Source of the DNA: Clostridiaceae bacterium
GTDB lineage: Bacteria > Bacillota > Clostridia > CAYPLH01 > DUMO01
Assembly (NCBI GenBank): GCA_012839865.1
Contig: DUMO01000022.1
Span: forward strand, 1 to 45,791
DNA length: 45,791 bases
Direction of reading: 5' to 3'
Shown: positions 1 through 45,791 of the stretch, in pieces
Numbering within the stretch: the stretch's first letter is position 1
How the letters are laid out: every line of letters starts with the position of its first letter
Notes under the pieces: generated by a model
The model's input: only the letters and a program-made list of their open reading frames with translations
Told to the model about the DNA's origin: nothing
Databases searched by the model: none
Translations under genes and position numbers: made by a program

Positions 1-528
1 CCCAAAATGGACGGGATTACACTGGCAACCAAGGTAAGAGAACTTTATCCAGATATAAAAATTATCTTTTTGACAGGTTATACTGAGAAAGAGTACCTGA
101 AGGCAGCTATTTCACTTCAGATAGCAAGCTATGTAGAGAAGCCCGTTGACCTGGGCGAGCTTAAAAGTGCCTTACTCAAAGCAGTGCTCGACTTAATACC
201 GGATTTAAATAAAACACGTATAAATGAAATAAATAATTTTATTAGGACAAATCTTCACAACCCTGAACTTTCCCTGCAAACTATAGCTGACCATGTATCC
301 TTAAGCAAAACATATTTGTGTGTTATGTATAAAAAAGAAACAGGAATTACGATAAACGAATACATAAACATGCAAAGGATAAAAAAATCCAAAATGCTGC
401 TTAAAAACCATAAGTATAAATTGTACGAAGTTGCCGGTAAAGTAGGCTTTGTTGATGCAAATTATTTTTCAACGTATTTTAAAAAGTATGTTGGTGTAAG
501 TCCTTCGGAATACAGAGGTATAAGTTGA
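1..528 (+). CDS. Two-component response regulator, YesN/AraC type (5' truncated)
   Basis: The reading frame is open to the first base of the window (P-K-M-D-G), so the gene starts upstream and the Met at position 7 is internal. The visible part holds the second half of a receiver domain: the M-D-G loop, the switch segment ending in LTGY, and the EKP motif with its conserved lysine (VEKPVDL). Then comes a linker and a C-terminal AraC-type double helix-turn-helix ending in the family hallmark around FVDANYFSTYFKKYVGVSP. The phosphoacceptor Asp lies outside the window. Its stop overlaps the start of the downstream YesM-type histidine kinase (TGATG), so the two form a translationally coupled two-component pair. 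In this family the pair usually controls carbohydrate uptake or breakdown genes. The target here is not visible. Confidence 0.92.
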   Translation, partial: PKMDGITLATKVRELYPDIKIIFLTGYTEKEYLKAAISLQIASYVEKPVDLGELKSALLKAVLDLIPDLNKTRINEINNFIRTNLHNPELSLQTIADHVSLSKTYLCVMYKKETGITINEYINMQRIKKSKMLLKNHKYKLYEVAGKVGFVDANYFSTYFKKYVGVSPSEYRGIS

Positions 529-2342
529 TGCTGGTGTTGAGATTATCAAAGTATAAACATTTAAGTATAAAAAATAAGCTATTGGCAACTTATATAATTC
601 TTATAATACTCATAACTTTACTCTTTATGTCAATTAATTCTTACCTGGTGATAAGGGAAAACGAAAAGCAGGTACTATATTCGGCTAATCAGATATTAAA
701 TCAGACAAAATCATACCTTGATTCCCATACACAAACAATTCGGAATGTCATGAACTATGTATCCTTAAGTGAAGTTGTACAGCAGCAATTGGTAACAGAC
801 AGCCTTGTATACAGTAGGGATCTTTTCGAGTGGCAAAAAGACGAAAAAAAGCTTTTATCGGTATTAAGACTGGCGCTTAATACTGAGGAAATTGATCAAG
901 TTTCATTATATATGAAGGATGGACTTGCTAAAATAAAAGAGACAGAATATCTATTAAAACTTACTGACAAAGAAACCGGCTCCATGTGGTATGACAGGCT
1001 TTTGCACAGCAGTTCATTATGTGAATGGTTCCCTTCGGATGTTTTTAGCGGCAATGGGGATGATTATATATATGCGGTCAGAATAATCAGAGAAATAGAA
1101 AACATAAGTAATTGCATAGGAGTTTTGAAAGTTTCCATTCCATATAAGTATTACAGCAAAATCTTAGGACAGTCATTAATTACATATGGTACTTGCTCCG
1201 CCCTGGTAAATGAATACAATGAAATGATTTGCAATACGAATCCCGCTTTTTTTCAAAGCATACCTGATCTTTATGATATTATTGGAAATTACTCCAGGGT
1301 AAATGGCAGTAAGATGTGGCATACAGTAAATATTAACGGTGAGAAGTATTTATATGCAATCAAGACGGTATATTCAGGCTGGTATTTGGTAACATTCATA
1401 CCATACAGGGATATAAAGCATTTGAATATGGAAACACAGTCCCAATTCCTTCTTGTTTCAGCGATAATTGCTTTGCTTACTCTTCCACTTGCATTTTTTG
1501 TATCCCGGGAATCAACGAAAATTATAAAGGAACTGACATTGCAAACAAAAAAAGTAACCCAAAGAAATTTCGATGCAACAATTGATATAAGTAATACTAT
1601 ACATGAAAATGATGAAATCGGGGATTTAATACATAGTTATAATTTTATGATATCAAAAATCAACAGTCTGATGAGGGAAATGTATGAGCTGGGCAGGGAG
1701 AACAAAAATTTGGAACTGAAGTCGTTGCAAGCTCAAATAAATCCACATTTTCTTTATAACACACTTGATTTGATTGTATGGAAAGCCCGAAAGTACAAAG
1801 CCTTCGATATTGCTGAACTCGTCAAGCTGATCTCTAATTTTTACAAGTTGAGTTTGGGCCGCGGAAGTGAGATGGTAACAATAAGAAATGAAATTGAGCA
1901 TGTAAAAACCTATGTTAAGATACAAAACATGAGGTTTAACAACAATCTTCGCCTTATAAGCAGAATAAGTGAAGACATTTTGGATGTGAAGGTTCCAAAA
2001 TTGATTTTACAGCCTATAATAGAAAACTCAATTTTACATGGAATTATGGAGAAAGAAGAGGAAAAAGGAAGTATTACGGTTACAAACTCGGTAGAAAATG
2101 ACAATATTTACATTTATGTTAAAGATGATGGTGTTGGAATTCCTGAAGAAAAACTTGCTGAAATATCTGCAGAACTGAATAAAACAGATTCAATCATGGA
2201 TAACAACAAATCTCATGGTTATGGAATAATAAATGTGGACAGAAGATTGAAATTAAAATACGGACAGGAGTATGGCCTGTCCTATGAAAGCAAAATTAAC
2301 GAGGGGACAATTGTAACTTTAAAACTGCGCATATTGAAATAA
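528..2342 (+). CDS. Sensor histidine kinase, YesM family
   Basis: Membrane sensor kinase of the LytS/YesM type, 604 residues from the ATG at 528, which overlaps the stop of the regulator as TGATG. A TTG one codon upstream is also open but less likely. Segments in order: cytoplasmic start, first membrane helix at about residues 15-37, a large extracellular sensing region to about 300, a second membrane helix at about 303-323, a HAMP linker, the His_kinase domain with phosphoacceptor motif LQAQINPHFLYNTLD (about residue 400), and a C-terminal HATPase with the N-box (PIIENSILHG) and G-box (DDGVGIP; SHGYGIINV). Such kinases sense ligands outside the cell, often through a solute-binding protein, and phosphorylate the paired AraC-type regulator. 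No transporter or sugar gene follows directly, so the ligand cannot be inferred. Confidence 0.93.
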   Translation: MLVLRLSKYKHLSIKNKLLATYIILIILITLLFMSINSYLVIRENEKQVLYSANQILNQTKSYLDSHTQTIRNVMNYVSLSEVVQQQLVTDSLVYSRDLFEWQKDEKKLLSVLRLALNTEEIDQVSLYMKDGLAKIKETEYLLKLTDKETGSMWYDRLLHSSSLCEWFPSDVFSGNGDDYIYAVRIIREIENISNCIGVLKVSIPYKYYSKILGQSLITYGTCSALVNEYNEMICNTNPAFFQSIPDLYDIIGNYSRVNGSKMWHTVNINGEKYLYAIKTVYSGWYLVTFIPYRDIKHLNMETQSQFLLVSAIIALLTLPLAFFVSRESTKIIKELTLQTKKVTQRNFDATIDISNTIHENDEIGDLIHSYNFMISKINSLMREMYELGRENKNLELKSLQAQINPHFLYNTLDLIVWKARKYKAFDIAELVKLISNFYKLSLGRGSEMVTIRNEIEHVKTYVKIQNMRFNNNLRLISRISEDILDVKVPKLILQPIIENSILHGIMEKEEEKGSITVTNSVENDNIYIYVKDDGVGIPEEKLAEISAELNKTDSIMDNNKSHGYGIINVDRRLKLKYGQEYGLSYESKINEGTIVTLKLRILK

Positions 2343-2387
2343 AGAAAAGCGAATAGATACGCGAAAGGCAGCCCATGCATTAATCAG

Positions 2388-2419
2388 GCAGACTTTTGCT
2401 TGAGAAAAAGCCAGTCTGC
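2388..2419 (+). other. Hairpin downstream of the histidine kinase
   Basis: Inverted repeat GCAGACT (2388-2394) and AGTCTGC (2413-2419), with an inner GCTT/AAGC pairing. It sits 46 bp past the kinase stop and could end that operon. No T-run follows on the plus strand, so it is only terminator-like. Confidence 0.3.
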
Positions 2420-2503
2420 AGCAGATTTCCTGGCACGAATTTCCAATTTGATAATCCTGCCGGTATTGATATTGTAATATAATAAAAGGTTATTATTAGC
2501 GGG

Positions 2504-2532
2504 TTGACTTCGATTATCGAGGTATGTTATTA
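2504..2532 (+). promoter_or_regulatory. Promoter of the solitary tRNA-Thr gene
   Basis: TTGACT (2504-2509), a 17-bp spacer and TTATTA (2527-2532). The same arrangement precedes the second tRNA-Thr gene (TTGACA, 17 bp, TTATCA at 42794-42822). Confidence 0.7.
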
Positions 2533-2568
2533 TTAATGAGGCAGTTGAGAGATCAACTGCCTCATTAA
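2533..2568 (+). repeat. Perfect 16-bp hairpin at the tRNA-Thr transcription start
   Basis: TTAATGAGGCAGTTGA (2533-2548), loop GAGA, then its exact complement (2553-2568). It directly abuts the -10 box and has no T-run, so it is not an ordinary terminator. The core GCAGTTGA-GARA-TCARCTGC recurs at the same place before the second tRNA-Thr gene (42830-42849). It may be an operator-like palindrome or a 5' leader hairpin of the pre-tRNA. Confidence 0.6.
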
Positions 2569-2599
2569 TGATCAAATAAAGCAATAACATGAATTTCAT

Positions 2600-2675
2600 G
2601 CTGGTGTAGCTCAGCAGGTAGAGCAGCTGATTTGTAATCAGCAGGTCGGGGGTTCGAGTCCGTCCACCAGCTCCA
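2600..2675 (+). tRNA. tRNA-Thr (anticodon TGT)
   Basis: Full cloverleaf of 76 nt with encoded CCA (2673-2675). Acceptor GCTGGTG pairs with CACCAGC. The anticodon stem GCTGA/TCAGC encloses TTTGTAA with anticodon TGT at 2633-2635. The T-loop is GGTTCGAGTC. A near-identical second copy lies at 42911-42986. This copy is a monocistronic tRNA with its own promoter and terminator. Confidence 0.97.
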
Positions 2676-2679
2676 TTAA

Positions 2680-2712
2680 AACCTTGAAAGTTTGCGACTT
2701 TCAAGGTTTTTT
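2680..2712 (+). terminator. Intrinsic terminator after tRNA-Thr
   Basis: Stem AACCTTGAAAG (2680-2690) with CTTTCAAGGTT (2698-2708), 7-nt loop, followed by a T-run to 2712. Confidence 0.9.
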
Positions 2713-2930
2713 AATTTGGTTTACAATAGTAAGGGCTCAGAGAAAATAAGATTGCTGCAAAAAAGCAACCCATTAAAATCCACTACTGAATTTTTGAGAA
2801 AAACTTGAAGGTGCAACTTATTGTCATAAAATGATACAATTCAGCTATTTTGCAGGAAATATGCCAAAGTTCTGCCGCACACATCAATTAATAGTATAAA
2901 AATATTTATTAATATATTTTTAAATAAAAT
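2713..2930. other. AT-rich intergenic stretch upstream of the Tad operon
   Basis: No gene or RNA seen. The last 50 bases are strongly A/T-rich runs directly before the -35 box at 2931, as expected of an UP-element-like activator of the following promoter. Confidence 0.5.
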
Positions 2931-2959
2931 TTGACAATTGTTGAACGGTTTTATATAAT
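2931..2959 (+). promoter_or_regulatory. Consensus sigma-A promoter of the Tad operon
   Basis: TTGACA (2931-2936), spacer of exactly 17 bp, TATAAT (2954-2959): a perfect match to the housekeeping consensus, with an A/T-rich upstream region. The predicted start is near 2966, giving a short leader before the ATG at 2992. Confidence 0.88.
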
Positions 2960-2991
2960 GACAATATATACTAAATGTGGGGGAAAAATAA

Positions 2992-4146
2992 ATGTCGAGG
3001 TTAAATATGGTCATTGCAGATATAGATGGCTATTATGCATGCAGTCTGGCAAAATGGATTACAGACAATCATTCTGCTTTGATTAGCCTTGAAGTTTATA
3101 CAAAACAAGACTCGGTTCTTGAATTTTTGCAAAGTGAAGGAAGAAAGCCTGATATTCTTCTGGTTTCACAGGACTTTTTGGAGGTTTGCAGGGAAGAACC
3201 CTGCGCCAAAACAACAATTATTTTATGTCCAAAAGGCTCTATGGATAAATATCCCCAATATTACTGTATAAATAAATACCAGCCTGCAGACGTATTATTT
3301 AATCAAATTATTGATTATTACTCCGAAACATGCAATGATGGCGGGCATCTTGCCAAAGGCAGCAGCAAAACCAAGGTGGTAAATATTTTCGCACCCCAGG
3401 GTGCTTCCGGGAAAACAACCATATCTTTATTGCTTGCACACCAACTTGCCCTGCTTGGACACAAAACCTTGTACATAAGTTTCAGAAGCTTGAATAATAC
3501 CGTCTTGAGCTTTATGCAGGGAACATTGGCAGAGAACCTGCACAATAGTTTTTCCAGGCTTGTTTATTATGTAAAACAAAACAAAAGCAATCTGGCTTTT
3601 AAGATAAACTCGCTTATTGCAAAGGACCGGGAGACTTCACTTTGCTTTCTTGTACCTTCCCACTGCTCCCTGGAGCTTGATGAGCTTACCGGCAGCGAGC
3701 TTGCGTCAATTATATCCGAAATCAAAGCAACTGGAAATTTTGAATATATAATAACCGTGTCCGACAGTTCCATTACACAAAAAAGTCTGAGCCTTCTTGA
3801 AAGTGCGGATATTGTGCTGATGCCTGTAAAACCAGATTTACACAGTATTGACCGGATAGCATTCTTTGACAGGGAGCTAAAGAAAATCGAATCTGCACAT
3901 AAAATTGAAGTCCGGTCTAAAATTTTCATAATGCTAAATAATTGTTCACAAAATTCAGGCAATACGGACTACCCTTATCCCGTGTTGGATTCCATACCTT
4001 ATCTTGGCAATATCGAAGGTGCAAAATACCTTTTTGATAAAAAGGTTTGCAATATCATGAAACCTGTTGCAAATAAATTAATTGAACAGCTAGGTACCGG
4101 TTATTCAAGGGGAGCTGAAAATGAATATAAGTACAATTATGCATGA
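2992..4146 (+). CDS. TadZ/CpaE-like ParA-family ATPase of the Tad pilus
   Basis: 384 residues. The N-terminal 115 or so resemble an atypical receiver domain (MVIADIDGYYA, then ILLVSQDFL) without a clear phosphoacceptor site. The C-terminal part is a MinD/ParA-type P-loop ATPase with Walker A-like QGASGKTT at about residues 136-143, a degenerate form without the first signature lysine of the KGGxGKT motif. This two-part plan is that of TadZ/CpaE, which places the Tad secretion machine at a fixed site in the cell. The start ATG follows a G-rich ribosome site (GTGGGGG). It is the first gene behind a consensus promoter, and its 3' end overlaps tadA by 26 nt. Family assignment rests on domain order and context. 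Confidence 0.85.
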   Translation: MSRLNMVIADIDGYYACSLAKWITDNHSALISLEVYTKQDSVLEFLQSEGRKPDILLVSQDFLEVCREEPCAKTTIILCPKGSMDKYPQYYCINKYQPADVLFNQIIDYYSETCNDGGHLAKGSSKTKVVNIFAPQGASGKTTISLLLAHQLALLGHKTLYISFRSLNNTVLSFMQGTLAENLHNSFSRLVYYVKQNKSNLAFKINSLIAKDRETSLCFLVPSHCSLELDELTGSELASIISEIKATGNFEYIITVSDSSITQKSLSLLESADIVLMPVKPDLHSIDRIAFFDRELKKIESAHKIEVRSKIFIMLNNCSQNSGNTDYPYPVLDSIPYLGNIEGAKYLFDKKVCNIMKPVANKLIEQLGTGYSRGAENEYKYNYA

Positions 4147-5425
4147 GCTGAATGAGAAGATATCTGAAAACATGGACGTAATGAAAGATTACACCGACGA
4201 GGAAATACTTGAGCTGATAGAAACAGTGGTGTTTGAGAAAAGCAGGGACACATATCTTTCGACGGATGAAAAACATAAAATTATAACAGCTATTTTCAAC
4301 TCAAGACGAAGACTTGATATAATTCAACCTTTGCTGGATGATGACACAATTACGGAAATCATGATAAACGGTCCTGACAACATTTTTATTGAAAAGGAAG
4401 GCGCAATATACAAAACAGATTTAAAGTTTGAACAGGAAGATAAACTATATAGCATTGTTCAGGCAATTGTTTCAAAGGTAAACAGAAGTGTCAATGAAGC
4501 ATCACCTATTGTAGACGCGAGGCTCAAAGATGGGTCAAGAATTAACGTGGTGCTGCCTCCCATAGCATTAAACGGACCTGCTGTTACCATAAGAAAGTTT
4601 CCTCAAAAGCCGCTGACTATGGAACGACTGGTGGAGCTTGGTGCAATATCCCGTGAAGCAGCGGATTTTCTGAGGCTTATGGTCCTTGCCCGTTACAATA
4701 TCTTTATTTGCGGAAGCACAGGTTCAGGAAAGACAACATTTTTAAATGCCTTGTCAAATTTCATACCAGGCAGGGAAAGGATAATCACAATTGAAGACTC
4801 CGCAGAGCTTAAACTGATTGGAGCGGAAAATCTCATCAGCCTTGAAACAAGGAACCCAAATACCGAGGGCAAGGGGGAAATAAGCATTCGTGAACTTATC
4901 AGAACATCTCTCAGAATGAGACCTGACCGGATTATTGTAGGAGAAGTGAGAGGCCCGGAGGCTCTGGACATGCTGCAGGCAATGAATACAGGGCATGAAG
5001 GTTCCCTTTCTACGGGCCATGCCAATTCCTGCAAGGACATGCTTTCAAGACTGGAAACCATGGTTCTTACAGGAGCACTCCTTCCCCTTGACGCCATAAG
5101 GCAGCAGATAGCTTCCGCCATTGATATAATAATCCATCTTGGAAGATTAAGGGATACGAGCCGGAAGGTGCTTGAAATAAGTGAAATCTCAGGTTATGAA
5201 AATGGCGAGATCAAGCTTAATCCGCTGTTTGTATTCGAAGAAATTATAAAAAAGGAAAATTTAAAACCTGATGATAGTTTATATTTGAATGAAGGCATCT
5301 TGTCTTTTGATAAAAGTGTTATAAATACTGGCAAGGTGGAGGGCTGGCTTGTAAGAACCGGAAATAAACTAATCAACACCCTGAAATTAAAAATGGCCGG
5401 TTTATACCATGAGCAGGAGAATTAA
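4121..5425 (+). CDS. tadA: TadA/CpaF-type secretion ATPase
   Basis: Hexameric ATPase that powers assembly, and in some species retraction, of Tad pili. 434 residues from the ATG inside the end of the preceding gene. The N-terminal domain carries LLDDDTITEIMINGPDNI, typical of CpaF. The core has Walker A GSTGSGKTTF near residues 198-206, the Asp box (ITIEDSAELKL), Walker B (RIIVGEVRGPEALDML) and the His box (GHEGSLSTGHANS). All catalytic motifs look intact. The last codons fall inside a 30-bp tandem repeat that runs on to the next gene, so the C-terminal AGLYHEQEN tail is repeat-derived and may not be functional. Confidence 0.95.
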   Translation: MNISTIMHELNEKISENMDVMKDYTDEEILELIETVVFEKSRDTYLSTDEKHKIITAIFNSRRRLDIIQPLLDDDTITEIMINGPDNIFIEKEGAIYKTDLKFEQEDKLYSIVQAIVSKVNRSVNEASPIVDARLKDGSRINVVLPPIALNGPAVTIRKFPQKPLTMERLVELGAISREAADFLRLMVLARYNIFICGSTGSGKTTFLNALSNFIPGRERIITIEDSAELKLIGAENLISLETRNPNTEGKGEISIRELIRTSLRMRPDRIIVGEVRGPEALDMLQAMNTGHEGSLSTGHANSCKDMLSRLETMVLTGALLPLDAIRQQIASAIDIIIHLGRLRDTSRKVLEISEISGYENGEIKLNPLFVFEEIIKKENLKPDDSLYLNEGILSFDKSVINTGKVEGWLVRTGNKLINTLKLKMAGLYHEQEN

Positions 5426-5577
5426 GCCGGTTTGTGCGCGAACAGGATTTTTAAATCGGTTCATACCATGAGCAGGAGAACTAGGCCGGCTAGCGCTGTG
5501 AGCAGGAGTATTAAACAAGATAATACCAATAACAGGAAAACAGGATTGGTTTATATTATTAGCAGGAGAATCAAATT
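5382..5577 (+). repeat. Degenerate 30-bp tandem repeat with a reiterated ribosome-binding site
   Basis: Units begin with ARCAGGA at 5412, 5441, 5471, 5501, 5531 and 5561, so the spacing is 29, 30, 30, 30 and 30 bp. A weaker unit starts at about 5382 inside the last codons of tadA. The unit consensus is roughly ARCAGGAGAATTAARCCGG followed by TTTATACCATG. The last AGCAGGAG (5561-5568) is the ribosome site for tadB at 5578. Because 30 is a multiple of three, an ORF without its own ribosome site (5468-5593, 41 codons) stays open through the array. It is probably a by-product. Confidence 0.85.
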
Positions 5578-6534
5578 ATGGCTGTTTTGTTGATTTGTAT
5601 TATTAGCACATTCTTTATATTACTGATATTAAAAATTGAAGGCAGCAATTCGACAAAGGATAAAATATTGTCTTATTTAAGTCTTTGCCACAGGAAAATT
5701 GCCAATATCCGCATTAAATTTAAAGTCATGCCCAAAAGCAGATTGCTGTCGCTAACGGGGAAAAAAACCGAAAAAATTGACACCAATACTGCAAAAACCG
5801 ATTACAACAAATATTCATTTTCTCCGGGAGAGTATTTTATATACCTTTTGCAAGCTTCAATTTTGCTTTTTGCAATTGGTTTCATGTTTTTCAGAAATAT
5901 TGTTTTAAGCCTTGTATTATGTTCCCTGTCGGCATTTTACCTGCCGGTTAAAAAGAAAAGCATTATTAAAAAGAGAAAAAATGGACTTCGGCTTCAGTTC
6001 CGGGACCTGCTTCAATCCCTGTCCTCTTCACTGTCTGCCGGCCGGTCTGTTGAAAGCGCTTTTAATGAGGCTCTGAACGATTTGAAGATTCTTTATCCAT
6101 ATGACGACTGTGCAATTATCAAAGAACTTACCATTATTAACAGGAAAATAAGCCTGAACGAGCCTGTGGAAAAAGTTCTGGCGGACTTTGCGAAAAGATC
6201 AGGGATAGATGATATTGAAAACTTCAATGATGTATTCTCCATTTGCAAAAGTACAGGGGGGAACCTGGTGGAAGTAATCAGGAACACAACAAGTGTAATT
6301 AATCAGAAAATTGAAATAATGAATGAAATAGATGTTATTATAGCTGAAAAAAAGTTTAGCCAGGAAATAATGAGCGTCACACCTTTTGGATTGCTAATGC
6401 TGATATCAACCGGTTCTCCGGATTATATAGAGCCTCTTTTCAATGCCAGGGGGCACCTTGTGATGTTTGCAGTATTGATTCTCCTTGCAGCATCGTATTT
6501 CTTAGGGGCAAAAATTATGGACATAGAAGTGTAA
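5578..6534 (+). CDS. tadB: TadB-like inner-membrane platform protein
   Basis: 318 residues with a T2SSF (type II secretion F) domain at about 140-265, marked by FRDLLQSLSSSLSAGRSVESAF. It has an N-terminal membrane helix (about 2-20), a pair of helices at about 80-120, and C-terminal helices from about 270. This is the TadB layout; TadB and TadC form the membrane platform on which the TadA ATPase works. The start ATG has an AGCAGGAG site 9 nt upstream, supplied by the last unit of the tandem repeat. TadC follows after about 45 nt. Confidence 0.88.
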   Translation: MAVLLICIISTFFILLILKIEGSNSTKDKILSYLSLCHRKIANIRIKFKVMPKSRLLSLTGKKTEKIDTNTAKTDYNKYSFSPGEYFIYLLQASILLFAIGFMFFRNIVLSLVLCSLSAFYLPVKKKSIIKKRKNGLRLQFRDLLQSLSSSLSAGRSVESAFNEALNDLKILYPYDDCAIIKELTIINRKISLNEPVEKVLADFAKRSGIDDIENFNDVFSICKSTGGNLVEVIRNTTSVINQKIEIMNEIDVIIAEKKFSQEIMSVTPFGLLMLISTGSPDYIEPLFNARGHLVMFAVLILLAASYFLGAKIMDIEV

Positions 6535-6579
6535 AAAGCATGGGTGGTGGAAAGCTGAAATATTTTCAGCAGGATGAAC

Positions 6580-7557
6580 ATGTATGTGTTGTTGGTTTTT
6601 GAAATTTTGCTGGTGCTCATTCTCTATATTGCAGCCAGGGACAAGTACAAAAATTACCGGAAACAACTCGTAGTACTGGTTCCTTTACGACAAGACACGG
6701 GTAAATTTTCCTCTGCGACAAAAAAGATGGCAGGCTTATACGATGAGGACATTAGGAGCGGCGAACATCTTGCCAATACTTATACCGTAAAAAACGGAAA
6801 CAGTTTTTTGAGGTGTTTTCTGCCGGCAGGTTTGCATTTATTGAAGCTGGTAAATTGCAGGTACAGCTCAAAATATATGCAAACCCTGGAGATGAAAATC
6901 AAGCCATTGGTAGGCCAGGGTCAAGCCCGGTTGTTTCTTGAGATACATATGGCAAGAAAAGTAGTTATGTTGATTTTTACAGCAATTTTTTTAACCTTTG
7001 TGGCAACACAGGCTGAAGTTGATACGGCTTTCGGCCTGTTTAGCGGATTGCTGCTGTTTCTTATGTTTTATATCCCCGACAAGCAGCTTGAAAAACAGTT
7101 AAAGGAGAGGAACCGTGAAATACAGCTTGAGTTTCCTGAATTTCTAAACAAGCTGGTACTGTTGATTGATGCAGGAATGACAATTCAGGCTGCAATACGC
7201 AAAATAGTCAGGGACAGCAGGAAAGAGAATCCATTGTATTTTGAACTTGTTCAAACAATAAATGAAATCAACTCGGGAAAATCGGAAACCGAAGCTTTTG
7301 AGCTTTTCGCAAGGCGTTGTTCCCTTCAGGAAGTTACCTTGTTCACAGCAACACTGCTGCAAAATCTTAAAAAAGGGAACAGTGAGCTTGTCCCTCTTCT
7401 AAGGGTGCAAGCAGGAGCCAGTTGGGAAAACAGGAAAAACATTGCACGAAAACTTGGAGAGGAAGCTTCGACAAAACTGGTTTTTCCAATGATACTGATA
7501 TTTATAGCAATATTGATTATGGTTGTGAGTCCTGCGTTGTTCCAGCTGAATTTTTGA
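6580..7557 (+). CDS. tadC: TadC-like inner-membrane platform protein
   Basis: Second T2SSF-domain protein of the locus, about 325 residues. It has an N-terminal membrane helix, a helix pair near 130-165, the T2SSF domain with LEFPEFLNKLVLLIDAGMTI at about 185-205, and a C-terminal hydrophobic helix (MILIFIAILIMVVSPALF). The upstream ATG at 6574 directly abuts the AGCAGGA site. The ATG at 6580 has a workable spacer of about 5 nt, so I prefer it. TadC pairs with TadB to form the platform of the Tad machine. Confidence 0.87.
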   Translation: MYVLLVFEILLVLILYIAARDKYKNYRKQLVVLVPLRQDTGKFSSATKKMAGLYDEDIRSGEHLANTYTVKNGNSFLRCFLPAGLHLLKLVNCRYSSKYMQTLEMKIKPLVGQGQARLFLEIHMARKVVMLIFTAIFLTFVATQAEVDTAFGLFSGLLLFLMFYIPDKQLEKQLKERNREIQLEFPEFLNKLVLLIDAGMTIQAAIRKIVRDSRKENPLYFELVQTINEINSGKSETEAFELFARRCSLQEVTLFTATLLQNLKKGNSELVPLLRVQAGASWENRKNIARKLGEEASTKLVFPMILIFIAILIMVVSPALFQLNF

Positions 7558-7653
7558 GCTTGCAGCAGATTAGCCAAATCTTTTCCGGAACCTTAAAGCC
7601 GGGATTTTATATAGTTAAAATTTAATTATTTGCAAAGCGAAAGGAGGATGAGT

Positions 7654-7869
7654 ATGGGCAAATTATCTAAATTAATGAAAAAGGAAGACGGACTTGGCAC
7701 TGTGGAAATAGTTATTATAATTGCTGTGCTTGTAGGCCTTGCTCTTATTTTCAGAAATCAAATTTACTCATTTGTCAACCAGGTTTTTGAGCGTATTTTT
7801 GGCGAAGCGGGCAATGTAATAAGTGTTCCCAGCGGAACTGACATCCCGAGAAATACCATTGGCCCATAA
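7654..7869 (+). CDS. Flp-like pilin (short Tad pilus subunit)
   Basis: 71-residue protein with the layout of a Flp/class III prepilin: a short positive leader (MGKLSKLMKKEDG), then LGTVEIV and a hydrophobic helix. Cleavage after Gly13 would leave Glu at position +5 of the mature protein, the arrangement expected of prepilin-peptidase substrates. The start is fixed by AAGGAGG (7641-7647) 6 nt before the ATG at 7654. An ATG at 7630 lies upstream of the ribosome site and is rejected. It is probably the main filament subunit. The C-terminal tail beyond the helix (about residues 50-71) is polar and Pro/Gly-rich. No TadE-like minor pilin or prepilin peptidase is encoded nearby. Confidence 0.85.
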   Translation: MGKLSKLMKKEDGLGTVEIVIIIAVLVGLALIFRNQIYSFVNQVFERIFGEAGNVISVPSGTDIPRNTIGP

Positions 7870-7895
7870 AAATTTTAATATACAGGAGTGGTTTT

Positions 7896-9257
7896 ATGAC
7901 ACTGGAATCCTTGAGAAAATTAAACATTAACAGGGTAGGCAAAGTTGGCAGCGATTTGACTTTTGAGTTTTCCAAAATCAATTCCGGCATGGGATTATTA
8001 GATTATCAAATTGAAATGCTTGCAGAAAACCCGCAGGATTATATTGTTCCAATGGATGTCCGGAAATTTGACAGTACTTTGTTGTTTTCTTTTACCGTAT
8101 CAGCTTTGAATCCACTATCAGATTTTCTCAGGAAGATAAACGATGCAAATATGTTCTGGAATGTCATTTACAGCCTGGTATGCAGTTTGTGGGACAGCAA
8201 AAAACTTCTTCTATATGAAAGAAGTTTTGTCCTGGATGAAGAATTTATTTATGTCGATAGGAACAACAATGTCAGACTTCTCTATTTTCCTCTAAGCACG
8301 GAAGATAGTTTTAAGAAAGAACTGAAAAGTTTGTTGTTGAGACTGTTATCCAGAGTCACCCACATAATTCCGGAAGGGGATGAATACTTTAAAAACCTTA
8401 CAGCTTTAGCTAAATCCGACCATTTCAGTCTTGATGATTTGCTGGCTCTTTTCAGAAATTTCCGCTTCCGACAAGTTGAGAAAGAGCCTGATAAAGTTTA
8501 TGAAACAGTTGTAAATGAACAAAATTCCAGTAAAACCGGTAAGAAAGATACGGGCTCTTCCGGTTTAAAAAAGATTATCCTGCCTGCTTTGGTTTGCCAG
8601 GGCATGGTGGCAATAATCGCGCTAATTGCTGATAAATATATGAAATCAGCCGGTCTTGCTTTGATTGAACGGTACATACTGATAACCATTTTCATAATAT
8701 TTGTTGATTATGGTTTATACAAATATTATCTTAAAGTAAAGAATAGCGAAAAGAAGGAAGCAAGCGGGGAAATCAATTTGACTGGCAGTCTGGATAATCA
8801 TTTTGAAGGGAAGGATTCCAAAATTTACGTTTCCCCTCCTCAAATCGACAGTAAAAAGCTTACCGGTACACAAGCGCAAAGTTTTCCAGTGCATGACACT
8901 CCTGTATATCAGGTCAATAATGAGCCTGAAATGCACATGGAGGAGACATCGCTGCTTGATGGCGGCAATCAAGCCTTTGCATGGCTGGTGGGTGAGAATG
9001 GGAAATTTGAACTTGCAGGAGATAATATTATGATAGGCCGGAGCATTGATCTTGCGGATATAGTCATACCGGCAAAGTTTATTGGCAGGATACATGCCAA
9101 AATAATATACAGGGATGGTGAATATTACCTTTCAGATGAGAATTCAAAAAACGGAACATTTATAAACAATGCAAAAATTGAGCCCAAAAATGAGTACCGG
9201 TTAAAAAACGGTGATATTGTAACTTTTGCTAATATGGAATATACTTTTATTAAATAA
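7896..9257 (+). CDS. DUF6382/FHA-domain membrane protein of the Tad locus
   Basis: 453 residues. The N-terminal 200 or so match the clostridial domain often annotated DUF6382. Two membrane helices follow at about 225-285, then a polar linker and a C-terminal FHA domain (about 365-453) with IMIGRSIDLADIVI and NSKNGTFINN. FHA domains bind phosphothreonine. Here the usual Ser-Arg-x-His core reads Gly-Arg-Ile-His, so the phosphate-contact serine is replaced and binding may be altered. It sits last in the Tad gene series with ribosome site AGGAG, 26 nt after the pilin. It may link the pilus machine to Ser/Thr-kinase signalling, but that is inference. Confidence 0.85.
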   Translation: MTLESLRKLNINRVGKVGSDLTFEFSKINSGMGLLDYQIEMLAENPQDYIVPMDVRKFDSTLLFSFTVSALNPLSDFLRKINDANMFWNVIYSLVCSLWDSKKLLLYERSFVLDEEFIYVDRNNNVRLLYFPLSTEDSFKKELKSLLLRLLSRVTHIIPEGDEYFKNLTALAKSDHFSLDDLLALFRNFRFRQVEKEPDKVYETVVNEQNSSKTGKKDTGSSGLKKIILPALVCQGMVAIIALIADKYMKSAGLALIERYILITIFIIFVDYGLYKYYLKVKNSEKKEASGEINLTGSLDNHFEGKDSKIYVSPPQIDSKKLTGTQAQSFPVHDTPVYQVNNEPEMHMEETSLLDGGNQAFAWLVGENGKFELAGDNIMIGRSIDLADIVIPAKFIGRIHAKIIYRDGEYYLSDENSKNGTFINNAKIEPKNEYRLKNGDIVTFANMEYTFIK

Positions 9258-9277
9258 GCTGAGAAAGGAAGTTATTT

Positions 9278-9691
9278 ATGAATAAGGCAATTTTAATGGG
9301 GAGACTTACGAAGGATCCCGAACTTAGGTATACACCAAATAATATTCCTGTCTGCACATTTACACTGGCTATTGACAGGCAATTTAAAAAGCAGGGCGAA
9401 GAAGCCCAGACCGATTTTATACCCATAGTTGCATGGAGAAGCACAGCGGAATTCTGTTCAAAATACTTTACCAAAGGATTAAGGGTGGCAGTTGCCGGAA
9501 GAATTCAAACCAGAACATGGGATGATGCCGAGGGTAAAAGACATTATGCCACTGAAGTAGTTGCTGATGAAGTGCATTTTGCGGATGGTAAAAAGGAAGG
9601 CACCCAGAGCGGTTTTCCAGGCATGCCGCAATTTGGGTCTGCAAATAATGATTTTCCTCCAATTGAAGATGACAGTGATCTCCCGTTTTAA
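9278..9691 (+). CDS. ssb: Single-stranded DNA-binding protein
   Basis: 137 residues. OB fold at about 1-105 with the typical start MNKAILMGRLTKDPELRYTP and core WRSTAEFCSKYFTKGLRVAV. A short Gly/Pro-rich linker leads to the acidic C-terminal tip DDSDLPF, which recruits partner proteins in replication, repair and recombination. It lies only 20 nt after the FHA gene with its own GAAAGGA ribosome site, so it is likely co-transcribed with the Tad operon. It lacks the rpsF/rpsR neighbours of the usual housekeeping ssb, so it may be an accessory paralogue, possibly for DNA uptake. Confidence 0.96.
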   Translation: MNKAILMGRLTKDPELRYTPNNIPVCTFTLAIDRQFKKQGEEAQTDFIPIVAWRSTAEFCSKYFTKGLRVAVAGRIQTRTWDDAEGKRHYATEVVADEVHFADGKKEGTQSGFPGMPQFGSANNDFPPIEDDSDLPF

Positions 9692-9746
9692 ATTTCAAAT
9701 ATACAAAAAATCGGCCAATGGCAATATAGCTTAAGTAAGTAAAAAA

Positions 9747-9935
9747 ATGAACAACAGCTCCAATACTGCTAATTGCAGCAAGGTATAGGAAAGCACAGTT
9801 AAAAATGCCTTGGAATCTTAGTAATGTCCGTGCTGCTTGAGCGTAGCGAGTTCACGGAATTACTGGATGACAAGGCATTTTAACTGGCTGTTTTCCTTAC
9901 CAAAGCTGTACTGCGGTATTAGAGCTGTTGTTCAT
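9747..9935. repeat. 189-nt near-palindromic element between convergent genes
   Basis: Left arm 9747-9832, loop 9833-9852, right arm 9853-9935. The arms open with ATGAACAACAGCTC and close with GAGCTGTTGTTCAT, and pair almost continuously with small bulges through CAGTTAAAAATGCCTTG and CAAGGCATTTTAACTGG to an apical GTCCGTG/CACGGA. A stem of about 85 bp is far longer than an intrinsic terminator. It may be a transposase-less miniature inverted-repeat element or a long hairpin RNA. It lies between ssb and the oxidoreductase and could stop both transcripts. Confidence 0.85.
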
Positions 9936-9980
9936 TTATAACTGCCGCTGGACGGCAACCAGTGCTGTTACTTCATTAGG

Positions 9981-11117
9981 CTAATTAACTTTTACCCGCG
10001 CTCCCTTTTTGGACGATTCATATATGGCAAGGACAAGATCCACGCACTTTCTTGCCGACTCACCGGTAATATATGGTACCCTGTTTTCCAGTATGGATGA
10101 AATAAAATCCTCCACAATGAAATAATGGGCTTCAAGGTCAATATTTGCCGGGTCACTGGCCGAGGATACTGCCTCCTTGTCATCCTTGTCCAAAGAAATT
10201 GGTATTACATTATCCCCATCTCTTTTATATAGGGTTGTTTTGCCATCAGCATAGAGTATGGAACCCTTTTCACATTCGATTCTAATCCGGTCGCCTTCAG
10301 GTCCGGTCTCGGGAATATTTGAAATAGTTGTCCCCATTATTACTCCTTTGGCACCGTTTTTGAACTCAAGCAATGCCATGGCGGTATCTTCAACCTCAAT
10401 ATCCCGGAGCAAAGCTCCTGAAATGCCCTGCACATATTCCACTTCTCCTGTCAGCCAGCACATGGCGTCAATTGCATGAATACCCTGGTTCATCAGGCAT
10501 CCTCCGCCGTCCAGTTCCCATGTTCCTCTCCAGGAACCGCTCTTATAATACTGTGGTGACCTGTAACCCCTGTATTGGCACTCTACAATGGTCATTTTGC
10601 CCAACTCCCCGCTGTCCAGGATTTCTTTTGCTTTCCTTAAGCCCGCTCTTGTACGGTTGGGAAAAACAACCCCGAGTTTGACATTGTTCCGTCTGGCAGC
10701 TTCAATCATTTCATCCATTTTTTCTTTTTTAATTTCCAGGGGTTTTTCGCAAAGGACGTGCTTGCCGGCTTTTGCGCTTTCCACCGTGTTCTCACCGTGA
10801 AGCCCGCTTGGAGTGCAGACACAGATCGCGTCAATATCGGCTTCCTTAAGCATTTTTTTATAATCCATATATACTGCATCCACTTTATAAGCCTTTGCAA
10901 AATCCCTCGCTTTTTTTTCGCTGCTTCCCCCACAAACAGCGGCAAACTCAGCTCTTTTGTCCATTTTGATACATTCTGCATGGGATTTTGCAATCAAACC
11001 GCACCCGATAATTCCAAACCTTACTTTATCCAATGAAATCACCGTTACAAGAAACTTATGATGATGTGTTTTTGAGGTTTTCTTATAACGGCCTGCACCT
11101 CCTTTTTTGTTGTTCAT
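9981..11117 (-). CDS. Gfo/Idh/MocA family NAD(P)-dependent oxidoreductase
   Basis: Up to 378 residues. A Rossmann fold starts with VRFGIIGCGLIAKSH (about 32-46) and has the conserved EKP of this family (HVLCEKPLEIKKEK). The C-terminal GFO_IDH_MocA domain carries GGGCLMNQGIHAIDAMCWL, with the usual His of the active site. Substrates in this family are sugars, inositols or related polyols; none can be assigned here. The first 30 or so residues are an extra basic, His-rich leader (KTHHHK), so the true start may be an inner GTG or TTG just before the Rossmann fold. No good ribosome site decides it. It lies 76 nt downstream of the nucleoside kinase on the same strand. Confidence 0.9.
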   Translation of the reverse strand: MNNKKGGAGRYKKTSKTHHHKFLVTVISLDKVRFGIIGCGLIAKSHAECIKMDKRAEFAAVCGGSSEKKARDFAKAYKVDAVYMDYKKMLKEADIDAICVCTPSGLHGENTVESAKAGKHVLCEKPLEIKKEKMDEMIEAARRNNVKLGVVFPNRTRAGLRKAKEILDSGELGKMTIVECQYRGYRSPQYYKSGSWRGTWELDGGGCLMNQGIHAIDAMCWLTGEVEYVQGISGALLRDIEVEDTAMALLEFKNGAKGVIMGTTISNIPETGPEGDRIRIECEKGSILYADGKTTLYKRDGDNVIPISLDKDDKEAVSSASDPANIDLEAHYFIVEDFISSILENRVPYITGESARKCVDLVLAIYESSKKGARVKVN

Positions 11118-11193
11118 ATTTCTTGATGTAATGGGTTTAGGTCAATTCAATTTTTTACCTGAGTATTGTAAACTTCTTTTGTCCAAAACCAAA

Positions 11194-12870
11194 TTATTTA
11201 TGGTCCTGGTAAAAGCAACTTCCGCCAATGAATTCCCTTAATATGGAGTTAAGAGGTACTTCTCTCGAATCTATAGGCAGGAAGTAGCTTAAAAACTCTA
11301 TAAGCCTTTTAGCTTCAGAGTACTCCGGATAGTCTGATGTCAACTCATTTAAAACGGTTTCAGCCAAAGGCTTCAAAACTCCCAGTTCATACACCAGTGA
11401 GGAATTAAACATTATATCCGCCTCACCCTGATAAGGCATGATATTCCTTTCCTCTCCCCGCCGTACAGATGGCCAGCGTTTTATAGTGGCAAGGGCATTG
11501 CTGCCTCTGAACTGGAAATCCCTCACGATCCGGCGGATCAACCTGATATCCGTTGTTGGTATTCTGTTGTGGTCATCTATATTAAGGGCTGCCATTGGAC
11601 TTATATAAATCTTGAATCTGTATTCCTTCGGAACCGATGTTATCAGCTTTGGATTCAGGCCATGGATTCCCTCAATAATCAGGGGGTGGTCGGCATCAAT
11701 TACCAGTCTTCTGAATTTCTCCCTTTCCCTGTTGCCGGTATGAAAATTAAAGATTGGCATGTCAACGGGCTTCCCGTCCAGAAGTTCAAGAAGCTGTTCG
11801 TTAAAAAGCTTTATGTCAATTGCTTCAAAAGCTTCAAAATCGTAATCGCCATTCTCATCTTTTGGAGTATGTTCCCTGTCTACAAAATAGTCGTCAAGAG
11901 AAATGATAATTGGTTTTAAGCCGTTTGCCCGAAGTTGTATGGACAACCTTTGGGAAAATGTTGTCTTACCCGAAGAAGAAGGCCCTGATACCAGTACAAT
12001 GCGTTTTTTGGGAAGCTCGTTGGTAATCATGTCGGCAATATTGGCAATTTTCTTCTCATGAAGCGCTTCGTTTACTCGTATCAGATCGTAGATTTGATTG
12101 TTCACAACCATATCATTCAGGGAACCGACATTTTCCACTCCCAAAATGCTTGCCCAGCGCTTGTTTTCTATTAGTATGTTAAATACCCTGTCATTTGGCT
12201 CGAACTCATAAAGTGTAGTGGGGTCTGTTTTGTTGGGAAGCTGGAGAACAAGACCATGCCGATAGTGCTTTAAATCGAACAAATCCAAAAATCCGGTGTC
12301 CGGAACCATGTATCCATAAAAATAATCTTCAAACCCGTCACAGTTATATACTGTAATATAAGGCTTTCTCCTGTGTTCGATTACGTGGAAACGGTCCATG
12401 CGGCCCATCTTCTTAAATATTTCCTCAGCCTCATCAAGGGATATGATCCTTTTTACAAAAGGAATTTTCTTTTCCACAAGTTCCCGCATCCGTCTGGCTA
12501 TCCTGTCCACATCATCCGAAGACATGGGTATGTTTCCCTCTATTTCACAGAACAGCCCTCTGCTTATAGAGTGGCTTATGAGTATTTCCTTGTCAGGATA
12601 CAGATCATGAAAAGCCTTTATTAATAAAAAGCATACACTTCTTGTATAAACAAGCAATCCATCCGGGTCGGTCAGGTCTACGAATTGAATATTGCTGCTC
12701 GTATTCAAAGGATAGGTAAGTTCCCTTAAAACATTATCTACTTTGGCGGCAACAATTTTAGTCTTGTAGTTATGCTGAAATTCCGGTACAAGCTCGGTTA
12801 ATTTTGTTCCTTCCGGGACGTTTAAAGTTTCTCCCCGGGCAAAAGTCAATTTAATTAGGTTTTCTTTCAT
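11194..12870 (-). CDS. Nucleoside (uridine-type) kinase fused to TGS/ThrRS-like N-terminal domains
   Basis: 558 residues. The start resembles a TGS domain (LTFARGETLNVPEGTKLTEL). Next is a region like the second additional (editing-side) domain of threonyl-tRNA synthetase, with HSISRGLFCEIEG. After residue 280 or so comes a uridine-kinase-type P-loop domain with Walker A SGPSSSGKTTFSQRL near 295-303 and the kinase motifs ISLDDYFVDREHTP and IIEGIHGLNP. The domain order matches the clostridial/Thermotogales nucleoside kinase family of about 550 residues, so the fusion is normal for the group. It would phosphorylate a nucleoside using ATP or GTP; the substrate is not evident. The ribosome site upstream of the ATG is AGGAAAGGATTGG. 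Confidence 0.93.
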   Translation of the reverse strand: MKENLIKLTFARGETLNVPEGTKLTELVPEFQHNYKTKIVAAKVDNVLRELTYPLNTSSNIQFVDLTDPDGLLVYTRSVCFLLIKAFHDLYPDKEILISHSISRGLFCEIEGNIPMSSDDVDRIARRMRELVEKKIPFVKRIISLDEAEEIFKKMGRMDRFHVIEHRRKPYITVYNCDGFEDYFYGYMVPDTGFLDLFDLKHYRHGLVLQLPNKTDPTTLYEFEPNDRVFNILIENKRWASILGVENVGSLNDMVVNNQIYDLIRVNEALHEKKIANIADMITNELPKKRIVLVSGPSSSGKTTFSQRLSIQLRANGLKPIIISLDDYFVDREHTPKDENGDYDFEAFEAIDIKLFNEQLLELLDGKPVDMPIFNFHTGNREREKFRRLVIDADHPLIIEGIHGLNPKLITSVPKEYRFKIYISPMAALNIDDHNRIPTTDIRLIRRIVRDFQFRGSNALATIKRWPSVRRGEERNIMPYQGEADIMFNSSLVYELGVLKPLAETVLNELTSDYPEYSEAKRLIEFLSYFLPIDSREVPLNSILREFIGGSCFYQDHK

Positions 12871-13078
12871 AGTATCACCAATCCTTTCCTGGTTTTTAAA
12901 TCCCCCGGCTTCCCTTTACAAAATAGTTGATATTTTATGGTTATTTTATTATACTTCCTTAGTTTTTCTCCGGACAGCAACATATATTGTACATAATAGT
13001 ACGGCATTGTTCCTGGATTTTCTGCATATATGTATTATAATATAATTATATATAAAAAAGGTAGATTTAATCAAATTA

Positions 13079-13789
13079 ATGAATAATCAGTATCTCCGGG
13101 TTTTCAAATAAGCCTGTTAGGGCGGGTGCTGCTTTTCTACAGCGTTCTTTTACATGTACCTGGCCTATGAAAACCAGCATGTCAGGGGTGGTGGTATAAG
13201 TGCCGTCTCAATTGCCCTGATTTTTTTCGTACTGCTTTTTACCGGGAACATATCTTTGAAAAATGATTTGCTGCATCCTGAGTTCTCATCTTCCCTTATA
13301 ACAGGACTGATATCTTATGTTTTTGTGGGACTTTCTGAAGAAATGTTCTCCCGGGGTTACTGCATGACGGTTCTCAAACAGACACAGGTTAAATGGGTAC
13401 CCCTTGTAATATCTTCATTAATCTTTTCATTAGCCCACGGGCTGAATCCAAATGTATCCGCAGCCGGGCTGTTGAACATTTTTCTGGCGGGGATGCTGTT
13501 TGGAGTAATGTTTATTGAGACAGACAGCTTATGGATGCCCATCGGTTATCATATTACATGGAACTTTTTTCAGGGAAAGTTTTTCAGTTTTCCGGTCAGC
13601 GGCAATGCTTCGGAAGGGGTTTACAAGATAAATGTCCTGAATAATAATCTGCTGACAGGAGGCGACTTTGGTCCTGAAGGCGGGATTCTCACCACATTGG
13701 TTATTTTAATCGGCTTTTTTGCAGTCCTGAAATTTAAAGGAGCAGGCAAGAAAAAAAATTTTCCCCTCAGCCGCTGGTTTGCCGGTTGA
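13079..13789 (+). pseudogene. CPBP family intramembrane metalloprotease, 5' region frameshifted
   Basis: The open frame 13154-13789 (211 residues) carries all CPBP (CAAX/Abi) motifs: EEMFSRG (EExxxR), FSLAHGLNPN (FxxxH-like) and the HITWNFFQG segment. It starts abruptly, without the usual N-terminal helices or a ribosome site. Just upstream, the missing start is visible in pieces: MNNQYLRVFK at 13079-13108, then stop; ISLLGRVLLFYSVLL in the next frame from 13108; then the main frame from about 13150. Two small compensating indels within 50 bp restore one continuous protein. Either the gene has decayed or the assembly has base errors here. Family identification is firm. Intactness is doubtful. 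Confidence 0.65.
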
Positions 13790-13805
13790 GTATGGGTCTT
13801 CGCAT

Positions 13806-13884
13806 AAGGGACCAGGGGGATGGTTCTTCTGGTCCCTTGTGGCTTTATAGGAGGGACCACAGGAACCGTCCCTCTGGCCCCTTT
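13806..13884. repeat. Tandem GGGACC hairpin repeats
   Basis: Two adjacent imperfect palindromes: AAGGGACCAG ... CTGGTCCCTT (13806-13838) and GGAGGGACCACAGG ... CCCTCTGGCCCC (13850-13881). They resemble the GGGAC...GTCCC hairpin repeats scattered in many Clostridia. A short ORF across them (13786-14109) is an artefact of the repeats. Confidence 0.7.
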
Positions 13885-13903
13885 GGTTTACATAATATGA
13901 AAA

Positions 13904-13934
13904 AAAGAGCTGGTTCCCAAAAAACTAGCTCTTT
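13904..13934 (+). terminator. Terminator-like hairpin
   Basis: AAAGAGCT (13904-13911) pairs with AGCTCTTT (13927-13934), with a loop of about 15 nt. Only a short T tail follows. It lies after the protease remnant and the GGGACC repeats. From here to 14178 I see no gene, only AT-rich DNA and the ribosome site of helD. Confidence 0.45.
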
Positions 13935-14178
13935 CGCACACTTCTATTGTAGCTTATCAAAAAAGTTGCATGTTGTCAAGAGAAAATCAAAGAATATTAA
14001 AGAAAAATTGCTGTATAAAGATATAATGCTTAAAAAGTATGGCAAGAGGCCGCAGGACAAATATGGCGGCTTTCTTAATCACTGTTTTTCCGTTAAAATA
14101 AACTGGTGACTTCTGATGCCGGCTTAGATAAAAATGCTTTTCAGGTATTAATCACAAAATAAACCAAGGAGGTATTAC

Positions 14179-16455
14179 ATGTCCCAAAAGATTCATCCTT
14201 CATTCAGGGAAGAGAATGAAAGGTGCCGGTATACACTGAAATATGTCGAGAAAACTTTAAAGAACACTATTGAAAAGAAAGAATATCTGGATGCGACATT
14301 GGAGCGAATAAACAAGCATTTCAACTCCGACAACAGCCAGGATTACATCGACATGATTGTCAATTCGGCCCTTAAGGAAAGTACGGACATAAAACTTAAA
14401 AATCTCGTTTCTGCGAAAAAGAAGCCATATTTTGCCCGGGTAGATTTCAAAGAAAAGGGAAAACAGAAAGCAGAGAAGCTTTACATCGGCAAAATGTGCC
14501 TTGCCAGGGAGGAAGACCAGGAATTGATTATTATAGACTGGCGTGCCCCCGTAGCGAATTTATATTATGAAGGAAGACTTGGGGAAGCAAATTATGATTG
14601 CCCTGAAGGAAACATAGAAGGTGAAATACTGCTAAAAAGGCAGTTTTTCATAGAAGAGGGTGAACTTCTGAATATTTTTGACATTGACGTAACTGCCACC
14701 GATGAGCTTCTCCAATCCTGCCTGGGAGCAAATGCTGACAACCGGCTGAAGGACATAGTCTCAACCATACAGGCGGAACAGAACCAGATAATCCGGGCTG
14801 ACATGTGGAAACCCCTTGTAGTGCAGGGGGCGGCAGGAAGCGGTAAAACCACAATTGCCCTTCACAGGATAGCATATTTGATTTATAACCATGAAAAGAA
14901 CTTTAAACCGGAAAATTTCATGATAATAGCTCCGAACCGGTTGTTTTTGAATTATATTTCCAATGTGCTGCCTGAGCTGGGAGTTGACAAGGTAAAGCAG
15001 ACCACCTTTGAGCAGTTTGCCTGGGACATACTGGAGAGAAGACTGAAGCTCACAGATCCCAATGACAAGCTTATGCGGTTTGTAAAAGGGCAGGAGCAAA
15101 ACGACGATATGGATATGCTGAAAAGAACATCGGAGCTTAAGTCCTCCATAGTGTTCAAAACCATGCTGGATGATTTTTTTGAAAGTGTTCTTAGAAGGTA
15201 CATTCCCAAAGAGGATTTCAAGATTTTGGACATCCCCGTATTTTCATATGAAGAAATCAATTCACTGTTTTTAAAGGAATATAAAAACTGGCCTGTAATG
15301 TACAGGATTAATGAGATAAAAAAATACCTTATAAACAGGCTGAAGCAAAGGAAAAACGATATCATAAACAGCCTGCATGACGAGTGTGACCTGAAAATAA
15401 GAATTATTAAACAAAAAGAATCTGACCCTGAAAAAAGGCAGAGAAAAATAATTGATGCAATTGAAAAAAGGGACGACATCATATCAAACCTTAACAAGTA
15501 TTCAAAAAAGGCAGTTGATGACTATGTAAAGGGGCTTCCAAAGCTTGATCCTTTCAAATGCTACAGGGTGTTTATTGAATCCTGGCTACCAAGAGCTGAT
15601 GCAAACCTGTACGGGGCGGATGAAAATATACTCCGGTATACCTCTTCCCATACAAAGGGGTTGTTTGACAATAAAGTCGTTGAACTTGAAGACCTGGCAC
15701 CTTTGATTTACCTAAAGTATATAATTTTCGGAATTGCCGAAAAAATACCCGTAAGACACATTGTGATTGATGAGGGGCAAGACTTCAGTGTTTTTCAGCT
15801 GTATGTATTGAAAAATATTATAAAGGACAGTTCTTTTACAATACTTGGAGACTTGTGTCAGGGAATTCATTCCTACAGAGGCATGAGGGATTGGAAGGAA
15901 GCAATAGATTATGTATTCAACGGAAAAGGCGCTTTCCTGATTCTTGAGCAAAGCTACCGAACCACTGTGGAGATAATGGACGCTGCCAACAAGGTTTTAA
16001 GAAAAAGCAGAGATAAAGGCCTTATACCCGGCAAACCTGTATTAAGGCACGGAGATCCTGTAAGCAAAATAAAGATTGAAAGTATTGATAATATTGTGGA
16101 GGATATTGAAGGTAAAATCAAAGAGTGCATTAAACTGGGATACAAGTCCATGGCAGTTATTTGCAAATCCCCGGAAACCTGTAAAAAGGTATTTGCCTTA
16201 ATGAAAAAATACAGGGATGATGTATCGCTTATTACCGGACGGGAAAAGGAATATGCCGGAGGAATAGTTGTTGTGCCGTCATATCTTTCAAAGGGTCTTG
16301 AATTTGACGCGGTTTTTATCCCTGATGCAGACAATGACACGTACAAGGACGATGAGTTGGATATCAAGCTATTATATGTAGCCATGACAAGGCCTCTTCA
16401 CAAGCTGTTCCTATACTATGGAGATGAATATTCACCGCTCACTGAAGATATTTGA
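14179..16455 (+). CDS. helD: HelD-like superfamily 1 ATPase/helicase (RNA polymerase recycling factor)
   Basis: 758 residues, close to the length of Bacillus HelD. The N-terminal coiled-coil arm (about 1-75) is followed by a split UvrD/Rep-type motor. Walker A is VVQGAAGSGKTTIALHR (about 213-229), Walker B/DEXX is HIVIDEGQDFSVFQ, and motif IV-VI residues appear around EQSYRTTVEIM and LLYVAMTRPLHKLFLYY. HelD binds RNA polymerase and frees stalled complexes from DNA with ATP. The start ATG has a clear AAGGAGG 8 nt upstream. It appears monocistronic: the next gene begins 335 nt later. Confidence 0.93.
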   Translation: MSQKIHPSFREENERCRYTLKYVEKTLKNTIEKKEYLDATLERINKHFNSDNSQDYIDMIVNSALKESTDIKLKNLVSAKKKPYFARVDFKEKGKQKAEKLYIGKMCLAREEDQELIIIDWRAPVANLYYEGRLGEANYDCPEGNIEGEILLKRQFFIEEGELLNIFDIDVTATDELLQSCLGANADNRLKDIVSTIQAEQNQIIRADMWKPLVVQGAAGSGKTTIALHRIAYLIYNHEKNFKPENFMIIAPNRLFLNYISNVLPELGVDKVKQTTFEQFAWDILERRLKLTDPNDKLMRFVKGQEQNDDMDMLKRTSELKSSIVFKTMLDDFFESVLRRYIPKEDFKILDIPVFSYEEINSLFLKEYKNWPVMYRINEIKKYLINRLKQRKNDIINSLHDECDLKIRIIKQKESDPEKRQRKIIDAIEKRDDIISNLNKYSKKAVDDYVKGLPKLDPFKCYRVFIESWLPRADANLYGADENILRYTSSHTKGLFDNKVVELEDLAPLIYLKYIIFGIAEKIPVRHIVIDEGQDFSVFQLYVLKNIIKDSSFTILGDLCQGIHSYRGMRDWKEAIDYVFNGKGAFLILEQSYRTTVEIMDAANKVLRKSRDKGLIPGKPVLRHGDPVSKIKIESIDNIVEDIEGKIKECIKLGYKSMAVICKSPETCKKVFALMKKYRDDVSLITGREKEYAGGIVVVPSYLSKGLEFDAVFIPDADNDTYKDDELDIKLLYVAMTRPLHKLFLYYGDEYSPLTEDI

Positions 16456-16790
16456 ATCCATGTTATGTCTGGATAGTAAGCATTCCGGTTCACTTCCCGA
16501 GGATATTTGAAATCTGTTTGCGATTTAACTTATTAAATTATATAATGATTTATATCAGGAAAAATGCGGAAATCTAAAAGTAAAAAATGACTGTCAAAGA
16601 ACTTTTAAGTTCTTGCCTTATGAATGCACCAAGCTCAATTCGACCTTTTAAAACAAGTAATGGGGGAACTTTTAGTTCTTATTTCATGTCTAATATATGA
16701 TGAATTTTGTTAATTGAGAGATGACTTTTCGTTGATGTAATTAACTATACCTGAAATGCCGGTCACAGGATGCGGAAGACGGAGGTTTAT
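16456..16790. other. Intergenic region with palindromes and a dispersed motif pair
   Basis: No gene. It holds the perfect palindrome AAGAACTTTTAAGTTCTT (16599-16616) and a related GAACTTTTAGTTC (16667-16679). It also holds TTGCCTTATGAA (16613-16624) and ATGTCTAATATAT (16686-16698), 73 bp apart. The same two motifs, 70 bp apart, recur at 38624-38635 and 38694-38706. Confidence 0.5.
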
Positions 16791-19364
16791 ATGGCTGAAA
16801 GAATACCCAATAAGAAGATTGCTGCTGCAGTTGCTTTTATAATTTTAGTGGCTTTAATATTTTCTGCCATGCCTGCAAATGCCGTACAGGAAGACATCGT
16901 GTTGAATGTTGAAGCGGGCTTTAATAACAGGGCGCGTTACGGTTCATATGTTCCTTTCAGGATTACTGTGCAAAACAAAGGAAGAAGCATAGAAGGAGAA
17001 ATTCATGTAATTGTTGATACAACATATGACACCAGTGTTATATATGCATCTCCCATTGATTTGCCTGGGGGTGCTGTAAAGGAATTAACGATAAATGTAC
17101 CGGTTTATACGGCAAACAGGAATGTCAGGGTAAGCCTTGTCCAGGGAAGAAAAACCCTTGAAACTGTCAACTATGAATTCAGCAGTCTTATCTCCCCCAT
17201 AACTCCTGTGGTTGGGGTTTTATCCGATGATCCGGCTGTCTACACACAGTTGAAAGGCATAAGGCTGACTGAGGTAGTTGATGATAGAAGAATGGCTGAG
17301 ATTATGACAAAAATGGGCCCGGTTGTAACAAAAAGCAGCAGTATTATTACCCTGGAACAAACTGAAGCGGAATTGATACTGCTGAACAAAGGCAAGTTCC
17401 CCTCAGATGCGTACGGAATGAGCAACTTTGACTATATGGTGATCACAAATTTCGATACCTCAACACTGTCGGACAAGCAAATAAATGCTCTTCTGGACTG
17501 GGTGAGGGAAGGTAATATTCTTATACTTGCTGCAGGTTACCATGCATCCGGGGTTTATGCAGGTTTGAAGGATGTTCTTGACTTGCCGGACATTACCGGC
17601 ACGACTACAATCAATGAAGCGTGGGAGCTGGAGCAATCCGTTGGAATTGACCTTCCGGGTGACATATATATTTCGGAATTGTCAGCAAATGAGGAAGACA
17701 TTGTTATCGAGGAACAGGGAAAACCTCTGGTCATGGCTTTCATGTATGGCCGGGGAACGGTTTCGGTTCTGGCCTTTGACCCTTTTTCTGCGCATGTTGC
17801 AACGAATGGCAATTCAAAGCAACTCACTGAACATGTTTTTAAAAGTATACTGGCAAAATCAACTGCCGGCTTGGCAGAGAGCAACATCTCATATGCCATA
17901 AGGGAAAACATGTCAAATGTCAGGTATCTGGCTTCCCAGGTGCCTGAAACAAAAACACCGCCTTATCAGTTGATGCTGATAATTGTAGGAATATACATAC
18001 TGCTGGTGGGGCCGGTTCTTTATATAATTCTTAAGATAACGGACAAAAGGGATTTAAGCTGGGTGATTATACCTTCCATGGCGGTACTTTTTATGGGGAT
18101 TATTTATGTGGCAGGGTATAAAACCAGGTTTACCGAAAGCGTATTAAACAATATTTCGGTCATATACATTGACCCTGAGAGTGAAACAACCCGGATTGAG
18201 ACTGCCATGGCTGTTTTTGGAAATGAGCGCGGCAGATTGAAGATTGAATATGAGCGGGATGATGGCATAGATATTTTGCAGAGCAGCGAATTTTTGGACC
18301 ATGTCGGTTATTCCTACTACTCCTCCGTCGCTGCAAACCAGGTCAACAGCCTTGTGAAAGCCAAATATACAGATTCAGATCCTGTCATATATGAGCTCTA
18401 TGATTCACAGTTGTGGTCGCCGAACTACTTTCGAGCTTCCCGGCAGATAGAGGGTAAGGGAAGCATAATTGAATCCTTTTCTCTTGAAAACGGGATTTTG
18501 AATGTCAATTTGAACAATAAAACCGGGCTGGCTCTTAAGAATTCATTTTTACGTCTCGGCAATATTTTTATCGGTGTTGGGAATTTGCTGCCTGGTGATG
18601 CAAAATCCATACGAGTCGATACAAAAGCCAAGGCTTCGGATACTTTTAAGACTTTCATAACTAAATGGCTGGGTCCCGCCGGATTTACATCCGGGCAGCA
18701 AGTGACGCCTGAAATACGTGAAAATATCAGAAAGCAAGACATGATTAACAATATATTCGGGAAAATTCTCGAGGACGATTATACAGGAAGCGGGGAAATT
18801 TTGTTGTTATTTTTTGCATTTAACGACAGCGACCCTGGATACCGTTTAAAGGTCAATGACAAAGATCCCAGGGTTTACAACACAAATATTATTTATACCT
18901 GGAAGGCCATGGACATGTCGAAGGGTTCACGTGTTGAATATCCGATGGGAGTAATAAAACCGGTATATGAAAGCCTGGAAGACAAAAATATGGAGTACTA
19001 CGGGGATGAATACGGAACAATGGTAAGGGTATTGGAAGGCGGAAACTATGATTATGTCTTTTCATTGCCTGAAAAAATGAACCCGGACTGGATATCCGTC
19101 AAATGGCCTGAAGTGATAATAAATGATATCATAAACGAGCCGGTTCCAACTGTGAGAGCCAATATAAGGTACTATATTTACAACTTTGAAGAGATGAAGT
19201 GGGAGGAAACAGACAGAAGCTGTGATTTTACGGATGTTACCGGTTCAATGGTAAGCGGCAAAAATGTTGTCAGGGTACGCATAAGCATTGAGTTTATATC
19301 GGAAGTAACAAAGATGGTAAGATTCCGGGGACCTGAAATTGCGATAGGCGGGGTGGTTCAATAG
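16791..19364 (+). CDS. Large membrane-anchored surface protein of the MoxR-vWA-exporter operon
   Basis: 857 residues from the ATG at 16791, placed by GGAGG (16781-16785). An ATG at 16770 lies before that site and is rejected. Visible parts: an N-terminal signal/anchor helix (about 10-31, ending MPANAV), a beta-rich extracellular region, and a segment at about 145-365 resembling the glutamine-amidotransferase-like fold used in vWA-associated proteins (MVITNFDTSTLSDKQINALL, then WVREGNILILAAGYHA). No catalytic Cys-His pair is evident. Two membrane helices at about 395-445 (LMLIIVGIYILLVGPVLYII) and a long beta-rich C-terminal half follow. It is directly joined to the ABC ATPase gene by a TAGTG overlap. 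I do not recognise a named function; export or envelope assembly is inferred from context. Confidence 0.8.
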   Translation: MAERIPNKKIAAAVAFIILVALIFSAMPANAVQEDIVLNVEAGFNNRARYGSYVPFRITVQNKGRSIEGEIHVIVDTTYDTSVIYASPIDLPGGAVKELTINVPVYTANRNVRVSLVQGRKTLETVNYEFSSLISPITPVVGVLSDDPAVYTQLKGIRLTEVVDDRRMAEIMTKMGPVVTKSSSIITLEQTEAELILLNKGKFPSDAYGMSNFDYMVITNFDTSTLSDKQINALLDWVREGNILILAAGYHASGVYAGLKDVLDLPDITGTTTINEAWELEQSVGIDLPGDIYISELSANEEDIVIEEQGKPLVMAFMYGRGTVSVLAFDPFSAHVATNGNSKQLTEHVFKSILAKSTAGLAESNISYAIRENMSNVRYLASQVPETKTPPYQLMLIIVGIYILLVGPVLYIILKITDKRDLSWVIIPSMAVLFMGIIYVAGYKTRFTESVLNNISVIYIDPESETTRIETAMAVFGNERGRLKIEYERDDGIDILQSSEFLDHVGYSYYSSVAANQVNSLVKAKYTDSDPVIYELYDSQLWSPNYFRASRQIEGKGSIIESFSLENGILNVNLNNKTGLALKNSFLRLGNIFIGVGNLLPGDAKSIRVDTKAKASDTFKTFITKWLGPAGFTSGQQVTPEIRENIRKQDMINNIFGKILEDDYTGSGEILLLFFAFNDSDPGYRLKVNDKDPRVYNTNIIYTWKAMDMSKGSRVEYPMGVIKPVYESLEDKNMEYYGDEYGTMVRVLEGGNYDYVFSLPEKMNPDWISVKWPEVIINDIINEPVPTVRANIRYYIYNFEEMKWEETDRSCDFTDVTGSMVSGKNVVRVRISIEFISEVTKMVRFRGPEIAIGGVVQ

Positions 19365-20314
19365 TGGTTGTGGTAAGCAATCTGGTAAAGAAATATGGCA
19401 AGCTGCTTGCTGTAAACGATCTTTCGCTGGAAATAGAAAAAGGTCAGATATATGGATTTGTCGGAGCAAACGGAGCAGGGAAAACCACTACAATGAGGAT
19501 TATTTCCGGGCTGCTTCGGGCCACCTCCGGGAAAGTCCTGGTTAATGGAATTGACATAAGCAAGAACCCCCGCGCAGTAAAGAAAATGATAGGGTATATG
19601 CCGGATTTTTTTGGAGTGTATTCTGATTTGAAAGTATCTGAATACATGAATTTTTATTCGGGACTTTACGGAATACCGCCAAGGAACCGGAAAAAAATAA
19701 TTGATGACCTTTTGGAGCTTGTAAACCTGTCGGATAAAAGAGATGCATATGTAGATTCCCTGTCCAGGGGAATGAAGCAGAGGTTGTGTCTTGCAAGAAG
19801 CCTGATACATGATCCGGACCTTCTCATTCTAGATGAACCTGCATCAGGTCTTGACCCCAGGGCAAGGGTGGAGATGAAGGAGATTCTGAAGGAACTAAAG
19901 TCCATGGGAAGAACAATAATTATAAGTTCCCACATTCTGCATGAACTTTCTGAAATATGTACGGCAATAGGAATTATCGATAATGGAAAAATGGTTGTAA
20001 GCGGGCCTGTTGAGGAAATAATGGCAAAATTGTCCCATTCACGAAGGATAAAGGTGAAAGTATTAAAAGGAGGAGTCGAGCCTTTGGTGAAGTGTCTGCA
20101 GGAGGAACCTGAAATCGGGCGGATAACCACAGGCAATGACTATGTGGAGGCTGATTTTAACGGGAACGGTGAAAAGCTTGCAGGAATACTCAAAAACATA
20201 GTAATAAAGGGAGTGCCTGTAATTTCATTTACTGAAACCGGTGAGAATCTGGAATCAATTTTTATGCATGTTACAAGGGGGAACAGCCAGGATGCAGATA
20301 AATCCAATAATTGA
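19364..20314 (+). CDS. ABC transporter ATP-binding protein (ABC-2 exporter type)
   Basis: 316 residues beginning at a GTG that overlaps the preceding stop. Walker A is GANGAGKTTTMR (about 36-47), signature is SLSRGMKQRL (a Gly-to-Arg variant of LSGGQ), Walker B is LLILDEPASGLDP and the switch His is in SSHILHE. The C-terminal 90 or so residues form the accessory region common in CcmA/NatA-type exporter ATPases. It forms an exporter with the ABC-2 permease encoded immediately downstream, and its coupling to the surface protein suggests that protein is part of, or a partner of, the transporter. Gliding-motility GldA and NatA ATPases are similar in type, but there is no evidence of gliding here. 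Confidence 0.94.
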   Translation: MVVVSNLVKKYGKLLAVNDLSLEIEKGQIYGFVGANGAGKTTTMRIISGLLRATSGKVLVNGIDISKNPRAVKKMIGYMPDFFGVYSDLKVSEYMNFYSGLYGIPPRNRKKIIDDLLELVNLSDKRDAYVDSLSRGMKQRLCLARSLIHDPDLLILDEPASGLDPRARVEMKEILKELKSMGRTIIISSHILHELSEICTAIGIIDNGKMVVSGPVEEIMAKLSHSRRIKVKVLKGGVEPLVKCLQEEPEIGRITTGNDYVEADFNGNGEKLAGILKNIVIKGVPVISFTETGENLESIFMHVTRGNSQDADKSNN

Positions 20315-21137
20315 AAAAGATTTAAAAACAAAGATGCGGGGCTGGAAAGCTCCGACGCTGATAACTTTTTACCTTGGATTTTTGGGATTTCTGATCTGGG
20401 TTTTCTTCATAGACAACATTTATTCAGCCTATAACTATTTTGATCCAAGGTTAATGACAGATGTATTCAAAACAATAGCATCTTTTCAGTTCGGGCTTAT
20501 AGTCCTTATAACCCCTGTTCTAACTGCCACAGCCATATCAGGTGAGAAGGAGCGGCAAACCCTGGACCTTTTATTATGCACTGATTATTCCACGTTTAAA
20601 ATTGTTATCGGGAAAATAGTTGTATCCATTGCTCATGTTCTGCTTCTTATAACTGCGTCCCTGCCCATACTGAGCACGGTTTTTCTGTTTGGGGGCATTG
20701 GGATAATTGATATGCTCAGGCTTTTCGCCTTTTATCTTGTAACCGCCCTTTTGATTGCAAGCCTTGGGATGCTTTTTTCTACAATCTTCAGAAGAAGCCC
20801 GGTGTCAATAATTGTTACGTATATAATGGTTTTAGGTCTGTTGTATGGAACATTGATTCTGCACGGCCTGTATCTGATCCTTTATCAGAATTTTACCGGA
20901 CAGATGCCCCAGGCGCCGTTATATTGGGTTTTGTACACGAGTCCGGCATTTGGGTTTGCATCAGTTATAGGCACGGATGGAGGCGGTATAATAAGTGTGT
21001 TTTTAACCGGCACGGCTTATGGCAGGGTAGCTGCTTTCGGTCAAATAAGTCCCTGGATAATTAATACCGCTTTCAGTATCGTAGTATCAATACTTATCAT
21101 AATTTTCTGTGCATGGAAGATAAAGCCTGTGAAGTAG
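20292..21137 (+). CDS. ABC-2 type permease
   Basis: 281 residues from the ATG at 20292 (MQINPIIEKDLKTKMRGW), a typical start for ABC-2 permeases. A longer frame from 20241 lies wholly within the ATPase gene and has no ribosome site. Six membrane helices can be traced, the first at about 27-48, with ITPVLTATAISGEKERQTLD as the conserved ABC-2 signature between helices two and three. It overlaps the ATPase by 23 nt, and the two must form one exporter. The substrate is unknown; the MoxR-vWA genes downstream suggest a cell-envelope cargo or function. Confidence 0.92.
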   Translation: MQINPIIEKDLKTKMRGWKAPTLITFYLGFLGFLIWVFFIDNIYSAYNYFDPRLMTDVFKTIASFQFGLIVLITPVLTATAISGEKERQTLDLLLCTDYSTFKIVIGKIVVSIAHVLLLITASLPILSTVFLFGGIGIIDMLRLFAFYLVTALLIASLGMLFSTIFRRSPVSIIVTYIMVLGLLYGTLILHGLYLILYQNFTGQMPQAPLYWVLYTSPAFGFASVIGTDGGGIISVFLTGTAYGRVAAFGQISPWIINTAFSIVVSILIIIFCAWKIKPVK

Positions 21138-21345
21138 GACAGCACGGGGCTGGAAGAAGCCGGTTTGAGGGAGAAAGTACAGGCTTGAAGTAGAATTAAC
21201 CGGAAGAGAATGTGCAACAAAATATACAAAACTCATTTCAAAGGTGGTAAACGGTAAACTATAGCTGGCCAGGTCTCCAGGGAAGCCAACAGGGAAAGCA
21301 GTGAAAATTGGCTTAAATTTTGAGCCCAGGAAGGAATGAACCGGC
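21138..21345. other. 208-nt spacer inside the exporter/MoxR operon
   Basis: No convincing ORF, terminator or promoter. It contains several GAAG/CCGG-rich partial repeats. Two further spacers of similar size (23062-23246 and 25219-25410) also separate genes of this cassette and also lack terminators, so transcription probably continues. Confidence 0.45.
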
Positions 21346-23061
21346 ATGAGGGAATATGTCATGAAAGACTATAGCATCAATTCAATATACAAATCAGTTC
21401 GTCCCCTGAAAAACAGGATGCATGCTGAACGTGCCGCAAAAATTTTCATTTTGGCTCTGGCCGTAGCAAGTGCAGCATCAATGATCCTGTCTTTGGTTGC
21501 TCTTTTTTATCCGGTCCCCTTTCTTATCAATAAAATAGCCTGGATTTTTTCAGGGGCTTTTGCAATAGCCCTTGTTGCAGCCTTTTTCTCACGGCCAGGC
21601 AACCTTGTTGTGCTAAAAACAGCAGATGCCCTTGGGCTATGCGAAAGGCTTATTACCGCTTATGAGTTTAGGAACGAGAACTCCCCTATAGCCCTTATCC
21701 AGCGGAAAGATGCGCAATTGGAAGCGGAAAGGTTCAACTATAAAGAAATGTACAGAATAAGGTTCCCTGGAAAACCAGCCCTTATAGCAGGAGGGCTGTT
21801 GATTTTGACGATTGTGTTGTTTTCAATTCCCACAAGGTTCAGGGAGGAAGCCGTCAAAGCAGAAAATCTGGCAAGAGAAATAAAGAATCAGACTGAAAAG
21901 TTAAATGCAATAAAAGAAGAACTGAATGAAAGCTCAAAGCTATCCACAGAGGAGATTGATGAAATTAAAAAGAAAATTGAAGGGCTGCTGAAGGAATTGA
22001 AAAAGGCAGGAAGCGCGGAAGAAGCTTTAAAGGCTGTTTCAAGGTCACAAAATGAACTTGTTGAGCTGATGGAAAGGGAGCGGTTGGAAAGCAATCTTTC
22101 TAAGCTTTTTGAAAACATAGAGCCAATTGCAGAAGCTCTGGCATCGGAAGAGAAATTAAGCGGAAGTGACATAAATGAATTAAAGCAGAAGCTGAAGCAG
22201 CTTCTAAATCAAATAGCCAATTCGGGTAATGAAGAGAGACAGAAGCTTAGTGATGCTATTGCCGGCGCTGCTCAGAATATGAAGGGAAACCAGGCCCTCT
22301 CAAACATTCTGGAAGCTCTGGCCAAAGCGTTGGCGACAGGGAATTCCATGATGATGGACCAGCAGCTTTCGGAGCTTTTAAGTAGTCTTTCATCTGTGGA
22401 AGGCAGCCAGGGACAATTGGATGATGAGACCCTTGGCAAAATTGTTGATGCATTAAAAGAAGCACGGTTGCAGATTGCACAGCTATCCCGGGATGATACC
22501 CTGTATGGATCAGGCGGGCAGGGAGAAAAACAGGCTGGCAATAATGTAAATGGGTCAGTCAATCAGGGACAGTCCGGCAACCAGTCAAACCAGGGTGAAG
22601 GCAGGCAGGGCGGCCAGAACTCCGGTAATCAGGGGCAGGCAGGAAATCAAGGTCAACCGGGGAATCAGGCAAATTCAGGTGAGGGAGGTGCGCAAACCGG
22701 GCAAAGCTCCGGCAGCGCGGGAAATCAGAGCGGCAAAGGTGATGTGGGATACACAGGCAATGACCAGGAATCTTCAGGTAAACAGCCAGGTAATTCTCAA
22801 ATTGAAAAATACGAAAGCGTATTTGTTCCAACGCAGCTTGGGGGAGACGGAGACCCTTCCCTTGCAGGCGGGACAAAGCTTGATTCCGGACAAAGCTACT
22901 GGATTGGTTCAGAAGGCACTCCTGTTCCCAAGGGTTATATCATCCCTTATAACGAAGTGTTCAACGAATATAAGAGTGAGGCAATAAACCGGATTGACAG
23001 CGAGATTATACCACCTGTCATGAAGGATATTGTACGGGATTATTTTACTTCCCTTGAGTAA
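21346..23061 (+). CDS. DUF4175-like membrane/coiled-coil protein with a Gln/Gly/Asn-rich linker
   Basis: 571 residues. Two membrane helices at about 30-55 and 60-80 and a third at about 145-162 are followed by a long predicted coiled coil (about 175-300; repeated KEELNE, IKKKIEGLLKELKK). Next is an extreme low-complexity stretch rich in Gly, Gln, Asn and Ser (about 390-480, GNQGQ-type repeats), and a C-terminal region (VPKGYIIPYNEVF, then ending DYFTSLE) seen in proteins next to MoxR-vWA genes. An alternative start at 21361 has GAGGGA as ribosome site. The role is unknown; the layout suggests a scaffold that spans from membrane to a flexible exposed region and works with the MoxR and vWA partners. 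Confidence 0.78.
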   Translation: MREYVMKDYSINSIYKSVRPLKNRMHAERAAKIFILALAVASAASMILSLVALFYPVPFLINKIAWIFSGAFAIALVAAFFSRPGNLVVLKTADALGLCERLITAYEFRNENSPIALIQRKDAQLEAERFNYKEMYRIRFPGKPALIAGGLLILTIVLFSIPTRFREEAVKAENLAREIKNQTEKLNAIKEELNESSKLSTEEIDEIKKKIEGLLKELKKAGSAEEALKAVSRSQNELVELMERERLESNLSKLFENIEPIAEALASEEKLSGSDINELKQKLKQLLNQIANSGNEERQKLSDAIAGAAQNMKGNQALSNILEALAKALATGNSMMMDQQLSELLSSLSSVEGSQGQLDDETLGKIVDALKEARLQIAQLSRDDTLYGSGGQGEKQAGNNVNGSVNQGQSGNQSNQGEGRQGGQNSGNQGQAGNQGQPGNQANSGEGGAQTGQSSGSAGNQSGKGDVGYTGNDQESSGKQPGNSQIEKYESVFVPTQLGGDGDPSLAGGTKLDSGQSYWIGSEGTPVPKGYIIPYNEVFNEYKSEAINRIDSEIIPPVMKDIVRDYFTSLE

Positions 23062-23246
23062 GCATAGAGAATGTATGAGCTTCAAAATGACAGCAAGATT
23101 AATATATATTACGGTATTACAAGAGCTTAGCCGAAAGCCCATGACTTTAGTCACTGGGATGAAGGCTTATCTTGACTGGTTTTCGACTTTTAACAGCTGA
23201 CAGATTCTGTAGAATCGGTTTATACAATTTACCGGGAGGGGAAAAA

Positions 23247-24227
23247 ATGGACTTCAGCAATAATGAGATTGAGCATGTGATAAGTACGGTAAACAATATA
23301 GAAAAAGAAATAGCCAAGCATATGGTGGGACAGAAGGAACTTGTAAGGCAGGTTGTCATATGCATACTGGCCGGAGGGAATGCGCTTTTGGAAGGCGTTC
23401 CGGGGCTTGGAAAAACACGGCTTGTAAAAACAATCGGCAAGGTTTTGGGTCTGCAGTTTTCCAGAATTCAGTTCACCCCGGATTTGATGCCGGCTGACGT
23501 TGTTGGAACCAACATTATTACTAGAAGCATGGAAGCGGAGGGAATGTTCAGATTCCAGCCCGGTCCGGTTTTCAGCAATATTGTGCTGGCGGATGAAATA
23601 AACAGGGCCACTCCCAAGACCCAGAGCGCATTGCTGGAAGCAATGCAGGAACAGACGGTTACAGTTGGCAACAACACATATGAGCTGCCCCAGCCCTTTT
23701 TTGTATTGGCTACCCAGAATCCAATAGAAATGGAAGGGACATATCCTTTGCCCGAAGCCCAGATGGACAGATTTCTGTTTAAGCTTACAGTACCCTTCCC
23801 AACTATAGATGAATTAACACAAATTGTAACCCTGACCACCGGAAATAAAGAAGAGAGCCTCAATATAGTTTCCAACGGACAGGAAATCATATGGATGAGA
23901 AGTGTGGCCAGGGAAATTCCCATGGCAAAACCTGTGCTGGACTATAGTATGAAAATTATAATGGCAACTCATCCTGACAGCAAGTTTGCTCCGCCAATTG
24001 CCAAAAAGTACATTCGGTTCGGCTCAAGTCCAAGGGGGGCCCAGGCAATTGTCTCTGCTGCAAGGATACGGGCAATTCTTGAAGGACGATACAATGTTGC
24101 TTTTGATGACATAAAATACGTAGCGTACCCTGCCTTAAGGCACAGGTTCTTCCTGAATTTTGAAGGAGTTTCAGACGGTATTGCCACCGACCAGATAATC
24201 GGAGAAATACTGGATTTTGTGGAGTAA
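23247..24227 (+). CDS. MoxR family AAA+ ATPase
   Basis: 326 residues from the ATG at 23247, placed by GGGAGGGG (23234-23241). An ORF extension to 23172 is rejected. Walker A is GVPGLGKT (residues 50-57), Walker B is VLADEINRATPKTQSALLEA, sensor 1 lies in VLATQNPIEMEGTYPLPEAQ, and the AAA lid is C-terminal. MoxR ATPases act as chaperones that activate or mature a partner, usually with a vWA protein encoded next door. Here a DUF58 protein and two vWA proteins follow at once. The DUF58 gene starts 4 nt after this stop, implying tight co-expression. Confidence 0.95.
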   Translation: MDFSNNEIEHVISTVNNIEKEIAKHMVGQKELVRQVVICILAGGNALLEGVPGLGKTRLVKTIGKVLGLQFSRIQFTPDLMPADVVGTNIITRSMEAEGMFRFQPGPVFSNIVLADEINRATPKTQSALLEAMQEQTVTVGNNTYELPQPFFVLATQNPIEMEGTYPLPEAQMDRFLFKLTVPFPTIDELTQIVTLTTGNKEESLNIVSNGQEIIWMRSVAREIPMAKPVLDYSMKIIMATHPDSKFAPPIAKKYIRFGSSPRGAQAIVSAARIRAILEGRYNVAFDDIKYVAYPALRHRFFLNFEGVSDGIATDQIIGEILDFVE

Positions 24228-24231
24228 TGTT

Positions 24232-25218
24232 ATGCAGGAAAATAAAGAATCCAAAATAAGAGAGTCTCAGGCAGAGTTAAATTTAAAAAACCTTCAGGCA
24301 AAGGAACCCAATATAAAATCCCCCCGGGTGGATGATAATGAAAAACTCTTTGACAACGAATTCCTAAAAAAAATTGAGAGGATTTCAATAAACTCCCGGA
24401 TTATTATACCTGACGGGGCAACGGGAAACCGGAAATCAAAAAGCAAGGGAAGCTCTGTTGAGTTTTCAGATTACCGGGAATACGCAGAAGCAGATGACTT
24501 TCGAAGAATTGACTGGAATGCCTATGGCAGGTTTGAAAGGCTTTTTATAAAACTTTTCATGGAAGAACGGGAAGCCATGGTGCACATTTTCCTTGATACC
24601 AGCAAGTCCATGGATTTTGGAAATCCCAAAAAAAGCTTTGCTTCAAGAAGACTTGCCGCTGCAATTGGTTATCTTTGCTTTGCTAACTACGACAGTGTTT
24701 CAGTTTATTGCATCAATGAAAACATAGATGCCATGAGGCTCAACCTGCGGGGGAAAAATAATTTTCCCGCATTCCTAAAGACTCTTGAAAGCGTCGAATA
24801 CAGGGGGGAGACCAACCTTTATTCCTCGGTTTTGCAGGCAAATATTCAGGACAGAAGAGGTATTTCAATAATAATATCCGATTTATTTTCAAATAATGCA
24901 CGGAGCAGGAATTCCGGGTATTTTGACGACATGCTGAAATATCTGAAATTTAAAAAACAGGATGTTTATGTGTGCCAGGTATTGTCGCCTGCGGAAATTG
25001 AACCGGACCTTGATGAGAACTGCAGGCTTGTGGATTCTGAAACTTCCGAATTTCTGGACGTTACCATTTCATCTTCTCTCATCAGGACCTATAAAGACGC
25101 TTTCAGGCGTTTCGTGGAGAGGATTGAAAATGATTGTTTCAAAAGGGGCGCAAGATACATGCTCATGAATACGTCTGTTCCGGTGGAACAGGCGGTTAAA
25201 ACCATGGCATCGGGTTGA
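24232..25218 (+). CDS. DUF58 domain protein (vWA-like MoxR partner)
   Basis: 328 residues from the ATG at 24232, with GGAG upstream. The frame also opens at a TTG at 24217 inside moxR, which is rejected. The DUF58 core is clear: the stretch around residues 78-105 with EFSDYREYAEADDFRRIDWN, then a vWA-like strand ending VHIFLDTSKSMDFG, giving Asp-x-Ser-x-Ser of a metal-ion-dependent adhesion site. No membrane helix is seen, so it is probably cytoplasmic. DUF58 proteins pair with MoxR ATPases in this conserved gene order. Confidence 0.93.
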   Translation: MQENKESKIRESQAELNLKNLQAKEPNIKSPRVDDNEKLFDNEFLKKIERISINSRIIIPDGATGNRKSKSKGSSVEFSDYREYAEADDFRRIDWNAYGRFERLFIKLFMEEREAMVHIFLDTSKSMDFGNPKKSFASRRLAAAIGYLCFANYDSVSVYCINENIDAMRLNLRGKNNFPAFLKTLESVEYRGETNLYSSVLQANIQDRRGISIIISDLFSNNARSRNSGYFDDMLKYLKFKKQDVYVCQVLSPAEIEPDLDENCRLVDSETSEFLDVTISSSLIRTYKDAFRRFVERIENDCFKRGARYMLMNTSVPVEQAVKTMASG

Positions 25219-25410
25219 GCCTTATATATATTCGAGATGCTTCTGTGGCGTGGGATACTCTCTGAGAAGGAAAAACATGGCATGAGATCAAGACCCGGGG
25301 AAATGATGGTTTCCGGTAATGTGCAGCATTTGGAATGGTTCTGTGCAGCGGGGTAATTGATTTATAAAAAAGGTTTAATTTATGAATATTCTTATGGCAA
25401 GGTGGATTGA
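25219..25410. other. 192-nt spacer between the DUF58 and BatA-like genes
   Basis: No ORF, RNA or terminator recognised. The AT-rich 3' end leads to an AAGGTGG-type ribosome site before the ATG at 25411. Confidence 0.4.
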
Positions 25411-27276
25411 ATGACTTTTTATAATCCGTGGGCATTTTCAGGGTTAATTACAATACCCTTACTGATTCTGCTTTATCTTCTGAAACAGAAGTATGAAGAA
25501 AGAACAGTGTCCAGCCTGTATCTTTGGCAGGAAGTGTTGATGGATATGGAAGCTGCTGCTCCCTGGCAAAGGCTCAGGAAAAATATACTTCTGATTTTGC
25601 AGATTATAGCCGTGGTTCTCATGACCCTTGCTTTGGCAAGACCTTTTTTCAATTTTTCCGGCAGCCCGGAAAATGTAATTATTGTGATAGACACATCCTT
25701 CAGCATGAAGGCGTCGGATAACAATCCAAACAGGATGGAGCAGGCAAAAAGAATGGCTGTGGCATACATTAACAGCCTTAGTCCCGACGCTTCGGTAACA
25801 CTGATTAACATGAACAGGGATGCGGTAATTGAAGAAAACCTCAGCAAGGATAAAAACAGGATAAGGGATAAGATAAACTCCTTTACTGCAACAAATTTCG
25901 CTGAAGACAAGGACTTTGCCGTAAGTATGATTCAATCAATTCTAAGGCAATATCCCGGGGCGAAGGTTGTGCAGTTTGGAGATGAAAAATTAGATGTACC
26001 CGGCAAGGATGTCATCTTTTTCAATGCATCCAATGCAGGAGAAAACCACGCTGTTGTCCTGGTATCCCACGCCCGGGTCAATGATGGCATCACAGCCCTG
26101 TGCAGAATTGCAAATTACAGTTCGGAGGATGCTTCCATACCTGTAAGCCTGTATGTGGACGGGAAGTTTTTTGATGCCAGGAAGGTTGATGTAAAGGCCT
26201 GGGGCACAGCCGATGTTTATTTTAGCAGGATTTCCTCTGATGCGGAAATTCTGGAGTGCAGGATAGATGAAAAGGACTCCCTGCTTGAGGACAACACTGC
26301 ATGGAATGTGGTGGATCCCATGAAGACTGCACGGGTTGTACTGGTTGCCGGCCAGAATATATTTATTGAAAAAGTGCTTTCGTTGATGAAGGGGATAGAG
26401 GTATACAGGACCAACAAAGAAGATGCAGGCAACTTAAAAGGTTATGACCTTTATATATACGACGGGTATCTGCCGGAGGCACTCCCGAAAGACGGAAACA
26501 TTATGGTTTTTAATCCTCCCGAAAACAGTTTTTTCAAGGTGGGGGATTCATACGAGTACCCGCAAATCAGTACTTCCCGGCATGAGTTGTTCAAGTACGC
26601 AAGTGATTATAGTTTTACAATCGGGCGGACGAAACTGCTGGAGGTCCCCGGCTGGGGTGAGCCGGTGCTGGAGGCTGATGAGGGAACTTGCATATTCGCA
26701 GGCACAAGGGACAAGACCCGCATGATTGTATTCGGGTTTGATATACATAATACCGACTTGCCTTTAAAAACCACATTTCCAATTTTGATGACCAATGCTA
26801 TTGAATGGCTGGTGCCATCGGCAATAAGCAACACATTAAATGTGTCTGCCGGACAGGCCTTAAGCTTCAACCTTGCACCCAAAACCACCGAGGTGAAGGT
26901 TGTTGCTCCTGACGGCACTTCCATGCAGATTGCACCTCCTTTTCCCGCTCCGGTTTTCAACAAAACGGACCAGGCAGGTATTTACACTCTGGTGCAGACA
27001 CTGCCTGAAGGACAAATCGAGGATTATTTTTGTGTAAACGTTCCGGCTGAGGCAGAGTCGGACCTTGGCTATAAAAATCCTGCTGGTGAAAGGGAAAGCC
27101 AGGAACCAGGGAAAACAGGGGAGGAGCTAATGTCAGGTGAAACAAATGGAGGTTACCTGCTTTCAGAACAGAAAGGGTCCAGGACTGAAAGGGGCTTCAA
27201 CCTGCAGTGGATTTTACTTTGGATTTTATTGGCGGTCATTACGATAGAATGGTGGGTTTATGCAAATGGCATTTAG
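25411..27276 (+). CDS. BatA-like vWA protein with N-terminal membrane anchor
   Basis: 621 residues. The N-terminus is the BatA/aerotolerance membrane module (MTFYNPWAFSGLITIPLLIL, second helix at about 58-78). It is followed by a vWA domain with intact Asp-Thr-Ser-Phe-Ser (residues 94-98) for metal binding. A middle region (about 290-460) resembles an amidotransferase-like fold, and a C-terminal membrane helix (LQWILLWILLAVITIEWWVY) ends the protein. So most of it would face one side of the membrane between two anchors. It overlaps the next gene by 17 nt. In this family such proteins are clients or partners of MoxR ATPases. Confidence 0.9.
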   Translation: MTFYNPWAFSGLITIPLLILLYLLKQKYEERTVSSLYLWQEVLMDMEAAAPWQRLRKNILLILQIIAVVLMTLALARPFFNFSGSPENVIIVIDTSFSMKASDNNPNRMEQAKRMAVAYINSLSPDASVTLINMNRDAVIEENLSKDKNRIRDKINSFTATNFAEDKDFAVSMIQSILRQYPGAKVVQFGDEKLDVPGKDVIFFNASNAGENHAVVLVSHARVNDGITALCRIANYSSEDASIPVSLYVDGKFFDARKVDVKAWGTADVYFSRISSDAEILECRIDEKDSLLEDNTAWNVVDPMKTARVVLVAGQNIFIEKVLSLMKGIEVYRTNKEDAGNLKGYDLYIYDGYLPEALPKDGNIMVFNPPENSFFKVGDSYEYPQISTSRHELFKYASDYSFTIGRTKLLEVPGWGEPVLEADEGTCIFAGTRDKTRMIVFGFDIHNTDLPLKTTFPILMTNAIEWLVPSAISNTLNVSAGQALSFNLAPKTTEVKVVAPDGTSMQIAPPFPAPVFNKTDQAGIYTLVQTLPEGQIEDYFCVNVPAEAESDLGYKNPAGERESQEPGKTGEELMSGETNGGYLLSEQKGSRTERGFNLQWILLWILLAVITIEWWVYANGI

Positions 27277-30223
27277 TTTCAACTATCCGCTGGTTTTGCT
27301 TCTAATACCCGTTGCAGCGGTGTTTGTTTTACTAACATCAAGAAAAATGTTAAGAATTCCAGGATGGAAAAAAAAGACCATTGCTGTCTTGAGGCTGGCG
27401 GTGCTGGTCCTTGTTATTCTGTCCATATCCGGGTTGGGGATAAAAAAGGTATCTGATGAAGCAACCACAATTTTTGTAGTGGATGCTTCGGAAAGTGTGC
27501 AAAAAAAGCAGGGGGAGATTGAAGACTTTGTAAAGAAAGCCCTTGCAAAGGCCAGGGACAATGACAAGGCGGGAATAATAAGATTCGGGCAGGATGCGCA
27601 GGTAGAGGCCATACCCAGGTTTAATCCTGTTTTTACTGCATTCCAGACCAAAATAAACAGCAGATTCACCAATATTGAACAGGCGTTGAATTTTGCTGCA
27701 ACACTGATACCCGGAGAAGACAGAAAGAGAATTGTTCTTGCAACCGACGGGCGGGAAAATGCAGGAGATGTGCTGAAACAGGCTCGTATATTGAAGCAGC
27801 AGGGCATTGCCCTTGATATTTATCCCATTGTGCCTGCCACCGGCGCGGAGGTACAGTTAAAGAGCATTAAAATACCAGAAAGCATGCGGCTTGATGAAAG
27901 GTTTGAAATTGAAGTCAATATAGACAGTACTGTCAATACAAGCGGGAAACTGAAACTCTTCAGTGATGGAACGCTGGTGGCGGAAAAAACCGTAGAGATT
28001 TCCCAGGGGTTGAACAGGTTTGTGTTTTCAGATACAGCCCGGACCGGTGGAGTGAACGTCTATTCTGCAACCATAGAACCTGACATTGACACCGTCACAA
28101 AAAACAACAGCATGGCAGCTTTCAGTTATGTAGAGGACAAGGCCAATATACTGGTGGTTCAAGGTGAAGACAGGGCAGCAGAAGAGCTTGTCAGAATGCT
28201 TGGGGACAATGCAAACATAAGGATGGTAATGCCCGGCAACGCACCTTCAACTCTTTATGAGATGCTCAAGTATGATGCATTTATACTATCCGATGTCTCT
28301 GCTGAAGACCTTAATGACAGCTTCCTTAATAATCTGGAGGCCGCAGTAAAACTGCAGGGAAAAGGGCTTCTGGTTACAGGGGGTGAAAACAGCTATGCGG
28401 TGGGGGGATATTACAAGACTCCCCTTGAAACAATACTGCCGGTAAACATGGACATAACACCAAAGGAGGAGGTCCCAAACCTTGGACTGGTTCTTGTGAT
28501 TGACAAGTCGGGAAGCATGGGGGCAGGACAATATGGCATTTCCAAAATGGAGCTTGCAAAAGAAGCTGCCATTAGAGCTACTGAAGTACTCACTGAAAAT
28601 GATTCAATCGGGATTATTGCATTTGACTCGGCGGTAAAGTGGGTCGCAGAGCTTCAAAGGGTGAAGGACCTTGAAAAAATTCAGGATGCCATAGGTACAA
28701 TCCGGCCTGATGGGGGCACCAGCATATTGCCGCCCCTGGAAGAAGCTTACCGCGCGCTTTCGGAGGCAGATACGAAACTCAAACATGTAATTTTGCTGAC
28801 CGACGGACAGGCTGAAAAATCAGGCTATGAACCGGTAATAGAAGGAATGAGGAATGCAGGGATAACCCTGTCAACAGTGGCGGTGGGATTGGAAGCTGAC
28901 GCAGAACTCTTGCAAATGCTTGCTGACTGGGGCAATGGCAGGTTCTATATGACAGACGAATTTTCCGACATACCAAAAATATTTGCAAAAGAGACTTTTC
29001 TTGCGGCAAAAGCTTATTTGAACAATCGCACCTTCACTCCCGGATTAAAAAACTGGTCCGAAATCCTGGAGGGTATAGATTTCATCCCCTCATTGGACGG
29101 GTATGTGGGCACTACAGCAAAGAATACGGCAAAGGTAATTTTGCAAAGCGACATTGGAGATCCGATACTGGCTGCCTGGCAGTATGGCCTTGGCAGGACG
29201 GTTGCCTGGACATCTGACTCAAAAGGCGTCTGGACTTCCGGGTGGCTGAAGTGGGAAGGCTCTCCGCGTTTTTGGAATAATATCGTTTCATGGATTTCCC
29301 AAAAAAGACTCCTGGAGGATTATTCCGTACAAGGCAGGCTGGAAAACGGTAAAGGCGTTATTGAATTGACGCTTTCCCAGGTGGAGAATCCGGAAAACAT
29401 GGTTATTGATGCTGTTATGACAAGCCCTTCCGGTATTGAGGAAGAAATCAGGCTCAATGCCGTTTCACCGGTGCTTTACAGCGGAATTTTCAACACCCAT
29501 GAAACAGGAGTCTATATAGCCAATATCACCGTGAAGGACGGGAATGATGAAATCAAGTCTTTAAGTTCAGGAATTGCCATACCTTATTCACCGGAATATA
29601 ACATTGTCCGGGAAGATTCGAATAATTTTTTTGAGAAGCTTGCATATGAGAGCGGAGGAAGGATTATAAAGAGCCCCGATGAGGTTTTTTCAGGAGAGCT
29701 GCCGCCGGTTGCCGGCATCAGCGACCTGACACCGCTTTTGATTATACTGTCGATGATATTGCTGATGGTTGAAGTTGCATTCAGAAGACTTGGAATTTCT
29801 TTTGGCAAGGTCCGGATGGCTGTTGCAAAAGCAAGGGGCCTTTTGGAAAGGGTAATTGGACCATTCCGGTGTGAAGACAATATTGGTGTACGGGAAGGTG
29901 AAACCGGTCCGGAAGGTATAGTCCATACCAATCCACATGAAAAAAACACGGGCGTTCAGAATGGTGAAAGTAGCAAGGAAATAACAGAGCAACCTGACCG
30001 GCTTGAATCTGGTATTATTATTCAGAAAGGTAAAACCAGTCATGAATTGGAGACCCGCCATCAAAAGAGTGAGACTAATTCAGGCGTTGAGGAAGGACAA
30101 CCTGAAACTTCTTCCAATAACCGTGGAAAGGCAACACACCCCAAGAAGCGGGTTAAGGAGCCTGAAAAAGACAATTCAAGCATTCAGGTACTGCTGGATA
30201 AAAAACGAAAGAGAGAAAGATAG
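27260..30223 (+). CDS. Large membrane protein with two vWA domains and an amidotransferase-like domain
   Basis: 987 residues. Two N-terminal membrane helices (about 8-26 and 40-60) are followed by vWA domain 1 with DASES (residues 75-79). A beta-rich part and a glutamine-amidotransferase-like domain follow (about 290-395; KGLLVTGGENSYAVGGYY). vWA domain 2 has VIDKSGSMG with the metal-site Asp at 415 and LLTDGQAEKSG. A C-terminal helix lies at about 821-842. The cytoplasmic-looking tail (about 873-987) carries a 22-residue tandem repeat and ends in a basic cluster (DKKRKRER). This is the last gene of the cassette. Both vWA metal sites look complete, so the protein may bind two ligands or partners. 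Confidence 0.9.
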   Translation: MQMAFSFNYPLVLLLIPVAAVFVLLTSRKMLRIPGWKKKTIAVLRLAVLVLVILSISGLGIKKVSDEATTIFVVDASESVQKKQGEIEDFVKKALAKARDNDKAGIIRFGQDAQVEAIPRFNPVFTAFQTKINSRFTNIEQALNFAATLIPGEDRKRIVLATDGRENAGDVLKQARILKQQGIALDIYPIVPATGAEVQLKSIKIPESMRLDERFEIEVNIDSTVNTSGKLKLFSDGTLVAEKTVEISQGLNRFVFSDTARTGGVNVYSATIEPDIDTVTKNNSMAAFSYVEDKANILVVQGEDRAAEELVRMLGDNANIRMVMPGNAPSTLYEMLKYDAFILSDVSAEDLNDSFLNNLEAAVKLQGKGLLVTGGENSYAVGGYYKTPLETILPVNMDITPKEEVPNLGLVLVIDKSGSMGAGQYGISKMELAKEAAIRATEVLTENDSIGIIAFDSAVKWVAELQRVKDLEKIQDAIGTIRPDGGTSILPPLEEAYRALSEADTKLKHVILLTDGQAEKSGYEPVIEGMRNAGITLSTVAVGLEADAELLQMLADWGNGRFYMTDEFSDIPKIFAKETFLAAKAYLNNRTFTPGLKNWSEILEGIDFIPSLDGYVGTTAKNTAKVILQSDIGDPILAAWQYGLGRTVAWTSDSKGVWTSGWLKWEGSPRFWNNIVSWISQKRLLEDYSVQGRLENGKGVIELTLSQVENPENMVIDAVMTSPSGIEEEIRLNAVSPVLYSGIFNTHETGVYIANITVKDGNDEIKSLSSGIAIPYSPEYNIVREDSNNFFEKLAYESGGRIIKSPDEVFSGELPPVAGISDLTPLLIILSMILLMVEVAFRRLGISFGKVRMAVAKARGLLERVIGPFRCEDNIGVREGETGPEGIVHTNPHEKNTGVQNGESSKEITEQPDRLESGIIIQKGKTSHELETRHQKSETNSGVEEGQPETSSNNRGKATHPKKRVKEPEKDNSSIQVLLDKKRKRER
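29876..30112 (+). repeat. 66-bp (22-residue) tandem repeat in the C-terminal tail of the vWA protein
   Basis: About 3.5 units, each starting near N-x-G-[VI] and followed by x-x-G-[EKQ]: NIGVREGETG, NTGVQNGESS, GIIIQKGKTS, NSGVEEGQPE. Spacing is 22 residues each time. The units have diverged in sequence while keeping their length, so the period is under constraint or the expansion is old. Confidence 0.75.
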
Positions 30224-30266
30224 TTAAAACCATGTATTCTGAAAAAAATGTTTTTATCAAATAAAA

Positions 30267-30296
30267 ACACCAACACCTTTTAAAAGGTGCTGGTGT
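30267..30296 (-). terminator. Terminator for the membrane protein gene (may act in both directions)
   Basis: Stem ACACCA-A-CACCTTTT with AAAAGGTG-C-TGGTGT. On the minus strand it is followed by TTTTTATTTG, so it ends the gene at 30382-31197. It also lies just past the end of the long plus-strand cassette. Confidence 0.8.
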
Positions 30297-30381
30297 GAAA
30301 GCCTGTATCATTTACTGAAAAAACATCTATTGGTTTACCGCTGAAATTCCACTTGAACTTTCAGCTTTAAAAAGGCATCTG

Positions 30382-31197
30382 TCAAACCGCTGCGGAATCC
30401 ATACTGCTCTTTTCCCTGTATATCATAATATAGAACGTAAAAAGTGCGAATGAAGAAAGTGCAGGAATAATACTTGTTATTATAGGTCCGATAACAGGGA
30501 TGATATCCAGGAAGCTCAGTATAAATCCTACAATCGCGCTTGCAACGGATATAAGCAAAGTTATACCCACGACAACCAAGAGGTTTTTAGATACTATACT
30601 GATTGACTTTTTTAAAGCATCAAATACACTGAGGTTTTCAATGACCATTGATGGGAACCACAAGCCAAGCAGTGCATTTATTACAAAGCTCAAAATCAAA
30701 ATGGCGATGAAAGCCAATACTGCAATAATAATACCAAACCATTTAAGCAGAATTACAAGCAGTGAAAGCAGCAAAATTACCAAAAACATGGCAATACCGA
30801 TTATGAAAAAGACAACCAGCGTACCAAGCCAGTATAATATGTACTTAACTATATTTTCCTTCAAGGCGGGAACAAAATCATTCAGATCTGCGTGACCTGT
30901 TGCAGCAGCTTTATTTATCATACCGTATGTAGCAGGGAGCACAACAAACGCTAAAACAAACGAAATAATGCCGGCTCCGACAAACAGCGGCATAATTGAA
31001 GATATGATGCCCAATATCTCAGCAGGGTCCCGCATCGCCGAAGGGTCGCTGAGTAAACTCATCCATCTGCCGGCGTCTGATAACAAGCTGACTGTTCTGC
31101 TTCCGAGTACTGCCGGGATTACCTGCATTGCCCAAAGTGGAATTGCCAGAAGATAATTTTTGATTATGAAATTTACTGTTTTTTCTAAGTATTTCAT
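30382..31197 (-). CDS. Multispanning membrane protein, function unknown
   Basis: 271 residues, very hydrophobic. Roughly six membrane helices, grouped as N-terminal (about 12-30), about 65-90, a long pair at about 118-175 (ILLLSLLVILLKWFGIIIAV) and C-terminal helices from about 205. The stretch VIENLSVFDALKKSISIVSKN, before the C-terminal helices, is typical of DUF975/glycerophosphodiesterase membrane-domain type proteins. No catalytic motif is seen. AAAGGAGGTC upstream is a strong ribosome site. It is convergent with the vWA cassette and is transcribed alone. Confidence 0.75.
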   Translation of the reverse strand: MKYLEKTVNFIIKNYLLAIPLWAMQVIPAVLGSRTVSLLSDAGRWMSLLSDPSAMRDPAEILGIISSIMPLFVGAGIISFVLAFVVLPATYGMINKAAATGHADLNDFVPALKENIVKYILYWLGTLVVFFIIGIAMFLVILLLSLLVILLKWFGIIIAVLAFIAILILSFVINALLGLWFPSMVIENLSVFDALKKSISIVSKNLLVVVGITLLISVASAIVGFILSFLDIIPVIGPIITSIIPALSSFALFTFYIMIYREKSSMDSAAV

Positions 31198-31352
31198 AAG
31201 CTTACCGACCTCCTTTTCATATTAAATTCTATTCTCCGGCGGATGAAAAAATCCTTTTTTTTATTAATTTTTTAAGCATTTTATTAATATTGGACAAACA
31301 TATGTTAAAATTTCTGAAAAAAGTACTGCTTATCACCAGCAGGTAATGGTGA

Positions 31353-32825
31353 TTGGAAGGCAAAGGGGGGATTAGAGAGAAAGGACGGAAAACGGCTGTT
31401 TTTATTTATATATTTATAGCATTTCTTATTTTGGTAATAGGATGTAATAAAAAAAATGATAATATAAGTATAGCGAAGGAAGGTGATAATATTATAACGC
31501 TTGAGAATAATCTTATTTCAATTTCATTTTCCAGGGAAAATGGAATTATATGCAGCCTTATTGACAAGGAAAAGGATATTGAGTTTGTTGCTTTCCAAGA
31601 CTATAGCAATCCTTTAACCTAAAAAAGGAATGAGTGTTGCGTATCCTGTAATTGTAAAGCTCTTAAAAGAAGGAAGCTGGTATGAAGCGGCAGATATATA
31701 CAAGGAATGGGCAACCAGGCAAGTCTGGTGTCAAAAGGGTGAATTATCAAAGCTTGATAATACAGACAAAGCAGAGTGGCTTCTTGAAGATACGGGTCTG
31801 GTCACATTCGGCATTAATGCTCCTTATGATCGAAGCCTATGGATAAAAAAGTACTCTGAAGCTATTGATACTGAAATATTCCATATTCTTGGACCGGATT
31901 GGGCATTTTCAGGACAGAATTATTATAACCATATACCCGGAGGATATAGTGACTGGTTCCCTGCATTTTTTCACAAAAACAATATTAATGCAATAAGAGA
32001 TCAAAACGATAAATTTGCACCATTTGAACTTGATCTGATTATAAATAAAAACGGCGCAGATGCAGCAAAAGTGAGAGAATCCCTGCAAAAATTTCCGACA
32101 GTTTTCAGAACTTATGACGGAGGCAGGTTCAACTTCTTATGTCCGGTAGCACCATTTACACAAGACCTGCATGTAAGAAGAGATGAACGTCTTGCTAAAG
32201 ATTATGATATTGATGCAATGTATTATGATATTTCAGCGAACAACACGATTCATATTTGCCTGGATTCAAGTCATGGCCATACTGCCGGAGCAGGAAGCGA
32301 ACTGACAAAAGCATACCGCCGTATTTATGCCGATACCAAAAAAGCAATGAACACTGCTAGCCCCGCGGGTATGAGTTTTCCGAAGAAATGGCTGATTATG
32401 TAAAACAATATGCAAAGCTCAGGACGGGAGCAGGCAGCAAATATCTCGCATATGGCACAATGCAGAGACCTTTTGAACTTAACCCTGAGAAAATAGAACT
32501 GGATTGGTATTTATACAATTGTGCGACAAAGCATACCGGATTATACAACAAAAGTGGAGTTGACAAAGCAGACTCATTGATTAACTCGGTATGGACCTAT
32601 CAGAACAGCAGCTTAGGAATGTTTTTTGCAAATGTTTCAGACGAAGATAAAACTATTAAGGTTTCTGTGAACTTAAGCCAATACAAACTAAATCGAAAAG
32701 ATTATAAGCTAAGGATTTTCGAGGATGGAGAACAAAAGGAAATAGGGAAATTATCCCATAATGAGCAAAAAGAAATTGAATTGATTATACCGGCCAAAAA
32801 AGTGATTATGGTGGAAGCATATTAG
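31353..32825 (+). pseudogene. Decayed lipoprotein/glycoside-hydrolase-like gene (DUF6259 type)
   Basis: Three pieces of one gene in two frames. Piece 1 (31353-31622) has a lipoprotein signal (FLILVIGC) and the start of a beta-sandwich (LENNLISISFSRENGIICSL), then stops at 31620. Piece 2 (31630-32403) has barrel-like sequence (YDRSLWIKKYS, ILGPDWAFSGQNYYNHIPGG). Piece 3 continues in another frame from about 32370 (EFSEEMADYVKQ) through a C-terminal sandwich ending at 32825. The part expected between pieces 1 and 2 is missing, and a one-base shift separates 2 and 3. The match to DUF6259-type proteins is from memory of the family pattern. The multiple lesions argue against sequencing error alone. 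Confidence 0.7.
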
Positions 32826-32891
32826 TAGTTATCATTTTATAAACAATAGCTTTCATACAGGTATTTGCAGCAAGACCTTGCAAACAAGATG

Positions 32892-32920
32892 TTGACTGTG
32901 AGTGCAGCGGGTGGTATAAT
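32892..32920 (+). promoter_or_regulatory. Promoter of the FMN riboswitch-ribU unit
   Basis: TTGACT (32892-32897), 17-bp spacer, TATAAT (32915-32920). The start near 32927 is just before the riboswitch. Confidence 0.85.
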
Positions 32921-32942
32921 TCGTATATAACTGAATGAAAAT

Positions 32943-33070
32943 ATAATCTTCAGGGCAGGGTGCAATTCCCGACCGGCGGTAATATGGCGCATGAGCCGTT
33001 AGCCCGCGAGCGAAAGCTGACCTGGTTGGATTCCGGGGCCGACAGTAAAGTCTGGATGGAAGAAGATTAT
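32943..33070 (+). ncRNA. FMN riboswitch (RFN element)
   Basis: P1 stem ATAATCTTC (32943-32951) with GAAGATTAT (33062-33070). The conserved core is present: AGGGCAGGGTG, AATTCCCGACCGGCGGT, AGCCCGCGAGC, GATTCCGGGGCCGACAGT and AGTCTGGATGGAAGAAGA. It binds flavin mononucleotide and lowers expression of the riboflavin transporter downstream. A terminator hairpin follows at 33090, so control is by premature termination. Confidence 0.97.
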
Positions 33071-33089
33071 TGGCGTGTAAAAATGCTAT

Positions 33090-33119
33090 TCCCTGAAATT
33101 ATATTTTCAGGGATTTTTT
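33090..33119 (+). terminator. Riboswitch-controlled terminator
   Basis: TCCCTGAAA ... TTTTCAGGGA hairpin (33090-33113) followed by six T residues. It sits between the FMN aptamer and the ribosome site of ribU (GGGAGG), as expected of a ligand-dependent terminator. Confidence 0.88.
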
Positions 33120-33149
33120 ATTTTGTTAGCTTAAGGGAGGTCTTTTTAA

Positions 33150-33740
33150 ATGAAACTAAATGCAAATAAAATTGCAAGGATGGGTATTCTGTCAGCTCTT
33201 TCAGTATTGCTTATGCTGGTTATACATTTTCCAATTTTTCCATCGGCAGATTTTCTGGAATTTGATATAGCAAATGTACCCATATTGATAGGAACATTCC
33301 TTTACGGTCCTATTGAAGGATTGATAATCACATTTGTGGTGTGCGTTATCCAGGCGGCTACTGTAAGCCAGGCCAGCGGCATTGCAGGAGCATTTATGCA
33401 TTTTGTTGCCACTGGTACGCTTGTGATTGTTGCAGGATATATTTATAAGAAGGTGCATACTCTGAAGGGGGCAATTATAGGTCTTATAGCCGGATCCCTT
33501 GCCATGACCGGTGCAATGGTTCCCCTTAACCTGGTGGTAACGCCAAGATTTCGCGGTGTTCCTGTCGAAGTTATTGTTCCCATGCTGCTGCCGATTATTG
33601 TACCCTTTAATATTATTAAATCCTTCGGGAATTCCTTAATTGTCTTGCTGGTATACAAATCGGCGGGACGCGTTTTAAGGATACCGCAGAAAACTTTGAC
33701 CCAGTCAGTGGAGGGCAAGGATTTCAAAGCGGTAAAATGA
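33150..33740 (+). CDS. ribU: Riboflavin ECF transporter substrate-binding subunit
   Basis: 196 residues, the normal length for RibU. About six membrane helices. Family marks include ADFLEFDIANVPILIGTFLYG, a stretch typical of RibU, and PLNLVVTPRFRGVP. The protein captures riboflavin and works with the shared ECF energy-coupling module, which is not encoded in this window. It is preceded by an FMN riboswitch and a GGGAGG site 9 nt before the ATG, which supports riboflavin as the substrate. Confidence 0.95.
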   Translation: MKLNANKIARMGILSALSVLLMLVIHFPIFPSADFLEFDIANVPILIGTFLYGPIEGLIITFVVCVIQAATVSQASGIAGAFMHFVATGTLVIVAGYIYKKVHTLKGAIIGLIAGSLAMTGAMVPLNLVVTPRFRGVPVEVIVPMLLPIIVPFNIIKSFGNSLIVLLVYKSAGRVLRIPQKTLTQSVEGKDFKAVK

Positions 33741-33757
33741 TAGCAGAATGAGTAGCA

Positions 33758-33887
33758 GTTCAGACATGGTACTTATAAACCAGCTATTTGGCATAGGTAA
33801 TAGAGTAGCTGAAATGAATGAAATGTATGCAGAAGAATAACAAATGGCTTCTGCATACATTTCATTTTTGCGAAATTATGTCTGAAC
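33758..33887 (+). terminator. Terminator after ribU within a larger inverted repeat
   Basis: The inner stem AATGAAATGTATGCAGAAG (33817-33835) pairs perfectly with 33848-33866 and is followed by TTTG, so it is terminator-like with an unusually long 19-bp stem. It is enclosed by a second perfect 10-bp inverted repeat, GTTCAGACAT (33758-33767) and ATGTCTGAAC (33878-33887). Confidence 0.75.
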
Positions 33888-33956
33888 AGAAGTCAAAGGG
33901 CTGTGGTGTGAGTTTAATGAAACCGTCAAGCCTCTTTAAAAAATATTAACTTCTGC

Positions 33957-33962
33957 TATAAT
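33957..33962 (+). promoter_or_regulatory. Possible -10 box of the galU promoter
   Basis: TATAAT lies 42 nt before the galU start, with only a poor -35 (TTTAAA, 16 bp upstream). Confidence 0.4.
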
Positions 33963-34003
33963 GGTATAGGATGTAAAAAAATCCGGAAAGGAAGTGTACC
34001 GGT

Positions 34004-34873
34004 TTGAACGTACGCAAAGCCATTTTCCCTGTCGCCGGAAGGGGAACAAGGTTTTTACCGGCTACAAAGGCTCAACCCAAAGAAATGTTGCCCATAGTCG
34101 ATAAGCCTACTGTGCAATATGGGGTTGAAGAAGCAATGGATTCAGGAATCGAGAGTATTATTATGGTCACAGGCCGTAACAAAAGGGCTATGGAAGACCA
34201 TTTTGACATCGCTTATGAACTGGAGGAAGAACTCAGAAAGAGCGGAAAGACCGATTTGCTTAAGCTTGTGCAGGACATTTCCGGAATGGTTGATATTCAT
34301 TATATCAGGCAGAAGGAATCGAGGGGTCTGGGCCATGCAATTTTATGTGCACGAACATTTATTGACGATGAGCCCTTTGCGGTTCTGCTCCCGGATGATT
34401 TGATAGTATCCGATGTTCCATGCCTGAAGCAGTTGATTAATGTTTACAATGAATACAAGACAACGGTTATTGCAATACAAAAGGTACCTCACGAGGATGT
34501 ATCGAAATATGGAATTGTGAGCTGCAAACAGGTTGATGACAAGGTTTACAAAATAAATGACCTTATTGAGAAGCCCGAACCTGATAAAGCGCCTTCAGAT
34601 ATGGCCATTATAGGCAGATATATTATCACACCTTCAATATTTGAGCATATTGAAAAGACGGAACCTGGAAAAGCTAAAGAAATTCAGCTTACAGACGCTC
34701 TGAAGAGTCTTATGCATAACGAGGCCATGTACGCATATGAGTTTGAAGGAAAACGGTATGATGTGGGTGACAGGCTTGGATTTTTGCAGGCAAATGTTGA
34801 ATTTGCCCTGAACAGGGATGATTTGCGAGAAGAGTTTTCAAAATACCTTAAGGAAATTGCAAAAACATTGTAA
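34004..34873 (+). CDS. galU: UTP-glucose-1-phosphate uridylyltransferase
   Basis: 289 residues from a TTG start (MNVRKAIFPVAGRGTRFLPA), with GGAAAGGAAG upstream. The nucleotidyltransferase signature GRGTRFLPATKAQPKEMLPI is complete apart from a Gly-Leu-Gly to Gly-Arg-Gly change common in the family. DKPTVQYGVEEA and LIEKPEPDKAPSDMAIIGRY are also present. It makes UDP-glucose from UTP and glucose-1-phosphate for cell-wall and exopolysaccharide synthesis. It is not in an obvious operon with polysaccharide genes; the LCP-type gene lies about 9 kb away. Confidence 0.97.
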   Translation: MNVRKAIFPVAGRGTRFLPATKAQPKEMLPIVDKPTVQYGVEEAMDSGIESIIMVTGRNKRAMEDHFDIAYELEEELRKSGKTDLLKLVQDISGMVDIHYIRQKESRGLGHAILCARTFIDDEPFAVLLPDDLIVSDVPCLKQLINVYNEYKTTVIAIQKVPHEDVSKYGIVSCKQVDDKVYKINDLIEKPEPDKAPSDMAIIGRYIITPSIFEHIEKTEPGKAKEIQLTDALKSLMHNEAMYAYEFEGKRYDVGDRLGFLQANVEFALNRDDLREEFSKYLKEIAKTL

Positions 34874-34967
34874 TTTCCAGAATTGCGCTTTTCGGGAATA
34901 TAGATGACGCATTAATCATTTAATGGCCGATGGAAAATTTATGAATAAAACTTTCAAATAAGCGGAT

Positions 34968-35004
34968 AATACCTATAAATCAATTTTTTATAGGTATTAT
35001 TTTT
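34968..35004 (+). promoter_or_regulatory. Hairpin covering the ribosome site of the next gene
   Basis: AATACCTATAAA (34968-34979) pairs perfectly with TTTATAGGTATT (34987-34998), then ATTTTTATG. The only possible ribosome site (AGG, 34992-34994, 10 nt before the ATG at 35005) is paired with CCT. It may be a galU terminator, or a hairpin that holds back translation. Confidence 0.6.
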
Positions 35005-35616
35005 ATGAAAAGGATTAACGGGTTCTTTACCGCATTTTTAATAATATTATTTAATTTAATATTTGTATATTCTGTAATAGGGTATATAGCGGAAAGCCCT
35101 ATGTGGCTTTTTGCCGGCCGGGATCCAGGGAGTGAAGGAGAGCCCCATGCCGGGACGGTTGATTATGACAGTACCGTCAACTCCGAAGAAGCGAAAAACA
35201 GCCATGATGAAGAAAACGGCATTGAAAATAACAAGGCAGATAATAAGGCTGTATCTTTGTTTAACTTCGGGCTTTTTAATAATAAAGCCGCTATAAACGA
35301 CAAAGAAGAAAAGGCTGTATCAGAATTGCTGGACAATGATACCCTGCTATCCTTTGCTGGCATTTCGGGTATAGACGTGTTATCCTGTTTCAAGGACATA
35401 AGTGCAGTTGACAGAATTACTGCTTTTGCATTAATTAATAAAATCGGCATTGAAAACATCGAAAAAATTATTGAGTATCTGCAAAATGGATTAAGTTACA
35501 GTGAATTATCACAAATAATTGACATAATATACGAAAACCTTTCGAAAGAAGAGATTGAAATTATGGAAGATATCATAGTACGAAATTTTAGAAATCCGGA
35601 ATTATCAAAGCCTTAA
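35005..35616 (+). CDS. Hypothetical protein with N-terminal membrane anchor
   Basis: 203 residues, not recognised. An N-terminal hydrophobic helix (FFTAFLIILFNLIFVYSVI, about 7-25) acts as signal or anchor. A very polar, Asn/Asp/Glu-rich middle follows (about 45-105). The C-terminal half is predicted mostly helical and is acidic near its end (LSYSELSQIIDIIYENL, then KEEIEIMEDIIV). The start codon directly follows the T-run of a hairpin, so translation is probably low or conditional. Likely exported or membrane-tethered, but no function can be given. Confidence 0.7.
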   Translation: MKRINGFFTAFLIILFNLIFVYSVIGYIAESPMWLFAGRDPGSEGEPHAGTVDYDSTVNSEEAKNSHDEENGIENNKADNKAVSLFNFGLFNNKAAINDKEEKAVSELLDNDTLLSFAGISGIDVLSCFKDISAVDRITAFALINKIGIENIEKIIEYLQNGLSYSELSQIIDIIYENLSKEEIEIMEDIIVRNFRNPELSKP

Positions 35617-35621
35617 AATAA

Positions 35622-35670
35622 CCAACCCGGGCTGCAGGCATTCTACTTCCATGCTTACAGCCCGGGTTGG
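35622..35670. terminator. Bidirectional terminator between convergent genes
   Basis: CCAACCCGGGCTG (35622-35634) pairs perfectly with CAGCCCGGGTTGG (35658-35670), loop 23 nt. T-rich on the minus side (TTATTTTAAGG); it serves both the plus-strand hypothetical gene and the minus-strand gene. Confidence 0.8.
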
Positions 35671-35685
35671 ATTGGAAACCAAAGA

Positions 35686-38550
35686 TTAATAGATTATCGG
35701 TTTAAATTCATAGTATACTTCATCTTCCTGGACGGTTACCAGAATAAACTCCGCATTATCAGTATTATCAGGCGCAATGCCTTCCTGGTCAAGACCTGCA
35801 GTGAACAAGTATTTGACTCCACTCTCGTTATAGCTGAAGTTATTGGATCCTTTCTGGAAAACCCATATTCTCTTGCCCCGGTTCACAATATAATCTGTAA
35901 GTATTTGCTGGAATAAATCAGCTTCATATTTATCACTGAAACTATCCAGACTGGAATGCATGAATATGAATATATTCTTACCCGGTGCGGTCTCCAGTTG
36001 ATCCAGGAACCAGTGCCACTGCATGGGTTCTGTCGCTCTTATCCCGTTTTTTGAAACATCAAGCTGTATAAACCTGCTGTCAAAAATATCATGGGACTGC
36101 CAGCCTTTTGTGGTGGCAATGATTGGAATAACCAGTTTGCTTTTAAGATCTTCAGGTACATTGCCAACAGCTGCAGTTGCTTCAAGGTATTTGTTAATCC
36201 TGTCCAGATAACTCTTTTGAAGCAGCCGCTCCAAAAGGCTTGACGGTTCGCGGGAAATACCAAATACAGAAAACCTGAAGGAGTTTTCACCAGGTATGTA
36301 ATCCACGCTTTTGCGATCTTTGTCTTCCACCACCATATTGACCGGTATGGATATGCTTTCGGAAGATACCCCCGAGCTTATGGACAAATCATCTATATAT
36401 ATGCTGCCCATATCCGGGATGTCATTTATTTGAGCCAGATATATTCTTTCAAGATATGCAGGGTTTGAGACGTCTTCCAGTGAAGCTTCGACATACTTCC
36501 AGCCTATAAAGTCATTTAATCTTTCAGCAAAGGTGATGTAGTGTATTGTTCCTGATGCATCCCTGACCATGGCTCTTAACCAGCTGTCATTGGGCCTTAC
36601 ATTGTATACCCACAACCCGATGGTTTTTGTATCCGGTTCAAGAGGTATGCCGTTCTGTGAGAAATAAACATAAGCGCATCTGGTGCCTCTGATACTGCTG
36701 GAAAAATCAAAAGTAAGTTTGCCTGAGGACTTTCCTGAATGGCTTTGTTCGGTGGAAATTTCATAACCTCCCTCAAGTCCTGAAGGATATGACAAAAATG
36801 TTGCGTTGGGTTTTTCAAAATCATCAAGATATTTAAATGTATCAGACTCTACCGATACAGCGCAATTTACGGTCAAATCACCCAGAGAGGCCTGTATGTA
36901 ACCCATACCCTGACCTGTTGCAGTAAACAGCCCGTCCTGTATTGTACCAATATTGCTATGAACTGTCCACGTAACATCTTCCGGAGCTATATATGCATGA
37001 AAGCCGTCCTGGTCCTTTCCATCGATAACCAGCTGAATGGAGGAACCGGGCTTCATTCTAAGAAAATACTCGTTCAGGGAAAGCTGTGAAGGTGAATTTA
37101 ATACTTTAATCGGATATTCACCGGTTACTTCACCTATTTGTGCCCTGATTATTCCCGTACCGGCTGTTGTGGGTATGAATATTCCGTTTTCAAAGAGCCC
37201 TTCAACGCCTTCCACACTCCATTGTACCTGGCTTTGGTCGATTTCTACAGGATTAAAAAATTCATCATATCCCGAAGCGGTAAAATGTCTTGATGTACCC
37301 GCAAATATGTTTGAATCCCGGGATTTGATTACAACTCCTGCAAGGCTTGACATGGGAGCAGTGGAGAAAACTCCAAGGGCAGTGGAAATTTTTCTCTCAA
37401 AACCGCCGCTTGGGCTGTTTGTCACCTCGAGCTCGTTTCCTCCCGGTGTTCTTGCAACCATTGTGGTGGAGCCCCCTCCATCCATGTTGATTGCGTTGAA
37501 TGCACCAAGTTCGATCATAAGGGCGGCCATTTCAGTCTGGGTAAGTCCGATGCTCATATTCTGACGCCCGTCAACAGTAACAAGTATAAGCTGTTTTCCG
37601 TCCTCTGTGCTGCCAATGGCAGTCCGTGGGTGGCGGCCGTCTATATTAAAGGAAAATTGAGCAGGGATTTTGCCGTCCTTTACAAGTATGGCACTTCCAC
37701 TAAGGGCGGTTTTTATGTTTTTCCAGTCGGGACTGGTTTTTATATCAAGGGAAACAGTATCTCCATAAGAAAGACTGGAGGTTAACCTTTGGGCACCATC
37801 CTGTCTTGACAGGATGACAAATCCTTTCTCCGGAATCTCTATGGGAGGCATGCCGGTTCGAATTTCCACAACGACACCTTTGTCCACCACCACTTCTGTC
37901 ATATCAGGGTACCTGGTATTCCCGGGAGACATAGGGCCCCATTTCCTGTTAAGAACGGTTATGTCGCAATACTGATGTGTGCTTTCCTTGTTAAAGCCGT
38001 TTACAGGGAAGACAGTTCCATCAACTTTTAAAATCCGGACTTCCGTTTTCCAGTAATCAAAGGATATCTGCCCGTTAAAACCCATTGAGAAAGTTGCCAT
38101 GGAGTCATTATAAAGGTTGAATTCCGTGGAAGCGGTGAGCAGTGTACCGGACTTTATCGCCAACCCGTCAGGGTAGGCATATCCGGGAATACTCATCCCG
38201 TTGAAAAACCCGCCATTTATTGCGGCTACAGCATTTTCCCCGGCGGCAAGGTCCCTGACGGTCTCGGTTTTACTAATTTCCTGGCCGTTTATCAGTGTAT
38301 CAAGCACTATGTAAGGATTGGTCAAATCAACCCGCATGACATTAATATTCAGCCAGCCATTGTCAGTGAAGCGAACCACTTTTTCAAGGGTGACTCCCTG
38401 AGTGATGGTCTCAATTGATTTGGTCTCATAAATAATCCGACTCAAAAAGGAATCAACTGCCCCGGCTGAATTAACTCCGGCAAAAGCAGAAACAGAAAAC
38501 ATCAACATAAAACATACAATGCCAAATAGTATTTTTTTTCTTTTGTACAT
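35686..38550 (-). CDS. Secreted phosphodiester-glycosidase-family multidomain protein
   Basis: 954 residues from the ATG at 38550. A TTG five codons upstream is also open; neither has a good ribosome site. An N-terminal signal peptide (ILFGIVCFMLMFSVSAFAG) leads to a phosphodiester glycosidase (NAGPA) domain at about 90-400 with AINGGFFNG and INMDGGGSTTMVART, the metal-binding core. Two Ig/Big-like modules (about 405-575), a CBM-like jelly-roll (about 585-745, DDFEKP, then SIYIDDLSI) and a C-terminal domain (to 954) with the metal/phosphatase-like stretch IFIFMHSSLDSFSD follow. NAGPA-type enzymes act on phosphodiester-linked sugars in cell-wall polymers. The C-terminal domain is possibly metallophosphoesterase-like; that is a guess. 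Confidence 0.85.
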   Translation of the reverse strand: MYKRKKILFGIVCFMLMFSVSAFAGVNSAGAVDSFLSRIIYETKSIETITQGVTLEKVVRFTDNGWLNINVMRVDLTNPYIVLDTLINGQEISKTETVRDLAAGENAVAAINGGFFNGMSIPGYAYPDGLAIKSGTLLTASTEFNLYNDSMATFSMGFNGQISFDYWKTEVRILKVDGTVFPVNGFNKESTHQYCDITVLNRKWGPMSPGNTRYPDMTEVVVDKGVVVEIRTGMPPIEIPEKGFVILSRQDGAQRLTSSLSYGDTVSLDIKTSPDWKNIKTALSGSAILVKDGKIPAQFSFNIDGRHPRTAIGSTEDGKQLILVTVDGRQNMSIGLTQTEMAALMIELGAFNAINMDGGGSTTMVARTPGGNELEVTNSPSGGFERKISTALGVFSTAPMSSLAGVVIKSRDSNIFAGTSRHFTASGYDEFFNPVEIDQSQVQWSVEGVEGLFENGIFIPTTAGTGIIRAQIGEVTGEYPIKVLNSPSQLSLNEYFLRMKPGSSIQLVIDGKDQDGFHAYIAPEDVTWTVHSNIGTIQDGLFTATGQGMGYIQASLGDLTVNCAVSVESDTFKYLDDFEKPNATFLSYPSGLEGGYEISTEQSHSGKSSGKLTFDFSSSIRGTRCAYVYFSQNGIPLEPDTKTIGLWVYNVRPNDSWLRAMVRDASGTIHYITFAERLNDFIGWKYVEASLEDVSNPAYLERIYLAQINDIPDMGSIYIDDLSISSGVSSESISIPVNMVVEDKDRKSVDYIPGENSFRFSVFGISREPSSLLERLLQKSYLDRINKYLEATAAVGNVPEDLKSKLVIPIIATTKGWQSHDIFDSRFIQLDVSKNGIRATEPMQWHWFLDQLETAPGKNIFIFMHSSLDSFSDKYEADLFQQILTDYIVNRGKRIWVFQKGSNNFSYNESGVKYLFTAGLDQEGIAPDNTDNAEFILVTVQEDEVYYEFKPIIY

Positions 38551-39071
38551 AAGAGCGCCATGCAAAACATGCTACCGAAATGAAACTTTTGAAACCTATC
38601 CAATTTAAAAGTTCCAGAATCTTTTGCCTTATGAAGGCGAAAGACACCGGGAAGGCATTTTCTGCCCGGATTAATTTTTTAAATTTGATGAGTATGTCTA
38701 ATATGTAATTATCCTTTATCTTTATAAGATAAGGCTGGTTATGATACTTCCCGGTAGATGCCTTGCAGGGACTGGTTCACCTCCGTTTACTACGTTATAT
38801 GACATGGGTCGGTTCTGTGTATTGCCTTGTGCTAAGTTCCGTTCAATTGACATTTGACCGGCCTTAGTTGTTTCAACTGTGTTAGACAGGATTTTCATAA
38901 ATCATGTTCCCACAGGGCTGTGACAGATACAGACGTTTATGAATCATGTACCAAAAGGTTTAAGACAGCATGCCAGGGTACGGTTCCGGACTGATGTAAA
39001 AATGCTGTTTTCGAAAAGTGCCGGCAAATCTATGGGGCTTCCAAAGTTCAGTTTCTGAAAAAAGGCTATTT
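38551..39071. other. 521-nt intergenic region with a dispersed motif pair
   Basis: No gene. It holds TTGCCTTATGAA (38624-38635), inside a GCCTT/AAGGC hairpin, a CCGGG ... CCCGG hairpin (38647-38669) and ATGTCTAATATGT (38694-38706), related to 16613-16698. The short direct repeats ATAAATCATGTTCC and ATGAATCATGTACC also occur near 38898 and 38940. The rest appears featureless. Confidence 0.4.
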
Positions 39072-39866
39072 TTAATTAGTACCGGAGGGTTCCTTATCCT
39101 GCTTGTTTGGCAAATCCATGCAACTTTTCCGGCTATCCCTGCTGCCGGCCGGTTTCCAACCGTCAATGCCGGACCTTGTTATAGCTCCGAATATTCTGCC
39201 TTTTACATCACCGTATTCATTTGTTAGCTCCCTGAGCAGCTCCCTGATGCTATAGCGCTTGGTTTTTCCGGCTACGGTACATTGGCTGTTGACAGTTGTA
39301 ATGCCATACCTGTTTATTACACCCTTGATTTCTCTTTCTTCTATATATATTAGTGGCCTTATGACATGAATTTGTTTTCTGTCCAGCCATGTGACCGGCG
39401 AAAAGGTATGTACCCGTCCTTCCAACAGGAGGCTCAGCATGAATGTTTCAACGACATCATCATTGTTGTGGCCAAGGGCTGTCTTGTTGCAACCCAGGCG
39501 GACAGCAGCGTTGTTTAGTGCCCCTCTTCTCAAATTGGCGCACATGGAGCAGGGATTCTGCTCTTTTCGTATATCAAAAACGATTTTGCCTATCACGGTT
39601 TTTTCCAATGTCCAGTTTATTCTTAAGTTTTCGCAGATCTCCTGAATAGGTGAAAAATCTGTGTTATCCAGCCCCATGTCTATTGTTATGGCCTCAATGT
39701 CAAACCGTACAGGTAAAAAATCCCGAAGTCTTCCAAGTCCCATCAGCAAAACCAGGCTGTCTTTGCCCCCCGTAACTCCAACTGCTATCTTGTCGCCATC
39801 GTTAATCATTTTATAGTCTTCGATAGCCCGTCTCATTTTTCCAAGTATTCTTTGTATATGCAACAC
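39072..39866 (-). CDS. TtcA-family tRNA thiolation ATPase
   Basis: 264 residues. The PP-loop motif VTGGKDSLV (Ser replaced by Thr in SGGKDS) binds ATP. A CSMC pair (NPCSMCANLRR) and a third cysteine (SQCTVAGKTKR) match the iron-sulphur site of TtcA-like enzymes, which adds sulphur to cytidine 32 of certain tRNAs; ALGHNNDDVVETF is the conserved middle motif. The start is a GTG just after AAAGAGG; TTG one codon on is equally possible. The C-terminal 25 residues (after DGWKP) are variable. It is near tRNA genes but not co-transcribed with them. Confidence 0.87.
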   Translation of the reverse strand: MLHIQRILGKMRRAIEDYKMINDGDKIAVGVTGGKDSLVLLMGLGRLRDFLPVRFDIEAITIDMGLDNTDFSPIQEICENLRINWTLEKTVIGKIVFDIRKEQNPCSMCANLRRGALNNAAVRLGCNKTALGHNNDDVVETFMLSLLLEGRVHTFSPVTWLDRKQIHVIRPLIYIEEREIKGVINRYGITTVNSQCTVAGKTKRYSIRELLRELTNEYGDVKGRIFGAITRSGIDGWKPAGSRDSRKSCMDLPNKQDKEPSGTN

Positions 39867-40368
39867 CTCTTTGAATCAGCCAAAAAGTTTCCGTCTAAAG
39901 CGGCCAAAATCTGCCGGAGGATCAGGTAAACCTTTTGTATCAACAAGAATATTGTGTTAATAATTATACCAAGTTCCATGACTTGTTTTCAAGGATTCCA
40001 TACTCTGATTTGTGAGCCAATTTATGGCAATGATATGTTCCGGGCTTTTGTGTGGAACAATAAGCTATAATACTCTTATACAACATGTATATAACATGGT
40101 TTTTGGATGTAAAAAATTGACTTGAACAGCAGCATGGTAAAGAAATTGCAGCCGGCACAATGCTGATGTTGACAGCCCAGGGCTCCTTGAACAATAATGT
40201 GAAAAGAATTGCTGAAATACAACAAAAATATATTCTTAGAATAAACAATCCGTATCATGCTTTAGCTATAACGAGGAATGATACGATAAATTATCAAAAA
40301 ACATTTAAAAGGGTATTGAATATATATTCCGTATGTAGTAAAATACTCTTTGCGTTTTCAATGGATAA
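39867..40368. other. Intergenic region upstream of the tRNA-Pro gene
   Basis: No gene that I trust. A frame open from 40118 into the tRNA-Pro gene (including a Met at 40160) has some coding character (MLMLTAQGSLNNN), but lacks a ribosome site and runs into the tRNA, so it is probably a remnant or chance. The tRNA-Pro promoter lies at 40316-40344. Confidence 0.5.
40316..40344 (+). promoter_or_regulatory. Promoter of tRNA-Pro
   Basis: TTGAAT (40316-40321), 17-bp spacer, TAAAAT (40339-40344), with the tRNA beginning 24 nt further on. Confidence 0.75.
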
Positions 40369-40444
40369 CGGGGTGTAGCGCAGTTGGTAGCGCACGTGGT
40401 TTGGGACCATGGGGCCGGAGGTTCAAGTCCTCTCACCCCGACCA
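40369..40444 (+). tRNA. tRNA-Pro (anticodon TGG)
   Basis: Acceptor CGGGGTG with CACCCCG, discriminator A, encoded CCA. Anticodon stem CGTGG/CCATG encloses TTTGGGA, anticodon TGG. T-loop GGTTCAAGTCC. Confidence 0.96.
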
Positions 40445-40520
40445 TTTGCAGTGAAATGATGAAATCGTTGTATACAACTTCGAATTTCAATCATGAAAAA
40501 TCTTTCCACGAAAGATATGC

Positions 40521-40549
40521 TTGACAAATAAGAGATTCTATCTTAGAAT
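40521..40549 (+). promoter_or_regulatory. Promoter of the His-Gln-Lys tRNA unit
   Basis: TTGACA (40521-40526), 17-bp spacer, TAGAAT (40544-40549). The tRNA-His gene starts 35 nt later. Confidence 0.88.
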
Positions 40550-40584
40550 AGGTTGTGTTCTTTTCGAGGAAAGAGAGAAATACG

Positions 40585-40661
40585 GTGGGTATAGCTCAGT
40601 TGGTTAGAGTGCCAGATTGTGGCTCTGGAGGTCGTGGGTTCGAGTCTCACTATCCACCCCA
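40585..40661 (+). tRNA. tRNA-His (anticodon GTG)
   Basis: Acceptor GTGGGTA with TATCCAC, discriminator C at 40658 able to pair with the extra G at 40584 that marks tRNA-His. Encoded CCA. Loop ATTGTGG has anticodon GTG. Confidence 0.95.
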
Positions 40662-40668
40662 TTTATTT

Positions 40669-40745
40669 TGGGATGTAGCCAAGTCGGTAAGGCACCAGAC
40701 TTTGACTCTGGCATTTCGTAGGTTCGAGTCCTGCCATCCCAGCCA
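40669..40745 (+). tRNA. tRNA-Gln (anticodon TTG)
   Basis: Acceptor TGGGATG with CATCCCA, discriminator G, encoded CCA. Anticodon loop in CCAGACTTTGACTCTGG reads TTG. Seven nt after tRNA-His. Confidence 0.95.
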
Positions 40746-40750
40746 TATAC

Positions 40751-40826
40751 GACCCATTAGCTCAGTAGGCAGAGCACCTGACTTTTAATCAGGGTGTCCG
40801 GCGTTCGAGTCGCCGATGGGTCACCA
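40751..40826 (+). tRNA. tRNA-Lys (anticodon TTT)
   Basis: Acceptor GACCCAT with ATGGGTC, discriminator A, encoded CCA. Anticodon stem CCTGA/TCAGG encloses CTTTTAA, anticodon TTT. Last gene of the His-Gln-Lys transcript. Confidence 0.96.
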
Positions 40827-40829
40827 AAG

Positions 40830-40860
40830 CCTCATAACCTAAGGATTATGGGGTTTTTTT
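40830..40860 (+). terminator. Terminator after tRNA-Lys
   Basis: CCTCATAACC with GGATTATGGGG (one G-T pair) followed by seven T residues. Confidence 0.88.
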
Positions 40861-41030
40861 ATTCTAAATTTCCAGCCTATAAAACCGGTTCCTTCTTATT
40901 TATATTTAATTTGCTTAAAGTAGAAGAGTCTGAACGATTTCTGCAAGATGCACGAATCCAAATCTGGGATTTTGGCATTGCAACGAGTATGCTTTTCCAT
41001 TATAAGTTACTTAAAAGGTAAATCTTTTGC

Positions 41031-41059
41031 TTGACTTTTAACTATTATGCCATTAGAAT
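41031..41059 (+). promoter_or_regulatory. Promoter of the Glu-Asp tRNA unit
   Basis: TTGACT (41031-41036), 17-bp spacer, TAGAAT (41054-41059). The tRNA-Glu gene begins 33 nt later. The preceding stretch 40861-41030 holds no convincing gene. Confidence 0.85.
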
Positions 41060-41091
41060 ATACTTTGTCGGTTTTAACCCGATAATGACAT

Positions 41092-41166
41092 GGCCCATTG
41101 GTCAAGCGGTTAAGACATCGCCCTTTCACGGCGGTAACAGGGGTTCGAGTCCCCTATGGGTCACCA
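41092..41166 (+). tRNA. tRNA-Glu (anticodon TTC)
   Basis: Acceptor GGCCCAT with ATGGGTC, discriminator A, encoded CCA. Anticodon loop within CGCCCTTTCACGGCG reads TTC. Confidence 0.96.
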
Positions 41167-41169
41167 AAT

Positions 41170-41246
41170 GGCCCGGTAGTTCAGTTGGTTAGAATGCCAG
41201 CCTGTCACGCTGGAGGTCGAGGGTTCGAGCCCCTTCCGGGTCGCCA
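41170..41246 (+). tRNA. tRNA-Asp (anticodon GTC)
   Basis: Acceptor GGCCCGG with CCGGGTC, discriminator G, encoded CCA. Loop CTGTCAC has anticodon GTC. Three nt after tRNA-Glu. Confidence 0.96.
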
Positions 41247-41259
41247 TCTAAACCTGGTG

Positions 41260-41332
41260 AATCCCTTTTCATATATGTTCATAAACGGTGTCAGGGAAGC
41301 AGAAATGAACTAATATGAAAAGGGATTTTTTT
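41260..41332 (+). terminator. Long-stem terminator after tRNA-Asp
   Basis: AATCCCTTTTCATAT (41260-41274) pairs perfectly with 41313-41327, followed by a T-run. Inside, GTTCAT and ATGAAC pair again, so the hairpin is unusually large. From 41333 to 41520 I see only A/T-rich DNA. Confidence 0.85.
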
Positions 41333-41520
41333 ATGTCCTTTCTATTTTTGATAATACCAATTGAAATTCGTCTTTTTATCAGAAATGCGATGCAAAATAT
41401 TAATTATCAACTCAATTACATTTATATTACTCTTGTATTATATTGCCAATGAAGTATTATTAATAAGATATAATATATTATCGCAGGTATGTAACTTATA
41501 ATGCAAAGGGGGATTTTTAA

Positions 41521-41820
41521 ATGATAACAGCGCTTTACTTTATTGGAGCAATTATCTTTATCATCTCGGTGACAGCCGGTATTTTTTCAGGTTCAATTAT
41601 GGTATTTTTGACCTCCGTAGTCAGTGGTGTTTCATCGGCGGTAGTGCTTTTCGCTTTGGCAAAAATACTTGAAAATCAGGAAAATATACTATATAGACTG
41701 GAGAGTCAGGAGGAACTCCAAAGAAGAGTTCAAAGGCAGGAAAAGAAAGTGTGTTCAAAGTGCAACAATACCTATGAAGGTGACTACAACTCCTGTCCAC
41801 GCTGCGGAAACAGGGAGTAG
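41521..41820 (+). CDS. Small membrane protein with C-terminal zinc ribbon
   Basis: 99 residues. Two membrane helices (about 4-24 and 26-48) are followed by a short coiled coil (about 50-75) and a C-terminal zinc ribbon with CxxC pairs at Cys78/Cys81 and Cys92/Cys95 (VCSKCNNTY, SCPRCGN). The start follows a G-rich ribosome site (AAAGGGGGA). The family resembles small zinc-ribbon membrane proteins of unknown role. Monocistronic or with the cyclase-like gene, 72 nt downstream. Confidence 0.82.
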   Translation: MITALYFIGAIIFIISVTAGIFSGSIMVFLTSVVSGVSSAVVLFALAKILENQENILYRLESQEELQRRVQRQEKKVCSKCNNTYEGDYNSCPRCGNRE

Positions 41821-41892
41821 AATATGTCTCTGACGATGGTACAGGGAGAAGTTTTTTATTAAGCATAATATAACTTTAGGAGATAAACGCTA

Positions 41893-42513
41893 ATGAAAAT
41901 TATCGATTTATCACATGTAATTGAGAACAACATGCCGGTTTATCCGGGGGACCCGGAAGTAAACCTGGTTCAGATAAAACATCTGGACAGGGATAAATAT
42001 AGTAATCACAGACTGGACATTGGAATGCATGCAGGTACCCATATTGATTCGCCAATGCACCTTTTAGATTGCAAACGGTATATTTGTGAATTGCCTCTTG
42101 AGTCATTTATTGCAGAAGGGTGCCTGCTGGATGTAAGAAATGAAGCAATTATTAAAATGAAACCTGAGTATGACTCGCTGGTAAAAGAAAATGGCATTGT
42201 ATTGTTATATACAAGTTATGATAAGTATTACGGTACAAAAGAGTATTATGAAAATCATCCTTGTATTGAAAAGGAGCTTTGCAGGTTTTTAATAAAGAAG
42301 AAAGTTAAAATGGTGGGAATGGACCTTCCTTCACTTGACAGATATCCTTTTGAAGTACACAAATTACTTTTTGAAAACAGTATTTATATTATGGAAAACC
42401 TGACTAACCTTTGGCAATTGCTCAATGCCGGGAGATTTGAAGTTATGGCATTTCCACTGAAGATAAAGGCTGACAGTTCAATAGCCAGGGTTGTCGCAAG
42501 GGTGGTTTTATAA
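41893..42513 (+). CDS. Cyclase/kynurenine-formamidase-family metal-dependent hydrolase
   Basis: 206 residues. The family signature His-x-Gly-Thr-His-x-Asp-x-Pro-x-His is complete: HAGTHIDSPMH at residues 46-56, which holds the metal. The start MKIIDLSHVIENNMPVYPGD is typical, and GMDLPSLDRYPFEVHKLL supplies the second conserved part. Members hydrolyse N-formylkynurenine or act on polyketide-type substrates; the substrate here is unknown. Its stop overlaps the start of a short Nudix-like remnant (TAATG). Confidence 0.92.
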   Translation: MKIIDLSHVIENNMPVYPGDPEVNLVQIKHLDRDKYSNHRLDIGMHAGTHIDSPMHLLDCKRYICELPLESFIAEGCLLDVRNEAIIKMKPEYDSLVKENGIVLLYTSYDKYYGTKEYYENHPCIEKELCRFLIKKKVKMVGMDLPSLDRYPFEVHKLLFENSIYIMENLTNLWQLLNAGRFEVMAFPLKIKADSSIARVVARVVL

Positions 42514-42668
42514 TGAGATGTACAGGAGTTATTTATTCTTGCAGCATTGAAAGTGGTCAAGTAAAATTGTTAAATGAATATGATGGATATGAGTGGCTAA
42601 GTGCTGATGTTGCTTCAATTGATAAGCTAAATAAGGTAGTTAAGGAGAAAATGGTTAGATGGGATTGA
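42513..42668 (+). pseudogene. Short Nudix hydrolase C-terminal remnant
   Basis: 51 codons, overlapping the previous stop by one base (TAATG). The stretch VKLLNEYDGYEWLSADVA resembles the end of MutT/Nudix hydrolases (x-E-x-x-G-Y-E-W-L-S). The Nudix box itself is absent, so if real it is only a fragment and cannot be catalytic. It is followed by AT-rich DNA with a 22-codon open stretch at 42696-42764 that I do not assign. Confidence 0.4.
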
Positions 42669-42793
42669 AATTTACTCTGAAATGCTGTTCTGGAAATGAA
42701 GAAAGAAAACAAGACAAAGAATATTGCTATACCAGATGAAGACATTGCCAAAAAGTACAAATGAATTTTAATCAAATTTTATAGCTGAAAGCA

Positions 42794-42822
42794 TTGACAG
42801 TTTAATAAATCCCATGTTATCA
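42794..42822 (+). promoter_or_regulatory. Promoter of the Thr-Tyr tRNA unit
   Basis: TTGACA (42794-42799), 17-bp spacer, TTATCA (42817-42822). Resembles the promoter of the first tRNA-Thr gene (2504-2532). Confidence 0.78.
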
Positions 42823-42829
42823 TATTTAA

Positions 42830-42849
42830 GCAGTTGAGAAATCAGCTGC
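42830..42849 (+). repeat. Leader hairpin shared with the first tRNA-Thr gene
   Basis: GCAGTTGA (42830-42837), loop GAAA, TCAGCTGC (42842-42849), with one G-T pair. The same core occurs at 2541-2560 before tRNA-Thr copy one. Confidence 0.65.
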
Positions 42850-42910
42850 CTGATATATATAAAAACCATCTTTTCTGATGGTCAAATGCAGTAAAATAGC
42901 ATGATTTCAT

Positions 42911-42986
42911 GCTGGTGTAGCTCAGCAGGTAGAGCAGCTGACTTGTAATCAGCAGGTCGGGGGTTCGATTCCGTCCACCAGCTCCA
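42911..42986 (+). tRNA. tRNA-Thr (anticodon TGT), second copy
   Basis: Acceptor GCTGGTG with CACCAGC, encoded CCA. Loop CTTGTAA has anticodon TGT. Differs from the copy at 2600 at only two positions (loop T to C, T-loop G to T). Confidence 0.97.
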
Positions 42987-43028
42987 AAGGGAGTCCGGGT
43001 TATTGTCCGGACTCCTGAAAATTCATAT

Positions 43029-43113
43029 GGAGGGGTTCCCGAGTGGCCAAAGGGGGCAGACTGTAAATCTGTTGTCAGTGACTTCGATGGTTCGAATCCA
43101 TCTCCCTCCACCA
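43029..43113 (+). tRNA. tRNA-Tyr (anticodon GTA)
   Basis: 85 nt with a long variable arm, as expected for tRNA-Tyr. Acceptor GGAGGGG with TCCCTCC, discriminator A, encoded CCA. Loop CTGTAAA has anticodon GTA. Confidence 0.95.
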
Positions 43114-43125
43114 AAATACAAAAAA

Positions 43126-43146
43126 GCCTTGCAAAGCAAGGTTTTT
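43126..43146 (+). terminator. Terminator after tRNA-Tyr
   Basis: GCCTTGC, loop AAA, GCAAGG and five T residues. Confidence 0.9.
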
Positions 43147-43287
43147 GCTTTTATTTACCCAATCTCTATTTAATTACCAACATTAAATTTGAATTAACTC
43201 TGCATAATAAAATAGAGACTTATTCTGTAGCAAGTCTCAAGGTTCAAGATGAATTTTTCACAGACTATAAAATGAAGAAGGAAAGTT

Positions 43288-44238
43288 ATGAGAGTTAAGA
43301 AATTTCTAATAGCCGGTGTACTGATTATTACATCGCTGCTTTTTATAACGGGAATCAGAATAGTTGCCAATATTAAAGAAAGAGTCCTGCCCAAACCTGA
43401 AAGCCGTAAAAATATTAATGACAGCAATATTCCCGGGAAGCATGGTATTAGGAATTTTGAAACTATCAGCGATGAAAGCAGCATTACAAGTTCCGGACCG
43501 GTAAACCTGCTGCTGCTTGGCCTGGATGACGGGGGAGAAAGATGCGATGTTGTCATGCTATTTAACGGCAGTCCGTCATCAGGTAAGGTCAATGTATTGT
43601 CTATTCCGAGGGATACCAAAGTATACAGAAATGGAAGGGCTATGAAATTTAACGCTCTATACGGCTATGGCAGCGAGCAGCAGGTAATAGAGGAAGTCAA
43701 ACGCATGACGGATTTGACGGTGGACTATTATGTGACTATTGATTTTGCCGGATTCAGGAAAATTATCGATACGTTGGGCGGTGTAGTTATTGATGTACCG
43801 ATAGATATGCATTATGACGACCCCCTTCAGAACCTGCACATTCATCTGAATAAAGGGCTTCAGGTCCTCGATGGGAAAAAAGCTGAGCAGTTTGTACGTT
43901 ACAGGAAGGGGAACAATGAAAATGAAGGCTACATTGAAGGAGACATTGGCAGAATCAAGGTGCAGCAGCAGTTCATTAAAGCCCTTATTGAGCAGAAATT
44001 CAAGCTGCGCTATATATTGAAGGCTAAAGACATTTTCAATATATTAAAGGAACATATGAAAACAAATATAAGCGTCCTTGATGTGGCGCATTACGCAACG
44101 ATGGCGAATAAAATTGAACTTGAGGAAATTTCGACTTTCAGCCTCCCGGGGGAGGTTGTTCTGGAAGGCAACACATGGTATGTCCTTTGGGACCGGAAAG
44201 CAACAAAGGATATTATAGAAGAAAACTTTTTTAAATGA
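43288..44238 (+). CDS. LytR-CpsA-Psr (LCP) family cell-wall ligase
   Basis: 316 residues. An N-terminal membrane helix (FLIAGVLIITSLLFITGI, about 6-23) leads to an extracellular LCP domain (about 70-240). Marks are LLLGLDD at the start, SIPRDTKVY with the catalytic-site Arg, DFAGFRKIIDTLGGVVIDVP and GDIGRIKVQQQFIKALI with the second Arg. LCP enzymes transfer phospho-linked polymers such as teichoic acids or capsule onto peptidoglycan. The start has a GAAGGAAAG ribosome site. It is monocistronic, downstream of the tRNA unit. Confidence 0.95.
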   Translation: MRVKKFLIAGVLIITSLLFITGIRIVANIKERVLPKPESRKNINDSNIPGKHGIRNFETISDESSITSSGPVNLLLLGLDDGGERCDVVMLFNGSPSSGKVNVLSIPRDTKVYRNGRAMKFNALYGYGSEQQVIEEVKRMTDLTVDYYVTIDFAGFRKIIDTLGGVVIDVPIDMHYDDPLQNLHIHLNKGLQVLDGKKAEQFVRYRKGNNENEGYIEGDIGRIKVQQQFIKALIEQKFKLRYILKAKDIFNILKEHMKTNISVLDVAHYATMANKIELEEISTFSLPGEVVLEGNTWYVLWDRKATKDIIEENFFK

Positions 44239-44253
44239 TCAGTTAATATAATA

Positions 44254-44322
44254 CGCAATCAGCTCTGTTTCTGATCTTTGCGCTTACTTACATTGTTGTT
44301 TGCAGCAATAGAGCTGATTGCG
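44254..44322. other. 13-bp perfect inverted repeat after the LCP gene
   Basis: CGCAATCAGCTCT (44254-44266) and AGAGCTGATTGCG (44310-44322) with a 43-nt loop. No T-run follows on the plus strand. It is probably a transcription end or a structured 3' region. Confidence 0.6.
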
Positions 44323-44445
44323 CAGAAAATACCGCAAAAACGGCATTGGTTGCAGCCCAAAATCCCGGATGATATAATAAGTGTGGTTTTGCGGTGAATC
44401 TAACCGGTGCCTGTGAAATTATTTTAAGGTAAAGAGGGTTTTTTT

Positions 44446-44997
44446 ATGACCGGCTGGGAGGAATTGATAAAGGCTTGTGAGAAATGCCAAAAGTGTGTTC
44501 TTGCCAAAACCAGAACCAATGTGGTTATCGGGCGGGGAAACATTAATGCTCCTGTCATGTTTGTAGGTGAAGGTCCTGGCGAGCAGGAGGACAAGCAGGG
44601 GTTGCCCTTTGTGGGTGCAGCCGGAAAACTTTTGGACCTTTTGCTGGATGCCATGATGTTCAAAAAGGAAGATTACTACATATGCAATATAGTAAAGTGC
44701 CGTCCTCCGGGAAACCGTGTCCCCACAGATGAAGAAGCAGAGAGCTGTTTGCCGTATTTAAGGCAGCAAGTCAGGCTGACCAGACCTAAAATAATTGTTT
44801 GTCTCGGCTCTACAGCTGCAAGATTCATAATCGACCGCAGTGCCAGGATAACCAATATACACGGGCAATGGTTTGAAAGAAAAGGTTTTTCAATAATGCC
44901 CACCTTCCATCCCGCAGCATTATTAAGGGATGAGTCCAAAAAAGCTCTCATGTGGGAAGATGTAAAAAAAGTAAAGCAGAGGTTAAATGCCATATGA
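44446..44997 (+). CDS. Uracil-DNA glycosylase, family 4 (iron-sulphur type)
   Basis: 183 residues. Catalytic motif GEGPGEQEDKQGLPFVGAAG and the second motif MPTFHPAALLR are those of family 4 enzymes, which remove uracil from DNA, probably from deaminated cytosine. Four cysteines fit the [4Fe-4S] pattern: Cys14 and Cys17 at the start, then Cys-x15-Cys in KCRPPGN...ESC. The start ATG follows a TTTTTTT stretch with AAGGTAAAGAGGG upstream. Its stop overlaps the next gene as ATGA. Confidence 0.93.
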   Translation: MTGWEELIKACEKCQKCVLAKTRTNVVIGRGNINAPVMFVGEGPGEQEDKQGLPFVGAAGKLLDLLLDAMMFKKEDYYICNIVKCRPPGNRVPTDEEAESCLPYLRQQVRLTRPKIIVCLGSTAARFIIDRSARITNIHGQWFERKGFSIMPTFHPAALLRDESKKALMWEDVKKVKQRLNAI

Positions 44998-45581
44998 TAG
45001 ACAAGGCCAAAATGATGGATGCATTGTATGATGATTATAAAAAAAGATTCTGTGACAAGGAAATCGTTTTAGGAACAGGAAACCTGGAGGCCAAAATACT
45101 TATGGTAGGTGAAGCCCCGGGGAAGGATGAAGTGCGGCTTTCAAGGCCTTTTTCCGGAATGGCGGGCAGGAACCTGGATGAATTTTTAAGCTTATTGGAT
45201 ATTGGCAGGAGTTCAATATATATAACCAACGCGATAAAATACAGACTGGCAAAAACAAACCCGAAAACGGGAAGAATAAGCAACAGGCCGGCAACAAGGA
45301 GAGAAATAATTGAAAGCAGGGAATATCTGATTGGTGAAATTGATATTATAAACCCAGAGTACATAGTGACTTTGGGGAATACGGCACTTTGGGCAGTTAC
45401 CGGGGATTTTGGATTAAATGTTGGAACACTGCACGGAAAAATTCATAAAATACTAAATAAAGAGAAACCTAATATCAAACTGTATTCGCTTTATCACCCT
45501 GCAAGCATCATATATAACAGAAGCTTAAAATCAACTTATATCGAGGACATATTAAGGCTGAAGGACGAGATTTGCCGTTAA
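44994..45581 (+). CDS. Second uracil-DNA-glycosylase-superfamily protein lacking the iron-sulphur cysteines
   Basis: 195 residues from the ATG that overlaps the previous stop (ATGA); a start at 44952 lies inside the first gene and is rejected. Motifs: GEAPGKDEVRLSRPFSGMAG and YSLYHPASIIYN, matching GEGPGEQED and TFHPAALLR of the neighbour, so it is a diverged paralogue. The cluster cysteines are gone: where the neighbour has KCRPPGN this has KYRLAKT, and only one stray Cys (RFCDKE) remains near the start. So it is either a cluster-free glycosylase (family 4/5/6-like) or a DNA-binding relative. Translational coupling suggests the two proteins act together. Confidence 0.88.
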   Translation: MIDKAKMMDALYDDYKKRFCDKEIVLGTGNLEAKILMVGEAPGKDEVRLSRPFSGMAGRNLDEFLSLLDIGRSSIYITNAIKYRLAKTNPKTGRISNRPATRREIIESREYLIGEIDIINPEYIVTLGNTALWAVTGDFGLNVGTLHGKIHKILNKEKPNIKLYSLYHPASIIYNRSLKSTYIEDILRLKDEICR

Positions 45582-45646
45582 AAAGCCGGTAAATAGCCGA
45601 TTTCTGAGCTTTGAAAAAGATATCAGATTTTTTATAAAAAAAGGTG

Positions 45647-45675
45647 TTGACAAAGTATAGGTTGGGTGTTAAGAT
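45647..45675 (+). promoter_or_regulatory. Tandem strong promoter P1 (rRNA-operon type)
   Basis: TTGACA (45647-45652), 17-bp spacer, TAAGAT (45670-45675), preceded by an A/T-rich UP-like tract (TTTTTTATAAAAAAAGG). Confidence 0.85.
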
Positions 45676-45739
45676 ATAAAAGCTGTCTGACGCGGGGCCG
45701 GAAAAAACGGACTTGCAAGGAATTGGAAGAAAAAAGTTG

Positions 45740-45768
45740 TTGACAAAGTGAAGGCAGCGTGCTAAGAT
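45740..45768 (+). promoter_or_regulatory. Tandem strong promoter P2 (rRNA-operon type)
   Basis: TTGACA (45740-45745), 17-bp spacer, TAAGAT (45763-45768). It repeats P1 93 bp downstream, sharing TTGACAAAGT and TAAGATATAAAAG. No terminator lies between. The gene that they drive is outside the window. Confidence 0.85.
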
Positions 45769-45791
45769 ATAAAAGTCGCGCTTCTCGGAGA

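Follow-up and report, generated by a model that had tools for sequence, protein, structure and literature searches.

A long intergenic hairpin in a Clostridiaceae genome is probably a decayed member of a MITE-type family

Results

A long hairpin between two convergent genes

The hairpin lies in the gap between ssb and a gene for a GFO/IDH/MocA-family oxidoreductase (Table 1) in the 45,791-nt contig DUMO01000022.1 of the Clostridiaceae bacterium assembly GCA_012839865.1; this whole stretch is referred to here as the window. About 55 bp separate the hairpin from the stop codon of ssb and about 45 bp from that of the oxidoreductase gene. An earlier note, made from the sequence alone, had described a non-coding hairpin flanked by convergent genes. 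Both genes do converge on it, and no ORF of at least 60 aa crosses the hairpin. Its boundaries were placed correctly, and the first base pairs with the last in the minimum-energy fold. The 85-bp stem of that description comprises 78 pairs and is interrupted by several small bulges, and the supposed 20-nt loop folds further into an apical stem of 5 bp capped by 7 unpaired nt.

Table 1. Features of the hairpin locus, in window positions
Feature	Position	Strand	Basis
Palindromic body of one repeat copy	9747..9935	+	183.4 bits, full match to model positions 1-190; 82-85% identity to eight other full-length copies; 78 pairs
Left arm	9747..9839	+	Fold; matches right arm in 89% of paired columns
Apical loop	9840..9846	+	Within conserved GAGCG-AGCGAG segment; fold and alignment
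Right arm	9847..9935	+	Fold
Inner hairpin module (AAAATGCC ... GGCATTTT)	9802..9881	+	Copy searches; position from sequence
Site of the 62-bp inserted module in copies C26, C41b and C41c (module absent in window copy)	9867..9868	.	Alignment
Run of six T directly after the stem	9741..9746	-	Sequence; not called as a terminator by scan
ssb, convergent neighbour	9278..9691	+	PF00436, E 4.8e-37
GFO/IDH/MocA oxidoreductase gene, convergent neighbour	9981..11117	-	PF01408, PF22725

The minimum-energy fold of the hairpin has a predicted free energy of -101 kcal/mol, with 41 A-T, 31 G-C and 6 G-T pairs and 33 unpaired bases. When the flanks are included (9727-9955), the value is -106 kcal/mol compared to -56 ± 4.4 kcal/mol in 200 dinucleotide shuffles, none of which folded as low (z = -11.3). 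For the minus strand of 9747-9935, the value is -89 kcal/mol versus -42 kcal/mol in shuffles (z = -10.9). A transcript of either strand is thus predicted to form a stable stem-loop, as is typical of MITEs. Among 1521 tiles of 190 nt covering the window, the hairpin is the strongest fold, although another repeat hairpin, at about 13800-13890, is nearly as strong.

Dispersed copies in the genome

A nucleotide search of the organism's own genome (2.74 Mb in 89 contigs, 99.98% complete) revealed eight more full-length copies, with the identities given in Table 1, and three further copies in which the right part is displaced by an insert. All copies were aligned in the orientation of the plus strand of the hairpin. 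A covariance model built from 12 copies recovered those 12 together with a diverged copy at C37 (48.8 bits). It also detected derivatives spanning 66-99 nt, namely two 99-nt deletion forms (C41:212400 and C61:33609) and a 66-nt piece at C1, as well as stand-alone relatives of the inner hairpin, 73-80 nt long, at C40:7638-7710 and C11:5021-5100; a few marginal matches scored below these. On reading the sequences of both 99-nt forms, the left arm apparently jumps to the right arm at a common AAGGCAT. In a tree of the copies, the terminal branch leading to the window copy is the longest.

We inspected 18 copies and derivatives with a simple ORF call. They are intergenic, and no convincing gene runs across any of them: the sole spanning ORF is 70 aa long, at C60, and short predicted ORFs of 103 and 137 aa partly overlap the C8 and C26 copies, respectively. 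Their neighbor genes occur in convergent, co-directional and divergent arrangements. With 12 full copies plus derivatives, the element is therefore dispersed, multi-copy and, by this simple ORF call, mostly intergenic, as MITEs are. A single copy without conserved structure, which the earlier note named as evidence against its reading, is not what the genome shows: it holds 12 full-length copies, and their arms co-vary.

Outer ends and target-site duplication

Alignment of the copies with their flanks indicated that in several of them the palindrome is the interior of a larger element ending in RTTANTGTTCAGG. These outer terminal inverted repeats are 13 bp long, and intact copies measure about 245-320 bp. 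Ends were sought as the best match to RTTANTGTTCAGG, with up to 4 substitutions allowed. Nine elements have both outer ends; at 151-318 bp they fall below the 500-bp limit of MITEs, which also lack a transposase gene, and no ORF of at least 60 aa covers the window copy. The palindrome or its deletion form is contained in eight of the nine, and the remaining one, C1:10.4k, has a different interior, which indicates that a single terminal sequence delimits elements of more than one kind. Exact matches to the terminal 12-mer RTTANTGTTCWG number 53 in the genome, compared to 7 for a reversed control pattern, although this form also captures the second palindromic repeat family described below.

The same nine elements, chosen since both of their ends could be found, were used to look for a target-site duplication. 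The 8 bases flanking each element match at 8, 7, 7, 2, 5, 4, 7, 0 and 6 positions. At least 7 of the 8 bases match in four of the nine elements, versus none of 72 cross-pairs from different elements, only one of which reaches 6 matches. When widths from 2 to 12 were compared, 8 alone stood out, with a fraction of 0.64 of positions matching compared to at most 0.39 for the others. In C26, C41a, C8 and C41del, four of the nine elements, no more than 5 bases match. Judged from these alignments, the 8-bp flank match is a target-site duplication that is partly eroded, and the family thereby combines terminal inverted repeats with an 8-bp duplication, both characteristic of MITEs. This count covers neither the window copy, C29a, C29b, C60, C66, C37 and C61, in which no outer pair was recognised, nor a 94-bp element at C40:33743.

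Neither the sequence around the window copy nor its flank alignment displays outer repeats or a duplication. The sub-group nearest to it (C29a, C29b, C60 and C66) shows no clear outer ends of the RTTANTGTTCAGG type, and inspection by eye gave no clear duplication around the copies without ends or around members of the second repeat family. It is by its palindromic body alone that the window copy is assigned to the family, and the simplest reading is that this is an old copy whose ends have been lost. The MITE-like alternative proposed in the earlier note is supported by the many dispersed copies, their common terminal inverted repeats and the 8-bp duplication in other copies. The search that it suggested, for further copies with flanking duplications, thus succeeded elsewhere in the genome, with no duplication seen at the window copy itself.

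Shared modules and related repeats

Copies C26, C41b and C41c contain a 62-bp insert at an identical place beside the loop. Elsewhere the genome repeats this insert some 20 or more times, within a second family of palindromic repeats that measure 64-270 bp and end in AATGAAATGTATGCAGAACA (for example, L158:322-591 and L109:1488-1696). Many members of this second family carry the insert, and no target duplication is evident for them. By sequence comparison, the hairpin element family is modular, with the 62-bp insert common to both families; this modularity and the strong co-variation of the arms are the two respects in which the family exceeds a plain MITE. Copy C78 keeps the inner palindrome in its usual orientation, with the two outer ends exchanged, which amounts to a body inverted within its ends.

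Several other repeats were observed alongside this family. The window contains a second small element at 33754-33897, with inverted ends bearing GTTCAGACAT on both sides, which appears to share its terminal motif in part with the hairpin family; inside it lies a short copy of the second palindromic repeat family (33817-33866, GAAATGTATGCAGAA...TTCTGCATACATTTC). The strong hairpin at 13800-13890 (z = -7.5) is made of GGGACCAGGGGGATGGTTCT / AGGAACCGTCCCTCTGGCCCC, and a related motif, GGGGACGGTTC, is found again at several genome loci, so that this hairpin is probably another dispersed repeat. At L092:1501-1531, two terminal motifs point outward with 7 bp between them (CTGAACAGTAAC-TGCACGG-GTTACTGTTCAA), an arrangement that looks like side-by-side insertions of two elements or a leftover tandem junction. 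The window also carries an FMN riboswitch at 32942-33071 (118.8 bits) and an inverted repeat at 2514-2587, its 35-nt arms separated by a 4-nt spacer, which directly precedes a tRNA gene at 2600.

Co-variation of the two arms

Pairs were counted over 12 copies, leaving aside the C37 copy and the deletion derivatives. Across 74 pairs in 12 copies, 97.3% of the cells are standard pairs, compared to 30-46% in slid controls. Both sides have changed in 20 of the 74 pairs, whereas shuffles give 7.4 ± 1.9 (0 of 500 as high), and parsimony indicates at least 25 pair switches. Agreement between the arms is 0.919 within the same copy versus 0.855 between different copies, and none of 5000 permutations reached the within-copy value.

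The 22 types of two-sided change comprise 14 transitions and 8 transversions. Transversions, which have no G-U intermediate, fit template switching within the palindrome, as does the inverted inner palindrome of C78. Template switching is a described mechanism in palindromes (PMC8794818) and is reported to homogenise the arms of inverted repeats and to invert the spacer as well (PMC8604942). Selection on one strand would make G-U the commoner mismatch; single mismatches on the plus strand are G-U in 18 columns and A-C in 10 (p = 0.09). The co-variation thus fits either template-switch repair or selection on the hairpin, and we lean toward template switching as the main cause of arm complementarity.

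Distribution and search for a driver

The element was found in none of 59 other genomes, the nearest of which belong only to the same class. A wider, less sensitive search, which scored at most two candidates per genome in a set overlapping the 59, found it in none of 390 other genomes of the class. An exact core pattern had no match in genome contigs or viral contigs, and no similar DNA was returned from plasmids queried with the C41a element or from phages queried with the window copy. The closest relative of one window protein, among the matches listed, is from Alkalithermobacter at 52% identity, which suggests a deep clostridial lineage.

Searches of the genome for the transposase families IS66, IS256, IS6 and DDE_Tnp_1 (Pfam) gave no match; all four matched in several control genomes. 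The absence of these families suggests that the driver has been lost, is unassembled or belongs to another family. At C53:112193-113921, two exact ends that face inward and lie more than 1 kb from each other enclose ordinary genes, as named by eye, and the ORFs around seven other end-like sites included no obvious transposase by eye. A text search of the literature for the terminal motif gave, among the titles listed, no paper on transposons, and within the literature searched no description of the family appeared.

Discussion

Comparison with known small mobile repeats

The family has the features that two reviews give for bacterial MITEs (PMC10969869, PMC2229807), the one exception being a known autonomous partner. 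Of the published cases that we found, QMITE2 of Coxiella burnetii is the closest (PMC5896051). As described there, QMITE2 resembles the hairpin family in being about 190 bp long and intergenic, with a transcript predicted to form one long hairpin (-113 kcal/mol for QMITE2). Its full-size copies are surrounded by direct repeats of about 8 bp (7-11 bp), like the 8-bp duplication here, and its smaller or truncated copies without terminal repeats or duplications recall the end-less copies in this genome (PMC5896051). The likeness is one of description. QMITE2 belongs to another host and has a GTAG palindrome targeted by IS1111 (PMC5896051), whereas the present family has the 62-bp module and RTTANTGTTCAGG ends.

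Other small mobile repeats invite similar comparison. The Chunjie MITE of Geobacter uraniireducens is described as 178-235 bp long, with many length variants and conserved terminal and direct repeats (PMC10969869), and again the likeness is by description. RUP, Correia/NEMIS and other such repeats share with the family a non-coding sequence of about 100-200 bp, terminal inverted repeats, a target duplication and long stem-loop transcripts, according to one review (PMC2229807). Many of them have TA at their termini, and RUP has a proposed IS630 partner (PMC2229807), whereas the ends of the present family start with RTTA, its duplication is 8 bp, and no partner was found here among the four families searched. 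REP palindromes with TnpA-REP are also multi-copy (PMC3733652, PMC8266576), but in these accounts they measure 20-40 bp, compared to the 189-bp body here, and the full elements here have an 8-bp duplication. A REP/RAYT system is characterised by a palindrome of that small size bearing a GTAG/CGTC tag, together with a related Y1 transposase, and in size the present family is plainly different.

Nature of the hairpin

We are confident, though short of certain, that the family is a non-autonomous MITE-type DNA transposon of about 245-320 bp, with a near-complete palindrome inside 13-bp RTTANTGTTCAGG ends. Its copies are dispersed over intergenic sites, lack coding capacity, have common ends and, at copies other than the one in the window, are bounded by an 8-bp direct repeat. 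The hairpin between ssb and the oxidoreductase gene is, with equal confidence, a degenerate copy of this element, which has so far been seen only in this genome. A DDE-type transposase encoded elsewhere, on an element that has since been lost or is not in the assembly, would have cut at the outer ends, and the copies would have inserted with an 8-bp stagger. One copy would thus have entered the gap between the two genes and then lost its recognisable outer ends and target duplication while the palindromic body remained. The arms may have stayed complementary either by replication template switching, which copies one arm onto the other, or by selection on the hairpin.

An unlikely alternative is that the inner palindrome spreads independently as a hairpin, in a REP-like, single-strand or repair-based manner, and that the RTTANTGTTCAGG ends belong to another element, which took up the palindrome in some copies. 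This would account for the palindromes without clear outer repeats (the window copy, C29a, C29b, C60 and C66), for the inner 73-80-nt hairpin standing alone at C40 and C11, for the inversion of the palindrome within the same outer ends in C78 and for the different interior bounded by the terminal motif at C1. However, eight of nine two-ended elements hold the palindrome or its deletion form, the 8-bp duplication sits at the outer ends, and end loss in old copies explains the end-less palindromes. Very doubtful, in our estimate, is a more elaborate scheme of a nested modular hairpin element, in which single-strand selection (on RNA or ssDNA) would keep the 78-bp stem, modules would be swapped with the second palindromic family via the 62-bp insert, and the hairpin form would be the substrate for spreading, in a lineage without an assembled driver transposase. 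We also give a low probability to a functional RNA, that is, a stable long-hairpin small RNA or an RNase III processing site with plus-strand pairing under selection. The strong co-variation of the arms and the lean of plus-strand mismatches toward G-U speak for such an RNA, as do the small RNAs that similar-shaped MITE transcripts are reported to yield in Coxiella (PMC5896051), but the G-U excess is not significant and our scan called no promoter-like site there. The copies also occur in every gene context and were not found in any other genome searched, a pattern that does not resemble a conserved RNA gene. No Rfam family reached its gathering score at the hairpin; at E up to 10, there were three matches, all below their cut-offs, with mir-1000 the best.

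The 6S-like alternative raised in the earlier note has next to no chance of being correct. Apart from a general shape, that of a long interrupted hairpin, nothing connects the two: 6S (SsrS, RF00013) is absent from the Rfam matches up to E of 10, the hairpin is multi-copy, and the genome has its own 6S RNA at C83:13088-13302, scoring 94.4 bits against a cut-off of 46.4. An oversized bidirectional terminator for the two convergent genes, which the position of the hairpin and the six T after the stem on the minus strand might suggest, is highly improbable as an identity. Most copies do not lie between convergent genes, no T run follows the stem on the plus strand, and the scan, though built for short simple stems, did not call the hairpin as an intrinsic terminator, which consists of a G+C-rich stem followed by a T run. 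At the window site, the MITE-type copy may nevertheless act as a terminator by chance, and the six-T run could terminate transcripts of the oxidoreductase gene. Most likely, the hairpin either just sits in the gap or ends the convergent transcripts.

These results account for an odd intergenic feature that is easily mistaken for a non-coding RNA gene. They also provide a clear case of a small palindromic transposon in a lineage without a near relative in the genome set searched, and the 12 diverged long hairpins in this one genome form a natural set with which to separate template-switch repair from selection for pairing.
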